This document shows positions 1 to 64,000 of a stretch of 64,000 nucleotides of DNA, piece after piece. A model generated the notes under the pieces. It had not been told where the DNA came from, did not search any database, and saw only the letters and a list, made by a program, of their open reading frames with translations. Position 1 is the stretch's first letter, and the number at the start of each line of letters is the position of its first letter. Source of the DNA: Bacillus sp. FJAT-29937 (GTDB lineage Bacteria; Bacillota; Bacilli; Bacillales; Cytobacillaceae); assembly GCF_001509555.1 (NCBI RefSeq), contig NZ_LMAS01000006.1, forward strand, positions 202,878 through 266,877, read 5' to 3'. The translations under genes were made by a program, and so were the position numbers.

Positions 1-374
1 GCTTTTCAACGAAGGGATCAGCCAAGTCGCCAGAAACCGATAAGGTTATTGCGGCTGTTGAAGAGGTAAAAAAACGGAATCCGCAGTTATTGATTGATGG
101 GGAGTTTCAGTTTGATGCGGCATTTGTCCCATCTGTGGCTAAAAAGAAGGCACCGGATTCACCTATTCAAGGGGATGCGAATGTTTTTATTTTCCCAAGC
201 TTGGAAGCAGGAAATATCGGGTATAAAATTGCTCAGCGTCTTGGAAGGTTTGAGGCGATCGGCCCTATTTTACAAGGGTTGAATCAGCCAGTTAATGACC
301 TTTCCCGCGGATGCAATGAAGAGGATGTTTATAAACTAGCACTAATTACCGCGGCACAGACATTGAATGATTGA
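1..374 (+). CDS. pta: Phosphate acetyltransferase, C-terminal part (partial)
   Basis: The open frame enters from the left edge (first full codon at base 3) and stops at 374, giving about 123 C-terminal residues. The enzyme interconverts acetyl-CoA and acetyl phosphate in the Pta-AckA overflow pathway in the cytoplasm. Recognised from the family's C-terminal block: [44 protein letters not shown] and [18 protein letters not shown]. An internal TTG at 90 could be mistaken for a start, but the reading frame is clearly homologous upstream of it. pta directly before lipL is the B. subtilis order. The N-terminal two thirds lie outside the window. Confidence 0.95.
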
Positions 375-385
375 TTTGGAAAGGG

Positions 386-421
386 TTAAGGGTCGGGCTT
401 TAGGTCCGTCTCTTTTTTTTC
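386..421 (+). terminator. Probable rho-independent terminator of pta
   Basis: An imperfect hairpin (left arm GGGTCGGGC at 390-398, right arm GTCCGTCTC at 404-412, one mismatch and two wobbles) is followed by eight T at 413-420, just after the pta stop. Confidence 0.5.
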
Positions 422-492
422 GCCATTTTTGCTGATATAATGTGCTTTGGTTGATAATTGAAAAGGATTCGCTCAAAAGGAGAACCGGGTGT

Positions 493-1320
493 ATGAATGA
501 CTTATTACAGCAAGATCAATGGAGAGTGATTGATCAATCGTCAGCAGCCGTCCATTTAGATGCTTTATATTCATTCGGAATGGATGATACCCTCTGTGCA
601 TCGGTCGGGAGCGGCATGGCACCCTCAACGGCAAGGGCCTGGGTTCACCGTGATACGATTGTATTAGGCATCCAGGATACAAAGCTTCCCTTTCTGGAAG
701 AGGGGATCAGCTATTTGCAGAAAGAGGGTTATCGGGTCATCGTCAGAAATTCAGGTGGACTGGCTGTTGTGTTGGATGAAGGGATCTTAAATCTAACTCT
801 AGTTTTTTCAGAAGGTGATAAGGGCATTGATATTAATCGGGGCTATGATGCGATGTGGATGCTCATTAAAGAAATGTTTTCTGATTTTAATAAAGAAATA
901 GAAGCAAGGGAGATTGTCGGTTCCTATTGTCCGGGAAGCTATGATTTAAGTATAGGCGGGAAAAAGTTTGCCGGCATTTCTCAAAGGCGTCTGAGAAATG
1001 GAGTGGCTGTGCAGATTTATCTTTGTGTTCATGGAAGCGGGAGTGCCCGTGCTGAACAAATTGGCCGTTTTTATGCCATTTCCAAGAAAGAGGCGGACAC
1101 TAAATTTCATTTTCCTGACATAAAGCCTGAGGTGATGGCTTCTTTATCTGAATTGCTGGGGCAAAGTCTATCGATTCAAGATGTGATGCTTCGGTTTTTA
1201 CAAGCATTAAAGATTCGCTCTAACCGTTTGTTTTCAGGTGAATTGCACGGTGAGGAGATTTCGCTATTTGAAGGGTATCACCAGCGTATCGTTGAACGTA
1301 ACGAAAAGGTACTCGGGTGA
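493..1320 (+). CDS. lipL: Octanoyl-[GcvH]:protein N-octanoyltransferase LipL
   Basis: 275 residues of the BPL/LplA/LipB-type fold. In Bacillus LipL moves octanoyl groups from GcvH to the E2 subunits of 2-oxoacid dehydrogenases by amidotransfer through an acyl-thioester on a cysteine. Visible features are the [16 protein letters not shown] block (about residues 85-100), INRGYDAMW, and the catalytic-site motif [19 protein letters not shown] with Cys146. I chose ATG 493 because AAAGGAG at 476-482 lies 10 bases upstream and the family starts near MNDLL; the earlier in-frame TTG at 442 has no good ribosome site. The position right after pta matches B. subtilis ywfL. A terminator follows at once. 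Confidence 0.93.
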
Positions 1321-1330
1321 AATATGAGAA

Positions 1331-1360
1331 AGCCGTAAACAGAGCGTTACGGCTTTTTTT
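1331..1360 (+). terminator. Rho-independent terminator after lipL
   Basis: Perfect 8-bp stem AGCCGTAA (1331-1338) with TTACGGCT (1347-1354), 8-base loop, then a T run to 1360. Confidence 0.9.
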
Positions 1361-1416
1361 AATAAAAATCGAGGATGTCATTCCTTCTCCTGCTCCCATA
1401 ATTGGAAGTTTTATAT

Positions 1417-2169
1417 TTACTCAGCTACCTTTTCCAGGTTTCCGTTTCGGTCCATCTTGAACTTAGTCGCTGGTCTTTCTTCTTCCTCAAAAAGGACGAG
1501 TTTGCGGGCGCGGTTCATAATTTTCATGAGCGTCTCGTAATCTTCTTGGATCGTTTCCGAATTTTCCTCAAGATGATTAATCTTACCCTCTAGCTCTTCG
1601 TTTCGGCTCTTAATCTGTGCAATCTCCCGCTTCAATCTTTCATTCTCATTTCTCAAAATATCTAATTGAATACTCGAGTGTTTTAAAGATTGTAAGTAAG
1701 TGATGATGCGATCAAGATTTAAATCATTGCCGCCAATTTGAGATCCACTTGTGTAGCTTGGTTTCTCCGTATAGACAGGGATAGGGCTTGCTTCGATAAT
1801 TTCCATGGAATCATAATCATCCTGCTCTACAGGTGCAGATATCATCATGGCCGCAGCGGGTACGGCTTCAACCTCTGAAACGGCTGGTACAGGCGGCGAA
1901 TAGAGCAGCTTTTTCTTTCCGCTTTGTTCTTTTCCAAGCAAGCGCTGCCTTTGCTTCCGCTGTTTTTTAGCAAGCTGCAATGCCTTTTCGTATTGATGCC
2001 TCACAACTGCATTCCAGCGAAATCCACAGGCCGCAGAAGTTCGGTCGAGGCGGTCTCCCACTTCTTCAAAAGCATTTAATTGCGTACTTCCTTCTCTTAC
2101 ATGTCTTAAAACGGTTTCGGCTAGCAATAAATCATTTTCTTCCGTCCATGCATCCTGGCGAACTTTCAT
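1417..2169 (-). CDS. rsfA: RsfA-type prespore-specific transcription factor
   Basis: 250 residues. The N-terminal 60 residues are the RsfA DNA-binding domain, which is Myb/SANT-like: RQDAWTEENDLLLAETVLRH with spaced Trp, then FEEVGDRLDRTSAACGFRWN. A basic stretch (QLAKKQRKQRQRLL), a low-complexity middle and a C-terminal coiled coil with heptads (NERLKREIAQIKSRNEELE and on) follow. In B. subtilis RsfA tunes the sigma-F regulon in the forespore. Start ATG at 2169 has GGGAG 8-9 bases upstream; the longer frame begins with a TTG at 2184 lacking a site. It faces lipL convergently. The sequence does not settle whether this RsfA-like copy has the same targets as in B. subtilis. Confidence 0.85.
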   Translation of the reverse strand: MKVRQDAWTEENDLLLAETVLRHVREGSTQLNAFEEVGDRLDRTSAACGFRWNAVVRHQYEKALQLAKKQRKQRQRLLGKEQSGKKKLLYSPPVPAVSEVEAVPAAAMMISAPVEQDDYDSMEIIEASPIPVYTEKPSYTSGSQIGGNDLNLDRIITYLQSLKHSSIQLDILRNENERLKREIAQIKSRNEELEGKINHLEENSETIQEDYETLMKIMNRARKLVLFEEEERPATKFKMDRNGNLEKVAE

Positions 2170-2398
2170 TTCTTCAACTCCCAATTCATTTACATTTTTT
2201 AATTCTTAATATAAGGATGGACATTTCAGAAGAAAAATATACAAAGTGAATTAAAAGGATAGTAGATTTTTTTATTTTTTCAATAGATAGGTATTGAAAA
2301 CTCTTTAGATTCATATGTTTATTTCCCTTTTGCGGGTGCTTAACATAGGCGACAGCTTGCATTAGAAGGAAAGAAGCTGTAAAATACAGCAAGAGAAT

Positions 2399-2585
2399 CG
2401 AAAAGCGGAAGCGCCTTGACCAGGGGCGACAAGCATAAGGCAAGCAGGCGAGAAGGTTGCACTTTAACCTTCTTGACTGATTGACTTATGACCTCCGACG
2501 TACAGGACGTACTAGTGCCGATGTTGCCACAGGACGTGGCGCTCTTAGTCGGCGAGCCCCTAGGCGCTGGAGCTAGACAATATCG
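2399..2585. repeat. Interspersed repeat-like element with inverted ends
   Basis: About 185 bp in the gap between rsfA and the DUF1450 gene. It begins AAAAGCGGAAGCGCCT and ends AGGCGCTGGAGCTAGACA, so the ends form an imperfect inverted repeat (AGCGCCT / AGGCGCT plus AGGGGC / GCCCCT). Inside are short hairpins around GACGTACAGGACGTAC and TTGCCACAGGACGTGGC. It resembles a non-coding repeat I remember from several Bacillaceae genomes; no transposase frame is present. Only one copy lies in the window, so the repeat nature rests on recall. Confidence 0.55.
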
Positions 2586-2724
2586 AAAAGAGAAAGCGAA
2601 GGTGCAGATAGTTTTTACCCGACCCTCGCTGATTATAAATTCACCTTTATCTTAATTTCAGGCGGCATTTGCCCATTTTGTATAAATTTTTTTAAGATAG
2701 ACCATAGAAAGGGTTGTAATAAAT

Positions 2725-2949
2725 ATGGCAAACGAATTTCGTGTTTGCGACGATTGTCAGGGTGTTAATTTAAAAACCTTAATTCCCCGTTTGAAGGAGA
2801 TAGATCCAGAAGCGAAAATCGAGATAGGCTGCCAATCTTATTGTGGACCAGGCCGTAAGAAAACATTTGCCTTCGTCAATAATCGTCCGCTCGCTGGGTT
2901 AACGGAAGAGGAATTAATGGAAAAAGTTAATAAAAAGCTTAAGAAGTAA
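2725..2949 (+). CDS. DUF1450 family small protein
   Basis: 74 residues with the cysteine pattern of DUF1450 (YuzB-like) proteins: CDDC near the N-terminus and [22 protein letters not shown] in the middle, resembling the small thioredoxin-like 2Fe-2S/disulfide fold. ATG 2725 is preceded by AAAGGG at 2708-2713. The function is not known to me. It is a single gene with its own terminator (2948-2988), ahead of ywfO. The CxxC/CxxxC cysteines suggest a redox or metal role, but this is inference. Confidence 0.8.
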
Positions 2950-2988
2950 AATCACCTTTTTGATCGCCCCTAAGGTGATTTTTGTTTT
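2948..2988 (+). terminator. Terminator after the DUF1450 gene
   Basis: AAAATCACCTT (2949-2959) pairs with AAGGTGATTTTT (2972-2983); a T-rich tail follows. The stem starts on the stop codon. Confidence 0.85.
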
Positions 2989-3112
2989 TCTTAAGATGAT
3001 CCGCCTGCATCAAGGTTTTCGTCGAATTCTGCAGAATTAGCAGATTTTCTGTAGTGAATTGCAGAAGGAAACGGGCTATAATAGAGACACATTAGAAAAT
3101 CGGAGGTAAATG

Positions 3113-4426
3113 ATGGCATATCCGGTGGAGAAGTTACGTGAAGAAAAGGTATTTAAAGACCCTGTCCATCGCTATATTCACGTGAGGGATCGGGTAATCT
3201 GGGATTTAATTGGGACGAAGGAGTTTCAGCGCCTTAGAAGAATTAAGCAGCTCGGGACTACTTATTTAACGTTCCATGGGGCCGAGCATAGTCGTTTTAA
3301 CCATTCCCTAGGTGTCTATGAGATTATTCGCCGAATTGCGGATGATGTGTTTCATGGCCGGCCGGAATGGAATGAAGATGACCGTCTCCTCTCCCTGTGC
3401 GCAGCTTTACTCCACGATTTAGGACATGGCCCATTTTCCCATTCATTTGAAAAAGTCTTTGACCTCGACCATGAGCATTATACAAGAGCTATCATTCTCG
3501 GAAAAACAGAAGTCAACCGCGTTCTATCTACCATAAGTGCTGATTTTCCTATGAAAGTTGCTGAAGTCATCGCGAAAACGTCAAAAAACAAATTAGTCGT
3601 CAGCCTTATTTCCAGTCAGATTGATGCCGACCGCATGGATTATTTGCAAAGGGATGCCTACTATACAGGGGTCAGCTACGGCCATTTTGATATGGAGCGG
3701 ATTTTGCGCGTCATGCAGCCGGGGGAAGACCAGGTTGTTTTTAAACAAAGCGGTATGCATGCTGTTGAGGACTATATTATGAGCCGGTACCAAATGTATT
3801 GGCAAGTATACTTCCACCCTGTGACGAGAAGTGCCGAAGTGATTTTGACGAAAATTTTGCACCGTGCGAAAGACTTACATAGCAAAGGCTATTCTTTCAA
3901 ATCGCATCCAAATCATTTTTTCTCGATGTTTAATGGGGAAATTACACTTGAAGATTATCTGAAACTAGATGAAGCAATCATCCTTTATTATTTTCAAATG
4001 TGGCAGGAGGAAGAGGATCCTATTCTACGGGACCTTTGCCGCCGCTTTATGAATCGCAATCTATTTAAATATGCTGAATTTGACCCTGCAAAGGAATATA
4101 AAAAGCTTGCGGAGCTGTCCATTCTATTTCAGAAGGCAGGAATTGATCCTGAGTATTATTTAGTTGTCGATTCCTCATCCGATCTTCCGTATGACTTTTA
4201 CCGGCCGGGAGAAGAAGAAGAACGGCTGCCGATTTCTTTGCTGATGAAAAATGGAGAAATTCGGGAGCTTTCCCGGGAATCTGAAATTGTCGATGCGATC
4301 TCTGGAAAAAGAAGAACCGACCATAAATTATATTATCCAGCAGATTTTCTAAAGGACTTTTCAACAGAATCTGCGATAAAAAAAGACATTTGCAAGCTGC
4401 TTGAAATAGACGTGTCACGGTATTAA
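3113..4426 (+). CDS. ywfO: HD-domain phosphohydrolase YwfO (dNTP triphosphohydrolase-like)
   Basis: 437 residues of the SAMHD1/dGTPase-like HD superfamily. Metal ligands are visible: His in TFHGAEHSRFNHSLG (about 55-70), the HD pair in LLHDLGHGPFSHSFE (about 110), and a late Asp in SSQIDADRMDYLQRDA (about 170). Known relatives hydrolyse (d)NTPs; the exact substrate here is inferred. Two ATGs lie in tandem (3110 and 3113); the second has GGAGG at 3102-3106 with a 6-base gap and gives the family N-terminus MAYP. A TATAAT at 3077-3082 could be its -10. ywgA follows after 22 bases, so they may be co-transcribed, as in B. subtilis ywfO/ywgA. Confidence 0.92.
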   Translation: MAYPVEKLREEKVFKDPVHRYIHVRDRVIWDLIGTKEFQRLRRIKQLGTTYLTFHGAEHSRFNHSLGVYEIIRRIADDVFHGRPEWNEDDRLLSLCAALLHDLGHGPFSHSFEKVFDLDHEHYTRAIILGKTEVNRVLSTISADFPMKVAEVIAKTSKNKLVVSLISSQIDADRMDYLQRDAYYTGVSYGHFDMERILRVMQPGEDQVVFKQSGMHAVEDYIMSRYQMYWQVYFHPVTRSAEVILTKILHRAKDLHSKGYSFKSHPNHFFSMFNGEITLEDYLKLDEAIILYYFQMWQEEEDPILRDLCRRFMNRNLFKYAEFDPAKEYKKLAELSILFQKAGIDPEYYLVVDSSSDLPYDFYRPGEEEERLPISLLMKNGEIRELSRESEIVDAISGKRRTDHKLYYPADFLKDFSTESAIKKDICKLLEIDVSRY

Positions 4427-4448
4427 ATGGAGTAGGAGTTGACGTATC

Positions 4449-4958
4449 TTGTTGAAAGATCATGCTAAAATTATTCATGCCATTGCTGCCTCAGAAGAAA
4501 TCATTGGACGGAAACGGCTTCAGAAAATGGTATATATCGCAAAAAAACTAGAATTCCCCTTTCAAGAAAGATTTCAATTTCATTTTTATGGCCCTTATTC
4601 CGAGGAGCTGACTTTGAGAGTGGAGGAGCTTTGCAATATGGGCTTCCTCAATGAGGTGAAGGAGAAGAAGGGCGGCTATTATCAGTACCGGTACACGTTA
4701 ACGGACAATGGCAAGGAGTTCTTGAGCTTGAATGAAGGGGTAGCTATGCCCAATCTTCAAGATTGCTTGACTGATATGAACAGCCAAAATGCAAGATTCC
4801 TTGAGCTTGTATCGACCGTACTTTTTTTCGAAAGTCTGCCAAGGGAAGAAGTGCAGGAGAAGATTTTTACGTTAAAAAGCAAGCAGCGCTATACGGAGGA
4901 AGAAGTGGAGACGGCTTATCAATATATTGAAAGCTTGAAAGAAAAAGCCGGGCATTGA
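4449..4958 (+). CDS. ywgA: YwgA family conserved protein
   Basis: 169 residues, recognised as YwgA by GRKRLQKMVYIAKKLEFPF and HFYGPYSEELTLRVEELC near the N-terminus, followed by a winged-helix-like part (YRYTLTDNGKEFL). This resembles antitoxin/MazG-adjacent helix-turn-helix proteins, but the function is unproven. Start TTG 4449 has AGGAG at 4434-4438 with a 10-base gap; a second TTG at 4452 is possible. The gene lies 22 bases after ywfO. The stop codon sits in the loop of a strong hairpin (4944-4972), which probably ends transcription between this gene and convergent ywhB. Confidence 0.82.
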   Translation: MLKDHAKIIHAIAASEEIIGRKRLQKMVYIAKKLEFPFQERFQFHFYGPYSEELTLRVEELCNMGFLNEVKEKKGGYYQYRYTLTDNGKEFLSLNEGVAMPNLQDCLTDMNSQNARFLELVSTVLFFESLPREEVQEKIFTLKSKQRYTEEEVETAYQYIESLKEKAGH

Positions 4959-4975
4959 GCTTGCCCGGCTTTCCT
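4944..4975 (+). terminator. Terminator between convergent ywgA and ywhB
   Basis: Perfect 11-bp stem AAAGCCGGGCA (4944-4954) with TGCCCGGCTTT (4962-4972). The ywgA stop codon lies in the loop. The T tail is short, but both strands have one (symmetrical AAA/TTT ends), so it may serve both genes. Confidence 0.75.
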
Positions 4976-5011
4976 GTTGGAAGCAGGGGGCTTTTCGCAC
5001 CCCAGCACAAA

Positions 5012-5197
5012 TTATTGGTCGCTTAGGCGCTTGCCTGCAACAGCGTAATGGTTCTTCGGCATTTCCTCGATAAACACAACAACATTTTCCTTCGGTGCTC
5101 CTGTTGTTTCGCTTACTGCGTCTGTTACCTTCTCAACGAGTGATTTCTTTTGTTCTTCTGTACGGCCTTCTAGCATTTTTACTGTTACATATGGCAT
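5012..5197 (-). CDS. ywhB: 4-oxalocrotonate tautomerase family protein YwhB
   Basis: 61 residues, the usual length of a 4-OT subunit. The N-terminus MPYVTVKMLEGRT gives catalytic Pro1 after Met removal, and a family Arg lies in the first helix. Such proteins form hexamers that catalyse keto-enol tautomerisation; the physiological substrate in Bacillus is unknown to me. AAAGGAG lies 8-9 bases before the ATG. It is divergent from ywhC and convergent with ywgA. Confidence 0.93.
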   Translation of the reverse strand: MPYVTVKMLEGRTEEQKKSLVEKVTDAVSETTGAPKENVVVFIEEMPKNHYAVAGKRLSDQ

Positions 5198-5384
5198 GGG
5201 GATCTCTCCTTTTTTTGTAGGCTGTGGTTTTCCGCTTTCATTTTACAGGCGGTTTAACCTCAGCTTTTCCTAATGTTTTTAGTTTTTCATATTTCAGAAA
5301 AATGTGCAAGTAGTTCATTCGTTTTCCCTTTATCCTTGATATCGTGTATAATTTTTTTAAGTTGTAATTAAAGGGGTTTTGGCC

Positions 5385-6041
5385 TTGGAACAATTTTTAG
5401 CCTTTGATTTAAAGGAAATTCCTTATGTGGCGATTACATTAATGATTGCTTTTACCGTTCATGAATTTGCCCATGCGTTTGTCGCCTATAAATTCGGCGA
5501 CTCAACAGCGAAAAATCAAGGAAGACTCACGTTAAATCCGATTCAGCATTTAGATCCAATTGGAACGATCCTGATTTTTATTGCAGGCTTTGGCTGGGCG
5601 AGACCTGTTCCGGTTAACCGATTCTTTTTTAAAAATCCTCGTTTAGCAGGAATTTCAGTTTCCATTGCCGGCCCAATTAGCAATTTGATCATGGCGAGTT
5701 TAGGGTTTCTCATTTGGTATGCTATGGCAGGAATGGGTGTTGCGGCTGGATTGCCATCCTTTGTCCCGGATTTTTTAAATATTTTTATTCATCTCAATTT
5801 AGTTTTGTTTATTTTTAACTTAATCCCGCTTCCGCCTTTGGACGGATATCGCATTGTGGAGGATTTAATGCCAAAATCGATTAGGCCGCGATTAACACAA
5901 TATGAGGCATATGGATCGGTCATTTTCTTAATTCTTGTGATTACGCCGCTCGACCAATATACGATTCAGCCAATCTTTCGTTTTGTTTTGCCTGTCGTTG
6001 CAGATGGGTTAGCTAACTTCTTTGGCGGGATATTTTTATAA
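5385..6041 (+). CDS. ywhC: Site-2 protease family membrane protein YwhC (M50)
   Basis: 218 residues. Zinc motif HEFAH is in the first transmembrane region (about residue 28), and the second metal-binding signature LIPLPPLDG is near residue 150, as in M50 rseP/SpoIVFB relatives of the minimal YwhC type. Several hydrophobic segments are evident (VAITLMIAFTV, GTILIFIAGFGW, ISVSIAGPISNLIMASLGFLI, IFIHLNLVLFIFNLI). The natural substrate is unknown. TTG 5385 is preferred over TTG 5379: the GGGG site at 5373-5376 lies 8 bases from 5385 but only 2 from 5379, and MEQFLAF matches the family. ywhD follows 31 bases later. Confidence 0.9.
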   Translation: MEQFLAFDLKEIPYVAITLMIAFTVHEFAHAFVAYKFGDSTAKNQGRLTLNPIQHLDPIGTILIFIAGFGWARPVPVNRFFFKNPRLAGISVSIAGPISNLIMASLGFLIWYAMAGMGVAAGLPSFVPDFLNIFIHLNLVLFIFNLIPLPPLDGYRIVEDLMPKSIRPRLTQYEAYGSVIFLILVITPLDQYTIQPIFRFVLPVVADGLANFFGGIFL

Positions 6042-6072
6042 TAGGTTTTTTGAAAAAAGGAGGAACTTCACG

Positions 6073-6585
6073 TTGGAAGAAAATAAGAAGAAAAATATTG
6101 CATTCAATATTATTAAGAATGATCCGACTGCCGGACATGGAGGCTTTGGCTCGGGGTCGTTAAGTTTGGATAATGTTTCGCCTGTCATCATTGACGTGGA
6201 GGCGGGGGAGGCATCAATTGAAGTGGGTGCATTGCATGCCCGCAGCCCAGTGGAAAAGGGTATTAAATTCCTGCCCAATAAGGAAGATGTGCCAAATGGA
6301 AAGCCGTATTGGCTGATTTGGGTGACGATTGACCGCAAAGAGGATGGTCCTTATTACGCAGGTGTGACAGCTTGTGAAATGACAGTAGACCGGGAAATTC
6401 GCAGAGGCTATAAATCCTTGCCGGAGCATGTAAACCGCATGGATAAATCGATTAAGCGCCATATTATGGTTGATCATATGGATGCTAAATCGAAGAAAGT
6501 TCTAAGTGGATTTCTGAAAAATCACGATGCCGGCATGTGGGAACGCTCTCTACAACAACTAAAGGATGGTTTGCAAGAAAATTAA
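6073..6585 (+). CDS. ywhD: YwhD family conserved protein
   Basis: 170 residues. Recognised as YwhD from NIIKNDPTAGHGGFGSGSLSL at the N-terminus and GALHARSPVEKGIKFLPNK. It is soluble by composition with no signal peptide, and no function is known to me. TTG 6073 is the start because AAAGGAGG (6056-6063) lies 9 bases upstream; the frame further upstream overlaps ywhC and lacks a site. It is probably transcribed with ywhC. Confidence 0.85.
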   Translation: MEENKKKNIAFNIIKNDPTAGHGGFGSGSLSLDNVSPVIIDVEAGEASIEVGALHARSPVEKGIKFLPNKEDVPNGKPYWLIWVTIDRKEDGPYYAGVTACEMTVDREIRRGYKSLPEHVNRMDKSIKRHIMVDHMDAKSKKVLSGFLKNHDAGMWERSLQQLKDGLQEN

Positions 6586-6718
6586 AATAATCTTTTTAAT
6601 TTATGACGAAATTGTGACAGATTACTGACTTAAATTTCTAACTACTTGCCCAAATCCAATACAAAATAGTACAATATTTAACAGTGTGAATGCACTGTAT
6701 AGAACTAGGACAAGAAAA

Positions 6719-6750
6719 ACCTCGGGCCTTTTGGCACGAGGTTTTTCAAT
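6719..6750 (+). terminator. Terminator between ywhD and the 51-bp array
   Basis: ACCTCGGGCC (6720-6729) pairs imperfectly with GGCACGAGGT (6733-6742; stem CCTCG/CGAGG plus GCC/GGC), followed by TTTTTC. It lies 130 bases after the ywhD stop. Confidence 0.65.
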
Positions 6751-6766
6751 TTGTCATAGCAGGTAA

Positions 6767-7062
6767 TTTGGACAGGTTTTGATGAAAACTCAGAAAGCTG
6801 TCCAGAAACCGAGCTGATTTGGACAGGTTTAGTAGAAAACTCAGAAAGCTGTCCAGAAACTGAGCTAATTTGGACAGGTTTTGAAGAAAACTCAGAAAGC
6901 TGTCCAGAAACTGAGCTGATTTGGACAGGTTTTGAAGAAAACTCAGAAAGCTGTCCAGAAACCGAGCTGATTTGGACAGGTTTAGTAGAAAACCAGAAAA
7001 GCTGTCCAGAAATCGGGCTAATTTGGACAAGTTTTGGTCAAATCCCCGAAACCTGTCCAACA
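6767..7062. repeat. Tandem array, 51-bp period (GGACAGG class), 6 units
   Basis: The word GGACAGG (last copy GGACAAG) starts at 6770, 6821, 6872, 6923, 6974 and 7025, a spacing of exactly 51 bases each time. Each unit has GGACAGGTTT and, 19-22 bases on, AAAGCTGTCC, making an imperfect palindrome GGACAG/CTGTCC; GAGCTGATTT joins the units. It lies between convergent ywhD and pbpG. Because 51 is a multiple of 3, long frames run through it on both strands; these are repeat translation, not genes. The same class returns at 58050-58345. Confidence 0.95.
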
Positions 7063-7093
7063 AGCCAATAACCGCTACAAAATTGGTTCTATT

Positions 7094-9154
7094 TTACCAA
7101 TTAAACAACCGCTTAAACCAAGGCTTCTTCGCTGGCTTCTCTTCTACATCTGGTTTCTCCTCTTGATATAACAAGTGAGCTGTACAATATTCGGTTGGCT
7201 CTGTGCCACTTGCGAAATACGTTAGACGTTTAACAGGGCATTCATCAGTGGCTAATTTGCCGTTTTCCGGATTCACATAGACGCCGACTGTTCCTTTTGC
7301 CGGTTTAAAGCCTTTGACTGGCAAGCCTTGATGCGCCTCCTCCATAAAGCGAATCCAGATATTTTTTGCATAGGATTTATCTGCTGTTTTATGAATCGTT
7401 TTTCCTTTGTCAAAGCCGGTCCAAACGGCGGAAACAAGCTGAGGCGAATAGCCGATCATCCAGCTGTCGGCATCCGTTGAGCCGGATTTCCCTGCGTATG
7501 TCCGAGTCATATCATTGATAACGGACCGCCCCGTGACACTTGTGTACCCGTTCAGCTTCGGGTCAAAAATGCCTGTCATCATTTGTGTCATCACATAGGC
7601 TAAATCAGATTTTAATATTGGGAGCGCCTCTTTTTCCTGCTTGTAAATGATTTCTCCCTTATGATTTTCAACCCTTGTGATTAAAACAGGCGACACCTTT
7701 TTTCCGCCGTTCGCAAATATGCTGTAGGCATTTGCCATTTCGATTACCCGAACGCCAGATGTGCCTAGTGCCAGGGACGGGACACTGTTCATTTTCGTCG
7801 AAAGTCCGAATTTCTGAGCTGTGTTGACGAGTGTATCGATTCCTAAGAAAAGATGGGTTTTCACAGCATAAATATTATCCGAAAGGGCTAGCGCCTGAGC
7901 CATGGTGATATCGCCATCCGCATACTGGCTGTTAAAGTTTTTCGGTGTATAGTCGGGTCTTCCGTCATCAAATCGGAAAGTGGTTTGCTCACTTCGCATT
8001 AAAGTGGAAGGGGTAAATCCATTTTCCAAAGCAGCGTAATAGAGCAGCGGCTTCATCGTTGATCCCGGCTGGCGAATGGCCTGAACGGCACGGTTAAAAG
8101 GACTTTCCGTGTAATCTCTTCCTCCGACCATCGCTTTGACATGCCCGTTTTTTGGATTCATTGAAACCATTCCAACTTGGATTTCAGATTCCTTAGATAT
8201 TAACTGATCAACTGTCTGTTCCGCGATTTCCTGCTGCTTCATATCCAAGGTGGTGTAAACTTTTAATCCCCCCAATTCAATGACCCGGTCATCCAGTTTC
8301 AGCTCTGTTTTCAATGCTTGGCGAACCGCATCCTGAAAGTATGGGGCTGTTACAGCTTTTGTATGGAGATGCTTCCCAACTATGGTCAACGGTTCTTGCA
8401 CAGCGGCTTCAGCCATCTTTTTATCAATATAGTCGTTTTCGACCATCGTGTTTAAAATGATTTTTTGCCGATTTTTTGCATTTTCGACTGATACGAGTGG
8501 GGAATAGATGCCGGCCCCCTTTGGAATTCCAGCTAAAATCGAAGCCTCCCCAAGTGTTAATTCGCCCGCATGCTTGCCAAAATAAAACTGGCTTGCTGCT
8601 TCTGATCCATAAGCGCCATGGCCATAATAAATAGTATTTAAGTAGCCTTCAAGAATCTCTTTCTTCGAATAGTTCATTTCAAGCCGAATCGTATAGAAGG
8701 CTTCCTTCAATTTACGCTTCCATGTTTTTTCATGTTCAAGAAATAAATTTCGGGCATACTGCTGGCTAATGGTGCTCGCCCCTTGTACTTTGGCCATTGC
8801 TTTAATATCCGCAATGATGGCTCCTGCAATTCTCTTATAATCAAACCCATGATGGGAGTAGAATTTCCGGTCTTCAATCGAAACGGTGGCATTCACTAAG
8901 TTTGGGCTAATGTCTGCGAGCTCTACCCAATACCGCTTTTGGCCATTATGACTTTCCCCGATCACGGTTCCATCATCCGAATAGAATAAGGTCGACTGCG
9001 GAACAGCTAGAGGCGGAGGCCCAAGAACCTTGGCATATAGCAAAATGCCGGCCATGATCATAGCAACTAGGGTAAAACCAATTAAGCTTAAAATCAAGAT
9101 GGCGCGTAAAACCTTGCCAGCTTTTTTGAAACGTTGATTCGTCATAATCTCCAT
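7094..9154 (-). CDS. pbpG: Class A penicillin-binding protein (PbpG/PBP2d-like)
   Basis: 686 residues. It has an N-terminal cytoplasmic tail, one TM anchor (about residues 15-40), a GT51 glycosyltransferase domain with the Glu of SIEDRKFYSHHGFD and ASTISQQYARNLFLE, and a transpeptidase domain with SxxK as STMK in RQPGSTMKPLLYY, SxN as SDN in ALSDNIYAVKT, and KSGS for the KTG box. It polymerises and cross-links peptidoglycan outside the membrane; in B. subtilis PbpG acts in spore germ-cell wall synthesis. ATG 9154 is chosen: the first residues MEIMTNQRF match the family, and upstream GTG codons at 9169 overlap the ribosome site. The C-terminus has a Lys/Pro tail. Confidence 0.92.
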   Translation of the reverse strand: MEIMTNQRFKKAGKVLRAILILSLIGFTLVAMIMAGILLYAKVLGPPPLAVPQSTLFYSDDGTVIGESHNGQKRYWVELADISPNLVNATVSIEDRKFYSHHGFDYKRIAGAIIADIKAMAKVQGASTISQQYARNLFLEHEKTWKRKLKEAFYTIRLEMNYSKKEILEGYLNTIYYGHGAYGSEAASQFYFGKHAGELTLGEASILAGIPKGAGIYSPLVSVENAKNRQKIILNTMVENDYIDKKMAEAAVQEPLTIVGKHLHTKAVTAPYFQDAVRQALKTELKLDDRVIELGGLKVYTTLDMKQQEIAEQTVDQLISKESEIQVGMVSMNPKNGHVKAMVGGRDYTESPFNRAVQAIRQPGSTMKPLLYYAALENGFTPSTLMRSEQTTFRFDDGRPDYTPKNFNSQYADGDITMAQALALSDNIYAVKTHLFLGIDTLVNTAQKFGLSTKMNSVPSLALGTSGVRVIEMANAYSIFANGGKKVSPVLITRVENHKGEIIYKQEKEALPILKSDLAYVMTQMMTGIFDPKLNGYTSVTGRSVINDMTRTYAGKSGSTDADSWMIGYSPQLVSAVWTGFDKGKTIHKTADKSYAKNIWIRFMEEAHQGLPVKGFKPAKGTVGVYVNPENGKLATDECPVKRLTYFASGTEPTEYCTAHLLYQEEKPDVEEKPAKKPWFKRLFNW

Positions 9155-9290
9155 CGTGAAAACCACCACCTCTCCAAAGTTTTTAATAGACTTTTATATA
9201 TTTCTAATTAGGTAAAAATTCCATCTCTCAATAGTATTGAAACAAACCTTTCGTTTTAAACATTTCTCTTGAGCAAAATTCAATTTTTTC

Positions 9291-9318
9291 TTGCTTTTTT
9301 GCTAGATTCATCTATACT
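9291..9318 (+). promoter_or_regulatory. Candidate sigma-A promoter of speE
   Basis: TTGCTT (9291-9296), 16-base spacer, TATACT (9313-9318), about 100 bases before the speE start in the divergent pbpG-speE gap. Confidence 0.4.
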
Positions 9319-9415
9319 TTTTCTCATGTTTGTAATTATTCAGATTGGGAAGTATAAAAAAGAATTGTTATCGACAGTAAATAATCGATATTTTACGGAA
9401 GGAATGGGTAGATAA

Positions 9416-10243
9416 ATGGGACTTTGGTTTACTGAAAAGCAAACAGAGAATTTTGGGATTACAATGAAGGTTAAGCAGACTTTACATACAGAACAGACAG
9501 ATTTTCAAATGCTTGAAATGGTGGAAACGGAAGAATGGGGCAATATGCTTTTACTAGACGGCATGGTTATGACTTCTGTGAAGGACGAATTTGTTTATCA
9601 TGAAATGGTTGCACATGTACCGTTGTTTACACATCCAAATCCTGAAAATGTTTTAGTTGTTGGCGGCGGGGACGGCGGTGTGATTCGCGAAGTTCTTAAG
9701 CACCCAAGTGTGAAAAAAGCAACGCTTGTTGATATTGATGGGAAGGTCATCGAGTATTCTAAAAAGTACCTTCCAGAAATCGCAGGCAAACTAGACGATC
9801 CGCGTGTGGATGTTCAGGTTGGCGATGGTTTCATGCACATTGCTGAAAGTGAAAATGAATACGATGTGATTATGGTTGACTCCACTGAGCCTGTTGGTCC
9901 AGCCGTGAATCTTTTTACAAAAGGCTTCTATGCTGGGATTTCCAAAGCTTTAAAAGAAGACGGAATTTTTGTTGCGCAATCAGATAACCCTTGGTTTAAA
10001 GCCGATTTGATTCGCAGTGTTCAAAGGGACGTTAAGGAAATCTTCCCGATTACACGTCTTTATGTGGCGAACATCCCAACGTATCCAAGCGGATTATGGG
10101 CGTTCACGATCGGTTCTAAAAAGTATGATCCACTAGAGGTAAGTGAAGACCGCTTCCATGAAATCGAAACAAAATATTATACAAAAGAGCTTCATCAGGC
10201 TGCTTTCGTATTGCCGAAATTTGTGAAGGATTTAGTGGAGTAA
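9416..10243 (+). CDS. speE: Spermidine synthase (aminopropyltransferase)
   Basis: 275 residues. It transfers the aminopropyl group of decarboxylated S-adenosylmethionine to putrescine. Family signatures seen: [22 protein letters not shown], the nucleotide-binding [18 protein letters not shown] (about 78-95) and the catalytic-Asp region [15 protein letters not shown] (about 152-166). ATG 9416 follows GGAAGG. It precedes speB, whose product putrescine is its substrate, so the pair forms the agmatine-to-spermidine route. A 21-bp-period repeat lies between the two genes. Confidence 0.96.
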
Positions 10244-10274
10244 ATAAGTGAAGTTAATTGGCAGCAAAATCTCG

Positions 10275-10352
10275 ATTGGCTGACAAAGCTGGTGAATGGG
10301 CTGACAAATCGAAAATTTGGCTGACAAAACAGGTAAATTGGCTGACAAACTG
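10275..10352. repeat. Short tandem array, about 21-bp period (TTGGCTGACAAA)
   Basis: GGCTGACAAA occurs four times; CTGA starts at 10280, 10301, 10321 and 10342 (spacing 21, 20, 21). The intervening bases vary. The same word in reverse complement (TTTGTCAGCCAA) makes the array at 19310-19582. Confidence 0.9.
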
Positions 10353-10435
10353 TTTTTTTTGAAAAAAGAGTACTTATGACTTAGCACTCAAGGGGCTTGA
10401 GACCCCAAATTTAATACGAACGAGGGATGACAGTG

Positions 10436-11308
10436 GTGCGTTTTGATGAAGCATACTCTGGCAATGTTTTTATAAAAAGCCATCCGAATTACGAAGAAAG
10501 TAAAGCGGTCATTTACGGAATGCCGATGGATTGGACTGTCAGCTACCGTCCGGGCTCACGTTTTGGCCCTGCCCGTATTCGTGAGGTGTCTATTGGGCTC
10601 GAGGAATATAGCCCTTATTTAGACCGCGAATTGGAAGAAGTAAAATATTATGATGCCGGCGACATTCCGCTGCCATTCGGAAATCCGCAGAAAAGCCTGG
10701 ATTTAATTGAGGAATTTATTGACCAGCTTTTAGCAGAGGGTAAATTTCCTCTTGGTATGGGCGGTGAGCATTTAGTTTCATGGCCTGTTTTCAAGGCAAT
10801 GTATAAAAAATATCCGGATTTAGCGATTATTCACATGGATGCACATACGGATTTGCGTGAGAATTACGAAGGGGAGCCATTATCCCACTCGACTCCTATC
10901 CGCAAAGCCTGTGATCTAATCGAGCCTCAAAATATTTTTTCCTTTGGCATCCGTTCTGGAATGAAGGAAGAATTCAAATGGGCAAAAGAAGTTGGCATGC
11001 ACATTTCAAAATTTGAGGTGCTGGAGCCGTTAAAAGAGATTTTGCCAAGACTTGCGGGACGTCCTGTTTATGTAACAATCGATATTGATGTGCTTGACCC
11101 TGCACATGCTCCGGGAACTGGCACTGTGGACGCAGGCGGCATTACATCGAAGGAGCTTCTCGCTTCCATTCATGAAATTGCCCGTTCCAATGTAAACGTA
11201 GTTGGCTGTGATCTTGTAGAGGTTGCACCTATTTACGACCCGTCTGAGCAAACGGCTAACACGGCGAGCAAGCTTATTCGCGAAATGATTTTGGGCTGGG
11301 TAAAGTAA
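10436..11308 (+). CDS. speB: Agmatinase (agmatine ureohydrolase)
   Basis: 290 residues of the ureohydrolase family; cleaves agmatine to putrescine and urea with a binuclear Mn centre. Metal ligands are visible: GMGGEHLVSW, HMDAHTDLR and DIDVLDPAHAPGTG, plus a C-terminal EVAPIYD. GTG 10436 is chosen over the earlier ATG 10427: GAGGG (10422-10426) directly abuts that ATG but lies 9 bases before GTG 10436, and MRFDEAYSG is the family N-terminus. It follows speE, giving a putrescine-spermidine unit. A terminator is at 11332-11357. Confidence 0.95.
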   Translation: MRFDEAYSGNVFIKSHPNYEESKAVIYGMPMDWTVSYRPGSRFGPARIREVSIGLEEYSPYLDRELEEVKYYDAGDIPLPFGNPQKSLDLIEEFIDQLLAEGKFPLGMGGEHLVSWPVFKAMYKKYPDLAIIHMDAHTDLRENYEGEPLSHSTPIRKACDLIEPQNIFSFGIRSGMKEEFKWAKEVGMHISKFEVLEPLKEILPRLAGRPVYVTIDIDVLDPAHAPGTGTVDAGGITSKELLASIHEIARSNVNVVGCDLVEVAPIYDPSEQTANTASKLIREMILGWVK

Positions 11309-11331
11309 GAAAAGCTTTTTAAAAAACGATG

Positions 11332-11357
11332 ACGGAGACAGAGGTCTCCGTTTTTTC
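11332..11357 (+). terminator. Terminator of speB
   Basis: Perfect 8-bp stem ACGGAGAC (11332-11339) / GTCTCCGT (11344-11351), 4-base loop, T run. Confidence 0.92.
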
Positions 11358-11442
11358 CATTTTAAAAAAAGGCTATAGTACAGGGAAAAGTAGAACCTTT
11401 TGCAAAAGTCTACTATAATGTTACGAAAAGGATGTGTGGCCG

Positions 11443-11889
11443 TTGTCTACTAGACCAGCGGAGCAAATGCCTGTTAAAATTAAAGTAAAGACAGATATTC
11501 GAGATGGGCACAGCAAAGACACTTTTGAACTCATCGCATTTGGTCGATACTATATAAAGGAAAATGCCCGGTTTCTTCAATATGAGGAAGCGATGGAAGA
11601 GGGAATGGCCAAAACGATTATCAAAGTATCAGATAAAGAAGGTCTTATTATGCGAAGCGGCGCTGTGAGAATGAGGCTCCCTTTTATCATGAATAAAAAG
11701 CTTAAGGGAAGCTATCATACACCTTATGGCGTGTTTGAGATGGAAACGTTGACAAAAAGGTTGGATCATCAGTTTAACGAACAGACCGGGACCGGCTCTA
11801 TCGACCTTTTATATGAATTGAAAATGCAAGGCGCAAGTTCAGGTACATACCATTTATTGATTACTTTCGAAGAGGAGGAAGAAAGTTGA
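11443..11889 (+). CDS. ywiB: YwiB-like DUF1934 protein
   Basis: 148 residues. Recognised as the DUF1934 (YwiB, calycin-like beta-barrel) family by [24 protein letters not shown] and [12 protein letters not shown]. The fold resembles lipocalin-like barrels; the ligand is unknown. TTG 11443 is preferred (AAAAGGA at 11426-11432, 10-base gap) over GTG 11434. Its stop overlaps the argS TTG start (TTGA at 11886-11889), so the two are translationally coupled. The ywiB-argS pairing is the B. subtilis arrangement. A TATAAT at 11414-11419 may be its -10, but no good -35 is seen. Confidence 0.85.
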
Positions 11890-13556
11890 ACAGTGTAGAG
11901 CAAATGCAAAACAAACTGAAAGAAGAAATTAAAGCAGCTGTGATTAAAGCGAATCTAGCAACTGAAGAACAAATACCAAACGTTATTTTGGAAACGCCGA
12001 AGGAAAAGGCACACGGGGATTATTCCACGAATATGGCGATGCAGCTTGCACGCGTTGCAAAAAAGGCACCGAAAATGATTGCCGAGGCGCTGATTGCGAA
12101 TTTTGATAAATCGAAAGCCTCCATTGAAAAAATGGAGATTGCGGGCCCAGGGTTTATTAATTTTTACATGGACAACAGCTATTTAACGAATTTAATTCCT
12201 GCCATTCTTGATGCAGGCGACAAGTACGGAGAAACGAATATTGGGGCCAATCAAAAGATTCAAGTGGAGTTTGTATCCGCCAATCCGACTGGGGACCTCC
12301 ACCTTGGGCATGCTCGCGGTGCGGCTGTAGGGGATTCTTTGTCCAATATTTTGGCTAAGGCTGGCTATGATGTTTCCCGCGAGTACTATATTAATGACGC
12401 TGGCAACCAGATTAATAATCTTGCGTATTCAGTGGAAGCCCGTTACTTCCAGGCATTAGGATTGGAAAAAGAAATGCCTGCAGACGGCTACCACGGCGAG
12501 GATATTATTGGGATTGGGAAAAAGCTTGCTGAGGAATTCGGCGACAAATATGTTCATGTGGATGAGCAGGAGCGCTTTGACTTCTTCCGTGAATATGGAT
12601 TAAAGGTTGAAATGGCCAAGCTAAAGGCTGACCTAGAAGAATTCCGTGTTCCGTTTGATGTGTGGTATTCTGAAACATCCCTCTATCATAATGGAAAAAT
12701 TGATACGGCTTTACAAGCATTGAAGGACAACGGCCATATTTATGAGGAAGAGGGGGCAACATGGTTCCGCTCTACGACTTTTGGCGATGATAAAGACCGG
12801 GTTATGATTAAAAATGACGGATCTTATACGTACTTAACACCAGATGTTGCGTACCACAAAGACAAGCTGGAGCGCGGCTTTGAAAAGCTGATTAATATTT
12901 GGGGTGCTGACCATCACGGCTATATTCCTCGTATGAAAGCAGCTATTCAAGCATTAGGCTACGACCGTGAAACGCTTGAAGTAGAAATTATTCAGCTCGT
13001 TCATTTATATAAAAACGGCGAAAAAATGAAGATGAGCAAACGGACAGGAAAAGCGGTAACGATGCGTGATCTAGTGGAAGAAGTAGGGTTGGATGCAACT
13101 CGCTATTTCTTTGCGATGAGAAGTGCGGACACGCATATGGACTTTGATCTGGATTTGGCTGTTTCCGAGTCTAATGAAAACCCTGTTTATTATGCGCAAT
13201 ATGCCCACGCACGGATTTGCAGTATTTTACGCCAAGGCGAGGAGCAGGGATTAACCGTGAGCAGCTCTGCGGATTTCTCCTTGATTTCAGCTGAAAAGGA
13301 AATAGACGTTTTGAAGAAGCTGGGCGAGTTCCCACAAGCAGTTGGGGAAGCCGCACAAAAACGATTGCCGCATCGAATTACCAACTATATTTTCGAATTG
13401 GCATCTGCGTTCCACAGCTTCTACAATGCTGAAAAAGTATTAGATACCGACCACCCAGAACGGACGCAAGCAAGACTTGGTTTAATCAAAGCAGTTAAAA
13501 CCACATTGAAAAACGCCCTTGCATTAATTGGCGTATCCGCTCCGGAAAAAATGTAA
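11886..13556 (+). CDS. argS: Arginyl-tRNA synthetase
   Basis: 556 residues, full length for a class I ArgRS. An N-terminal Add1 domain (to about residue 100) precedes the HIGH-type motif [14 protein letters not shown] (about 133-145), a catalytic core with INDAGNQI, the KMSK signature ([15 protein letters not shown]) and a C-terminal anticodon-binding helical domain ending in GVSAPEKM. It charges tRNA-Arg. TTG 11886 overlaps the ywiB stop; GAGGAGGAAG upstream is a good site. The downstream terminator lies at 13562-13625. Confidence 0.97.
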
Positions 13557-13561
13557 TAAAG

Positions 13562-13625
13562 AAGCTGGCTTGTAAAAGGAAGGTTCCCATTAAATGGGCT
13601 ATCCTGTTTACGGCCAGCTTTTTTT
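13562..13625 (+). terminator. Terminator of argS
   Basis: AAGCTGGC (13562-13569) pairs with GCCAGCTT (13613-13620), with a second inner stem CCCAT/ATGGG; T run to 13625. Confidence 0.9.
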
Positions 13626-13681
13626 GATTGGAAAAAGTGGTTTCTATTAGTTCATGCTTCGCGTTAGGAGGGGGGTGTTCC

Positions 13682-14236
13682 GAAACGCTTACTATGAAAG
13701 GTTCATAACACGCGTTTGGCAGGTACCGCCTGCGAAATGCTTACTATGAAAGGTTCATAACACGCGTTTGGCAGGTACCGCCTGTGAAATGCCACTATGA
13801 AAGGTTCATAACACGCGTTTGGCAGGTACCGCCCGCGAAATGCCCACTATGAAAGGCTTATAACACGCGTTTGGCAGGTACCGCCCGCGAAACGCTTACT
13901 ATGAAAGGTTCATGATATGCGTTTGGCAGGTACCGCCTGTGAAATGCCCACTATGAAAGGTTCATAACACGCGTTTGGCAGGTACCGCCCGCGAAATGCC
14001 CACTATGAAAGGTTCATAACACGCGTTTGGCAGATTCCGCCCGCAAAACGCCCACTATGAAGGGTTCATACCTCGCGTTTGGAAGGTTCCGCGCGCGAAA
14101 TGCCCACTATGAAGGGTTCATAACACGCGTTTGGCAGGTACCGCCCGCAAAACACCCACTATGAGGGGTTCATGATATGCGTTTGGCAGGTACCGTCCGT
14201 AAAACGCCCACTATGAAAGGTTCATAACACGCGTTC
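13682..14236. repeat. Tandem array, 52-bp period (class A palindrome), 11 units
   Basis: The word ACTATGA starts at 13691, 13743, 13794, 13846, 13898, 13950, 14002, 14054, 14106, 14158 and 14210: nine steps of 52 and one of 51. Each unit has a palindrome (AAATGC or AAACGC, ACTATGAA, AGG, TTCATA, ACAC, GCGTTT) and a spacer GGCAGGTACCGCCTGCG that is itself palindromic around GGTACC. Copies differ by a few substitutions with hardly any length change. It lies between convergent argS and the cardiolipin synthase gene. No long coding frame runs through it. Confidence 0.97.
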
Positions 14237-14286
14237 GCGAGAGTCACCTCCTAAATCGCTCCCACTACTGGCTCATAGCCCGGCAA

Positions 14287-15489
14287 TCACAAAAACAATA
14301 TAATCAAATGCGCCGCCCATTCCTTAAATGACCGGAGGGGGTTAAACTGATTTAGTTCAGTGAGCATCATTCGTTCGGATTGGCGAATGTCTGATTGTAC
14401 AACCTGCCGCACCTTCTGAATAAAGTCATAATCATAGATATAACAGTTAATTTCATAGTTTAAAAAAAGGCTCCGAAGATCAAAGTTTGTTGTGCCCACA
14501 TCGCAAACTTTATCATCAATAATAAGGGTCTTAGCATGATAAAATCCATTTTTAAATTCGTAAACAACCGCACCCTGCCTAATTAATTTTCTAAAAAAAT
14601 AATACGAAGCTTCCTTAACAAGAGGATGATCAGATGTCTTCGGGACAAGCACGGTAAGGCTGACACCTCTTGAGAGGGCATTAGACAATTCACGCAGCAG
14701 TTTTTGGCTGGGAATAAAATAAGGTGTTCCAATGGTAATATTCGTTTCTGCCTTCCGTATTAACGTCGTATAAGTATCCTCCAGAAACGCGCCTTTAGAG
14801 GGAATTAATTGATGTCTAGACGGACCCTGAGGAAGTGCAGGGAAATAATCTGGATGATCCAGCAAATCCTCCTTGCTGTCATGGCGCCAATCAGTCAAAA
14901 ACTCCTTTTGCAGGCTGTTTACACCTTCACCCTCAATCTTCAAATGATAGTCTCGCCATGGACTCAATTTAGGATCTAAATCAATATACTCCTTGCCAAT
15001 ATTGAAACCGCCGATATACCCAATTTCCCCGTCGATAACTGTAATTTTTCTATGATTGCGAGCCTGCAGCGTATAGAACAGGAAGGGGAACTTGGGCCGC
15101 TGGGAAAAAGAAAACTGAATCCCTTCACTTTCTAAAGACTGGATCGTTTTTTTATCAATGAGATGGCTCCCAAGCCAGTCCAGAAGGAGGCGGACCTCGA
15201 CTCCCTCTCGAGATTTTTGCCTCAGGATATTTAAAAATTCTGTACTAATTTGATCGTCTTTAACAATATAAAATAATATATGAACGTGAAGCTTTGCTTT
15301 TTTTATTTCCGAAAAAAGATCCTCGAATAATGCCGGTCCTTCTGTAAAAATATCCAGGCTGCTATTCCAAAAGGGATACTCCTTCTTTGATTGTTTGCTT
15401 AATTGCCTATTTCGTCCAAAATAAAAATCAAGCGCCAGCCAAAGAGCAATCAATAGAACGATGATGAAAAGAATGGAGGTTACTTTCAT
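14287..15489 (-). CDS. Cardiolipin synthase / phospholipase D family protein (ClsB/YwjE-like)
   Basis: 400 residues. One N-terminal TM segment (SILFIIVLLIALWLALDFYF) and two HKD phosphatidyltransferase motifs: HRKITVIDGEIGYIGGFN (about 150-170) and HAKTLIIDDKVCDVGTTNFD (about 330-350). Such enzymes join two phosphatidylglycerols into cardiolipin at the membrane; B. subtilis has a homologue ywjE (clsB) at this locus. ATG 15489 has AGGAGGAG 7-8 bases upstream; the longer frame to 15540 lacks a site. It is divergent from fadF. Cardiolipin synthase is more likely than a hydrolytic PLD. Confidence 0.88.
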   Translation of the reverse strand: MKVTSILFIIVLLIALWLALDFYFGRNRQLSKQSKKEYPFWNSSLDIFTEGPALFEDLFSEIKKAKLHVHILFYIVKDDQISTEFLNILRQKSREGVEVRLLLDWLGSHLIDKKTIQSLESEGIQFSFSQRPKFPFLFYTLQARNHRKITVIDGEIGYIGGFNIGKEYIDLDPKLSPWRDYHLKIEGEGVNSLQKEFLTDWRHDSKEDLLDHPDYFPALPQGPSRHQLIPSKGAFLEDTYTTLIRKAETNITIGTPYFIPSQKLLRELSNALSRGVSLTVLVPKTSDHPLVKEASYYFFRKLIRQGAVVYEFKNGFYHAKTLIIDDKVCDVGTTNFDLRSLFLNYEINCYIYDYDFIQKVRQVVQSDIRQSERMMLTELNQFNPLRSFKEWAAHLIILFL

Positions 15490-15608
15490 TACTTTCTCCT
15501 CCTCGTGATGGTTTCCATTTATTATCTCCAGTCCAATCATTTATATAATTATTTTCTAAGCAGATAGAAGTGATTTAGTCAACTGAAAAATTTTCAAAAT
15601 AAAATATG

Positions 15609-15636
15609 TTGACTGAATGCTCATTCATAATATAAT
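15609..15636 (+). promoter_or_regulatory. fadF promoter with embedded FadR-type operator
   Basis: TTGACT (15609-15614), 16-base spacer, TATAAT (15631-15636): a near-consensus sigma-A promoter. TGACTGAATGCTCATTCA (15610-15627) overlaps the -35 and spacer. It matches the B. subtilis FadR/YsiA operator as I remember it (TGAATGAMTANTCATTCA) at all but two defined positions. Repression relieved by long-chain acyl-CoA is the known mode for that family and is inferred here. No FadR gene lies in the window. Confidence 0.8.
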
Positions 15637-15728
15637 AGAGACAAGGAATAATTTCTGAAAATTTTATTGTATTTAAAATTTTAGAATTATAGGCTGGACA
15701 ATCCATTTTAAGAGGGGAGAGCAAACGT

Positions 15729-17840
15729 ATGACAGGATTGTTGTGGGTGAATCTAATTGGATTTCTCCTTGTAACCGCTTACGCAGTCAGTTTATTTGTG
15801 TATGTTGTTAAAACGAGAATTGAATATATCAAACTCGGAAAGAAGGTAGAGTTTGATAACAATGTTAAGGAACGTCTAGGTAAAATCTGGGTGAATGTCT
15901 TTGGCCAGAAGAAGCTGTTGAAGGATAAGAAAAGTGGAATCATCCACGTCATGTTTTTCTACGGGTTTATTCTAGTCCAATTTGGCGCCATTGATTTCAT
16001 CATTAAAGGAATCAAACCAGGTGCGCATTTGCCGCTTGGACCTCTCTATTCAGGATTTACGTTTTTCCAGGAGCTTGTTACTTTAATGATTCTGGTTGCT
16101 GTGATTTGGGCCTTCCATCGCAGATATGTGGAGAAGCTTATCCGCTTAAAAAGAGGCTTTAAATCGGGTCTAGTGCTTATTTTTATCGGTGGATTAATGC
16201 TTTCCGTTTTACTAGGAAATGGAATGAGCATGATCTGGCACGGACATGAAGCAGCATGGACAGAGCCAGTTGCGTCAGTCATTGCAGGCGCTTTCTCATG
16301 GATGGGCGAAACAGCCTCCATCGTTGTGTTCTATATCGCTTGGTGGATTCATCTAATCTTCCTATTAGCTTTCCTTGTGTATGTGCCGCAATCCAAGCAT
16401 GCACACTTAATCGCAGGACCTGCTAACGTCTATTTCAACCGTCTTGAAAAGCCTGGTAAATTGACAAAAATTGATTTCGAAGATGAAACACAAGAAAGCT
16501 TTGGAGTCGGAAAAATTGAAGACTTCACTCAGCTGCAAATGATTGATTTCTACGCTTGTGTAGAATGTGGACGCTGTACGAATATGTGTCCAGCAACGGG
16601 AACAGGCAAAATGCTGTCACCGATGGATTTAATTCTAAAGCTTCGTGATCATTTAACGAATCATGGAGCAGCCGTTACTTCCAAACAGCCATGGGTGCCA
16701 ACTTTTGCTTTTTCGAATACAATGGGCAATCAGATTGCCTTAGCAGGTGCGGGAAAAGCGGCAGAGGAAGCAGCTGCAGGATTAGCATACAGCCCAAGCT
16801 TAATTGGCGACGTCATTACAGAAGAAGAGATCTGGGCATGCACAACTTGCCGTAACTGTGAGGATCAATGTCCAGTTATGAATGAGCATGTAGATAAAAT
16901 TATCGACCTTCGCCGTTATCTTGTTTTAACAGAAGGAAAGTTAGATGCAGACGCACAGCGTGCTATGACGAACATTGAGCGTCAAGGAAATCCTTGGGGA
17001 TTAAACCGCAAAGAGAAGGAAAACTGGCGTGAAGCACGCGAGGATGTTCATATACCAACTGTGAAAGAAATGAATAAAGCTGGGGAAGAGTTCGAGTACC
17101 TATTCTGGGTAGGATCCATGGGTTCATTTGACAACCGCAGCCAAAAGATTGCTCTTTCTTTTGCAAAATTAATGAATGAAGCGGGCGTGAAGTTTGCCAT
17201 TCTTGGAAACAAGGAGAAGAACTCAGGGGATACACCGAGACGTCTTGGAAATGAGTTCTTATTCCAGGAGCTGGCGACAAAAAATATTGAGGAATTTGAA
17301 AAGGCGGAAGTGAAGAAAATCGTCACAATCGACCCGCATGCCTACAATATTTTCAAAAATGAATACCCTGATTTCGGACTTACAGCAGAGGTTTACCACC
17401 ATACGGAAATCCTTGCACAGCTTGTTGAGGAAGGAAAGCTGAAGCCGCAATATCCGGTAAATGAAACGATTACGTTCCATGATTCTTGTTATTTAGGCCG
17501 CTATAACGAGGTTTATGATCCGCCTCGCGAAATTCTGAAATCCATTCCAGGGGTGAAGCTTGTAGAAATGGAGAGAAACCGCGAAACCGGCATGTGCTGT
17601 GGAGCGGGGGGCGGTTTAATGTGGATGGAAGAAGAAACCGGCCACCGCATTAACGTATCTCGTACCGAGCAAGCATTAGCCGTAAGCCCATCAATCATCA
17701 GCTCAGGCTGTCCATACTGCCTAACGATGCTATCGGACGGAACGAAGGCGAAGGAAGTGGAAGAAACCGTCCATACGTACGATGTAGCAGAAATTCTCGA
17801 GAAATCCGTCATCGGGGAGAAGCAAACTTTAGTTTCTTAA
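15729..17840 (+). CDS. fadF: Fatty-acid oxidation Fe-S oxidoreductase FadF
   Basis: 703 residues. The N-terminal third is a membrane domain of 5-6 helices resembling NarI/heterodisulfide reductase cytochrome b subunits. Two 4Fe-4S motifs follow, CVECGRCTNMCP (about 277-288) and CTTCRNCEDQCP (about 377-388), then two cysteine-rich CCG modules (SCYLGRYNEVYDPP with MCCGAGGG, and SSGCPYCLTML). In B. subtilis it belongs to the FadR regulon and is thought to pass electrons from acyl-CoA dehydrogenase/ETF to the quinone pool. ATG 15729 follows GAGGGGAGAG. It is transcribed alone from the FadR-type promoter and ends in a 15-bp-stem terminator; the beta-oxidation genes come next. Confidence 0.93.
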   Translation: MTGLLWVNLIGFLLVTAYAVSLFVYVVKTRIEYIKLGKKVEFDNNVKERLGKIWVNVFGQKKLLKDKKSGIIHVMFFYGFILVQFGAIDFIIKGIKPGAHLPLGPLYSGFTFFQELVTLMILVAVIWAFHRRYVEKLIRLKRGFKSGLVLIFIGGLMLSVLLGNGMSMIWHGHEAAWTEPVASVIAGAFSWMGETASIVVFYIAWWIHLIFLLAFLVYVPQSKHAHLIAGPANVYFNRLEKPGKLTKIDFEDETQESFGVGKIEDFTQLQMIDFYACVECGRCTNMCPATGTGKMLSPMDLILKLRDHLTNHGAAVTSKQPWVPTFAFSNTMGNQIALAGAGKAAEEAAAGLAYSPSLIGDVITEEEIWACTTCRNCEDQCPVMNEHVDKIIDLRRYLVLTEGKLDADAQRAMTNIERQGNPWGLNRKEKENWREAREDVHIPTVKEMNKAGEEFEYLFWVGSMGSFDNRSQKIALSFAKLMNEAGVKFAILGNKEKNSGDTPRRLGNEFLFQELATKNIEEFEKAEVKKIVTIDPHAYNIFKNEYPDFGLTAEVYHHTEILAQLVEEGKLKPQYPVNETITFHDSCYLGRYNEVYDPPREILKSIPGVKLVEMERNRETGMCCGAGGGLMWMEEETGHRINVSRTEQALAVSPSIISSGCPYCLTMLSDGTKAKEVEETVHTYDVAEILEKSVIGEKQTLVS

Positions 17841-17850
17841 TGAATTTTAT

Positions 17851-17900
17851 AGTTCAACTTCAATTGGTGGATTCCGTTAATTGAAGTTGAACTTTATGAA
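17851..17900 (+). terminator. Terminator of fadF
   Basis: Perfect 15-bp stem AGTTCAACTTCAATT (17851-17865) / AATTGAAGTTGAACT (17879-17893), T-rich tail. Confidence 0.85.
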
Positions 17901-17954
17901 TTTTTCGTAAAGTATTTCAATTTTTACTATTTTTAAAGTAAAATAGAATTATAG

Positions 17955-17968
17955 ATAAAGCGCTTACA
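17955..17968 (+). promoter_or_regulatory. Candidate CcpA cre site upstream of the thiolase gene
   Basis: ATAAAGCGCTTACA matches the cre consensus TGWAARCGYTWNCW at 12 of 14 positions (the first two differ). Carbon catabolite control of the mmg genes is known in B. subtilis; function here is inferred. Confidence 0.5.
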
Positions 17969-17991
17969 ATTATATTTTTTTGGATGGATAT

Positions 17992-18009
17992 TGAGCGAGC
18001 GTTCAGTCA
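17992..18009 (+). promoter_or_regulatory. Palindromic TetR-type operator upstream of the thiolase gene
   Basis: TGAGCGAGCGTTCAGTCA is an 18-bp imperfect palindrome (TGA..GA.CG.TC..TCA symmetric). It has the size and half-site spacing of the FadR-type site before fadF but a different core, so it may bind the TetR protein encoded at 23346 or a FadR. It lies about 70 bases before the start codon. Confidence 0.5.
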
Positions 18010-18080
18010 AATGGCTTGATCGCTATGAATCAATTGGGCAAGAAAGTTTTTAAAAAAAGTAAAACAAAGGAGAGATTCTG

Positions 18081-19268
18081 ATGGGAAGAACCGTAATTTT
18101 GGGTGGAGCAAGAACGCCATTTGGTAAGTTTGCTGGGGGATTAAGCAGCTTTTCTGCTTCAGACCTTGGCGGTTTCGCTGTAAAAGAGGCTTTAGTTCGT
18201 GCTGGTGTCAAACCGGAGGAAGTCGGTGAAGTCATTCTCGGAACGGTACTCCAAGGTGGGCAAGGCCAAATTCCTTCCCGTCAGGCTGCAAGAAAAGCAG
18301 GGCTTCCTTGGAATGTGAAAACAGAAACCGTTAATAAGGTTTGTGCTTCGGGCATGCGCAGTGTCACATTAGGGGATCAAATCATCCGCCTCGGTGATGA
18401 AGAGGTAATCGTGGCTGGAGGAATGGAATCCATGAGCCAAGCGCCGTATATACTGCCAACCGCTCGTTGGGGACTTCGCATGGGGGATGCGCAAGTTGTG
18501 GATTTAATGACACATGATGGATTAAGCTGCAGTTTCAAAGGGGTTCATATGGGGATGTACGGAAATGAAACGGCGGAAGAAATGGACATTAGCCGGGAAG
18601 AGCAGGACCGCTGGGCGCTTAGAAGTCATGAACTGGCCATTGCTGCAATAGAAGCTGGAAGGCTAGCGGAGGAAATTGTTCCAGTCTCGGTGCCGCAAAG
18701 AAAAGGAGAGCCCATTATGATTTCCGAAGATGAATCTCCTCGAAAGGATACGTCCATTGATAAATTGGCGAAGCTTCGTTCAGCCTTTGGTCAAAGGGGC
18801 ACAATTACGGCCGGCAATGCGCCTGGAGTGAATGATGGAGCGGCGGCTTTAGTTTTGATGAGTGAAGAAAGAGCTGTTCGTGAAGGAAGAAAGACAGAAG
18901 CAGTTATTCTCGGTCACACGGCTATTGCGGTGGAGGCGAAGGATTTCCCGAAAACACCGGGTCTTGTGATCAACGAGCTCTTGAAAAAGACAGGGAAATC
19001 CGTTGAGGAGATTGATCTTTTCGAAATTAATGAGGCATTTGCAGCTGTTGCCCTAACAAGCGGAAAAATTGCCAGCCTTGATGAAAATAAGGTGAACGTG
19101 AATGGCGGTGCGGTCGCGCTGGGACATCCAATCGGCGCAAGCGGAGCGAGAATTATTTTGACACTAATGCATGAGTTAAAACGCAGAGGCGGCGGCATCG
19201 GCATCGCAGCGATTTGCAGCGGCGGCGGGCAAGGGGATGCCATTATGATTGAGGTTCCAAAAAGCTAA
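18081..19268 (+). CDS. mmgA: Acetyl-CoA C-acetyltransferase (thiolase, MmgA-like)
   Basis: 395 residues of the thiolase family. Nucleophilic Cys in NKVCASGMRSV (about residue 89), His in NEAFAAVAL and GHPIGASGARI, and Cys in CSGGGQGDA near the C-terminus. It cleaves or forms acetoacetyl-CoA (or 3-ketoacyl-CoA) in the cytoplasm. ATG 18081 follows AAAGGAGAG. It starts a co-directional series thiolase, 3-hydroxyacyl-CoA dehydrogenase, two acyl-CoA dehydrogenases, TetR, icmF, but repeat arrays separate the first genes. The cre-like and TetR-like sites upstream fit control by carbon source and acyl-CoA. The assignment to mmgA is by context. Confidence 0.9.
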   Translation: MGRTVILGGARTPFGKFAGGLSSFSASDLGGFAVKEALVRAGVKPEEVGEVILGTVLQGGQGQIPSRQAARKAGLPWNVKTETVNKVCASGMRSVTLGDQIIRLGDEEVIVAGGMESMSQAPYILPTARWGLRMGDAQVVDLMTHDGLSCSFKGVHMGMYGNETAEEMDISREEQDRWALRSHELAIAAIEAGRLAEEIVPVSVPQRKGEPIMISEDESPRKDTSIDKLAKLRSAFGQRGTITAGNAPGVNDGAAALVLMSEERAVREGRKTEAVILGHTAIAVEAKDFPKTPGLVINELLKKTGKSVEEIDLFEINEAFAAVALTSGKIASLDENKVNVNGGAVALGHPIGASGARIILTLMHELKRRGGGIGIAAICSGGGQGDAIMIEVPKS

Positions 19269-19309
19269 ATTTGGGTACAAAATTCTTTGGTCCAAGTTGA
19301 AATTGGCAG

Positions 19310-19582
19310 CTAACTTTGCATGCTAGTCAGCCGATTTACTTGCTTATCAGGTGGAATCTGACTTTTTATCAGTTAATTTAGCCAGTTTATCAGTGGAATG
19401 TGTTTTTATCAGCCAATTTAGCTTATTTATTTGCGGAATCTTTTTGTTTATTAGCCGCTTAGGCAATTTATCAGCCAAATATATCGGTTTGCCAGCCAAT
19501 TCGTGCTATTTATCAGCCAAATACACCGGCTTGTCAGCCAATTTAGCCAGTTTATCAGCCAATTGAAAAATTTGTCAGTAAA
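19310..19582. repeat. Tandem array, about 21-bp period (TTATCAGCCAA), about 13 units
   Basis: TCAG (or a one-base variant) recurs at 19327, 19347, 19369, 19390, 19409, 19430, 19451, 19471, 19492, 19513, 19534, 19555 and 19575, steps of 19-22 and mostly 21. The best conserved unit is TTTATCAGCCAATTTAGCC. This is the reverse complement class of the short array before speB. A 71-residue frame through it (LSAN/LSAKY repeats) is repeat translation and not a gene. It fills most of the gap between the thiolase and the hydroxyacyl-CoA dehydrogenase genes. Confidence 0.92.
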
Positions 19583-19640
19583 AAAATTAACATCCCAACA
19601 ATCGGCCAATATAACATTCAACCGAACGGAGGAATAAAAA

Positions 19641-20492
19641 ATGAACGTACAAAAAATCATGGTAATCGGAGCGGGCCAAATGGGCTCAGGGATTGCCCAG
19701 GTTTGTGCACAAGCGGGCTACAGCGTTTTTTTAAACGATTTAAAACAGGAATTTGTTGATCGCGGTCTAGGTGTGATCCGGAAAAACCTTTCCCGTCAGG
19801 TTGAAAAAGAACGGATGACTGCAGAGCAAATGGAAGAGATTCTCAACAATCTTACTCCATCAACAGATCTGCAGGACGCCAAAGCCGTAGACCTCATTAT
19901 TGAAGCAGCCGTGGAAAATATGGAAATCAAAACGAAAATATTCAGCCAGCTGGATGAAATTGCGCCTGCACACGCCATCCTAGCAAGCAATACATCATCC
20001 CTCCCAATCACAGAAATTGCAGCCGCCACAAAGCGGCCCGAAAAAGTGATTGGTATGCACTTTATGAACCCAGTTCCGGTTATGAAGCTAGTAGAAATCA
20101 TTCGCGGACTTGCAACAGCCGATGACGTCTACCAAACAATCGAAGACATAACAAAGACGCTCAAAAAGGTACCAGTTGAAGTTAATGACTTTCCGGGATT
20201 TGTGTCAAATCGAGTGCTGATGCCAATGATAAACGAAGCCATTTTTACCCTATATGAAGGGGTGGCTTCAAAGGAAGCGATCGATGAAGTCATGAAGCTT
20301 GGGATGAATCATCCGATGGGTCCGCTTACTTTGGCAGATTTTATTGGACTTGACACTTGTCTTTATATTATGGAAACGCTCCATGAGGGCTTTGGTGACG
20401 ATAAGTACCGCCCGTGTCCGCTGTTAAGAAAATATGTGAAGGCCGGCTGGCTGGGACGTAAGACAGGCAGAGGCTTTTATACGTACGAATAG
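19641..20492 (+). CDS. mmgB: 3-hydroxybutyryl-CoA dehydrogenase (MmgB-like)
   Basis: 283 residues, usual length. N-terminal Rossmann NAD site GAGQMGSGIAQVCAQAG (about 10-26), acidic Asp after the second strand (LNDLKQEF), the family pattern HFMNPVPVMKLVEIIRG with the catalytic His (about 138), and the C-terminal dimerisation domain NHPMGPLTLADFIGLD. It oxidises (S)-3-hydroxyacyl-CoA, probably C4, to the 3-keto form for the thiolase upstream. ATG 19641 follows CGGAGG. The acyl-CoA dehydrogenase starts 48 bases later. Confidence 0.94.
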   Translation: MNVQKIMVIGAGQMGSGIAQVCAQAGYSVFLNDLKQEFVDRGLGVIRKNLSRQVEKERMTAEQMEEILNNLTPSTDLQDAKAVDLIIEAAVENMEIKTKIFSQLDEIAPAHAILASNTSSLPITEIAAATKRPEKVIGMHFMNPVPVMKLVEIIRGLATADDVYQTIEDITKTLKKVPVEVNDFPGFVSNRVLMPMINEAIFTLYEGVASKEAIDEVMKLGMNHPMGPLTLADFIGLDTCLYIMETLHEGFGDDKYRPCPLLRKYVKAGWLGRKTGRGFYTYE

Positions 20493-20540
20493 GCATTTCC
20501 TTTTTAAAAAATCATCCGACAGGAGTACGGAGGGCTGCAA

Positions 20541-21671
20541 ATGAACCTGAGATTTACAGAAGAGCAGGAAATGATGAGAAAAATGGTGCGAGACTTTGCC
20601 CAATCCGAAATAGCACCTTTTATTGAAAAAATGGAGCAAGGAGAGTTTCCTCGTGAGATTTTACGAAAAATGGGGGAGCTAGGCCTAATGGGAATTCCTA
20701 TACCGGAAAAGTATGGCGGTGCGGAAATGGATTTTACCTCCTACATCATTGCCATCAATGAGCTTTCTAAGGTGAGTGCAACAATTGGCGTCATCCTATC
20801 CGTCCATACCTCTGTAGGGACCAACCCAATCCTTTATTTCGGTACAGAGGAACAAAAGCAAAAGTATATTCCAAAGCTTGCCTCAGGCGAATATCTTGGC
20901 GCCTTCTGCCTAACAGAGCCGAGTGCCGGATCTGACGCGGGAAGCCTGAAGTCAAAGGCTGTTAAAAAAGGTGACCATTATGTGATCAACGGCTCCAAGG
21001 TATTTATCACAAACGGCGGGGAAGCGGATGTATATATCGTATTTGCCTTGACCAATCCTGAGCTTGGAAGCAGAGGCATTTCCGCTTTTATCGTTGAGAA
21101 GGATACGCCGGGTCTTGTAATCGGAAAAGACGAGAAAAAGATGGGCTTGCACGGCTCCAGAACACTTCAGCTAAGCTTTGAGGATATGAGGGTTCCTCTT
21201 GAGAATCTTCTTGGCGAAGAAGGACATGGATTTAAGATTGCCTTGGCTAACCTGGAGGTCGGACGAATCGGTATTGCCGCGCAGGCGCTTGGAATTGCGG
21301 AAGCAGCTCTTGAAGCAGCGGCGGAATACGCGAAAGAGCGTGTCCAATTCGGAAAACCGATTGCGGCCCAGCAGGGGATCGGATTCAAGCTGGCTGATAT
21401 GGCCACAGCTGTTGAAGCATCGAAGCTCTTAATCTATCGTGCAGCTGACCTTCGCGAAAGAGGAATCAAATGTGGAATGGAAGCCTCCATGGCCAAGCTG
21501 TTTGCTTCCAAAACCGCTGTCGATGTAACAACAGAGGCCATCCAAGTATTTGGCGGCTATGGCTATACAGAGGATTATCCAGTTGAACGATACTTCCGTG
21601 ACGCGAAAATTACCGAAATCTACGAGGGAACGAGTGAAATTCAGAGATTGGTTATCAGTAAACATCTTTAG
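20541..21671 (+). CDS. Acyl-CoA dehydrogenase (MmgC/AcdA-like), copy 1
   Basis: 376 residues of the FAD acyl-CoA dehydrogenase family. Signatures seen: [20 protein letters not shown] (FAD/substrate site, about 120-140), [33 protein letters not shown] and the C-terminal [13 protein letters not shown] with the catalytic Glu. It introduces the alpha-beta double bond in short-chain acyl-CoA and passes electrons to ETF. ATG 20541 follows ACGGAGGG. It shares a 28-residue identical run with the second copy at 22132, so the two are paralogues; which acts on butyryl-, isobutyryl- or 2-methylbutyryl-CoA cannot be told. Confidence 0.93.
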
Positions 21672-21679
21672 TAGCGAAC

Positions 21680-22077
21680 TCACTTAAAACACATAATTCA
21701 TAGTGAGTGTTTTGAAAGGAACTCATCCAAAACGCTCGTCATGACTGCTTCATAGTGAGTGTTTTGAAAAGGACTTATCCAAAACGCTCGTCATGACCGC
21801 TTCATAGTGAGTGTTTTGAAAGGAACTCATCCAAAACGCTCGTCATGACCGGTTCATAGTGAGTGTTTTGAAAGGAACTCATCCAAAACGCTCGTCAAGG
21901 CCGCTTCATAGTGAGTGTTTTAAAAGGGTCTCATCCAAAACGCTCGTCATGACCGCTTCATAGTGCGTGTTTTGAAAGGAACTTATACAAAACTCTTGTC
22001 ATGATCGCTTTATAGTGCGTGTTTTGAGAGGCATCCACCAATAAAGCTAACCATGACGCTTCATAAGTGTTAATTTT
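21680..22077. repeat. Tandem array, 52-bp period (class A palindrome), 8 units
   Basis: CATAGTGAG (variants TATAGTGCG, CATAAGTG) starts at 21699, 21751, 21803, 21855, 21907, 21959, 22011 and 22062: six steps of 52 and a last step of 51. Each unit: AAAACGCTCG, TCATGA, CCGC, TTCATAGTGAG, TGTTTT, then the array-specific spacer GAAAGGAACTCATCC. It sits between the two co-directional acyl-CoA dehydrogenase genes. Confidence 0.96.
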
Positions 22078-22131
22078 CAAAGAAGCTCAACGATCATATC
22101 AATTACGCTAAATTAAATGGGGGACAGGGAC

Positions 22132-23271
22132 ATGAACTTTCAATTATCAGAAGAGCATGAAATGATTAGAAAAATGGTACGCGATTTTGCAAAGAATGAA
22201 GTGGCCCCAACGGCTGCTGAGCGTGATGAGGAAGAGCGCTTTGACCGTGAAATTTTTGACAAAATGGCGGAGCTTGGGCTGACGGGAATTCCGTGGCCAG
22301 AGGAATATGGCGGCATTGGCAGCGACTACCTGGCCTACTGTATTGCTGTTGAGGAGCTGTCAAGAGTGTGTGCCTCAACAGGTGTAACGCTTTCCGCTCA
22401 TACATCTTTAGCAGGCTGGCCGATTTTCAAATTCGGCAGTGAAGAGCAAAAGCAAAAATATTTACGTCCTATGGCAGAAGGAACGAAAATTGGCGGTTAT
22501 GGCCTAACAGAGCCTGGCAGCGGTTCTGATGCCGGCGGAATGAGAACGACAGCTCGTCTTGAAGGGGACCACTACGTCTTAAATGGTTCAAAAATCTTCA
22601 TCACAAACGGCGGAATTGCTGATATTTATGTTGTTTTTGCTTTAACTGACCCAGCGGAAAAACATCGAGGAACGACCGCATTCATTGTGGAGGCTGACTT
22701 TGAAGGCTTCTCGGTCGGCAAAAAAGAGAAAAAACTCGGCATACGTTCATCACCAACAACGGAAATTATTTTTGATAATTGTAAGGTTCCAGTAGAAAAT
22801 GTTCTAGGAAATGTGGGAGAAGGCTTTAAAATTGCGATGATGACCCTTGATGGCGGCCGAAACGGAATCGCCGCTCAAGCAGTGGGAATCGCGCAAGGTG
22901 CATTAGATGCCTCCGTTGAATATGCAAAGGAGCGCGTTCAATTCGGCAAACCAATCGCTGCTCAACAAGGAATTGGCTTTAAATTAGCGGACATGGCCAC
23001 AAGCATTGAAGCTTCTAGATTATTAACCTATCAGGCAGCATGGCTTGAATCTGAAGGACTTCCATACGGAAAAGAATCCGCCATGTCCAAATTATTAGCT
23101 GGAGACACAGCGATGAAGGTGACGACAGACGCTGTCCAAATATTTGGCGGCTATGGCTATACAAAGGATTATCCGGTTGAACGCTTTATGCGCGATGCGA
23201 AAATCACCCAGATTTACGAAGGCACACAGGAAATTCAGCGCCTCGTTATTTCTCGTATGCTGACAAAATAG
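22132..23271 (+). CDS. Acyl-CoA dehydrogenase, copy 2
   Basis: 379 residues, the same architecture as copy 1: [53 protein letters not shown] and the C-terminal [20 protein letters not shown] 22132 gives [17 protein letters not shown] at 22119-22124 is 7 bases upstream, while ATG 22117 lies inside the purine run and is unlikely. It belongs with the TetR gene and icmF downstream, so a branched-chain or butyryl-CoA substrate fits, but this is inference from context. Confidence 0.93.
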
Positions 23272-23345
23272 GCTCCTATCATTTATTCTATTAAAAAAAG
23301 GCTTTAGCAGAGTTGAGCCATTCTTATAGAAGGACGGTAGGTAAA

Positions 23346-24008
23346 ATGAAAAAACGCGAAGTACAGGCGTCTGTCAAAGATGAACGCCTTGTTAAAAAAA
23401 GACGGGACCAGATGATCAAAGGGGCTGTAACCCTATTTATTCAAAAGGGATTTCATCGCACAACGACAAGAGAAATTGCAAGAGCTGCAGGTTTTAGCAT
23501 CGGAACATTATATGAATATATCCGCACAAAAGAGGATGTTTTATATCTCGTTTGTGACAGCATCTATGACCAGGTTAGCGACCGCTTGCAAAAGGATCTC
23601 AACACTGACCAAGGCACGCTTGAAAGCCTAAAGCGCGGAATTGCTGATTATTTTCGCGTGGTAGATGAGCTGCAGGATGAGGTCCTTGTCATGTATCAGG
23701 AAGTGAAATCCTTATCAAAGGATGCCCTTCCATACGTGCTGAAGAAGGAAATCGAAATGGTTGGAATGTTTGAGCAAATCGTAACGAGATGCGTGGAAAA
23801 TAAAGAAATAGATCTAACCGAAGACCAGATCAAAATGATTGCCCATAATATTTTTGTGCAGGGGCAAATGTGGGCATTCCGCCGCTGGTCATTGAAAAAG
23901 ATGTACACGCTAGACGAGTATATCCAGCTTCAAACGGAATTGCTTTTTCAAGGGATTAACCAAGTGGAAGTGCCGAAGCAAGATAACTCGCTAGTTTCAA
24001 AAATGTAA
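23346..24008 (+). CDS. TetR/AcrR family transcriptional regulator
   Basis: 220 residues. N-terminal TetR helix-turn-helix at about 22-66: AVTLFIQKGFHRTTTREIARA, then GFSIGTLYEYIRTKEDVLYLV. The C-terminal ligand domain is all-helical with no family I can name. ATG 23346 has GGTAGG 4-5 bases upstream. It stands between an acyl-CoA dehydrogenase and icmF, so it is a likely local repressor answering to an acyl-CoA. The palindromic site at 17992-18009 is a candidate operator. It differs from B. subtilis FadR at the N-terminus. Confidence 0.9.
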   Translation: MKKREVQASVKDERLVKKRRDQMIKGAVTLFIQKGFHRTTTREIARAAGFSIGTLYEYIRTKEDVLYLVCDSIYDQVSDRLQKDLNTDQGTLESLKRGIADYFRVVDELQDEVLVMYQEVKSLSKDALPYVLKKEIEMVGMFEQIVTRCVENKEIDLTEDQIKMIAHNIFVQGQMWAFRRWSLKKMYTLDEYIQLQTELLFQGINQVEVPKQDNSLVSKM

Positions 24009-24050
24009 GTCTTTGACGGAACCTGCGTTAATACGAACAGGGGGAGAAAA

Positions 24051-27000
24051 ATGAGTAATCCAGTAGTGTATAAGCCAAAGAATCATATTCGTTTTGTTAC
24101 GGCTTCTAGTCTATTTGACGGTCATGATGCTTCCATTAATATTATGAGAAGAATCATTCAGGCAAGCGGAGCGGAGGTCATTCATCTAGGCCATAACCGT
24201 TCCGTAGAAGAAGTGGTAAATGCGGCAATTCAAGAGGATGTTCAAGGTATTGCGATTTCTTCCTATCAGGGAGGGCATGTGGAATACTTTAAATATATGT
24301 ATGACCTTTTAAAGGAAAGAGGGGCTTCCCATATCCGCATTTATGGAGGCGGCGGCGGAGTCATTATTCCAAAGGAGATTAAAGAGCTGCATGACTACGG
24401 AATTGCAAGAATCTTTTCACCTGAGGATGGCCGTCAGCATGGGCTTCAAGGCATGATCAACCTCATGATTGAAGAATGTGATTTCCCAACCTTTACGCCA
24501 GAAGCTACAGAACAGATTGAAAAGCTTCAGGAAGGGAACACGAATGCCATTGCTAAGCTGATTACTTTAGCCGAGCACCATGTCAGTGTTGAAAAAGAAA
24601 CGGCAGCCGCACTTGATTCTGTGATGGAAAAAGTGAAATCATTGGAAAAGTCTGTCCCAGTTCTAGGAATTACAGGAACAGGCGGAGCCGGAAAAAGCTC
24701 ATTAACCGATGAATTAATTCGCCGTTTTATCAATGAAATTCCTGAAAAGAAGGTTGCTATTTTATCAGTCGATCCGACAAAGCAGAAAACGGGCGGGGCT
24801 CTTCTTGGGGACCGTATCCGCATGAATGCGATATTTAACCCGCGTGTTTATATGAGAAGCTTAGCGACGAGAAATTCGAAAAGCGAACTCTCGCTTGCGA
24901 TAAAGGACGCGATTTCGGTTGTCAAAGCAGCCGGCTTTGATCTAATCGTTGTGGAAACAAGCGGAATTGGGCAAGGGGATGCAGAAATTACTGAAATTTG
25001 TGACGTTTCAATGTACGTCATGACGAGTGAATTCGGTGCGCCTTCCCAGCTTGAAAAAATCGATATGATTGATTATGCGGATTTAATTGTGATCAATAAG
25101 TTTGAACGCAAGGGTTCTGAGGATGCGAAGCGCCAGGTGCAGAAGCAATACCAAAGAAGCCGAATGCTGTTTGAAAAAGACATAGATGAGATGCCTGTTT
25201 ACGGCACGATTGCGAGCCAGTTCAATGACCCGGGAACGAATGCAGTTTTTGCCGCAATCATTGAAGAATTAAAAGAAAAGGCCGGAACAGACTGGAAAAC
25301 GAGTTTTTCCAAAACGGCCCTAGTTGAAAAACAAAATGTCATTATTCCGAATGAGCAGCGTTATTATTTACGAGAGATTTCGGAGACGGTGCGCGGCTAT
25401 CACAAGAAGGCAGAGGAGCAGGCGAATCTTGCCCGCAAGCTTTTTCAGCTTGAAGGTGCGATTCTGGCTGTTAAGGAGCAGGAGGCAAATGAGGAAGTGG
25501 TTGCTTCATTAGAGGCGATCAAGTCTAGCGTGGAGTCTAAGCTGACTGCTGAAACGAAGACAATCCTTGAAGGCTGGGACTCTCTGAAGGAAAAATATGC
25601 AGGGGATCAGTTTGTCACAAGAATCCGTGACAAAGAAATTATTACTGTGTTAAAAACGAAGAGCCTTTCTGGTTTATCTATTCCAAAGGTGGCACTTCCT
25701 AAATACAAGGATTACGGCGAGATTATCCGCTGGGTTTATAGAGAAAATGTTCCAGGCTCATTCCCTTATACAGCTGGCGTATTCCCATTCAAGCGTGAAG
25801 GGGAAGATCCAAAAAGACAATTTGCCGGTGAAGGAACACCGGAAAGAACGAACCGCCGTTTTCATTATTTGTCAAAGGATGATTCGGCCAAGCGCTTAAG
25901 CACTGCCTTTGATTCAGTTACCCTTTACGGAGAAGATCCGGATTACCGTCCTGATATTTACGGAAAGGTTGGGGAAAGTGGAGTCAGCATCTGTACATTG
26001 GACGATATGAAAAAGCTATATGCAGGCTTTGATCTTTGTCATCCATCAACATCCGTTTCGATGACGATCAATGGTCCTGCTCCGATTATCTTGGCGATGT
26101 TTATGAATACTGCCATTGAACAGCAAATCGAGGCAAAAGAAAACGAGCTTGGCCGGGTTCTAACTGCAGAAGAGTTCACAGAAGTCAGAGCGCGCACACT
26201 TCAAACCGTTCGCGGAACTGTTCAAGCGGATATTTTAAAAGAAGACCAAGGGCAAAATACTTGTATCTTCTCAACTGAATTTGCCCTCCGAATGATGGGA
26301 GATATCCAGCAGTATTTTATCGACCAAAAGGTGCGTAACTATTATTCGGTTTCGATTTCAGGCTATCATATTGCGGAGGCTGGCGCGAACCCGATTTCGC
26401 AATTAGCGTTCACATTGGCGAACGGCTTTACGTATGTGGAGTACTATTTGAGCAGGGGCATGGATATTAACGACTTTGCACCGAATCTTTCTTTCTTCTT
26501 CTCAAATGGGCTTGATCCGGAATATACGGTGATTGGCCGTGTGGCACGCAGGATTTGGGCGACTGTGATGAGAGACAAATATGGTGCGAATGAGCGCAGC
26601 CAAAAGCTGAAATATCATATTCAAACGTCAGGGCGTTCGCTGCATGCGCAGGAAATTGATTTCAATGATATTCGTACGACTTTGCAGGCATTAATGGCGC
26701 TGCATGATAACTGTAATTCCCTTCATACGAATGCCTATGATGAGGCCATTACAACACCGACAGAGGAATCAGTGCGCCGTGCGATGGCGATTCAAATGAT
26801 CATTACGAAGGAGCACGGCCTCACGAAGAACGAAAATCCGCTGCAAGGTGCCTTTATTATTGATGAATTAACAGACCTTGTGGAGGAGCTGGTGCTTCAG
26901 GAATTCGAACGCATCAATGACCGCGGGGGCGTTCTCGGTGCCATGGAAACGCAATACCAACGCGGAAAAATTCAAGATGAATCCATGCATTATGAAATGA

Positions 27001-27317
27001 AAAAGCACACAGGCGAGCTGCCGATTATCGGGGTTAATACGTATTTAAATCCGAACCCTCCTTCTGAAGAAGAAGTGAACAATATGGAACTGGCAAGAGC
27101 CACACAAGAAGAAAAAGAAACGCAAATTCAAAATCTGCGTAGCTTCCAGGAGCGCAACAAAGACAAAACAGAAGAAGCGATCAAACGCTTGAAGGAAACA
27201 GCTGTTTCCGGCGGCAATATTTTTGCAGAATTGATGGAAACAGTGAAAGTGGCAAGCCTTGGCCAAATTACTCATGCTCTGTACGAAGTGGGCGGACAGT
27301 ATAGAAGGAATATGTAG
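24051..27317 (+). CDS. icmF: Fused isobutyryl-CoA mutase IcmF
   Basis: 1088 residues, the length of IcmF fusions. Order: N-terminal cobalamin-binding domain with the His of [10 protein letters not shown] (about 22-30); a MeaB-like G-protein chaperone with P-loop GTGGAGKSS (about 207-215) and later [10 protein letters not shown]; and a C-terminal TIM-barrel acyl-CoA mutase domain from about residue 560 with [19 protein letters not shown]. Coenzyme B12-dependent; interconverts isobutyryl-CoA and n-butyryl-CoA, linking valine catabolism to beta-oxidation. The Phe in the FPF part of the substrate loop agrees with isobutyryl rather than methylmalonyl specificity, as far as I recall. ATG 24051 follows AGGGGGAG. 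A terminator follows. Confidence 0.95.
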
Positions 27318-27335
27318 TCTTTAGTAAAAAATAGG

Positions 27336-27367
27336 AGGAAACTGGACTTGTGCCGGTTTCTTTTTTT
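27336..27367 (+). terminator. Terminator of icmF
   Basis: GGAAACTGG (27338-27346) pairs with CCGGTTTC (27353-27360), then seven T. Confidence 0.8.
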
Positions 27368-27486
27368 AAATTTTGTTTTACGAATAATATACAAACTTTG
27401 CTAAACTCTATATAATCAAAATAATTAATATTTAAAGTGAGCTGACGGTTTATACTTCTTGGATATGATTAGCAGGATGTGGAAAT

Positions 27487-27678
27487 ATGAAGCGAATTTT
27501 TTTGTTTGCAGCGATTATCGGAATTTGTATCGGATTTTATTACCTTTACCAAAAGCAGCTAGGCGCGATTCCTTTCTTTTTAATTTCGATTTTTTTCTTT
27601 TCACTCGCCTATAGCCAGCTCTCGCAAAAAACGAAGAACTCAGCTAAAAACGAAAAAGACAACGGGCGAAAGATATAG
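27487..27678 (+). CDS. Small two-TM membrane protein of unknown function
   Basis: 63 residues: two hydrophobic segments (IFLFAAIIGICIGFYYLY and AIPFFLISIFFFSLAY) and a charged Lys/Asn-rich tail. AGGATG lies 8 bases before ATG 27487. A possible promoter is CTGACG (27442-27447), 16 bases, TATGAT (27464-27469). I do not recognise a family. It is a single gene between icmF and rpoE. Confidence 0.65.
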   Translation: MKRIFLFAAIIGICIGFYYLYQKQLGAIPFFLISIFFFSLAYSQLSQKTKNSAKNEKDNGRKI

Positions 27679-27849
27679 CTAGCATAAACACCAAAATATT
27701 GTTTATAATGGAGAATATGTATTCTTGAGGGTGCCTAAAGGTTTAACAAAATGGTTCCCAAATTAGTATGGAAGCTAAATAATCTAATGTTGAATTAGCT
27801 GTTTATTTTTCGCTTTCTATAAAGCGTTACATAGTGAAGGGGCGTGCTC

Positions 27850-28425
27850 ATGTTGAGTTTATATGAACTTACAAAAGAAGAATTGAAAGAAATGTCATTC
27901 ATTGAAGTCACTTATGAACTATTAAAAGGCAGAAAAGACGCGATGGCGTTTAAAGATATTATGGATGAATTGACTTCCCTTCTGGATCTGACAGAAGATC
28001 AGGTGAAATCAAAAATTGCTCAATTTTATACAGATTTAAACATTGATGGGCGTTTTTTAGGCTTAGGAGACAATCGTTGGGGACTCCGTGTTTGGTATCC
28101 AATTGAGCAGCAGGAAGAGGATGTCGTAACGGAAATTAAGCCGAAGAAGAAGAAGTCGAAGAAGGCGAAGGATGAAGACGATCTAGACCTTGACTACGAT
28201 GATCTTGATGATGAAGATGTTGATTATGATGATATCGATGACATTGATGACGAATTTGAAGAAGAGGAAGAGGAAGTTATCGAAGAGGATGATTTGCTCG
28301 ATGACGAAGAGCTGGAAGAGGACGACGACCTGATTGACGAGGATGAAGAGTATGACCTTGGAGATGAGGATGAAGATATAGAAGAAGATGAAGACCTTGA
28401 TCCAGATGAGGAAGATTTAGATTAA
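27850..28425 (+). CDS. rpoE: DNA-directed RNA polymerase delta subunit
   Basis: 191 residues. An N-terminal HARE-like domain of about 90 residues (FIEVTYELLKGRKDAMAFKDI, IAQFYTDLNIDGRFLGLGDN, WGLRVWYP) is followed by a Lys-rich hinge (KPKKKKSKKAK) and a 75-residue Asp/Glu tail. The delta subunit speeds polymerase recycling and displaces nucleic acid in Firmicutes. ATG 27850 has GAAGGGG 7 bases upstream; the earlier GTG 27844 is too close. The acidic tail is low complexity, as in the family. It lies ahead of pyrG, as in B. subtilis. Confidence 0.95.
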   Translation: MLSLYELTKEELKEMSFIEVTYELLKGRKDAMAFKDIMDELTSLLDLTEDQVKSKIAQFYTDLNIDGRFLGLGDNRWGLRVWYPIEQQEEDVVTEIKPKKKKSKKAKDEDDLDLDYDDLDDEDVDYDDIDDIDDEFEEEEEEVIEEDDLLDDEELEEDDDLIDEDEEYDLGDEDEDIEEDEDLDPDEEDLD

Positions 28426-28489
28426 TCTTATATTCCTATAAGTTAAAATCTGGGCGCAATTTCGCCGAGGCGAAAATGATCCTGCTATC

Positions 28490-28610
28490 TTGACTTTTTT
28501 TTTATAGGCTTGTAGAATACTTTTTGGGCTCCTTAAAAAGGAACGAATCATTAGACGCGTATAGCGCTCCCTTACTTGTTGAAAGTAAGTGGAGCGCTAT
28601 TTATTTTTTT
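28490..28610 (+). promoter_or_regulatory. pyrG promoter and CTP-sensing attenuator leader
   Basis: TTGACT (28490-28495), 17-base spacer, TAGAAT (28513-28518), then an expected start at GGGCTCC (28526). Downstream lies a strong terminator: ATAGCGCTCC (28561-28570) with GGAGCGCTAT (28591-28600), inner TTACTT/AAGTAA, then TTTATTTTTTT. This is the B. subtilis pyrG design as I know it. When CTP is low, polymerase pauses at C+4 and adds extra G residues, and the poly-G 5' end pairs with the CUCCCUU of the terminator stem (here in GCTCCCTTAC at 28566-28575), allowing read-through. The initially transcribed GGGC and the CTCCCTT tract are both present. Confidence 0.88.
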
Positions 28611-28668
28611 GGAAAGATTGAATTTTTTTATTCATTAATTAAAGAAGAATATGCACAAACTGTAATGA

Positions 28669-30282
<1,614 letters not shown>

Positions 30283-30286
30283 TAGT

Positions 30287-30355
30287 AAAGGAAGACTCCT
30301 GAGCAGCTGGCCCCTAGTGTGGGGACTGGTGCTTCGTGTGGAGGCTTCCTTTTTT
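30287..30355 (+). terminator. Terminator of pyrG
   Basis: AAAGGAAGACTCC (30288-30299) pairs with GGAGGCTTCCTTT (30340-30352) with an inner CCCC/GGGG hairpin; T run. Confidence 0.8.
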
Positions 30356-30364
30356 GCATTTTCT

Positions 30365-30880
30365 GAAATACTTTAGCTATGGAGTGGTCATGGTTCGTGT
30401 TTTGCAGGAGTAGGGGGGGAAACGGTAACTATAGAGAGTTCATGGAGCGTGTTTTGGAAGGGGACGAGTAGAAACGATAACTATGGAGAGTTTATGGAGC
30501 GTGTTTTGCAGGGGAAGAGTTGAAAACGGTAACTATAGAGAGTTCATGGAGCTCGTTTTGGAGGGGGAGGTGTAGAAACGGTAACTAAGGAGAGTTCATG
30601 GAGCGTGTTTTGGAGGAGAAGGAGTGAAAACGGTAACTATAGAAAGTTCATAGAGCTCGTTTTGTAGTAGAAGTGATAAAAACGGTAACTAAGGAGAGTT
30701 TATAGAGCGTGTTTAGCGGGAGTAAGGGTAAAAACGGTAACTATGAATAGTTTATGGAGCTAGTTTTGAATGATTAGGTGTAAAAACAATAACTATGAAG
30801 AGTTCATAGAGCTCGTTATGAAGGAACATATGTGAAAACGATAGCCATGAAAGGCTCATGGCCCCTATCTATCCTAAAAG
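30365..30880. repeat. Tandem array, 52-bp period (class A palindrome), 10 units
   Basis: The C (or T) of TTCATGGAGC and its variants falls at 30389, 30441, 30493, 30545, 30597, 30649, 30701, 30753, 30805 and 30857: every step is exactly 52 bases. Units: AAAACGGTAACTAT, AGAGAG, TTCATGGAGC(G/T)CGTTTT, then a purine-rich spacer (GGAGGGGAAGGTG-like) that drifts more than in other arrays. It lies between convergent pyrG and ywjG. Confidence 0.95.
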
Positions 30881-30962
30881 GTAGCGATAACAGCGGCCAT
30901 GAATAAATAATGAGTCATCAAAACGGAGAAGGTTCTTTTTTACGATTAATTCCTAAAGCCCT

Positions 30963-31487
30963 TTATTCATATTCCTCTAAAATTTCCTCTAATATAAACT
31001 TGATCCCATAGTATGAAAATAAGGCAGCCATGGAGGAAGGGTAGCCAAATCTGTTACCTGTTTCATCTGGCAGCAGACCTTTTGTAAGCCTTAAATCAAT
31101 ATGTACATCGGCCAAATCAGCTAGTCCGTGACCTTCCTGAACAGTGGAGATGCCCACAAATGGAATCATTTTCTCGGCAAGAATTTCCGCCATCTTCACC
31201 GCTTCTTCATCTGTAGAATGACGCGCGACAATGAGAAATCTGTCTGTCTCTGATAGATCATCCAATGGACGGTCGATTGGCCAGATGGCTGCATTTTTCA
31301 ATGGCTCTTGCCCCTCGGTTGCTTCATAAGCAATAGCATTCATCTCATTGGCCCCAAAAATATAAATATTCCCGTTTCCGACAGCCGCCTGGGCCAGCAG
31401 TCTAGCACTGTCTTCCATCGAAAATTCCTCGTTTTCCTGGATTCTTTTAAACAGCCCGGTAAGCTGTGTAGAAAACATCTTTAGCAT
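30963..31487 (-). CDS. ywjG: YwjG family protein (DUF2529, SIS-like)
   Basis: 174 residues. Recognised as YwjG/DUF2529 by MLKMFSTQLTGLFKRIQ at the N-terminus and an SIS-like alpha/beta sheet (GNGNIYIFGANEMNAIAYEA, then DRFLIVARHSTDEEAVKMAEIL and PFVGIST). No catalytic role is known to me. ATG 31487 is 7 bases after AGGAG; ATG 31490 is 4 bases away. It is divergent from spo0F, the B. subtilis arrangement. Confidence 0.85.
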   Translation of the reverse strand: MLKMFSTQLTGLFKRIQENEEFSMEDSARLLAQAAVGNGNIYIFGANEMNAIAYEATEGQEPLKNAAIWPIDRPLDDLSETDRFLIVARHSTDEEAVKMAEILAEKMIPFVGISTVQEGHGLADLADVHIDLRLTKGLLPDETGNRFGYPSSMAALFSYYGIKFILEEILEEYE

Positions 31488-31574
31488 CATGTCTCTCCTA
31501 TCGCAATTAAAGATTTTCGGTATATCAATTATATGAAAAGCAAACAAAAAGGTAAAATCGGATCCATGTTTTGC

Positions 31575-31770
31575 AGAGTAACCGGACTCCCATTCCTTTA
31601 TTTACTCAAAATCCCCTTGATTCTGAATACTTGCGGACACCAGTTCCGTTAACAGACGGAAATCATACGAAATTTACCCTCTGTAGATCTTATAGCGGAA
31701 CGTAAGTCCGATAAGGCTGGTAATATAGCCTATTTTGTTAAATAACGGAACCCCAGTCCGACCAACAGTT
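31575..31770. repeat. Degenerate repeats (CGGAC..GTTCCG) between ywjG and spo0F
   Basis: Short palindromic words CGGACNNNNGTTCCG or CGGAANNNNAGTCCG occur at 31634-31648, 31696-31710 and 31746-31760, with a weaker one at 31583. The steps are 51, 62 and 50, so the period is not clean. This may be a decayed array of the 51-52-bp kind. Confidence 0.55.
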
Positions 31771-31807
31771 TAAAATTAACTCCAGCAAGCAAATTTTTTG
31801 AAGAGGG

Positions 31808-31835
31808 AGGAATTCTGAGTCAGCAAGTAGAATTA
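31808..31835 (+). promoter_or_regulatory. Sigma-H-type promoter of spo0F
   Basis: AGGAATTC (31808-31815) as -35, 11-base spacer, GTAGAATTA (31827-31835) as -10. This fits the sigma-H consensus I know (AGGANWWW, 11-12 bases, RNNGAATWW) at all but one position. It lies 84 bases before the spo0F start; spo0F is a known sigma-H gene in B. subtilis. Confidence 0.75.
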
Positions 31836-31918
31836 AAGAAAGGGGGAATTCTAATTGGGTAGATAAAACAGCAATCAAAATGACAGAATTTTTGAGACGA
31901 AGGGAAGAGGTGGGTTGA

Positions 31919-32293
31919 TTGAAGGGGAAAATATTAATCGTTGATGATCAATTTGGTATTCGCATTTTGCTGAATGAAGTTCTACAAAAGGAAGGCTATG
32001 ACACATACCAAGCTGCAAATGGAATTCAGGCACTTGACATTGTCTCCAAGCATTCACCTGATCTAGTGCTTCTCGATATGAAAATCCCTGGCATGGACGG
32101 GATTGAAATATTAAAGAGAATGAGAGTAATTGATAAAGAAATTCGTGTCATCATTATGACGGCATACGGCGAGCTGGATATGATTCAGGAAGCACGCGAT
32201 TTAGGCGCCTTGACGCACTTCGCAAAGCCTTTTGATATTGATGATATTCGGGCAGCCGTTAAGAAATATGTGCCAATAGCCAATTCATTTTAA
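31919..32293 (+). CDS. spo0F: Sporulation phosphorelay response regulator Spo0F
   Basis: 124 residues, a single receiver domain: acidic pocket ILIVDDQ (Asp9-10), phosphoacceptor Asp53 in [13 protein letters not shown], Thr81 in IIMTAYGE and Lys103 in HFAKPFD. It accepts phosphate from the sporulation kinases and passes it to Spo0B. TTG 31919 follows GAGGTGG with a short gap. The divergent ywjG and downstream fbaA neighbours match B. subtilis. A hairpin with AGCCTGTG/CACAGGCT (32299-32362) may end it. Confidence 0.97.
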
Positions 32294-32298
32294 CAACC

Positions 32299-32366
32299 AG
32301 CCTGTGGGCGATCAGCGGCAGATTCATCTGTAACATTTATGCGCGCTTTCGCTTCACAGGCTTTTC
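32299..32366 (+). terminator. Probable terminator of spo0F
   Basis: AGCCTGTG (32299-32306) with CACAGGCT (32355-32362), followed by TTTC. The loop is long (48 bases), so confidence is moderate. Confidence 0.5.
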
Positions 32367-32551
32367 ATATCGAGCTTCGTTTTCTCATGAAAATTCATTC
32401 CGGTAATAGCATTTCTTTAGCTGTTTTGGTATGATACAAATGAATTCCATAGGATCGGTTCCGTTTAAGCAGGAGAATACATAAACGCAAGTATCAAGGG
32501 AAGACTTATCCTGTGTAAATTAGAAGCGATGATCATGAAGGAGGAAGAAAT

Positions 32552-33409
32552 ATGCCTTTAGTATCAATGACTGACATGCTGAACAAGGGAAAAGCGGAAG
32601 GCTATGCAGTAGGTCAATTTAACTTAAATAATCTTGAGTTTACTCAAGCGATTCTTCAAGCAGCAGAGGAAGAAAAATCCCCTGTTATTCTTGGTGTGTC
32701 CGAAGGGGCAGCACGTTATATGGGCGGCTTCAAAACCGTTGTAAAAATGGTAGAAGGCTTGCTTGAGGATTATAAAATTTCGGTACCTGTAGCGATTCAT
32801 TTAGATCATGGTTCAAGCTTTGATAAATGTAAAGAGGCGATCGATGCTGGCTTTACTTCAGTTATGATTGACGCTTCACATGATCCTTTTGAAGAAAATG
32901 TGGCAACTACTTCAAAGGTTGTAGAATATGCACATGCCCGCGGTGTTTCAGTGGAAGCTGAATTAGGGACGGTCGGCGGACAAGAGGATGATGTTGTAGC
33001 AGATGGTGTTATTTACGCAGATGCAAAAGAATGTGAAGAGCTTGTAAAAAGAACGAAAATTGACTGCCTAGCTCCTGCGTTAGGATCTGTGCATGGTCCT
33101 TACAAAGGGGAACCAAATCTCGGATTTGCTGAAATGGAAGAAATCGGCCAGCTCACAGGCGTTCCACTTGTTCTGCACGGCGGAACGGGAATACCAACGA
33201 AAGATATTCAAAGAGCGGTTTCTTTAGGAACGGCCAAAATTAATGTAAATACAGAGAATCAAATTGCTTCTGCCAAGCGTGTTCGCGAGGTATTAGCTGC
33301 CGATTCAGAAATGTATGATCCACGAAAATACATGGGACCAGCTAGAGAAGCTATTAAAGAAACCGTTATTGGAAAAATGCGCGAGTTTGGTTCTTCTGGG
33401 AAGGCTTAA
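32552..33409 (+). CDS. fbaA: Class II fructose-1,6-bisphosphate aldolase
   Basis: 285 residues. Zinc site signatures [12 protein letters not shown] (His about 85), [30 protein letters not shown] and [10 protein letters not shown]. It cleaves fructose-1,6-bisphosphate in glycolysis and runs in reverse in gluconeogenesis. ATG 32552 follows GGAGGAAG. A possible extended -10 promoter, TGG then TATGAT (32430-32435), lies upstream. tal, murAB and glpX follow in the same direction; glpX shares the substrate. Confidence 0.97.
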
Positions 33410-33430
33410 TAGCAGTGTAGAATTTTTAGG

Positions 33431-33460
33431 AAACCGCCTTTAAAATAGAGGCGGTTTTGA
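33431..33460 (+). terminator. Terminator of fbaA
   Basis: AAACCGCCT (33431-33439) / AGGCGGTTT (33449-33457), 9-base loop, short T run. Confidence 0.85.
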
Positions 33461-33529
33461 TTCATTTGTTAAGTTTTTCGGGCAGGAAAGCTTAAGAATA
33501 CTATTTATTTTTTTGAGGAGGATTTTATT

Positions 33530-34171
33530 ATGAAATTTTTCATCGATACAGCGAATATGGATGAGATTAAAGAAGCACATGCATTAGGTATTCTAGATGG
33601 GGTCACGACAAACCCTTCATTGGTAGCAAAGGAGAAGAATGTTTCCTTCCATGACCGACTGAAAGAAATTACAGAGCTTGTTCCAGGTTCAGTAAGTGCA
33701 GAGGTGATCGCACTAGACGCGGAAGGCATGATTAAAGAAGGACGCGAGTTAGCGGCTATTGCGCCAAATATTACAGTTAAAGTCCCGATGACGCCTGATG
33801 GATTAAAGGCTGTTCATGTTTTTTCAAAAGAAGGAATCAAAACAAATGTTACGTTAATTTTCAGTGCGAACCAAGCATTGCTGGCAGCAAGAGCTGGAGC
33901 TACATATGTTTCTCCTTTCCTTGGCCGATTAGACGATATTGGCCATAATGGGCTGGATTTAATTTCTACCATTGCAGAAATATTTGCTATCCATGATATT
34001 CATACGGAAATTATTGCAGCATCAATCCGTCATCCTCAGCACGTAACAGATGCCGCTTTAAGAGGTGCTCACATTTCAACAATCCCTTATAAAGTGATTA
34101 TGCAATTATTTAAACACCCGCTAACGGATAAAGGGATTGAAGCATTTCTTGCTGACTGGAATGCCCGCTAA
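33530..34171 (+). CDS. tal: Transaldolase (TalC/FSA-type, YwjH)
   Basis: 213 residues, the short transaldolase subfamily. N-terminal [16 protein letters not shown] and [13 protein letters not shown]; the Schiff-base Lys is in [12 protein letters not shown] (about residue 83). It moves a dihydroxyacetone unit between sugar phosphates in the pentose phosphate pathway. ATG 33530 follows TGAGGAGGA. The gene sits between fbaA and murAB, as in B. subtilis. Fructose-6-phosphate aldolase activity cannot be excluded from sequence, since the subfamilies are close. Confidence 0.94.
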
Positions 34172-34495
34172 AAATTAAATGGAAGAACGTCCGTTTTTTA
34201 CAAAAGTTTGGGTATTACCAATGGCCGATTTGGGGTAAAGTGTTAGTAGCAAGCACTAGCAGACGTTGAACAATTGAAACTTTATTTTCATAACCACACA
34301 TGGGAATGGCTTTTTCGTGTAAACTAGAAGATAAGGAATCATGTCGGAATGAACAGGATGCGACCTGTTGTCAGTTCTATTTCTAAAGCAAAGGACAAGC
34401 TAAATTAATTCCTACATAGTTCAAGAAGGATGCAGACATTTCATTACCCACGCAGCGATTTTTCATATACTTTACGGCGTAGAAGGGAGCAAAAA
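34172..34495. other. Intergenic gap tal-murAB with no clear feature
   Basis: About 320 bases hold no coding frame with a credible start. No strong hairpin with a T run, tandem repeat or consensus promoter was found. Weak -10-like words occur (TAAACT, CATATACT), but none has a matched -35. Confidence 0.6.
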
Positions 34496-35782
34496 ATGGA
34501 AAAGCTTATGATTGCAGGCGGTTACCCTTTAAAAGGAACTGTTCGAATTAGCGGAGCAAAAAATAGTGCAGTGGCATTGATTCCGGCTACGATTCTAGCT
34601 GATTCGCCTGTCACAATTGAAGGGCTGCCAGATATTTCGGATGTGCAAATTTTAAAAGGACTGCTTGAAGAACTTGGGGGGACCGTCAACTTTATTGACG
34701 GAGATATGAAAGTTGACCCCTCCTCGATGATTTCCATGCCTTTGCCGAATGGAAAAGTAAAGAAACTGCGTGCCTCTTATTATTTAATGGGGGCCATGCT
34801 TGGCCGATTCAAAAAAGCAGTGATTGGTCTGCCAGGTGGATGCCATCTTGGCCCGAGACCGATTGACCAGCATATTAAGGGCTTCGAGGCTCTTGGTGCA
34901 ACTGTAACCAATGAGCAGGGAGCTATTTACCTGCGGGCGGATGAACTGCGAGGGGCTCGAATTTATCTCGATGTTGTCAGTGTTGGGGCGACCATCAATA
35001 TTATGCTGGCAGCTGTTAGAGCTAAAGGAAGAACGATCATTGAAAATGCGGCAAAAGAGCCGGAGATTATTGATGTAGCCACTTTGCTGACGAATATGGG
35101 GGCAAAAATTAAGGGTGCTGGAACAGATGTTATTCGAATTGATGGGGTAGACCAGCTACATGGCTGCCAGCACACGATTATCCCGGACCGTATCGAAGCG
35201 GGTACGTATATGTTACTTGGTGCAGCCGTTGGTGAAGGAATGACCATTGATAATGTGATCCCTCAGCATCTTGAGTCACTGATTGCGAAATTAAGAGAAA
35301 TGGGTGCTCAGATTGAAACAGGGGATGATCATGTCTATATTCATCCGGTTGGAAAAAGAAAAGCCGTTGATATTAAAACGCTTGTTTATCCAGGTTTCCC
35401 GACAGATTTGCAGCAGCCTTTCACGACTTTATTAACGAGTGCAGATGGGACAAGTATGGTGACGGACACCATTTATAGTGCCCGTTTTAAACATATTGAT
35501 GAATTAAGAAGAATGAATGCGAATATTAAGGTGGAAGGCCGTTCAGCGATTATTCACGGACCTGTCAAGCTTCAGGGCGCCAAAGTAAAGGCCAGTGATT
35601 TACGAGCAGGCGCAGCACTAGTCATTGCTGGACTGATGGCAGACGGAATTACGGAAGTAACCGGAGTCGAGCATATTGACCGCGGCTACAGCCATCTTGT
35701 AGAAAAGTTAAATGGCCTCGGAGCAACTATTTGGCGAGAAAATTTAACAAAAGAAGAACAGGAACAAATGAAAAATGCTTAA
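34496..35782 (+). CDS. murAB: UDP-N-acetylglucosamine 1-carboxyvinyltransferase 2 (MurAB/MurZ)
   Basis: 428 residues. The first committed step of peptidoglycan synthesis: adds enolpyruvate from PEP to UDP-GlcNAc. Family features: [17 protein letters not shown] with Lys22-Asn23, the active-site Cys116 in [15 protein letters not shown], and [16 protein letters not shown] near the C-terminus. Fosfomycin targets this Cys in the family. ATG 34496 follows GAAGGGAG; an upstream in-frame ATG at 34430 has no site and adds an atypical leader. The position between tal and glpX identifies the second MurA copy. Confidence 0.95.
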
Positions 35783-35881
35783 CTTATTGATGGAATCTGC
35801 CTAATGGACCCCCGGGTTCCAATAGGCATTTCGAATTTATTTCATAAATGTAGAACAGCAAAGATTTGAGGGGGAAAAAGG

Positions 35882-36844
35882 ATGGAACGCAGTTTAACAA
35901 TGGAGCTTGTCCGTGTAACAGAAGGGGCAGCCTTAGCATCGGCCCGCTGGATGGGACGCGGGAAAAAGGATGAAGCAGATGATGCAGCCACAACAGCGAT
36001 GAGAAATGTGTTTGATACCGTACCAATGAAGGGAACCGTTGTCATTGGTGAAGGGGAAATGGATGAAGCGCCAATGCTTTACATCGGAGAAAAGCTTGGT
36101 ACTGGCTATGGACCGCGTGTAGATGTAGCAGTAGATCCGCTTGAAGGCACGAATATCGTGGCATCTGGAGGCTGGAATGCACTTGCTGTTTTGGCTGTTG
36201 CTGATCATGGCAACTTGCTTCACGCTCCTGATATGTATATGGACAAAATCGCGGTTGGCCCTGAAGCTGTAGGCCAAATTGATATTAATGCTTCGGTCAT
36301 CGATAACTTGAAGGCTGTAGCAAAAGCGAAAAATAAAGACATTGAAGATGTGGTAGCAACGGTCTTAAATCGTGATCGTCATAGTCACATTGTGTCTCAG
36401 CTTCGTGAAGCGGGGGCTAGAATTAAATTGATCAATGACGGGGATGTCGCAGGTGCGATCAACACGGCATTTGATCATACGGGAGTCGACATTCTTTTCG
36501 GACTTGGCGGTGCACCAGAGGGCGTGTTAGCCGCTGTAGCACTTAAATGCCTAGGCGGAGAAATTCAAGGAAAGCTTGTTCCGCAGAACGATGCTGAAAT
36601 CGAACGCTGCAAGAAAATGGGCCTTGATGTAAACAAAATTCTTCTTATGGAGGATTTAGTAAAAGGCGATGACGCTATCTTTGCTGCAACGGGTGTGACA
36701 GATGGAGAGCTTCTTCGCGGAGTACAATTTAAAGGAACGTACGGGTCTACTCATACGGTTGTTATGCGTGCAAAATCCGGAACAGTCCGTTTCATTGAAG
36801 GACGTCATAGTCTAACGAAAAAACCAAACCTAGTCATTGGATAA
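35882..36844 (+). CDS. glpX: Class II fructose-1,6-bisphosphatase GlpX
   Basis: 320 residues. Signatures [34 protein letters not shown] (metal ligands), [15 protein letters not shown] and [19 protein letters not shown]. It removes the 1-phosphate of fructose-1,6-bisphosphate in gluconeogenesis. ATG 35882 follows GAGGGGGA. It is in the same region as fbaA, which makes or cleaves the same substrate. A hairpin without a T run (36857-36896) follows. Confidence 0.95.
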
Positions 36845-37311
36845 AGAGAGTCTTTACGGGCTGTTGATCCCAGGCTCAACGGGGGCTCACAGCCCGATAA
36901 TCTGCGATAATATCTTCAGAATGCTAGTTCATTCTAATGGAAAGTAACCTTTCCAAAATGAAGAGGATAAAGATATAAAAAGGTCTGGTCATAAAATGGC
37001 CAGGCCGTATCCTCTTATTTCCTGCCAAAATGGACTTGTTTCCTAATTGTAAATAAAATATAGTTAATACAGGCCCCTATGGGGAGTGCTTTTAAGTTTT
37101 TTTCAATAAAGCTAACCTCAAAAAAATAACCTTTCAAAGTTGTAGGATTAGATGGGCTCCTTTTTTGATTTATCCTCAAGTTTAATTATATATAATACTA
37201 GTTTTCGTTTTACCTCAATCATATTTTTCCCGTTTTATTTTATTGTTTCTTCGGTTTTTAGTTTCAATTTTTTAGGGGAAGAGTTTGAAAAAATAAAAGA
37301 GTGGTGTCATT
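36845..37311 (+). other. Long glpX-rho gap with hairpins (rho leader region)
   Basis: About 470 bases. Seen: a CGGGCTGT/ACAGCCCG hairpin (36857-36896) without a T run; a nested hairpin with outer AAGAGGATA (36961-36969) / TATCCTCTT (37008-37016) and inner GGTCTGG / CCAGGCC, followed by ATTT, which looks like the glpX terminator; and GCCCC/GGGG (37073-37084) before a T-rich tract. The last 230 bases before rho are AT- and T-rich, as expected of a leader carrying Rho-sensitive control, but I cannot show that from sequence. A 70-residue frame at 37152-37364 overlaps rho and is judged spurious. Confidence 0.55.
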
Positions 37312-38580
37312 ATGGGATTAAATATATCCAGTTTAGAAAATATGAAGTTAAAGGAGCTTTATGAGCTTGCCCGCGAATATAAAGTTTCTTATTACAGCAA
37401 ATTAACAAAGAAAGAATTAATTTTTGCCATTTTAAAGGCGAGAGCAGAGAAGGAAGGATACTTCTTTATGGAAGGTGTCCTGGAAATCATTCAATCGGAG
37501 GGCTTTGGATTTTTAAGGCCGATCAATTATTCTCCAAGCTCAGAGGATATTTATATTTCGGCTTCGCAAATCCGCCGTTTTGACTTAAGGAATGGGGATA
37601 AGGTTTCCGGAAAAGTTCGTCCTCCGAAAGAGAATGAACGGTATTTTGGCTTGCTTCAAGTTGAACTTGTTAATGGGGATGACCCGGAGACTGCGAAGGA
37701 GCGCGTGCATTTTCCTGCCTTAACACCGTTATATCCAGATCTCCACATGAAGCTGGAAACAACGCAAAGGCATCTTTCTACAAGAATTATGGACGTGCTG
37801 GCACCAGTTGGATTTGGACAGCGTGGTCTAATTGTCGCTCCGCCTAAGGCTGGTAAAACGATGCTTTTAAAAGAAATTGCCAATAGCATTACAACGAACC
37901 ATCCTGAAGTGGAGCTGATCGTCCTCTTAATTGATGAGCGCCCGGAAGAGGTAACCGATATTGAACGCTCTGTTGCGGGAGATGTAGTGAGCTCAACCTT
38001 TGATGAGGTTCCTGAAAATCACATCAAGGTGGCGGAGCTTGTCCTTGAACGTGCGATGCGCCTAGTCGAGCATAAGCGCGATGTTGTGATCTTGATGGAT
38101 AGTATTACGAGATTGGCAAGGGCTTATAACCTTGTTATTCCGCCGAGCGGCAGAACGCTTTCAGGGGGGATTGACCCGGCAGCCTTCCACCGTCCAAAAC
38201 GTTTCTTCGGTGCAGCGCGTAATATTGAGGAAGGCGGCAGCTTAACGATTCTAGCAACCGCTCTTGTCGATACAGGCTCGAGAATGGACGATGTCATTTA
38301 CGAGGAATTTAAAGGGACTGGTAATATGGAGCTTCATCTTGACCGTGCACTTGCCGAAAGAAGAATCTTCCCAGCGATTGATATCCGCCGTTCCGGAACG
38401 CGTAAAGAAGAGCTTCTTATCCAGAAGGAACAGCTGGACATGCTGTGGGCGATTCGAAAATCCATGTCAGACTCACCAGACTTTGCTGAGAAGTTCTTGC
38501 GCAAGCTAAGACAAACGAAATCAAATGAAGACTTTTTTGCCAACTTGGCAGAAGAAATGAAGTCGAAGCGTTCTCATTAG
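37312..38580 (+). CDS. rho: Transcription termination factor Rho
   Basis: 422 residues. N-terminal helical and cold-shock-like RNA-binding domain ([28 protein letters not shown]), then a RecA-type ATPase: Walker [13 protein letters not shown], Walker [17 protein letters not shown]-loop region [15 protein letters not shown] and arginine finger in [20 protein letters not shown] hexameric ATP-driven RNA translocase that ends transcription. ATG 37312 has a weak site (GAGTGGTG). The order glpX-rho-rpmE-tdk matches B. subtilis. Confidence 0.97.
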
Positions 38581-38647
38581 TAGGAAAACAGGGCAAGTAG
38601 TTGGGAAGAGTGGATAATTTTTCTCTCTTTATATACGCAATCAAATA

Positions 38648-38676
38648 TTGCAAAATAGGGTTGACCTTGTTATAAT
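38648..38676 (+). promoter_or_regulatory. Promoter of rpmE
   Basis: TTGCAA (38648-38653), 17-base spacer, TATAAT (38671-38676), about 90 bases before rpmE. A second TTGACC at 38661 lies too near the -10 to be its -35. Confidence 0.6.
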
Positions 38677-38772
38677 AATTCCAGTGTGTTTTAGATTATA
38701 CGGTCAGCTTCATTTGACCCGTAATATATAACTCTGTCTCAGTATGATTCAGGGCGGAAGGAGATGAAAAGA

Positions 38773-38976
38773 ATGAAAGCAGGAATTCATCCAAATTACA
38801 ATAAAGCAATCGTTAAATGTGCATGTGGTAATGAATTTGAAACGGGTTCTGTTCAAAAGGAAATCCGTGTTGAAACTTGTTCTGAATGCCATCCATTCTA
38901 CACAGGTCGTCAAAAATTCGCTGAAGCTGGCGGACGTGTTGACCGTTTCAACAAAAAATACGGCATTAAGCAATAA
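38773..38976 (+). CDS. rpmE: 50S ribosomal protein L31 (zinc-binding type)
   Basis: 67 residues. The C+ form of L31: Cys16 and Cys18 (KCACGNEF) with Cys36 and Cys39 ([12 protein letters not shown]) make the zinc knuckle. [20 protein letters not shown] is the L31 signature. In B. subtilis this form is replaced by the non-zinc paralogue when zinc is scarce. ATG 38773 is 9 bases after GGAAGGAG; ATG 38764 abuts it. It has its own promoter and a strong terminator. Confidence 0.98.
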
Positions 38977-38990
38977 TAATAACAAAACCA

Positions 38991-39026
38991 AAACAGGCAA
39001 GTTTTCTTTCTTGCCTGTTTTTTATT
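38991..39026 (+). terminator. Terminator of rpmE
   Basis: Perfect 11-bp stem AAACAGGCAAG (38991-39001) / CTTGCCTGTTT (39010-39020) with T run. Confidence 0.93.
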
Positions 39027-39075
39027 TCGATTTTACAGCATAATTTGCACTGTTTTTAAGGAGGAGAGGCCTTCT

Positions 39076-39693
39076 ATGTATGTCATGAAGCAACATGGAT
39101 GGGTAGAGGTGATTTGCGGGAGCATGTTCTCTGGAAAATCCGAAGAACTGATTCGCCGGGTGCGCAGAGTGCAATTTGCGAAACAGCAAATTGTGGTGTT
39201 TAAACCGCAAATAGATAATCGCTATAGTGAAGAAGCGGTGGTTTCCCATAATGGGACAGCCTTTACGGCTATACCGATTTCAAATTCTACAGAGATTTTC
39301 AAACATATTCATTCTGATATCGATGTTATTGCTATCGATGAGGTTCAATTTTTTGACTCGGAAATCGTAAAGGTGATTCAGCATCTAGCGAATAGCGGCC
39401 ATCGTGTCATTGCAGCAGGCCTCGATCAGGATTTCCGCGGCGAGACATTTGGCCAAATGCCAGCCCTTATGGCCATTGCCGAATTAGTGACCAAACTTCA
39501 AGCCGTCTGTGCGGTTTGCGGCTCACCAGCCAGCCGTACGCAAAGATTAATTAACGGGGAGCCCGCTTCCTATGATGATCCTGTTATTTTAGTTGGTGCT
39601 TCTGAAACGTATGAAGCACGGTGCCGACATCATCATGAAGTGCCCAAGTCACCGAAAATTTCAGGTGAAGAGCAGGCAACACAGGCTTTATAA
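39076..39693 (+). CDS. tdk: Thymidine kinase
   Basis: 205 residues, type II thymidine kinase. P-loop [14 protein letters not shown] (about 14-27), Walker B-like AIDEVQFF, catalytic Glu in that motif, a zinc-ribbon lasso domain with [13 protein letters not shown] and a second Cys/His region (RCRHHHEV). It phosphorylates thymidine for salvage. ATG 39076 follows GGAGGAGAG. Downstream is a short hairpin region, then the 21-bp array. Confidence 0.96.
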
Positions 39694-39752
39694 CATACTT
39701 AATTCTGTCTGAAGAGATTCAGGCAGTTTTTTTGTTTTTTGGAGAAGAAGGA

Positions 39753-39830
39753 GATGGCGGATAACATGATGGAACTGGCGGGTATTTTGCCAAAGCAGCG
39801 GATATAGTGGCGTATCTAGCGGATATCCTG
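39753..39830. repeat. Short array, about 21-bp period (GCGGATA)
   Basis: GCGGATA (one copy GCGGGTA) starts at 39757, 39778, 39798 and 39819, steps of 21, 20 and 21. The bases between are not conserved. It lies between tdk and the lipoprotein gene. Confidence 0.75.
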
Positions 39831-39942
39831 GATTTGTCCATTTTTAGAGGGGGATTTTTTTAAAAAAAGAGCAACGTTTTGGCTGAAATTGGGCGGTGGA
39901 ATCTCCGGTATAGTGGACATGCTATAAATGGAGGTGTAAATG

Positions 39943-40386
39943 ATGAAGAGATGGTTTGTTATTATTATGCTTCTTGTATTATCAGCGGGCTGTACGAATT
40001 TTAATCGTGGAGTTGAAAAGCTTTACGGGCCGAATGAGGATCAGGATGGGTTTAGAAATGTATCTACCCGAAATGATGACCAGGACTATAATACAAGGGC
40101 TTGGACAATGGATGAACAAAATCCTAATTTTCCTAATACGACAGGAACGAATAGGGTAAATCAGCAGTCAGAAATTGATCAAGCACGCCAGGTCATCGAT
40201 GCCTTAGATGGCTACCGTTCTGGTCCCGTATGGATCAACGGCGATGATATGTGGGTCACGGCTTATAAAAAAGGCATGCTGACTGATAGCCAAAGAACAA
40301 AGGAAGCGTCTATGCTCCGAAAAAAACTAGAACATGCGCTGCCCCGCTATCATATTGAAATTAAAGTTCAAGAGGATCGAAGGTAA
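39943..40386 (+). CDS. Putative lipoprotein of unknown function
   Basis: 147 residues. Type II signal peptide: MKRWFVIIMLLVLSAGC, with lipobox LSAGC and Cys17 as the lipid anchor. The mature part begins with an Asn/Asp-rich, probably disordered stretch (YGPNEDQDGFRNVSTRNDDQDYN), then a small domain with DQARQVIDALDGYRSG and a basic C-terminal helix. The latter resembles the YhcN/YlaJ sporulation lipoproteins, but I am not sure. ATG 39943 is 6 bases after GGAGGTG; ATG 39940 is too near. Not present here in B. subtilis, as I recall. Confidence 0.75.
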   Translation: MKRWFVIIMLLVLSAGCTNFNRGVEKLYGPNEDQDGFRNVSTRNDDQDYNTRAWTMDEQNPNFPNTTGTNRVNQQSEIDQARQVIDALDGYRSGPVWINGDDMWVTAYKKGMLTDSQRTKEASMLRKKLEHALPRYHIEIKVQEDRR

Positions 40387-40513
40387 AATGCCTTGCTGCT
40401 GCAGCAGGGTTTTTTTTGTTGTGGATTGTCCGCCTTGGTGGACATAGTGTCCGCAAGTTTCTTCAACTATTGAGTTTAGTACAAAAAAATCTCCCTCAAT
40501 CTAATAAAAACAG

Positions 40514-40549
40514 TTGATTAAAAACCAAAATGCGATATATTAGTTATAT
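40514..40549 (+). promoter_or_regulatory. Shared promoter/operator, copy 1 (before the exporter)
   Basis: TTGATT (40514-40519), 16 bases, TATATT (40536-40541), inside the wider match TGCGATATATTAGTTATAT (40531-40549). A left arm AAACCAAAAT (40522-40531) makes it an imperfect palindrome with the right arm ATATATTAGTTA. Confidence 0.6.
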
Positions 40550-40589
40550 GAATTTAACATAATATTTCAAATTTTGGGGAGAGAACATC

Positions 40590-41567
40590 ATGCGGCCAAT
40601 CATAATAGGGATTTTTGCGGCTTTCTTTTTTGCGTTTACATTTATTTTTAATCGGTCAATGGAGCTTTCAGGGGGAAGCTGGATTTGGAGTGCTTCGTTA
40701 CGATATATATTTATGGTGCCATTTCTAATGCTCATTGTCGCAAGCAGAAGGAATTTAAAGCCGCTTTTAATTGAAATGAAAAAGAATCCGGGCGCCTGGC
40801 TTCTATGGAGCTTAATCGGATTTGGACTTTTCTATGCCCCTATAAGTTTTGCGGCAGCCTATGGTCCAGGATGGCTGATTGCTGGAACATGGCAAGTGAC
40901 GATCATTTCGGGCTCACTGCTTGCTCCATTATTTTTTGAAACAAAGCAAACACGAAACGGCCCGATTAAAGTGAGAGGAAAAATTCCGCTTATTGGTCTG
41001 TCGATGTCATTGATCATCCTTCTAGGTGTTGCGTTTATGCAATTGGAGCAAGCAAGCAATATTTCTGGAAAAATGCTCATGCTAGGAGTGGTGCCGGTCA
41101 TTATTGCCTCATTTGCCTATCCATTAGGGAACCGGAAAATGATGGAGGTTTGCGGAAATCGGTTAGACGCTTATCAGCGGGTGCTAGGGATGACATTGGC
41201 AAGTCTGCCGTTTTGGTTGCTTTTATCTATATATGGAGTAGCTACTGTTGGGCTGCCGAGCACAGGACAAACCTTTCAATCACTTCTAGTTGCACTGTTC
41301 TCTGGAGTGATTGCAACAGTACTCTTTTTCAAGGCAACGGATTTGGTAAAAGGGGACATGCAGAAGCTGGGAGCTGTAGAAGCAACACAGTCATTTGAAG
41401 TTTTATTTGCCGTAGCGGGAGAGATGCTCATTTTATCAGCACCCGTTCCTTCGCTTGTTTCTTGGATCGGCATTCTCTTAGTCATTGCGGGTCTAGTTCT
41501 GCATAGCTATGTTTCCAACCGGGAAAAACCGTTAAAGGTAACGGCGGTAAGATACAAATCTAGCTAA
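40590..41567 (+). CDS. DMT-superfamily exporter (EmrE-like multidrug resistance family)
   Basis: 325 residues with about ten hydrophobic segments (from IIIGIFAAFFFAFTFIFN to WIGILLVIAGLVLHSY), the ten-helix EamA/DMT plan. I recognise the multidrug-resistance-efflux type from PYGP-like YGPGWLIAGTWQ and AYPLGNRKMMEVCG. The substrate cannot be read from sequence; an amino acid or metabolite is as likely as a drug. ATG 40590 follows GGGGAGAG. It shares a promoter motif with the GntR and SHMT-like genes that follow, suggesting the three work together. Confidence 0.8.
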   Translation: MRPIIIGIFAAFFFAFTFIFNRSMELSGGSWIWSASLRYIFMVPFLMLIVASRRNLKPLLIEMKKNPGAWLLWSLIGFGLFYAPISFAAAYGPGWLIAGTWQVTIISGSLLAPLFFETKQTRNGPIKVRGKIPLIGLSMSLIILLGVAFMQLEQASNISGKMLMLGVVPVIIASFAYPLGNRKMMEVCGNRLDAYQRVLGMTLASLPFWLLLSIYGVATVGLPSTGQTFQSLLVALFSGVIATVLFFKATDLVKGDMQKLGAVEATQSFEVLFAVAGEMLILSAPVPSLVSWIGILLVIAGLVLHSYVSNREKPLKVTAVRYKSS

Positions 41568-41607
41568 GCAAAAACTCATAAGGCTGCTTTTGCCTGTCAT
41601 GCTTAAA

Positions 41608-41644
41608 TTGACAGACAAATACAAGGTTGATATATTGGTTTTAT
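41608..41644 (+). promoter_or_regulatory. Shared promoter/operator, copy 2 (GntR gene, leaderless)
   Basis: TTGACA (41608-41613), 17 bases, TATATT (41631-41636). The expected start, seven bases on, is the A of the GntR ATG (41643). GATATATTGGTTTTAT (41629-41644) matches the copy before 42539. Confidence 0.7.
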
Positions 41645-42296
41645 GAAGATTATTAAAACGATTGCGCGCCCTGCTTTAAGAGATCAAGTATATGAGTCAT
41701 TGAAGAAAGCCATTGTGACATTGGAATTAGAGCCTGGCCAGCGGATTATGGATAAGGATTTAGCCACACAGTTCGGTGTTAGCAGAACGCCTGTGAGGGA
41801 AGCACTTAAAAGGCTGGAGGATGAAGGTCTTGTTGAATCATTGCCAGGCTCGCAAACTCGGATTACGGAAATTCATTTAGAGGAGGCGAAAAACGCGTTT
41901 ACCGTTGTTGCTGCCTTGCATGGGTTAGCTGCACGGCTGGCCGTACCGTCTATTACGGAAGAAGATATTCAGCTAATGGAAGAAAGCAATGCTCAGTTAA
42001 AAAAGGCATTAGAAAATAAAAATGTTTTAGATGCGGTCGAAGCAGATGACCAATTTCATGCGATTCTGTTATTAGCTTCCGGGAATCAGGAAATAAGTCT
42101 GGCATTAGAAAGAATGATGTCGAAGGTTCGGAGACTGGAATTTTCGAAGTTTAGTTCTCTTGATGGGATGAAATCGATTGCGGAGCACGATGAAATCATT
42201 TCCGCCTGCAGAACCAAAAATCCAAGCCTAGCCAGTTCACTGTTAGAAGAAAATTGGCTTAGCCTAGGAAGGCTATTAGTCGGAGATGAGGAATAA
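41643..42296 (+). CDS. GntR family regulator with FCD domain
   Basis: 217 residues. Winged helix-turn-helix at about 10-75 (LRDQVYESLKKAIVTLELEPG, DLATQFGVSRTPVREALKRLE, SRTPVREAL being diagnostic), then an all-helical FCD ligand domain with acidic/His residues typical of metal or organic-acid binding (ADDQFHAILL, AEHDEII). Ligand unknown. No ribosome site precedes ATG 41643, and the promoter places +1 on it, so leaderless translation is likely. It probably controls itself, the exporter upstream and the PLP enzyme downstream. Confidence 0.9.
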   Translation: MKIIKTIARPALRDQVYESLKKAIVTLELEPGQRIMDKDLATQFGVSRTPVREALKRLEDEGLVESLPGSQTRITEIHLEEAKNAFTVVAALHGLAARLAVPSITEEDIQLMEESNAQLKKALENKNVLDAVEADDQFHAILLLASGNQEISLALERMMSKVRRLEFSKFSSLDGMKSIAEHDEIISACRTKNPSLASSLLEENWLSLGRLLVGDEE

Positions 42297-42315
42297 AGAG
42301 AATCATACACTTTTT

Positions 42316-42348
42316 GAGTATAACATTTGTTGTACTCTTTTTTATTTT
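42316..42348 (+). terminator. Terminator of the GntR gene
   Basis: GAGTATAACA (42316-42325) / TGTTGTACTC (42328-42337) with one wobble pair, T-rich tail. Confidence 0.8.
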
Positions 42349-42394
42349 GTCGAAAATTAATATTTGAAAAAATAAAATAATCAGAAAAATAACA

Positions 42395-42429
42395 TTGACT
42401 GTTTAAACAATATGCGATATATTGGTTTT
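42395..42429 (+). promoter_or_regulatory. Shared promoter/operator, copy 3 (before the SHMT-like gene)
   Basis: TTGACT (42395-42400), 17 bases, TATATT (42418-42423). The wider AAACAATAT (42405-42413), GCG, ATATATTGGTTT (42417-42428) is a near-palindrome over the -10. Its right arm is shared with the copies at 40531 and 41629. Confidence 0.65.
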
Positions 42430-42538
42430 GGATTTGGGTTTTCTAATGCAGCTCTGAGTTCTCATACGATAATCAGTCAGAATGTTGTGCTTTTTGTAAA
42501 GGGATTGAACTAGATTATAAATTTAGGAGGAAACGGCA

Positions 42539-43882
42539 ATGACTTCACTTACCACAACGGCTGGAAATTATGATGTTCACGACTCAAAGGTATTAGATTG
42601 GGCAAAGGATATTATTGAAAAAAGCTCTTCTGCGAGATTAATTCAGAAGGAAATTATTGATGCTGTCGACCGGAATGCCATTTGGAGAGGGCAGGAGTGT
42701 CTGAATTTATTGGCCCCTGAGGCGCCGACAAGCCCAACAGTAAGACAATTATTAGCTTCTGAGGTGGGAACAAGAGCGGCTGAGGGTCATATTGGGCCAA
42801 CGCAAAGATGGTTTTCCGGAACGAAATATATAGATGAAATTGAATCTTTATGTGTGGAATTGCTGAAAAAGGTTTTTAACAGTAATTATGCAGATCATCG
42901 CCTTGTGGCAAGTATGATCGGGAATATGACGGTTTATGCTGCGTTGACGAAGCCTGGGGATAATATTTTAACAATTGCTCAGCCATTTGGCGGCCATTCC
43001 AGTAATCGTTATGATGGACCTGCGGGAATTCGCGGCTTGAACATTTACGATGTTCCAATGGATCCTGTTGATCTCGTTGTAAATATCGATGAGTTTGCCA
43101 AGGTGGCGAGGGAGGTAAAGCCTAAGCTCGTAACGCTCGGTGCTTCCATGACACTGTTCCCATTCCCGCTGAAGGAAATGTCCGATATTGTGAGCGAATG
43201 GGGCGGGAAAATCTTCTTCGACGGTGCCCATCAGCTCGGCCTTATCGGCGGCGGACAATTTCAAGATCCATTAAACGAGGGTGCCTGTGTCATGACAGGC
43301 TCTGCTGGAAAAACATTCAGCGGACCACAGAGCGGAATTATTGTCTGGAATGATCCTGAGCTAACGAAGCCAATTTGCGATACGATTTTCCCGGCACTTG
43401 CTGCCACTCACCAAGTGAACCGTGTAGCAGCATTGGCTGCATCAGCAGCTGAATTCCTGGCGTTTGGAAAGGAATACATGGCGCAAATTGTGGCAAATGC
43501 CAAGGCACTGGCAAAGGCATTGCATGAACGGGGCATTACAGTACTCGGAGCTCATAAAGGTTTTACTGAAACTCATCAAGTTATTGTAGACGTGAAGCAT
43601 TTTGGTGGCGGGCTTGATGTCGCTCATAAACTGGCAAAAGCGAATATCATTACGAACAAAAATCTGATTCCAAGCGATAAACCTGAAGATTGGGATTTCC
43701 CAAGCGGCCTGCGCATAGGTACGATTGAAATTACCCGCCTTGGCATGAAGGAAGCGGAGATGGAGATCATCGCAGACTATATTGTCAGTGTGCTTGAGGA
43801 TCGGGATACGGTTGAGAATATTCGCAAACAAGTCATTGATATGCGTTCTGCTTATCAAAAAATCCATTACTGCTTTGACTAA
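42539..43882 (+). CDS. SHMT-like PLP-dependent enzyme (paralogue of glyA)
   Basis: 447 residues with the fold-type I aldolase plan of serine hydroxymethyltransferase: NLLAPEAPTSPTVRQLLASE, AAEGHIGPTQRWFSGTKYID, the cofactor Asp-His pair FFDGAHQLGLIGGGQ (Asp228, His231) and the Schiff-base Lys258 in TGSAGKTFSGPQSG. The usual THKT of SHMT is replaced by SAGKT. The true glyA is at 59162, so this is a second, divergent copy, perhaps an alpha-methylserine or threonine-type aldolase; the substrate is unproven. ATG 42539 follows GGAGGAAAC. Context: the GntR regulator and exporter share its promoter motif. Confidence 0.85.
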   Translation: MTSLTTTAGNYDVHDSKVLDWAKDIIEKSSSARLIQKEIIDAVDRNAIWRGQECLNLLAPEAPTSPTVRQLLASEVGTRAAEGHIGPTQRWFSGTKYIDEIESLCVELLKKVFNSNYADHRLVASMIGNMTVYAALTKPGDNILTIAQPFGGHSSNRYDGPAGIRGLNIYDVPMDPVDLVVNIDEFAKVAREVKPKLVTLGASMTLFPFPLKEMSDIVSEWGGKIFFDGAHQLGLIGGGQFQDPLNEGACVMTGSAGKTFSGPQSGIIVWNDPELTKPICDTIFPALAATHQVNRVAALAASAAEFLAFGKEYMAQIVANAKALAKALHERGITVLGAHKGFTETHQVIVDVKHFGGGLDVAHKLAKANIITNKNLIPSDKPEDWDFPSGLRIGTIEITRLGMKEAEMEIIADYIVSVLEDRDTVENIRKQVIDMRSAYQKIHYCFD

Positions 43883-43897
43883 TAAATTGTCCGAAGA

Positions 43898-43926
43898 GGC
43901 TATCGTTCTTAAAACGGTAGCCTTTT
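43898..43926 (+). terminator. Terminator of the SHMT-like gene
   Basis: GGCTATCGTT (43898-43907) / AACGGTAGCC (43913-43922) with one wobble, four T. Confidence 0.75.
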
Positions 43927-44101
43927 CTATTGCTTTTTCCAAAATATTTTTGACCTCATCTTTCACCTATACTATAATTAGAATGTTATGGACTTTATTG
44001 GTGAATAAGCGTGAATCGCTCACTTTTAGCGTAAACGTATTGAATAGATATAGCTCGGAAATAATACTCCGAAGTGTTATGGAAATTAGAGGTGAAATGC
44101 T

Positions 44102-45175
44102 GTGTTTGATCGTCTTCAATCTGTAGAGGACCGCTATGAAAGATTAAATGAGCTTTTAAGTGATCCGGAAATTGTTAATGATCCAAAAAAATTGCGCGAA
44201 TACTCGAAGGAACAGTCAGATATTCAGGAGACTGTTGACGCTTATCGTGAATATAAGGATGTTCGTGAGCAGTATCAAGATGCGAAAGCCATGCTTGATG
44301 ACAAGCTGGATGCGGAAATGCGTGAAATGGTAAAGGAAGAGCTTGATGAGCTGGAAGACAAGGTCGAGGAATTAGAAGCTCGTTTGAAGATTCTTTTAAT
44401 CCCGAAAGATCCGAACGATGATAAAAACGTTATTATGGAAATTCGTGGAGCAGCAGGCGGAGATGAAGCTGCCTTATTTGCCGGGGATTTATACCGCATG
44501 TACAGCCGTTTTGCCGAGATGCAGGGCTGGAAAACGGAAGTCATTGAAACACACTCAACTGGAGTGGGCGGCTACAAGGAAATTATTTTTATGATTAACG
44601 GAAACGGCGCTTATTCAAAATTGAAGTTTGAAAATGGCGCTCACCGCGTACAGCGTGTACCGGAAACAGAATCTGGCGGTCGTATCCATACTTCTACGGC
44701 AACGGTTGCGGTTTTACCAGAGGCAGAGGAAGTTGAGATTGAAATTCATGATAAAGATGTTCGTGTGGATACGTTTGCATCAAGTGGACCAGGTGGACAG
44801 AGTGTTAACACCACAATGTCAGCTGTTCGTTTAACACATATTCCAACAGGTACAGTTGTTTCCTGCCAGGATGAAAAATCGCAAATTAAAAATAAAGAAA
44901 AAGCCATGAAGGTTTTACGTGCGCGTGTGTATGATAAATTCCAACGGGAAGCACAGGCTGAGTATGATCAGGCCCGTAAATCCGCAGTTGGTACCGGAGA
45001 CCGTTCTGAGCGTATCCGCACGTACAACTTCCCGCAAAATCGTGTAACAGACCACCGCATTGGATTAACGATCCAAAAGCTTGACCAAATTCTTTCAGGG
45101 AAATTGGATGAAGTAATTGATGCGTTAATCGTTGAAGAACAGTCAGCTAAGCTGGAAAGTGCATCAAATGAGTAA
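44102..45175 (+). CDS. prfA: Peptide chain release factor 1
   Basis: 357 residues. N-terminal helical domain, then the GGQ loop [20 protein letters not shown] (about 222-241) that triggers peptidyl-tRNA hydrolysis at UAA/UAG. The RF1 branch fits the local context. GTG 44102 is 7 bases after AGAGGTG (44088-44094); the nearer ATG at 44097 is out of frame. The stop overlaps prmC (ATGAGTAA), so its own modifying methyltransferase is coupled to it. Confidence 0.96.
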
Positions 45176-46040
45176 TCAAGCTATGAAAGTCTATGAAGCC
45201 CTCCAGTGGGCTTCTTCTTTTTTAAAAGAAAAAAATCGGGATGACAATGCGGGAGAAATATTATTGCAGCATTATATGGGAATGGACCGGGCGAAGTTTT
45301 TAGCTAGCCTGCGTGAAGAGGTGGAGGCGCGGGTTTTCGAGGATTTTAAGAAGGCGGTGCTTCTTCATAGTGAGGGTAAGCCCGTTCAATATATTATTGG
45401 AATTGAGTCTTTTTATGGGCGGGATTTTAAAGTAAATGAGGATGTGTTGATTCCTCGTCCTGAAACGGAGGAGCTGGTTTATCACACGCTGAAGCGGGTG
45501 GGGAAGCTTTTTGGAAAGAAGGAAGGTCTTAAATTGGCGGATATTGGGACGGGGAGCGGGGCCATTGCCGTCACATTGAAGCTGGAGAATCCTGATCTGG
45601 CTGTAACCGCGACAGATATTTATGGACCGACTCTGCTTTTAGCGGAGGAAAATGCTCGTCATCTTGGTGCTGACGTTCGATTTGTTCAAGGGGATCTACT
45701 GAAGCCATTTATTGATGGTGGCGAGAGATTTGATATTGTTCTTTCCAATCCACCATATATTCCGGATGGGGATATTGAATGGATGTCAGAGGTCGTGACT
45801 GAGCATGAGCCTCACCGGGCACTGTTTGCAGGAATTGATGGGTTGAATATTTATAAAAGGCTAGCGGAGGAGCTTCCGTTTGTTGTCCGCGAAGAGGCGT
45901 TGATTGGTTTTGAGGTTGGGGCCGGTCAAAGTGAAGCTGTGGCTAGTCTGCTGAGTCGAGCCTTTCCTGGAGCAAAAGTGGAGACGGTCTATGATATTAA
46001 CGGGAAGGACCGAATGGTATTTGCGGAGGTTGGGTTTTAG
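45168..46040 (+). CDS. prmC: Release factor glutamine N5-methyltransferase
   Basis: 290 residues. Class I SAM methyltransferase: [18 protein letters not shown] (SAM loop, about 113-130) and substrate motif [11 protein letters not shown] (NPPY, about 185-195). PrmC methylates the Gln of the GGQ motif of RF1/RF2. ATG 45168 overlaps the prfA stop by 8 bases; GGAAAG lies upstream. ATG 45183 is a less likely alternative. Confidence 0.94.
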
Positions 46041-46049
46041 GAAATAGGG

Positions 46050-46330
46050 TGTTCTTATAGTGAGTGTTTTGGTCAATGAAAGAGGAAAACGCGAGTTATG
46101 AATGGTTCATAGTACTCGTTTTGGTGAATGAAAGAGCAAAACGCGAGTTATGAAGGGTTCATAGTAAGTGTTTTAGTTAATGAAAGAGGAAAACGCGAGT
46201 TATGGAGAGTTCATAGTACTCGTTTTAGTCAATGAAAGAGGAAAATGCGACTTATGAATGGCTCATAGTAATCGTTTAGATCAATCACAATAAAAAAACG
46301 CGACTCATGAATAATCCACAGCAAGCATTT
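46050..46330. repeat. Tandem array, 52-bp period (class A palindrome), 5-6 units
   Basis: The base before ATAG in TTCATAG falls at 46056, 46108, 46160, 46212 and 46264 (all steps 52), with a decayed copy near 46316. The palindrome is clearest here: AAAACGCGAGT, TATGAA, TGG, TTCATAGTACTCGTTTT. Array-specific spacer: GGTCAATGAAAGAGG. It lies between convergent prmC and the histidine kinase. Confidence 0.95.
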
Positions 46331-46362
46331 TTACACAAATAAAATTAGCTCAATCCCAAGCC

Positions 46363-46390
46363 AAAAGCCCTTAGAAAATCTCTAAGGGCC
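46363..46390 (-). terminator. Terminator of the phosphorelay operon
   Basis: On the minus strand GCCCTTAGA (46389-46381) pairs with TCTAAGGGC (46375-46367), followed by TTTT. It lies 6 bases past the kinase stop. Confidence 0.85.
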
Positions 46391-46396
46391 TTAAAT

Positions 46397-49267
46397 TCAA
46401 GTATTCTGTTCCTCAGGAACTAAAATTTGTCCCCTTTTACCGGTTTTCAGCAGGGTTTGGTGGATTGCTTCTGATAGCTCGCTGGGTTTATATGGTTTAA
46501 TGAAGAAGTCATTGGCTCCGAGGGATAATCCCTTCTCCTTCTCATCCAAGGCAGTTGAGATGATAATTGGGATATTTTTCAGGCGCTCGCTTTCCTTCAT
46601 TTTTCTCATAATGGTCCAGCCGTCGATTTGTTCCTCCAGCAGAATATCGAGCACGATGGCGTCCGGTGTTTCCTTCTGAAAATAATCCAGTGCTTCTTCA
46701 CCCTTTGCAAAGCATGTTACATGGAACCCGCTTTCGGTTAATTCATTTTGAATAAGCTCAGACAGGCTTTGGTCGTCCTCAACTACCGTGACGTTGAAAT
46801 CGGCAGCCGGCATGTTAGGTAAATCGGTCGTTCCTACCGGCTTTGCATTCCCGACTGTAGGGAAGGAGAGGCTGAAGGTACTTCCTTTGCCATAGTGGGA
46901 GGTGACCTTGACCGCCCCATTATGGGCTTTCATAATTTCTTGAACAATAGCCAATCCCAAGCCAGTCCCGCCAATCGTTCTCCGATCCGAATTATCGACC
47001 CGGAAAAATTTAATAAATAATTTATCCAGTGCATCCGCTGGGATCCCCAAACCATGGTCCGTAATATCGACCTTGAGACTGGAGCCCTCCCCGTAAACAT
47101 CAATTTTAATATCTCCGCCCTTAGGGGAATATTTAATGGCATTGTTAATAAGGTTCGTAAAAACATGCTCCATTTTCGAACGGTCGCCGTTCACTAAATC
47201 ATTTTCAACAAACGGATGAAGCTCAATCCGATGAAGATCGGTTTGAACTTGCTGCTTTTCAATGACCTTTTCAATAATCGGCACGAGCTTTATGAATTTC
47301 TTTTCATACGTTTGTTTGCCGGATTCCATCCGTTGGACATCTAAAAAATCGTTAATTAACGCAGTCAAGCGTTTAGCCTCATTTAAAATCGTTGTTAAAT
47401 ATTTCGTTTGCTTTTCCGCCTTCAGCTCCCGATTCAGCATTAATTCGGTAAAGCCTAGAATACTGGCTAATGGCGTTCGCAATTCATGGCTGACGGTGCT
47501 GACAAACTCTGATTTCATCTGGTCTACTTCAAATTCCTTTGTCATGTCGCGATGAACGATGACCGTGCCGAAACGTTCCTCTCCATCATATAGACCTTCC
47601 AAATACATCTTAATAACCTGCTGGGAGTTTTTCATTTTATACGTAAAAGAGTGCTCTTCCTCTGAACGATTGTTAAGGGCATCTGTCAAAAATGCGATAA
47701 ATTCATGCTCATCCTCGACAAACTCCTTCATCACATCTGTCCATTCGTACCAAGAAAGGCCAATGAGACTAAGGTTTTTCTCACGGGGGAAAAGCTCACA
47801 TAATTGATTATTCACTTGAAGGATTTTCCCGTCCGAATCAATTAGCTGGATGCCTTCTTTTACCGTATCCATAATATTTTGGTTTAATTTGCGACTTTCC
47901 TCAGATGACTCATAAAGTCTAATTTTTTCAAGAGAGATTCCGATTTGCTTAGACAAAGCCTCGTATTCTTCCATTTGATTTGGCTGAAAATGCCCCCCGA
48001 ACCGGCTAAATACCATAATCGCCACAACCTCATTTTCTGAGGAGAGAATAGGCATATACAAATCATGTCCATACGAAACCGCCGTATGATAGCCTTTTTC
48101 CTCAGGCTGTAGTTCACGCCTAATTGTGAAGACCTGTTTCGTTTTCTTAAGTCGTTCATGTAAGCCATTATCGATGTATTGCTTAAACTGCCGGGTGCCA
48201 GCTTCAGAAATTCCGAAAGAAGCAGAGGCATCTTCGTTCAGCATGACAATCATTCCACTGTCAGCATCAAGAACCTCGCACATATTCGTGACAATGCTTT
48301 CCAACACTTCTTGTTTCTCAAGAGAATTCGAAATGCTGTTTGTCAGCATGTTTCTTCTTTCTAGCTTTCTTTCATTTTCCTGCACAGCCGAAAGCATCGA
48401 TTCCAGTTCAAGCTGCTGTGCCTGCAGCTCGTCCTGCTGGGCCATAAGCTCTTCATTTTGAGCAAGCAAGTCCTGTTCATTTTCCTGTATACTCTTAATC
48501 ATTTTTCGAAAAGCAACGGACAGCGCACCAAGTTCATCATCCCGTTTTTCTTCTACTTCAATGACCGCTTCCTTCCCAAGGGCAATTTCATTCGCCGCTT
48601 TGGAAAATTGAGCAAGCGGCTGGCCAACTTTTTTGACCATGACCCTGATGAAGAGGAATAGGATGAAAAGCAGTGCCAGAAAAAGAATGATAAAAACCGA
48701 CTGAATCAATGACTGCTTTTCCGTTAATTCAGTGGCTTTTGCATTTAAGTTCTTCTGCACACTTTTTAAATAAGTTTTAGAATAGACTTGAAAGTTCTTT
48801 ATCTTTTGGAATCCGATAGATTGGACGATTTGAATGATTTCATCTTTTCGCCCGGCTTCAATATAGGAGAACGTTTCAGGCAATCTTTCGATGAAATAAT
48901 AATCGATCATTTCCCTAAGTTCCCTGGCATACGCTTTATCCTCTTGCGTCACGGCAACGGCTTCCAGCTGCTTATGCAACTCATTTAGCCTTGGCAATTG
49001 GGCCAAAGCCTCTTGCTTAAACTCTTCATTTTCAAAAGCAATGTAGCTGCGGGCATCCAAAACGGCAAGATTAAAGGATTCATCAATTTCCGCCAAAAGC
49101 CCTTGCTTTTCAACAAGCACCTGCCGCTCCTTAAAATAAGTTTCATTTATTTGCTTATGGGTCAAAAATAAACTCGAAGCAATCCCGATAAAAAGAAGGG
49201 TAAACAAGCTGATGAGGGTAACAAATTGCCTGGAAAGGCTCCTTCTTACATATTGATTAAGCTTCAC
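46397..49267 (-). CDS. Hybrid sensor histidine kinase (CHASE3-like, HAMP, GAF, PAS, HisKA, HATPase, REC)
   Basis: 956 residues. TM1 about 17-36, an extracellular CHASE3-like helical domain (about 37-185), TM2 about 188-208, HAMP 208-262, a Gln/Glu-rich coiled coil to 310, GAF about 318-450, PAS 460-578, HisKA with His594 in TVSHELRTPL, HATPase with NLINNAIKYSP and TIGGTGLGLAIVQEI, and a C-terminal receiver with Asp874 (IVLDILLEEQIDG) and Lys in FFIKPYKP. GTG 49267 overlaps the stop of the receiver gene by 4 bases (GTGA). It probably sends phosphate through its own receiver to the Hpt of the GGDEF protein. Not at this locus in B. subtilis. Confidence 0.92.
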   Translation of the reverse strand: MKLNQYVRRSLSRQFVTLISLFTLLFIGIASSLFLTHKQINETYFKERQVLVEKQGLLAEIDESFNLAVLDARSYIAFENEEFKQEALAQLPRLNELHKQLEAVAVTQEDKAYARELREMIDYYFIERLPETFSYIEAGRKDEIIQIVQSIGFQKIKNFQVYSKTYLKSVQKNLNAKATELTEKQSLIQSVFIILFLALLFILFLFIRVMVKKVGQPLAQFSKAANEIALGKEAVIEVEEKRDDELGALSVAFRKMIKSIQENEQDLLAQNEELMAQQDELQAQQLELESMLSAVQENERKLERRNMLTNSISNSLEKQEVLESIVTNMCEVLDADSGMIVMLNEDASASFGISEAGTRQFKQYIDNGLHERLKKTKQVFTIRRELQPEEKGYHTAVSYGHDLYMPILSSENEVVAIMVFSRFGGHFQPNQMEEYEALSKQIGISLEKIRLYESSEESRKLNQNIMDTVKEGIQLIDSDGKILQVNNQLCELFPREKNLSLIGLSWYEWTDVMKEFVEDEHEFIAFLTDALNNRSEEEHSFTYKMKNSQQVIKMYLEGLYDGEERFGTVIVHRDMTKEFEVDQMKSEFVSTVSHELRTPLASILGFTELMLNRELKAEKQTKYLTTILNEAKRLTALINDFLDVQRMESGKQTYEKKFIKLVPIIEKVIEKQQVQTDLHRIELHPFVENDLVNGDRSKMEHVFTNLINNAIKYSPKGGDIKIDVYGEGSSLKVDITDHGLGIPADALDKLFIKFFRVDNSDRRTIGGTGLGLAIVQEIMKAHNGAVKVTSHYGKGSTFSLSFPTVGNAKPVGTTDLPNMPAADFNVTVVEDDQSLSELIQNELTESGFHVTCFAKGEEALDYFQKETPDAIVLDILLEEQIDGWTIMRKMKESERLKNIPIIISTALDEKEKGLSLGANDFFIKPYKPSELSEAIHQTLLKTGKRGQILVPEEQNT

Positions 49268-49626
49268 CTTAGAATCTCCCCAACCTTATTCAAAAGATGG
49301 AGGGGGCTGAACGGCTTGGCCATAAAGTAGTCTGCCCCAGCTGCTAATACACGGTCCTGTTCATACTGCTGGCTTTTTGCAGATAGCATCAGAATTTTCA
49401 CATGCTGATTTTCGGCATTAGACCGGATTTTTTCAATAACCTCTAATCCTGAAAGACCTGGCATCATGTAATCAACGATGATTAAGTCATAGTTATTTTG
49501 GTAAAATAAATCCAATGCCTCTTGGCCATCAGCGGCTTCGTCTATTTCGAAATCTTCATCCTCAAACGTATCCACAATCAGCATTCGTAAAATCTCTTCA
49601 TCTTCTGCAAGCAAAATTCTTTTCAT
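49264..49626 (-). CDS. Stand-alone receiver-domain response regulator
   Basis: 120 residues, a CheY-like single receiver: acidic pocket LLAEDEEIL (Glu8-Asp9), Asp52 in LIIVDYMMPGLSG, Ser/Thr switch MLSAKS and Lys in FMAKPFSP. No output domain. ATG 49626 is 7 bases after GGAGG; the frame further upstream lacks a site. It lies between the GGDEF protein (88 bases upstream) and the kinase (overlapping), so it is part of one operon and may shuttle phosphate. Confidence 0.92.
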   Translation of the reverse strand: MKRILLAEDEEILRMLIVDTFEDEDFEIDEAADGQEALDLFYQNNYDLIIVDYMMPGLSGLEVIEKIRSNAENQHVKILMLSAKSQQYEQDRVLAAGADYFMAKPFSPLHLLNKVGEILR

Positions 49627-49714
49627 ATTGAGTCCTCCATACATCACGATGGGTTAGTATTTTGCGGGTTCCCGCATAGCAACGGAAAAGAACAGCGGCC
49701 AAATTCGCCAGCAT

Positions 49715-51334
49715 TTACGATAGTCTTTGGATAAGGCGCTGGATCCTTGCTTCCAATTCCATAATGCTAAAGGGCTTTGTCATATAATCATCCGCCCCAA
49801 GCCTCAGGGCTTCGGCAATATCGCTTTCACTTTTTCGTCCCGTCAGCATGAGGACTGTCATTTCCTTCGCGTTTTTCGCCTGTTTTACCTTTTTCAGCAC
49901 CTCAAGTCCGTCCATGACAGGCATCATGCCATCAAGAATTAAGAAATGGCCGCCTTTTTCTTCAAGTCTATTGGAAGAAAAGAACTTTAAGCCATCCTCA
50001 TACACTTGAATATCTAGTTCAAACTGATCGAAATTCATATGTTGCAATATTTTCATCAGCATCATTCGAATAATGGCATCATCATCAATAACCGAAACAC
50101 GTAAAAGCCTCTTAGCAGGAGTTACCTCAATCTTATTCGCACTTTCCACACGGGCCCGGCCGTTATTCTTCGCCTCATAAAGGGCGGAATCAGCCATTTT
50201 TATGACTGCTGACGTATCCAAATCTGGATCGGTAATCATATATACACCTGCTGAAAAAGAAACAGAAAACTCTTGGCCATTTTCGCTAAAAATTTTACCC
50301 TTAAATTCCTGGATCAGTCTTGTTAGGACATTCTTTGCTTCCAAATCAGTGGTCTGCGGGAATAAAATAATAAACTCTTCCCCGCCAAAACGGAAAACAG
50401 TATCCAGACTTCGGACATTCTCCTTCAAGAACTGGGCAAAAGCAACAAGGACACGATCCCCTGCAATATGACCGTATGTATCATTGACTTTTTTGAAGAA
50501 ATCCAGATCCATCACAGCGAGAGTGAAGCATTTTCCGGTCCTTTTCAGCTCCTTCATGCTCTTTTGCATCGTATCCTGAAGGAATTTACGATTATATACT
50601 TGGGTGAGCTCATCAATGAGGACAGATTGATCGAAAATCTTCTTTCTATCTAAGTGCCGTTCCATCCGTACTAAAAACTCTTCCAAATCAATCGGCTTTT
50701 CAATAAAGTCATCTGCGCCCATTTTATATGCCTGAATTCTAGTCTGCCTGTCATTTTGAATACTGATCATGATCTTCGGGATAAATTTCTTGTTCGAGTG
50801 CCTTTGAATATCTTCCAAAATTTGAAAGCCATTTTTCTTTGGCAAGTTAATATCAATAATGAGGCAATCCGGGCGCATATCAAAATATTGCTCAGTTGCC
50901 TTAAGCGGATCGGTGTTCGCCAGCACCATCCAGCCCCTACTCTCCATCGCATCCTTGAGTAGAATGAGCATCGAAATATCGTCATCAATCAATTGAATAA
51001 GAGGGACGTTTTCATTTCGAGGAATAGCTAGCTTTTCTTCTATCTGGTTAAAATGCTCGTATTCATAGCTAAATTCTATCAATTCATATAAAAAGTCACG
51101 AAGCTCCTGATTAGTCCAAGTCTCGTTTTCCTTAGTAGTAACCTCGTCCATTAGCTTTGTGGCAATCTGATGAAGGCCGCCAAGCTGCAGCGTCCCAGCT
51201 GTTCCCTTAATCGAGTGAAGAAAGCGGAATATTTCTTCATTCGTAAACGTGGCTTCCATGCCATCTTCAAACCATTCTGTCAGCTGCTCCTTTACCTTTT
51301 GGAAAAGAAGATCTTTGTATTTATCTAGATTCAT
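49715..51334 (-). CDS. Hpt-REC-GGDEF-REC signalling protein (probable diguanylate cyclase)
   Basis: 539 residues. Hpt domain with His40 in FLHSIKGTAGTLQLGGL; receiver 1 with Asp161 (LIIDINLPKKNG) and Lys213; GGDEF domain about 240-395 with the GGEEF active site (317-321) and an intact RxxD product-inhibition site (RSLD, 308-311) exactly five residues before it; receiver 2 with Asp468 (LILDGMMPVMDG) and Lys520. Such a protein could take phosphate from the kinase receiver and make c-di-GMP. ATG 51334 follows GAGGTG with a 6-base gap; the frame to 51415 crosses a terminator hairpin and is rejected. Its leader is described separately. Confidence 0.9.
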   Translation of the reverse strand: MNLDKYKDLLFQKVKEQLTEWFEDGMEATFTNEEIFRFLHSIKGTAGTLQLGGLHQIATKLMDEVTTKENETWTNQELRDFLYELIEFSYEYEHFNQIEEKLAIPRNENVPLIQLIDDDISMLILLKDAMESRGWMVLANTDPLKATEQYFDMRPDCLIIDINLPKKNGFQILEDIQRHSNKKFIPKIMISIQNDRQTRIQAYKMGADDFIEKPIDLEEFLVRMERHLDRKKIFDQSVLIDELTQVYNRKFLQDTMQKSMKELKRTGKCFTLAVMDLDFFKKVNDTYGHIAGDRVLVAFAQFLKENVRSLDTVFRFGGEEFIILFPQTTDLEAKNVLTRLIQEFKGKIFSENGQEFSVSFSAGVYMITDPDLDTSAVIKMADSALYEAKNNGRARVESANKIEVTPAKRLLRVSVIDDDAIIRMMLMKILQHMNFDQFELDIQVYEDGLKFFSSNRLEEKGGHFLILDGMMPVMDGLEVLKKVKQAKNAKEMTVLMLTGRKSESDIAEALRLGADDYMTKPFSIMELEARIQRLIQRLS

Positions 51335-51355
51335 AGTATTCACCTCAATTTGACT

Positions 51356-51446
51356 AAAAAAACCGGCCATACGATGATTGGGCCGGTTTAGTTCGAAAGA
51401 GAGACCTGCAATCACAGTAGGCTGAACGATATATAGATGATTGCAG
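51356..51446 (-). promoter_or_regulatory. Terminator and competing stem in the leader of the GGDEF operon
   Basis: On the minus strand: CTGCAATCA (51446-51438) pairs with TGATTGCAG (51414-51406). Then follows an intrinsic terminator, AAACCGGCC (51389-51381) with GGCCGGTTT (51368-51360), then a T run (to 51356), only about 21 bases before the start codon. CAATCATC occurs twice, in the 5' arm of the first stem and in the terminator loop (51380-51373), so TGATTG could pair with either. No other gene ends here. I do not recognise a known riboswitch family. Confidence 0.6.
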
Positions 51447-51637
51447 CAAAAACATATTTTAATAGAATAAGAGTATAATGAATCTTTTTCCCAACAAACA
51501 AAATATAGTCTTCACATAATCATTCGTCAATCATTTTTCTCTGTAAAACTAAATTGCCGTTGAAGTTCGGAGTAATCACCGGCCAACGACTTTTTGCAGT
51601 ATCTGCTATTAATAGATTAAATTTATTAATTTTACTA

Positions 51638-51667
51638 GTTTAAGATTTCGGTTCCTTGACCACAATG
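51638..51667 (+). promoter_or_regulatory. Sigma-F-type promoter of spoIIR
   Basis: GTTTA (51638-51642), 15-base spacer, GACCACAATG (51658-51667). The sigma-F consensus as I know it is GYATA, 15 bases, GGNNANAHTR; each element has one mismatch. spoIIR is a classic sigma-F gene. Confidence 0.65.
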
Positions 51668-51691
51668 AGTTAGTGAAGGGGCGTGGAGAAT

Positions 51692-52357
51692 ATGAAAACA
51701 AAAACAGCGGTAAATTTATATATAATTATCTTATGTTTGGGTACGATTTTAAGTTTATATATACCACAAAATGAAACATTGACCGAAGATCAGCTCGTCA
51801 TTCCAAATGAAGCGATCCGTCTTAGAATTCTAGCAAATAGTGATAGAGAAAAAGATCAAGTCATCAAGCGACAAGTGAGAGACGCGGTGAATGCGGAAAT
51901 TACTAAATGGGTCGCAGAGTTAACTTCAATTGATGAGGCCAGAAGCTTACTACAATCCAAGCTGCCGGAAATTCAAGCAATCGCAGAAAAAGTGGCAGCG
52001 GAAAACCAATCAGCACAAGCGGTTAAGGTGAACTTCGGCAAGGTAGATTTCCCAACTAAGCTTTACGGCCAATTCCTTTATCCGGCAGGTGAATATGAAG
52101 CCATTCTGATTTCGCTAGGTGACGCGCAAGGAGCTAACTGGTGGTGTGTATTATTCCCCCCGCTATGCTTCCTCGATTTCTCAAATGGGGTAGCGGTAAG
52201 TGATGGATTTGAGGAAGATGGAACGAAAGAAGTGGCCGCTGCAGAAACCAAGCCGGAGAAAGAAGAGAAGGCACCTCCAGTCTATACGGGAGAGGACGAA
52301 CAGCCTGTAAGAGTTAAATTTTTCTTAGTCGAGCTTTGGGAGAAAATTTTCGGATAA
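51692..52357 (+). CDS. spoIIR: Stage II sporulation protein R
   Basis: 221 residues. N-terminal TM/signal anchor (TAVNLYIIILCLGTILSLY), then the SpoIIR domain with IPNEAIRLRILANSDREKDQ and the family block ANWWCVLFPPLCFLDFS. It is secreted from the forespore and triggers SpoIIGA to process pro-sigma-E in the mother cell. ATG 51692 is chosen (GAAGGGG and GGAG upstream); GTG 51683 is an alternative. The C-terminal region before the last helix is Lys/Glu/Pro-rich. It is divergent from the phosphorelay operon. Confidence 0.95.
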   Translation: MKTKTAVNLYIIILCLGTILSLYIPQNETLTEDQLVIPNEAIRLRILANSDREKDQVIKRQVRDAVNAEITKWVAELTSIDEARSLLQSKLPEIQAIAEKVAAENQSAQAVKVNFGKVDFPTKLYGQFLYPAGEYEAILISLGDAQGANWWCVLFPPLCFLDFSNGVAVSDGFEEDGTKEVAAAETKPEKEEKAPPVYTGEDEQPVRVKFFLVELWEKIFG

Positions 52358-52503
52358 GGAACTTAGTAACTGCTCAAAAATATTATTTTCTGCATAAAGT
52401 TCTACTATCTCTATTTCTTCATATGAATATAGTAAGTTTCAACACATCTACTAGAACAAAATGGGTGAAATTTATTAATAGACTATATGAATGAGGTGGA
52501 ACG

Positions 52504-52947
52504 ATGGCTGCTTTCATACGATGTGCAGTGGCAGAGGATGTTGAGAGATTAACAAGTTTTTTGGCAGAGGCGAAACTTAATACGGATGGACTTGCGGAAT
52601 CCATCGATTATTTTTTAATCATGGAGAATGATCAGGGAAATGTGAAAGCAACGCTTGGGATTGAGCCATTAGGGACAATGGGATTGCTTCGTTCTCTTGC
52701 CATGACAAAGGAAATGACTGAAAACGAGCTGTTCGTCCTATTCGAGCAGATCCTAATGTTAGCAAGAGACAGGAAGCTGCGATCTCTTTACCTTTCCTCC
52801 AATAAAAAAACCTCGCTGGCCTTTTTTCAGCTGCTAGGTTTTAAAGAAGTGGATAAGCGGAGCTTGCCGGCGGAGCTTTATGAATCCGACCATGTAAAAC
52901 ATATTTTAACTGTGGACAACTCATTCTTTTTGACATTATCCGTGTAA
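52504..52947 (+). CDS. ywlB: GNAT family N-acetyltransferase YwlB
   Basis: 147 residues: GNAT-like beta-alpha pattern with VKATLGIEPLGTMGLLRSLAM (central strands and beta-bulge before the acetyl-CoA loop) and NKKTSLAFFQLLGFKEVDK at the C-terminal half. Similar to the ArgA-like GNATs. Substrate unknown. ATG 52504 follows GAGGTGGA. Between spoIIR and ywlC, the B. subtilis order. Confidence 0.85.
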   Translation: MAAFIRCAVAEDVERLTSFLAEAKLNTDGLAESIDYFLIMENDQGNVKATLGIEPLGTMGLLRSLAMTKEMTENELFVLFEQILMLARDRKLRSLYLSSNKKTSLAFFQLLGFKEVDKRSLPAELYESDHVKHILTVDNSFFLTLSV

Positions 52948-52959
52948 AATGTGGATATA

Positions 52960-53960
52960 TTGGCGAAGTTATGCACAAATGTGAGCAATCTGTCCACAAA
53001 TTGTGGATAATGCTTGAGTTATCCTCCATCTTCTTTTATACTTTCAAAAGTAATTAACATGTGAATAAAGGATTTTATTACGATATTAAGGTGACAAAAA
53101 GAAGGTGGAGCATCATGAATACGGAAAGATGGTCAGTGGATAAATATGTGGATGATCTCGAAAGTTATCCACAAATTGCACAGGCTGCTGACCTTTTAAA
53201 AAATAATGAAGTCGTAGCATTCCCGACAGAAACGGTTTACGGCTTGGGCGGTAACGCGGAAAATAGCGAGGCTGTAGCAAAAATTTTTGCAGCTAAAGGG
53301 AGGCCAAGTGATAATCCACTGATTATCCACATTGCGGAGGAACACCAGCTTAATGATTTTGCGAAGGACATATCAGATCAAGCTAGACTTTTGATAAAGG
53401 AGTTCTGGCCAGGTCCGCTTACTCTTATTTTTAAAAAGAAAGAGGAAAAGCTTTCGGATCAGGCGACAGCAGGGTTATCCACAGTAGCTGTTCGTATGCC
53501 GGATCATCCGGTTGCGTTAGCCATCCTCAAGAAATCGGGCCTTCCGATTGCCGCACCGAGTGCAAACCGCTCAGGAAAGCCAAGTCCGACAACTGCTGAG
53601 CACGTGTGGGAGGACCTGAACGGGAAGATTGCGGGAATTGTGGACGGTGGCCAAACAGGTGTAGGTGTGGAATCGACTGTATTGGATTGCACTGAAGAAA
53701 TCCCTGTTATTCTGCGGCCGGGTGCCGTGACAAAGGAACAGATAGAGGCCGTGATCGGTGAAGTTTCCGTTGATGCAGCGCTCCTCGATGCAGGTCAGGC
53801 GCCGAAATCTCCAGGAATGAAATACCGCCACTATGCTCCAGATGCACCGCTCTATTTAGTGAATGGGTCAAGGGAGTTTATCCAGGAACTTGTGGATAAG
53901 AAGAAGGAAGAGGGGTTGACCGTTGGGGTGTTAACAACTGTGGAAAACGAAGCCTTCTAT
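52960..53960. other. DnaA-box cluster in the ywlB-ywlC gap and ywlC
   Basis: Five exact TTATCCACA boxes (either strand): 53002-53010 (-), 53165-53173 (+), 53323-53331 (+), 53475-53483 (+) and 53891-53899 (-), with near matches TTATGCACA (about 52969) and several TGTGGA/TCCACA words. A random 900-bp stretch would hold about 0.007 copies of this 9-mer on both strands. I recall that ywlC is among the DnaA-box-cluster loci reported for B. subtilis, but cannot check. No AT-rich unwinding element or dnaA gene is near, so it is not an origin. Confidence 0.75.
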
Positions 53961-54152
53961 CAAGCGGATTATGTCGTTCCTTGTGGACAACGCGAAAATC
54001 TTGAAACCGTTGCGAGCTATTTATATGAAGCATTGAGGAAATTCAACAATACAAACGCAGATATAATCTATAGCGAAATGTTCCCGAATGAAGGAGTCGG
54101 CGTTGCCGTCATGAACCGCCTGATGAAGGCAGCGGGGCATCGCGTGATCTGA
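53115..54152 (+). CDS. ywlC: L-threonylcarbamoyladenylate synthase (Sua5/YwlC)
   Basis: 345 residues: the full Sua5 form, a TsaC/YrdC domain (about 25-215) with FPTETVYGLGGNA, AAKGRPSDNPLIIHI, FWPGPLTLI and PSANRSGKPSPT, plus a C-terminal Sua5 domain (about 240-345). It makes threonylcarbamoyl-AMP for the t6A modification of tRNA. ATG 53115 follows GGTGGAG; an upstream GTG at 53061 lacks a site. The gene carries a cluster of DnaA boxes in its coding sequence. Confidence 0.94.
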   Translation: MNTERWSVDKYVDDLESYPQIAQAADLLKNNEVVAFPTETVYGLGGNAENSEAVAKIFAAKGRPSDNPLIIHIAEEHQLNDFAKDISDQARLLIKEFWPGPLTLIFKKKEEKLSDQATAGLSTVAVRMPDHPVALAILKKSGLPIAAPSANRSGKPSPTTAEHVWEDLNGKIAGIVDGGQTGVGVESTVLDCTEEIPVILRPGAVTKEQIEAVIGEVSVDAALLDAGQAPKSPGMKYRHYAPDAPLYLVNGSREFIQELVDKKKEEGLTVGVLTTVENEAFYQADYVVPCGQRENLETVASYLYEALRKFNNTNADIIYSEMFPNEGVGVAVMNRLMKAAGHRVI

Positions 54153-54377
54153 TGGGACGAGGGGCGGCCTCGTCCCTTTTCTGTTGTCAGAACTTGTCCT
54201 TGATGTACGAAGTAATCACCAGCGCAGAGAAATGAAGCCAACGACTTATACTTCTAGGTTGGTGCAGACACTAATGAATGTTTTTTGATAAAGCAGGAAG
54301 GGGAACAGATTCCTTTTCGATTCTAAATTCTCTTGGACGTGCATATGTTGAAATAGCAAGTCCAAGGAGGAGAAAAG

Positions 54378-54929
54378 ATGGCAGATTTATTCGGAGAAAT
54401 ACTAACACTCACAATCATGGCGTTTGCCCTGGCCATGGATGCCTTTTCAGTGGGCTTGGGGATGGGCATGTATAAGCTCCGCCTTAGACAAATATTCACA
54501 ATTGGTGTGACAATTGGCTTTTTCCATATTTGGATGCCCCTCATCGGAATGATTGCCGGGAGATTATTATCAGATAAATTCGGTGCCATTGCCACCTATG
54601 TCGGCGGCGGGCTCCTGCTCATATTAGGTATACAAATGGTCTGGTCAGGATTCCAGCAGGAAAGAAGCAGCATGATTACCCCAGTGGGAGCCGGCTTAAT
54701 GCTCTTTGGCTTCAGTGTAAGCTTAGACAGCTTTTCCGTTAGCTTAACTTTAGGCATTTACGGAGCCAAAACGTTGTTAGTTTTGACATGCTTCGGTGTC
54801 ACCGCCACCTTCCTAACGTGGATGGGCCTGCTCATAGGCAGAAAGGTCCAGGGCTGGCTCGGCACCTATAGTGAAGCCCTTGGCGGCAGCATCCTTTTTG
54901 CGTTCGGGATTAAGCTGCTATTGGGGTAG
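54378..54929 (+). CDS. mntP: Manganese efflux pump MntP (YwlD)
   Basis: 183 residues, six hydrophobic helices in two repeats of three. The paired acidic motifs [12 protein letters not shown] (Asp about residue 21) and [13 protein letters not shown] (Asp about 113) mark MntP. It exports Mn(II) across the membrane. ATG 54378 follows AAGGAGGAG. I looked for a yybP-ykoY manganese riboswitch in the 220 bases upstream and did not see one. A terminator lies at 54967-54995. Confidence 0.93.
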
Positions 54930-54966
54930 GGAGCAGCGCCAGCGGATTTGTTAAACATACTTTTCG

Positions 54967-54995
54967 GAAAGGATGGGGATGTCCTTTCTTTTTTG
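54967..54995 (+). terminator. Terminator of mntP
   Basis: GAAAGGA (54967-54973) / TCCTTTC (54982-54988), 8-base loop, T run. Confidence 0.85.
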
Positions 54996-55029
54996 TTGTC
55001 TACTAAGAATGGGATACCTTAAAAATGTC

Positions 55030-55555
55030 TAAAGTAAGCGTTTTGGGGTTTCTGCATGGAAAAGGAGTACTATGAACGAGTCATGGTGAGCGTTTCGGGG
55101 TTTCTGCTTGAAAACGAGTGTTATGAACGAGTCATGGTGAGCGTTTTGGGGTTTCTGCATGGAAAAGGAGTACTATGAACGAGTCATAGTGAGCGTTTTG
55201 GGGTTTCTGCATGGAAAAGGAGTGCTATGAACGAGTCATAGTGAGCGTTTTGAGGTTTCTGCATGGAAAAGGAGTGTTATGAATGAGTCATGGTGAGCGT
55301 TTTGGGGTTTCTGCATGGAAAAGGAGTGCTATGAACGAGTCATAGTGAGCGTTTTGGGGTTTCACCTTGGAATAGGAGTGTTATGAACGAGTCATAGTGA
55401 GCATTTTGAGGTTTCTGCATGGAAAAGGAGTGTTATGAATGAGTCATGGTGAGCGTTTCGGGGTTTCTGCTTGAAAAACGAGTGTTATGAACGAGTCATG
55501 GTGAGCGTTTTGAAGCTTCTCCTCGGAAAATGATTGCCAGTAAGCGTTTGGAAGG
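55030..55555. repeat. Tandem array, 52-bp period (class A palindrome), about 10 units
   Basis: The C of TCATGGTGAG/TCATAGTGAG lies at 55082, 55133, 55185, 55237, 55289, 55341, 55393, 55445 and 55497: one step of 51 and seven of 52, with partial units at both ends. Unit: AAAAGGAGTACTATGA, ACGAG, TCATGGTGAGCGTTTT, then the array-specific spacer GGGGTTTCTGCATGG. It lies between co-directional mntP and ywlE. Confidence 0.97.
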
Positions 55556-55682
55556 GTAAAGTCACAAAACGCTAACAAAGCCGGTTCAATGTAAGGTTTT
55601 TCTAATCTTTTAAAAATTTTCACATTCAATACTATTGAATCTGGGGATTTTGGCTTATAATGGGATGAAAGGAGGCGCAGCT

Positions 55683-56117
55683 ATGACTCGAATTTTATTT
55701 GTGTGTACGGGGAACACATGTCGGAGCCCGATGGCTGAGGCCATTTTGAGGAATATGGGGCCCCTTGGAGTAGAGGTGAAATCAGCAGGCGTTTATGCTC
55801 AGGATGGAAGCGATGCGTCCGAACATACACGGACGGTTCTGGCGGAAGAAGGAATCGGCATCGACCATCAAGCTTCCATGATCAACGAAAGCCTAGTGAA
55901 TTGGACAAGCTTTATTTTGACGATGACGGAAAGCCATAAGGCGGCAGTCACTCGGACGTTTCCAAATGCCTCGGGAAAAACATTTACGTTGAAGGAATTT
56001 GCCGGAAATGAAGGGGACCTGGATATTATTGATCCTTTCGGGGGCCCAGTTGAAATGTATCGAAAAACCTTCAATGAGATGAAAATCGCTATATCCGAAA
56101 TAATAAAAAAATTATAA
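55683..56117 (+). CDS. ywlE: Low-molecular-weight protein phosphatase YwlE (arginine phosphatase)
   Basis: 144 residues. The N-terminal P-loop [16 protein letters not shown] carries nucleophile Cys7 and Arg; the general acid Asp is in [13 protein letters not shown] (about 117). The Thr in CTGNTCRS at the second position after Cys is the feature that favours phosphoarginine in B. subtilis YwlE. It opposes McsB protein-arginine kinase. ATG 55683 follows AAAGGAGG. Upstream in-frame codons (55635) lack a site. Confidence 0.94.
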
Positions 56118-56142
56118 AGCAATATTTTTCAGGGGGAGCATA

Positions 56143-57438
56143 ATGGGAGAAAAGCAAAGATACAAATTTGGTTTAAGAAAGAAACTTGTATTTTTTATTA
56201 CGATTTTAGCCATCATTACATATTCAACAAGTGCATTCTTTATCTATTTCCTATACCCGATGATCCAAAATTCACTGCCTGTCAATGAGGCCCTTTTCAG
56301 CGTTATTACATTAAGCTTAGGGATCATTTGGTCGGCGCTCTTGGCCTTTTTCGCTGCGGGCTTCATTATAAAGCCATTGCAAAAGCTAGAGAAAATGGCA
56401 TTAAAGGCTGCGCAAGGGGATATTCAAGAGGATGTGGAGTTAGCGAAATCAGATGATGAAATTCGCTCACTCGGGGTTGCCTTTAATGACATGCTTGCGA
56501 ATTTAAGGGAAATGGTTCAAAAAATTGATGAGAACTTTCGCGAAACGAATGATAAGGTCATTGCGATTTCCAAGGAATCCTCTTATGCGGCAGATCAGGC
56601 AAATTCCATTGCTCGAACGATCAATGAAATCTCACTTGGAGCTGACAACTCAGCGATTGCGATTCAGTCCACCGCGGAACTGGTTGAAGATGTAATTAGC
56701 ATTGCGGAAGAGGTTCAAGAGAAAGCGAGAGCTTCTGTATCCGTTTCAAGTGAAATGGTTCAGGATCTCCATGATTCTAAAAAGGTGATTCATTCTCTCG
56801 TATCAGGCATTGAAAAGCTTGCTAATGAAAATCAGGAATCCTTACAAACGGTTATTCGTTTAGAGGAGAATGCAAGAAAAGTAGAGCAGATTATTCAGCT
56901 TGTCGGTGACATTGCCGCTCAGACGAATCTACTTGCCTTAAATGCTTCCATTGAAGCAGCGCGTGCCGGGGAGCATGGAAAAGGATTTGCCGTTGTTGCG
57001 GAGGAAGTTAGGAAACTAGCTGACGAAAGTGCAACCGCGGTTCAAGGAATTTCTGAATTAATTTCGAATATCCAAGCTGAAGTTCAAAATGTCGTTAAGC
57101 AAATTTCCGAGCAAGTCGAGACCGCTAATAATGAAGCGAAAAAAGGAACAGAAACGAATATAGTCATTGAGGAAATGACGAAAACCGTCAACGAAATGGC
57201 TTCCTTTGTTTCGGCCATTACCGATTTAGTCGACCGCCAAATGGAAAGCATTCAACATACATCCACACAATCACAAGAGGTCGCGGCAATTGCGGAAGAA
57301 ACCTCTGCAGGTGCTCAGGAAGTGGCGACAGCGACAGACCAGCAAAACGAAGTCATGTCGAATGTTGAAAATCTAGCTAATGAACTAAAGGTACAAGCAG
57401 AAAAACTAAAGAATACGATTACGAGATTTCAGATTTGA
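56143..57438 (+). CDS. Methyl-accepting chemotaxis protein with minimal sensor
   Basis: 431 residues. TM1 about 15-38, TM2 about 52-75; the extracellular loop between them is only about 12 residues ([15 protein letters not shown] region), so no ligand domain is present. HAMP 75-128, then a long signalling coiled coil with the hairpin-tip [20 protein letters not shown] and [13 protein letters not shown]. It probably senses a membrane or internal cue, or works as an accessory receptor. ATG 56143 follows GGGGGAG. It is 25 bases after ywlE. A terminator follows (57444-57480). Confidence 0.9.
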
Positions 57439-57443
57439 TAGAG

Positions 57444-57480
57444 GAGAGTCTTCTGTTTTCAGGAGGACTCTCTTTTTTTT
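57444..57480 (+). terminator. Terminator of the MCP gene
   Basis: GAGAGTC (57444-57450) / GACTCTC (57466-57472) with an imperfect inner stem, T8 tail. Confidence 0.9.
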
Positions 57481-57593
57481 AAAAAAAGGGTCTTGCGGCT
57501 CACTCTTACAAAAAGGTCTGCTTGCACACTTCTCATTGCTTATGTCAAAATAAAAGCATACTCAAATGTTTCTAATAAATAGGAGGATTATAT

Positions 57594-58034
57594 ATGAAGG
57601 TTGCAATTGCGTCTGATCACGGCGGCATTCACATCCGTGAAGAAATTAAAGCGCTCATGACAGAAATGGGCATTGAATTTGAGGACTTTGGCTGTGATTG
57701 CGAAACGTCTGTGGATTATCCGGATTATGCGTTGCCTGTTGCTGAAAAGGTAGCGAAAGGTGAGTTTGATAAAGGGATTCTTGTTTGCGGAACTGGAATC
57801 GGGATGAGCATTGCCGCCAATAAGGTGAAGGGCATCCGCTGTGCACTTGTACATGATACCTTCAGTGCGAAGGCAACACGTGAACATAATGACAGCAATA
57901 TGCTAGCCATGGGGGAACGCGTTATCGGTCCAGGGCTGGCACGTGAAATTGCAAAGATATGGCTGACAACGGAATACGAAGGCGGACGCCACGAAAACCG
58001 TGTTGGCAAAATTAAGGATTACGAAAGTAAATAA
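57594..58034 (+). CDS. rpiB: Ribose-5-phosphate isomerase B
   Basis: 146 residues, RpiB/LacAB family: IASDHGGIHIREEIKA at the N-terminus, catalytic Cys in LVCGTGIGMSIAANK (Cys about 65) and HNDSNMLAMGERV. It interconverts ribose- and ribulose-5-phosphate in the pentose phosphate pathway. ATG 57594 follows AGGAGG. The B. subtilis homologue at this place is ywlF. Confidence 0.95.
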   Translation: MKVAIASDHGGIHIREEIKALMTEMGIEFEDFGCDCETSVDYPDYALPVAEKVAKGEFDKGILVCGTGIGMSIAANKVKGIRCALVHDTFSAKATREHNDSNMLAMGERVIGPGLAREIAKIWLTTEYEGGRHENRVGKIKDYESK

Positions 58035-58049
58035 GGTGAAGCTTCCGGT

Positions 58050-58345
58050 TATCGGACAGGTTTTCGGGAAAACTTTGAAACCTGTCCGGATTCCTTGATT
58101 TGTTGGACAGGTTTTCGGAAAATCATAGAAAGTTGTCCATGAAACCCGATTTATTGGACAGGTTTTCGGAAAATCATAGAAAGTTGTCCATGAAACCCGA
58201 TTTATTGGACAGGTTCTTGGAAAAACGCAGAAAGCTGTCCATGAAACTCGATTTATTGGACAGGTTTTCGGAAAAACGCAGAAAGCTGTCCGTGAAACTC
58301 AATTTATTGGACAGGTTCTCTAGAAACACGCTGAACCTGTCCAAA
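58050..58345. repeat. Tandem array, 51-bp period (GGACAGG class), 6 units
   Basis: GGACAGG starts at 58054, 58105, 58156, 58207, 58258 and 58309, exactly 51 bases each. Unit: GGACAGGTTTTCGGAAAA, ATCATAG or ACGCAG, AAAG(T/C)TGTCC, ATGAAACCCGATTTATT. The first unit is the most symmetric (GGACAGGTTTTC...GAAACCTGTCC). The 100-residue frame through it (LLDRFSEN repeats, starting 58100) is repeat translation, not a gene. Same class as at 6767-7062. Confidence 0.96.
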
Positions 58346-58409
58346 ACAACATCTTTGGCAAGGCCTGTTTTATCTAAAAAAACAAAGCTTCCGAAAGGGT
58401 GAGCTTATT

Positions 58410-58976
58410 ATGATTCATATTTGGGAAAAGCAGCTAACAGATATTATTCAAGATTTTGGTGAACAAGTGTCCCTTGATCAGCGGCATATTTTAGTGATTG
58501 GCTGCAGCACGAGCGAGGTGGCAGGGAAGAAAATCGGAACGGCTGGCACTGAACAGGTAGCCGAGATGATTTTTTCCAAACTAAAAAGCTTTAGTGAAAA
58601 AACAGGTGTGGCCCTCGCCTTTCAATGCTGCGAACATTTGAATCGTGCTTTAGTTCTTGAGCGGCAAACAGCGGAGCGGAGAAATCTTGATGAAGTAACC
58701 GTAATTCCGGTTCGTACGGCTGGCGGAGCCATGGCAACGTATGCTTTTGAGCATTTCGAGGATCCGGTTGTGGTCGAACATATTAAGGCGGACGCGGGAA
58801 TCGATATCGGCGATACTTTCATCGGCATGCACATGAAGCATGTGGCTGTTCCAATTAGAACTGCTCAGAAATCGGTCGGCGATGCGCATGTGACCTTAGC
58901 TAAAACGAGACCAAAGCTGATCGGCGGCGCAAGAGCGGTATACGAGAGAAAAGCGGAAAATGAATCTTGCCAGTAA
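58410..58976 (+). CDS. ywlG: YwlG family protein (UPF0340)
   Basis: 188 residues. Recognised as UPF0340/YwlG by [34 protein letters not shown] and [20 protein letters not shown]. No function is established to my knowledge. ATG 58410 follows GAAAGGGTGAG. It lies between rpiB and glyA, the usual Bacillus order. Confidence 0.9.
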
Positions 58977-59062
58977 GGATAATATGAGTTCGCTAAAAAG
59001 GAGAGTCTTGCATCATGCAGGGCTTTCCCTTTTTAAATTGCTAAAGAATATATCATCTTCTT

Positions 59063-59091
59063 TTCACAAACGAAACGTGATACTATATAAT
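59063..59091 (+). promoter_or_regulatory. Candidate promoter of glyA
   Basis: TTCACA (59063-59068), 17-base spacer, TATAAT (59086-59091), 70 bases before the start. A PurR box is possible but was not clearly seen. Confidence 0.6.
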
Positions 59092-59161
59092 AGAATTTTC
59101 AAAAGTGGTAGAGTGTATTTATTTTTTTGAAAATAGTTGAAGGAAAAGGGAGGCCTATTAG

Positions 59162-60403
59162 ATGAAGCATCTAGCAAAGCAAGATGAGCTAATTTTCAAA
59201 TCCATTCAAGATGAATTAGGACGCCAAAGATCAAAAATTGAATTAATCGCGTCTGAGAACTTTGTGAGTGAAGCAGTGATGGAAGCACAAGGGTCTGTGC
59301 TAACAAATAAATATGCAGAAGGCTATCCTAGCCGCCGCTATTATGGCGGATGCGAGCATGTCGATGTTGTCGAGAATTTAGCTCGTGACCGTGCGAAGGA
59401 AATTTTCGGAGCAGAGCATGTGAATGTACAGCCGCACTCTGGTGCCCAAGCGAACATGGCGGTTTACTTCACTATTTTAGAGCCAGGCGATACGGTTCTT
59501 GGTATGAATCTATCTCATGGCGGTCACTTAACACACGGCAGCCCTGTAAACTTCAGTGGCGTTCTATATAATTTTGTGGAGTACGGTGTGGACGAAAAGA
59601 CTCAATTGATCGATTATGATGTCGTTCTTGAAAAAGCACGCGAACACAAACCAAAGCTGATCGTGGCGGGAGCAAGTGCTTATCCACGTGCGATTGATTT
59701 CAAACGTTTCCGTGAAATCGCTGATGAAGTGGGAGCGATTCTGATGGTGGATATGGCTCATATCGCTGGTCTTGTAGCAGCTGGCTTGCATCAAAACCCA
59801 GTTCCTTATGCGGATTTTGTGACGACAACTACTCATAAAACTCTTCGCGGCCCGCGCGGCGGTATGATTCTTTGTAAAGAAGAATACGCGAAGAAAATTG
59901 ATAAATCCATCTTCCCTGGCATTCAAGGTGGTCCATTAATGCATGTGATTGCGGCGAAAGCTGTTTCATTTGGTGAAGCGCTTCAAGATGAATTTAAAAC
60001 ATATGCAGCCAATATCATTTCCAATGCGAAGGTTCTTGGGGAATCTCTTCAAAAAGAAGGAATCAACCTTGTTTCTGGCGGAACAGACAATCACCTATTA
60101 TTAGTTGATTTACGTTCACTAGGCCTAACTGGAAAAGTGGCTGAACATGTTCTTGACGAAATCGGTATCACTGTGAACAAAAACACGATTCCGTTCGATC
60201 CGGAAAGCCCATTTGTAACAAGTGGAGTCCGCATCGGTACAGCTGCCGTCACATCCCGCGGATTCGGGGAAAAAGAAATGCAAGAGATCGCATCCATCAT
60301 TGCTCTTACATTGAAAAACCACGAAGACGAAGGCAAGCTTGAGGAAGCAAGAAATCGTGTCGAAGCTTTAACAAGCAACTTTACTCTATATCCTGAATAT
60401 TAA
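59162..60403 (+). CDS. glyA: Serine hydroxymethyltransferase
   Basis: 413 residues, the canonical enzyme (serine + THF to glycine + methylene-THF). [53 protein letters not shown] and the Schiff-base Lys in [17 protein letters not shown] 59162 follows AAGGGAGG. It contrasts with the paralogue at 42539, which lacks the THKT sequence. A terminator follows. Confidence 0.98.
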
Positions 60404-60412
60404 AAAATCCTG

Positions 60413-60447
60413 GGTCAGATCCTTTTCGAATGGGTCTGGCCTTTTTT
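60413..60447 (+). terminator. Terminator of glyA
   Basis: GGTCAGATCC (60413-60422) / GGGTCTGGCC (60432-60441) with two wobble pairs, T run. Confidence 0.85.
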
Positions 60448-60484
60448 TGCGATTAAATCCATGGGGAATGCGGTTAAAACGGAT

Positions 60485-60632
60485 TTTTTCAGTCCATTAG
60501 GATAAGTTGTCAGGTAGATTCGCTGTGTTTTGGCAAAATAGTAGCTAGAATAGTTACATTATATGGAAAATGTAAGGTTATCAAGACTGTTTCCCTGTTT
60601 TATCAGCCGATTCATACAGTTTGTCAGCCAAT
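60485..60632. repeat. Weak 21-bp-spaced TCAG motifs (remnant of the TCAGCCAA class)
   Basis: TCAG at 60489 and 60510 (step 21), and TCAGCC at 60603 and 60624 (step 21, the second TTGTCAGCCAATT). This looks like a decayed or starting array of the class seen at 19310-19582. The rest of the 490-base glyA-upp gap shows no other feature I can name. Confidence 0.5.
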
Positions 60633-60890
60633 TTCATAAATCTGCTAATCCCCAATTGATTCCTCCACACATTATGAAGATTCCATAACAATTTTAAATC
60701 AAAGTTGCCGTGAGAAAAGTTTTTCTGTAAAATTAGACGAAGTGCAAGATGAAGAAAAATGTCGAAGGTAGAATAGCTTCCTTATAGTTGCTAACCCTAT
60801 TGAAGAAATGGAAAGATTTTTTTGAGAGGGCAGAAGGAAGATTCTTCATTAATAGGAGCATGTCTAAAATAGAAAAGGAGAGATTTTTAT

Positions 60891-61520
60891 ATGGCAAAAG
60901 TATTCGTATTCGATCATCCACTAATCCAGCATAAACTTACATACATCCGCGACAAATCAACAGGGACAAAGGATTTCCGCGAGCTTGTCGATGAAGTAGC
61001 CACGTTAATGGCGTTTGAAATTACGAGAGATATGTCATTAGAAGACGTTGAAATCGAGACGCCGATTAGCATGACAAAATCAAAAGTCCTCTCTGGGAAA
61101 AAGATCGGAATCATCCCTATTCTACGCGCAGGAATTGGAATGGTCGATGGAATCTTAAAGTTAATCCCTGCTGCAAAGGTCGGCCATGTTGGGCTATACC
61201 GCGATCCAAAAACATTGCAGCCTGTAGAGTATTATGTAAAGCTGCCTAGCGATGTGGAAGAAAGAGATTTCATCGTCATCGACCCAATGCTTGCGACAGG
61301 CGGATCCGCCATCGAAGCCATTCATTCCTTGAAAAAACGCGGCGCAACACATATTAAATTCATGTGCCTAGTTGCCGCGCCTGAAGGAGTCGAGGCACTC
61401 CAACAGGCTCATCCGGATGTAGATATTTATATCGCGGCCCTAGATGAAAAGTTAAATGACCACGGTTATATCGTTCCTGGACTAGGAGATGCGGGAGATC
61501 GATTGTTTGGAACGAAGTAA
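60891..61520 (+). CDS. upp: Uracil phosphoribosyltransferase
   Basis: 209 residues. N-terminal [17 protein letters not shown], then [15 protein letters not shown] and the PRPP loop [16 protein letters not shown] (about 128-143), and the uracil site [13 protein letters not shown] at the C-terminus. It salvages uracil to UMP. ATG 60891 follows AAAGGAG. The glyA-upp order matches B. subtilis; the usual downstream mnaA/atp genes are not here, since vpr follows. Confidence 0.97.
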
Positions 61521-61698
61521 GACATTTGGGGATAGCGCTATTCCCTTTGTAAGGTTCTTTTGTACTTCCATTTATTAACTATTGTTGATGTAAAATGTCC
61601 TCCAATCCTTTTGGGGGCAGAGAAGAATTTGAGAAGCCATTACTTTTTAGACTTATTGGCGGATTATCAAGAGGAATATAAACGCAATTATTGAGATT

Positions 61699-61730
61699 AG
61701 ACTGGTCCTGGTGAAGGGGCCAGTCTTTTG
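61699..61730 (+). terminator. Terminator downstream of upp
   Basis: AGACTGG (61699-61705) / CCAGTCT (61720-61726), inner CC/GG, then TTTTG. It lies about 180 bases past the upp stop. Confidence 0.75.
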
Positions 61731-61774
61731 TTCCTTGAGTTGATTTTTGAAAAAATTAGAATAGGATCCCTCAA

Positions 61775-62048
61775 CATAAATGGGTTATAGTTAGCGTTTT
61801 AGAGGAGTTGTGGCAGAAATGCTGAATATGAGCGGGTCATGGAACGCATTTTTGAAAAGATGAAGGAGAAACACTCACTATGAAAGGTTCATGGAACGCA
61901 TTTCGGAGAAGTTGAAGTAGAAACGCGAACTATGAAAGGTTCATGATAAGCATTTTAGAGAAGTTGAAGCAGAAACGAGAACTATGAGTGGTTCATGGTA
62001 CGTGTTTTTGAAAAAATGAATTAAAAACACTCACTATGAAAGTAACCG
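61775..62048. repeat. Tandem array, 52-bp period (class A palindrome), 5 units
   Basis: The C of TTCATGG (and variants) lies at 61838, 61890, 61942 and 61994, with a decayed copy at about 61786: every step is 52. Units: AAACGCGAACTATGAA, AGG, TTCATGATAAGCATTTT, then the array-specific spacer AGAGAAGTTGAAGTAG. It lies in the upp-vpr gap. Confidence 0.93.
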
Positions 62049-62169
62049 CTCACATAAGAAGAGCAACCCCTTATTTTTCATTAGCCATAGCCAATCAAAC
62101 TACCAACAATCCTCCCGCATATTTCCCCTCTATAAAGAAAACCCTATTTAAAAAAAGGGGGATTACTAT

Positions 62170-64000
62170 ATGAAAAAACTAAACATATTTTTACCCCTCA
62201 TCTTCATGCTGCTTTTCCAATCAACCGCAAATGCACAAACACTGGATCACCCTCCCATCCCAATGGAATCTTCACAAAACAAAAAGGTATCGATCATCAT
62301 TCTGGAAAAAGAAAAAAGCGAGCAGGAAATCAAAAAGCTCATCCAATTTGTACCCAATCTGGAATTACGGCATATCTACAAATACGCCTTTCACGGATTT
62401 TCCGTAAAAGGCACACAGGCAGATATTGATCAGCTTTCCAAACTTGCTGGTGCAAAAATGGCTTCACCCGTTAATACGTATACGGTTCATGCGGACGAAA
62501 GTGTGAAAATGATTGGAGGAGAGGAGGTCAGGGGTTTATTTGATGCCAAAAATCAGCGATTAACGGGGAAAGGCGTTAAGGTTGGCGTCATTGACACAGG
62601 GATCGATTATACCCACCCTGATTTACGAGCGAATTATGGGGGCGGCTATGATTTAGTTGACAGAGATCACGACCCGATGGAAACTCAGGCTACACAAGGG
62701 GAGGGCACCCTCCACGGAACGCATGTTGCGGGGATTATTGCCGCAAACGGAAAAATTCGCGGGGTTGCGCCGGAAGCCACCATCATTGCCTACCGGGCAC
62801 TTGGACCAGGGGGAAGCGGCACCACCGAGCAGGTGATTGCAGCCATTGATCGTGCCATAAAGGATAAAGTGGATGTTCTAAACTTATCGCTCGGAAATAA
62901 TGTGAACGGTCCTGATCTTCCGATAAGCCTAGCGTTAAATAAAGCAGTGGAAAAGGGGATTACGGCTGTTACGTCTTCGGGAAATTCGGGCCCGAATAGC
63001 TGGACGGTCGGATCGCCTGGCACAGCCTCCAAAGCGATCTCAGTCGGCGCCTCAACCCCTTCCTTGAACATTCCCTATGTGGATATTGCCGGCCAAAAGT
63101 TAAGACTTGAGCCTCTGCAAGGATCTGTAGAATGGGATTTTAATAAATCCTATGAAATCATCAAAGCTGGATTAGGGAAAAAGGAAGAATTAAAGGAGGC
63201 AAAGGGTAAAATTGTTCTACTGGAGAGAGGAGAATTGACTTTTACCGAAAAAGCATTAAATGCCCATGATGCAGGTGCTGTTGCCGTTATGATTTACAAT
63301 AATACGAAGGGGGCCTTTTTCGGAAATTTAGAGACGGATGTGACGATTCCAGTCACGGCAATGTCAAAAGCGAACGGTGAAAAAATAAAAAAAGCCTTAG
63401 CCAAAAACAAAGTATTTGCCAGAACCCAAATAATAGAGGAAAAGGATGTTCTTGCTGACTTTAGTTCCCGCGGTCCTGTGACCTCCACATGGGAAATAAA
63501 ACCGGATGTCGTTGCACCGGGGGTTGCGATTAACAGCACCGTACCTGGCGGGTATTTGCCTTTACAAGGGACAAGCATGGCTGCGCCTCATGTAGCGGGA
63601 GCCTGTGCATTAATTAAGCAAGCCCATCCCGACTGGGGTCCAGAGGAAATTAAAGCCGCACTTATGAATACAGCAAAACCGATATTCAATCAAAAAGGAA
63701 AGCTGTACCGGACATTCGAGCAAGGCTCGGGAAGAATTCAAATCGAAAAGGCACTAAAGACCAATACCTTGGCTACGCCTGGATCCCTTCAATTCGGGAA
63801 ATTCCAACTTGCAGACAGCCTGCATGAGCACTCAAGCTATGTGACCGTCAAAAATATCGGCACAAAAGGTCAATCCTATTCTTTTTCGATTCCGCCTGCA
63901 GAAAACGGGCTAAGCTGGAAATTTCCTTTATCCTTCTTCTTAAAGCCGGGCGAGAAAAAAAGAGTGGAAATCAAGCTCTCTGCGGATCCGGAGCTGCTAA
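62170..64000 (+). CDS. vpr: Secreted subtilisin-like serine protease (Vpr-like), 3' end cut
   Basis: At least 610 residues, continuing past the window. Signal peptide with cleavage after TANA (about residue 22), inhibitor I9-type propeptide (about 38-108), S8 catalytic domain with Asp142 (VIDTGIDYTHPDL), His185 (HGTHVAG), Asn272 (SSGNSG) and Ser469 (GTSMAAPH). A PA domain is inserted between the Asn and Ser (about 320-420), and an Fn3-like domain starts near 500. This plan is that of the minor extracellular protease Vpr. ATG 62170 follows AAGGGGG. The upstream gap holds the upp terminator and a 52-bp array. Confidence 0.9.
   Translation, partial: MKKLNIFLPLIFMLLFQSTANAQTLDHPPIPMESSQNKKVSIIILEKEKSEQEIKKLIQFVPNLELRHIYKYAFHGFSVKGTQADIDQLSKLAGAKMASPVNTYTVHADESVKMIGGEEVRGLFDAKNQRLTGKGVKVGVIDTGIDYTHPDLRANYGGGYDLVDRDHDPMETQATQGEGTLHGTHVAGIIAANGKIRGVAPEATIIAYRALGPGGSGTTEQVIAAIDRAIKDKVDVLNLSLGNNVNGPDLPISLALNKAVEKGITAVTSSGNSGPNSWTVGSPGTASKAISVGASTPSLNIPYVDIAGQKLRLEPLQGSVEWDFNKSYEIIKAGLGKKEELKEAKGKIVLLERGELTFTEKALNAHDAGAVAVMIYNNTKGAFFGNLETDVTIPVTAMSKANGEKIKKALAKNKVFARTQIIEEKDVLADFSSRGPVTSTWEIKPDVVAPGVAINSTVPGGYLPLQGTSMAAPHVAGACALIKQAHPDWGPEEIKAALMNTAKPIFNQKGKLYRTFEQGSGRIQIEKALKTNTLATPGSLQFGKFQLADSLHEHSSYVTVKNIGTKGQSYSFSIPPAENGLSWKFPLSFFLKPGEKKRVEIKLSADPELL

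Follow-up and report, generated by a model that had tools for sequence, protein, structure and literature searches.

The window, a stretch of 64,000 nucleotides from Bacillus sp. FJAT-29937 (assembly of 4.55 Mb with a listed contamination of 9.28%, called G000 for simplicity), has a gene order consistent with that of G061 and other genomes. Those of the nearest IcmF relatives that bear a name are Cytobacillus, which suggests a Cytobacillus-like organism. All 20 flank genes examined belong to ordinary families, e.g. argS, pyrG, acyl-CoA dehydrogenases and uracil phosphoribosyltransferase; no rep or par gene was found beside the arrays among these 20, and there are no tRNAs in the window. An Rfam Bacillaceae-1 RNA (2499-2564, minus strand) and an L31 ribosomal protein leader (Rfam; 38732-38763, plus strand) are also present. 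Scoring of every position against AACGnnnACTATGAAnnnTTCATAGTnnnCGTT yielded 46 palindrome units in six arrays of one family, named here after its CTATGAA core; two arrays of a second palindromic family and two direct-repeat arrays lie in other gaps:

6766..7059, no strand: 51-bp array, second family GGACAGGTTT-N14-AAAGCTGTCC; 6 units, 5 of 5 steps of 51 bp
10275..10349, no strand: 21-bp direct-repeat array, motif ATTGGCTGAYAAA; between spermidine-synthase and arginase-family genes
13682..14237, no strand: 52-bp array, CTATGAA palindrome family; 11 units; between argS (+) and a phospholipase-D-domain (cardiolipin-synthase-type) gene (-)
19327..19564, no strand: 20-21/40-42-bp direct-repeat array, motif TTTATCAGCCAATT; between thiolase and 3-hydroxyacyl-CoA dehydrogenase genes
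21680..22077, no strand: 52-bp array, CTATGAA family, left arm TCATGA; 6 scored units and degenerate ends; between acyl-CoA dehydrogenase genes (+,+)
30365..30880, no strand: 52-bp array, CTATGAA family; 10 units; between CTP synthase pyrG (+) and a DUF2529 gene (-)
46050..46330, no strand: 52-bp array, CTATGAA family; 5 units; between a PrmC-domain methyltransferase gene (+) and a hybrid histidine kinase gene (-)
55030..55600, no strand: 52-bp array, CTATGAA family; 9 units, right edge degenerate
58049..58343, no strand: 51-bp array, GGACAG family (GGACAGGTTT-N14-AAAGCTGTCC); 6 units, 5 of 5 steps of 51 bp
61760..62048, no strand: 52-bp array, CTATGAA family; 5 units; subtilase gene downstream

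The first-pass annotation of this DNA had described six intergenic arrays sharing one palindrome, all of which were recovered at about the positions it gave; it had overlooked the two 51-bp arrays (6766-7059 and 58049-58343) and the 20-21/40-bp arrays (10275-10349 and 19327-19564). Within the six arrays, 37 of the 40 steps between units measure 52 bp, two measure 51 bp and one 53 bp. The earlier count of about 40 in 43 steps at 52 bp and the others at 51 bp therefore stands in its main part and lacked the 53-bp step. At the degenerate right edge of the 55030 array (approximately 55568-55600) another core, TTCAATGT, is present out of register. A remnant of TTTATCAGCCAATT-type direct repeats was seen near 60597-60635. 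The 46050 array is adjoined by a block (46397-51415) of the hybrid histidine kinase and two further genes, with a 74-80% match in G058 and no comparable match in G061, G029 and G047.

The core CTATGAAnnnTTCATAG occurs 260 times in the genome at up to two mismatches, as against 21 occurrences of a reversed control pattern. A chain search that accepted steps of 46-58 and 98-110 bp was applied to 733,733 bases of G000, namely the window and 34 stretches (14 picked around matches and 20 taken blind), and identified 217 units in 29 arrays. The array at 21680-22077, with its diverged left arm, is a thirtieth and stands outside the 29 of the chain search. The 188 steps across the 29 arrays were 52 bp in 176 cases, 51 bp in five, 53 bp in four, 103 bp in one and 104 bp in two, so the fixed step reported from the window extends to the genome and periods elsewhere are not scattered. 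Solitary palindromes outside arrays are almost absent: one weak case (7 of 26 positions mismatched) was detected in the 733,733 bases by a scan that still weaker copies would escape, and its 18 other matches comprised six units of the thirtieth array and 12 copies of the inner core alone. Further 52-bp families of this genome were seen at L030:13395-13640, L039:12607-12809, L022:18955-19261 and L045:16925-17246 (TGATGCCCG...; TTCATTTACC...AAAAGTC...).

Each unit of the CTATGAA family consists of a 37-bp core common to the arrays and a 15-bp spacer; the spacers have the same length in all arrays but show no sequence relationship from one array to another. In a profile with one vote per array, conservation peaks at positions -16, -5.5, +5.5 and +16 around the dyad, with about 1-1.4 bits at the peaks and 0-0.3 bits (mostly below 0.2) in the 15 spacer columns. 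Within arrays, the majority letter reaches approximately 0.75-0.85 in the spacers and 0.93-0.99 at the four core peaks. The CTATGAA core is preceded by an A-run and succeeded by a T-run. Conservation in the core has a period of 10.6 bp, which was matched by none of 5,000 column shuffles, and the strongest period of the whole unit is 11.1 bp. Since the peaks lie one turn apart and the +16 peak is followed at 20 bp, or two turns, by the first peak of the next unit, the 52-bp unit corresponds to five turns, so that a conserved contact would be offered in every turn but one in five, all on one helix face. At short range, the contrast between motif and spacer is weak: of the 15 spacer positions, 12, 14 and 10 are identical in three arrays that G000 and G061 have in common, against 29, 30 and 25 of 33 core positions, and the spacers have diverged little more than the cores. 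The unit length in these three arrays stays at 52 bp (53 bp in one).

Units differ from their own array consensus at 1,485 of 11,284 positions, and in the spacers alone at 661 of 3,255. As a control, alignments of 27 orthologous, array-free regions of ordinary intergenic DNA between G000 and G061 gave 82 indels to 751 substitutions. At this ratio, between 72 (from the 661 spacer substitutions) and 162 (from all 1,485) length changes are expected, as compared to about 10 observed in 188 steps. Indels in the CTATGAA arrays are thus depleted approximately 7- to 16-fold relative to substitutions, a comparison which the first-pass annotation had proposed when it argued for either selection on spacing or very recent homogenisation. 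The former is supported by the indel depletion and by the unrelated spacers of equal length. The latter holds locally, within arrays; taken alone it does not fit, as spacers differ between sites and vary within arrays.

Ordinary minisatellites, i.e. arrays produced by slippage or unequal recombination and recently homogenised, their fixed period being inherited from one ancestral unit, appear an unlikely explanation. Such an origin fits the similarity of units within arrays (TRF matches of 76-90% in the six arrays of the window), the degenerate edges of CTATGAA arrays, the differing unit numbers of orthologous arrays and the small divergence of spacers relative to cores in the arrays shared with G061; some arrays of other families (L080, L257 and L276) are nearly uniform throughout, with little motif/spacer contrast, which would also be in line with it. 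It fails to account for 29 arrays with unrelated spacers of equal length, for the indel depletion, for the conserved motif against a near-random spacer that is found in several 20-21-bp arrays as well, and for the convergence of many sequence groups on 51-53 bp. The arrays are like minisatellites or VNTRs in being tandem, variable in copy number between species and locally homogenised, and differ from them in the few period values shared by different sequences and in the conservation of motif and spacing.

The majority of non-coding tandem arrays in blind samples have a period of 51-53, 20-21 or 41-42 bp. In 40 stretches of 20 kb from 20 genomes of the family (800 kb, placed at set coordinates and not at random), 25 non-coding arrays of period 15-60 were found, of which 14 have a period of 51-53 and three of 20-21, and 20 have periods close to multiples of 10.4 (p = 1e-10, which, like the blind counts in general, overstates the case since related species are not independent). 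The corresponding numbers for 400 blind kb of G000 were 13 arrays, nine at 51-53, two at 20-21 and 11 near a multiple. In 80 loci around icmF in Bacillales (1.79 Mb), the 52 non-coding arrays included 28 at 20-21 and four at 52 bp; 36 were near a multiple and 16 misfit the values used. Periods of 20, 21, 31, 32, 41, 42, 51, 52 and 53 were accepted as near multiples, and 40, which occurs six times in the 80 loci, was excluded. Coding arrays, as masked by a simple ORF rule, obey the same rule in 3 of 6 (blind family sample), 0 of 3 (G000) and 18 of 51 cases (80 loci), 14 of the last 18 having a period of 21, a codon multiple. Three non-coding arrays with periods of 100, 100 and 101 were found in 300 kb of E. 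coli K-12.

Pooling of all arrays of period 47-57 (n = 100; no coding mask, and including stretches picked for holding arrays) gave 85 at 52 bp, nine at 51, four at 53, one at 50 and one at 48, the latter, a CCAGGnnn repeat, resembling coding sequence. Average linkage at 0.56 identity, with a shuffled maximum of 0.51, divided them into about 36 sequence groups (35-40 at neighbouring cut-offs); because at least four of these have a CTATGAA core and several have GGACA-like arms in common, roughly 30 distinct groups were counted. A mutational ruler, i.e. an enzyme or replication process duplicating steps of about 52 or 21 bp regardless of sequence, would likewise give many different sequences one period. 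We nevertheless regard it as improbable: the period is fixed per family (52 bp in 38 of 38 arrays of the largest cluster, the main CTATGAA cluster; 51 bp in four and 50 bp in one of the five arrays of the GGACAG cluster), and the between-array conservation of motif columns is unexpected from a ruler alone. As 51, 52 and 53 bp are family-specific values, the figure of five turns is approximate. In the GGACAG family the half-sites are spaced, by hand count, at about 28 and 23 bp, distances that are not whole turns.

In the 80 loci, 52-bp arrays were found in Bacillus sp. S/N-304-OC-R1, Mesobacillus, Robertmurraya, Lederbergia and a record labelled Chryseobacterium sp. ISL-80, and 20-21-bp arrays reach Sporosarcina, Planococcus-type records, Psychrobacillus, Oceanobacillus and Pontibacillus. 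Several direct-repeat arrays conserve 9-15 bp with the rest near random; examples of the motifs are AAAACGGCACATAAA in L072 and CTGGCGTTC in L102, the latter with 24 of 24 steps of 20 bp, and a looser array, L058, has 29 units of 21 bp with 20 of 28 steps of 21. Two arrays outside the 10.4-bp rule were noted, a near-perfect palindromic 28-bp array of eight units (L125:18869-19092) and an 81-bp array (L094:17986-18747). Longer, partly tandem repeats with TRF periods of 123-250 (L072:1658, L064:8878, L098:4621, L093:15940 and L249:10463) belong to a different repeat class with AGAAAAGCG(A/G)AAGCGCC...GACCCGAGGGGCTA-like sequence or its reverse complement, which was seen in several relatives. The GGACAG-type pattern has at least four matches (both strands added) in 16 of the 21 genomes of genus g14, where the matches listed mostly read (T/A)GACAG...CTGTCA.

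The core itself differs between genomes. Among 36 genomes of the same genus, CTATGAA-type matches (up to one mismatch) number 140 in G000, 101 in G031 and 74 in G061, as compared to 0-8 in the others and a single one in G058. Outside the genus, they are enriched in G093 (34), G113 (24), G158 (18), G155 (17) and G130 (11), and the steps in G093 and G113 are mostly 52 bp. Matches of TTCAATGT type (up to three mismatches, both strands added) number 41 in G058, 12 in G061, five in G000 and three in G031, with unaffected genomes and controls at up to about seven; the two patterns are unequal in strictness, and only the contrasts between genomes count. G029 and G030 have 20 and 23 TTCAATGT-type matches, several of which stem from 52-bp arrays with a further core, CATTGGAGCTTTCTTTG. 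Downstream of pyrG, where G000, G061 and G031 have CTATGAA-type arrays, the array of G058 is of TTCAATG type: its inner units carry the TTCAATG core and its last, edge unit is CTATGAAccaTTCATAG in exact 52-bp register. Nearly all detectable cores of G058 are of another type, yet the edge unit keeps what would be the old core under the presumed direction of the change. Genome-wide sites with unrelated spacers are hardly homogenised by mutual recombination, and we infer that the common core change is best explained by a specificity acting in trans.

Turnover was also observed at individual sites. Between G000 and G061, 12 gene gaps have an array in either genome: seven contain the same family in both, two another family or core, and two an array in one genome only; in one further gap, the array of G061 is matched in G000 by a remnant of two units with the same motif. 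As a rule, the family at a site is retained between sister species, but another of equal period is sometimes found in its place. Where some sister species have a different motif at the same site, the period is kept or is also helix-compatible. In the gap downstream of argS, the CTATGAA array of G000 (52 bp) has as its counterparts unrelated arrays of 51 bp (TGTTTCC...) in G061 and of 52 bp (GGACA...TGTCC) in G031; inspection by eye of this site in the listed part of a set of 30 species revealed repeats spaced by about 21 bp (AGCAAATAAA type) in several, degenerate repeats in G058 and no repeats in G029, G030, G047 and G042. The gap upstream of the phosphatase gene at 55635 contains CTATGAA units in G000 and TTCAATG-type units in G061. 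At the two direct-repeat sites (10275-10349 and 19327-19564) the TTTATCAGCCAATT-type motif is the same in G061, and the second site has another motif, TCGCAAACAAA, in G058. The pyrG gene pair was anchored in 37 of the 80 loci; arrays are present in five, with 20-21 bp in four of them, and further 20-21-bp arrays lie 3' of a gene with pyrG-like length and position in Sporosarcina, Psychrobacillus and Pontibacillus.

The arrays prefer particular gaps and gene orientations. In the 80 loci, 30 of 45 arrays occupy gene gaps that can be matched to the window and are concentrated in few of them (sum of squares 105 versus a permuted mean of 62, reached by 5 of 10,000 permutations; kinship inflates this contrast). 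Gaps of the fatty-acid operon that contain arrays in some species have a median length of 35-60 bp where arrays are absent. Longer gaps were found without arrays, such as g24-g25, with a median of 225 bp and arrays in 0 of 59 loci, and g28-g29, with a median of 301 bp and arrays in 0 of 47. The gap before pyrG, which had no array in 57 loci, was disregarded because its anchor covers only part of the upstream gene and the gap is probably partly coding. Divergent gaps are avoided, both in the relatives (0 of 37 arrays versus a background of 108 of 716, p = 0.003) and by the CTATGAA arrays of G000 (2 of 29 versus 52 of 213, p = 0.02). Convergent gaps are enriched in the relatives (13 of 37 versus 63 of 716, p = 2e-5, inflated by kinship and with many cases at the pyrG site) and in the G000 CTATGAA arrays (9 of 29 versus 33 of 213, p = 0.04). 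For all families in the blind G000 set and the window (n = 21), five gaps were convergent, 14 same-strand and two divergent; the arrays are located mainly at gene 3' ends. The polarity of the arrays was opposite to that of the flanking genes in 14 of 18 same-strand gaps, which may reflect strand skew only and was given no weight. On G061:C1, a complete chromosome with dnaA at 334, CTATGAA arrays appear to crowd at 3.76-4.46 Mb and none lies in the first 0.94 Mb, among about 100 of 167 matches listed.

Several motif families per genome, their turnover between sister species and an iteron-like architecture would also be expected of decoy arrays, i.e. chromosomal iteron-like sites that titrate plasmid or phage initiators or partition proteins and change their motif in an arms race. 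We consider such decoys quite unlikely. By blastn, the CTATGAA array matched none of 72,556 plasmid and none of 50,697 phage records, and a GGACAG array none of the plasmid records; no exact pattern match was found in IMG/VR. These collections may cover Bacillaceae elements incompletely. Moreover, decoys would not be expected to favour the same 3' gaps in different species. The resemblance to plasmid systems is one of geometry. The sopC site of the F plasmid comprises 12 tandem 43-bp units, each with an inverted repeat, and sopC-type partition arrays share with those described here the tandem units of near-whole helical turns with a protein-binding palindrome in each (binding being putative here). 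The present case differs in that a single chromosome contains many arrays, of several motif families and with 51-53-bp units, in gaps flanked by housekeeping genes; the 20 window genes examined include no par genes. Iterons of theta-replicating plasmids, in which a short conserved motif is repeated directly every 19-22 bp (two turns), resemble the 20-21-bp arrays in this respect; the latter are chromosomal, occupy many loci 3' of genes and have no Rep gene among the same 20 genes. The queries of the plasmid-record search were the CTATGAA array and a GGACAG array.

Hairpins in RNA or single-stranded DNA, either as tandem bidirectional terminators or as REP-like elements moved by a RAYT transposase, are very improbable. 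The palindromes, the A-run before and T-run after the core and the 3' location are what such elements would show, and, of four single units folded, two are more stable than almost every shuffle (z of -3.4 and -3.7; the others -0.8 and -1.9). Across 30 array consensuses, however, pairing between variable positions of the arms is close to, or lower than, what permutation predicts; since the orientation step may lower this comparison, our claim is limited to the absence of positive covariation. Paired letters amount to 94 in register as against 22-73 when slid by one to three columns, an excess which a palindromic consensus alone produces. In the GGACAG arrays examined, left GGACAGG and right GCTGTCC would form a G-G mismatch, the 20-21-bp arrays consist of direct repeats, and hardly any solitary copies were seen. 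Two arrays were scanned for terminator-like sites (a G+C-rich stem followed by a T run), with none found, and for promoter-like sites, of which there was one, at the edge of the second array (shuffles average 0.7). A structured RNA was rejected in view of the missing significant excess of paired letters over permutation in the 30 consensuses and the missing Rfam match at the arrays. A RAYT/Y1 transposase was likewise rejected as the trans factor: PF01797 has no match in G061, a genome with 74 matches to the palindrome, and in G000 the sole copy is stop-broken. With REP/BIME elements and their RAYT, the arrays share the many-copy intergenic palindromes at 3' ends and between convergent genes, and differ from them in being almost never solitary, in the fixed 52-bp step, in the lack of hairpin covariation and in having no RAYT requirement. 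CRISPR arrays, with their near-identical repeats and unique spacers, were dismissed because here the spacers of one array resemble each other and the cores are variable.

With moderate confidence, we propose that these are phased arrays of protein-binding sites at the DNA level, recognised by a putative, fast-evolving binding protein, and that selection holds the sites on one helix face. Conserved motifs at fixed helical spacing, as expected of such arrays, were found, some arrays of other families being without motif/spacer contrast. In a CTATGAA unit, two 17-bp half-sites (AAAACGnnnACTATGAA) would face each other in inverted orientation across 3 bp, and a dimeric DNA-binding protein would contact the groove twice in each of them. 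One dimer of the cognate protein would then occupy each palindrome, i.e. five helical turns, and neighbouring dimers would align side by side, probably cooperatively. Other families may follow the same rule with other motifs, as inverted pairs at 51-53 bp or direct repeats at 20-21 bp. When the specificity of the protein shifts, the cores would change together genome-wide while frame and period stay, probably through local duplication of better-matching units. As to the role, which is the most speculative part, insulation between transcription units or local chromosome organisation is favoured.

The first-pass annotation knew of no named repeat family with these features, and this is consistent with Rfam, which has no match at the arrays, and with the open-access literature, in which no published description was found; the excerpts of PMC4666352, PMC2267715 and PMC1590033 hold no account of them. 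Unit lengths of mostly 52 bp (about five turns) or 20-21 bp (two turns) with family-specific sequences point to an unrecognised class of putative protein-binding elements, and annotation would miss it because the geometry is conserved and the sequence is not. More tentatively, though we deem it quite possible, Bacillaceae may carry an undescribed class of phased arrays for sequence-specific proteins that coat one face of the DNA, with specificity changing so fast that sister species differ in motif at the same sites while pitch and many positions are kept. Such arrays would be a bacterial counterpart of satellite DNA that co-evolves with its binding protein, and might act as insulator or chromosome organiser or take part in a genetic conflict.

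If this is right, a common part of the intergenic DNA of Bacillaceae (14 arrays of period 51-53 in 800 blind kb, nine in 400 kb of G000) would be a functional element, and a 52-bp array would provide a direct handle on the putative DNA-binding protein. The motif switches between sister species would then be natural cases in which the co-evolution of a binding protein with its chromosome-wide sites may be followed.
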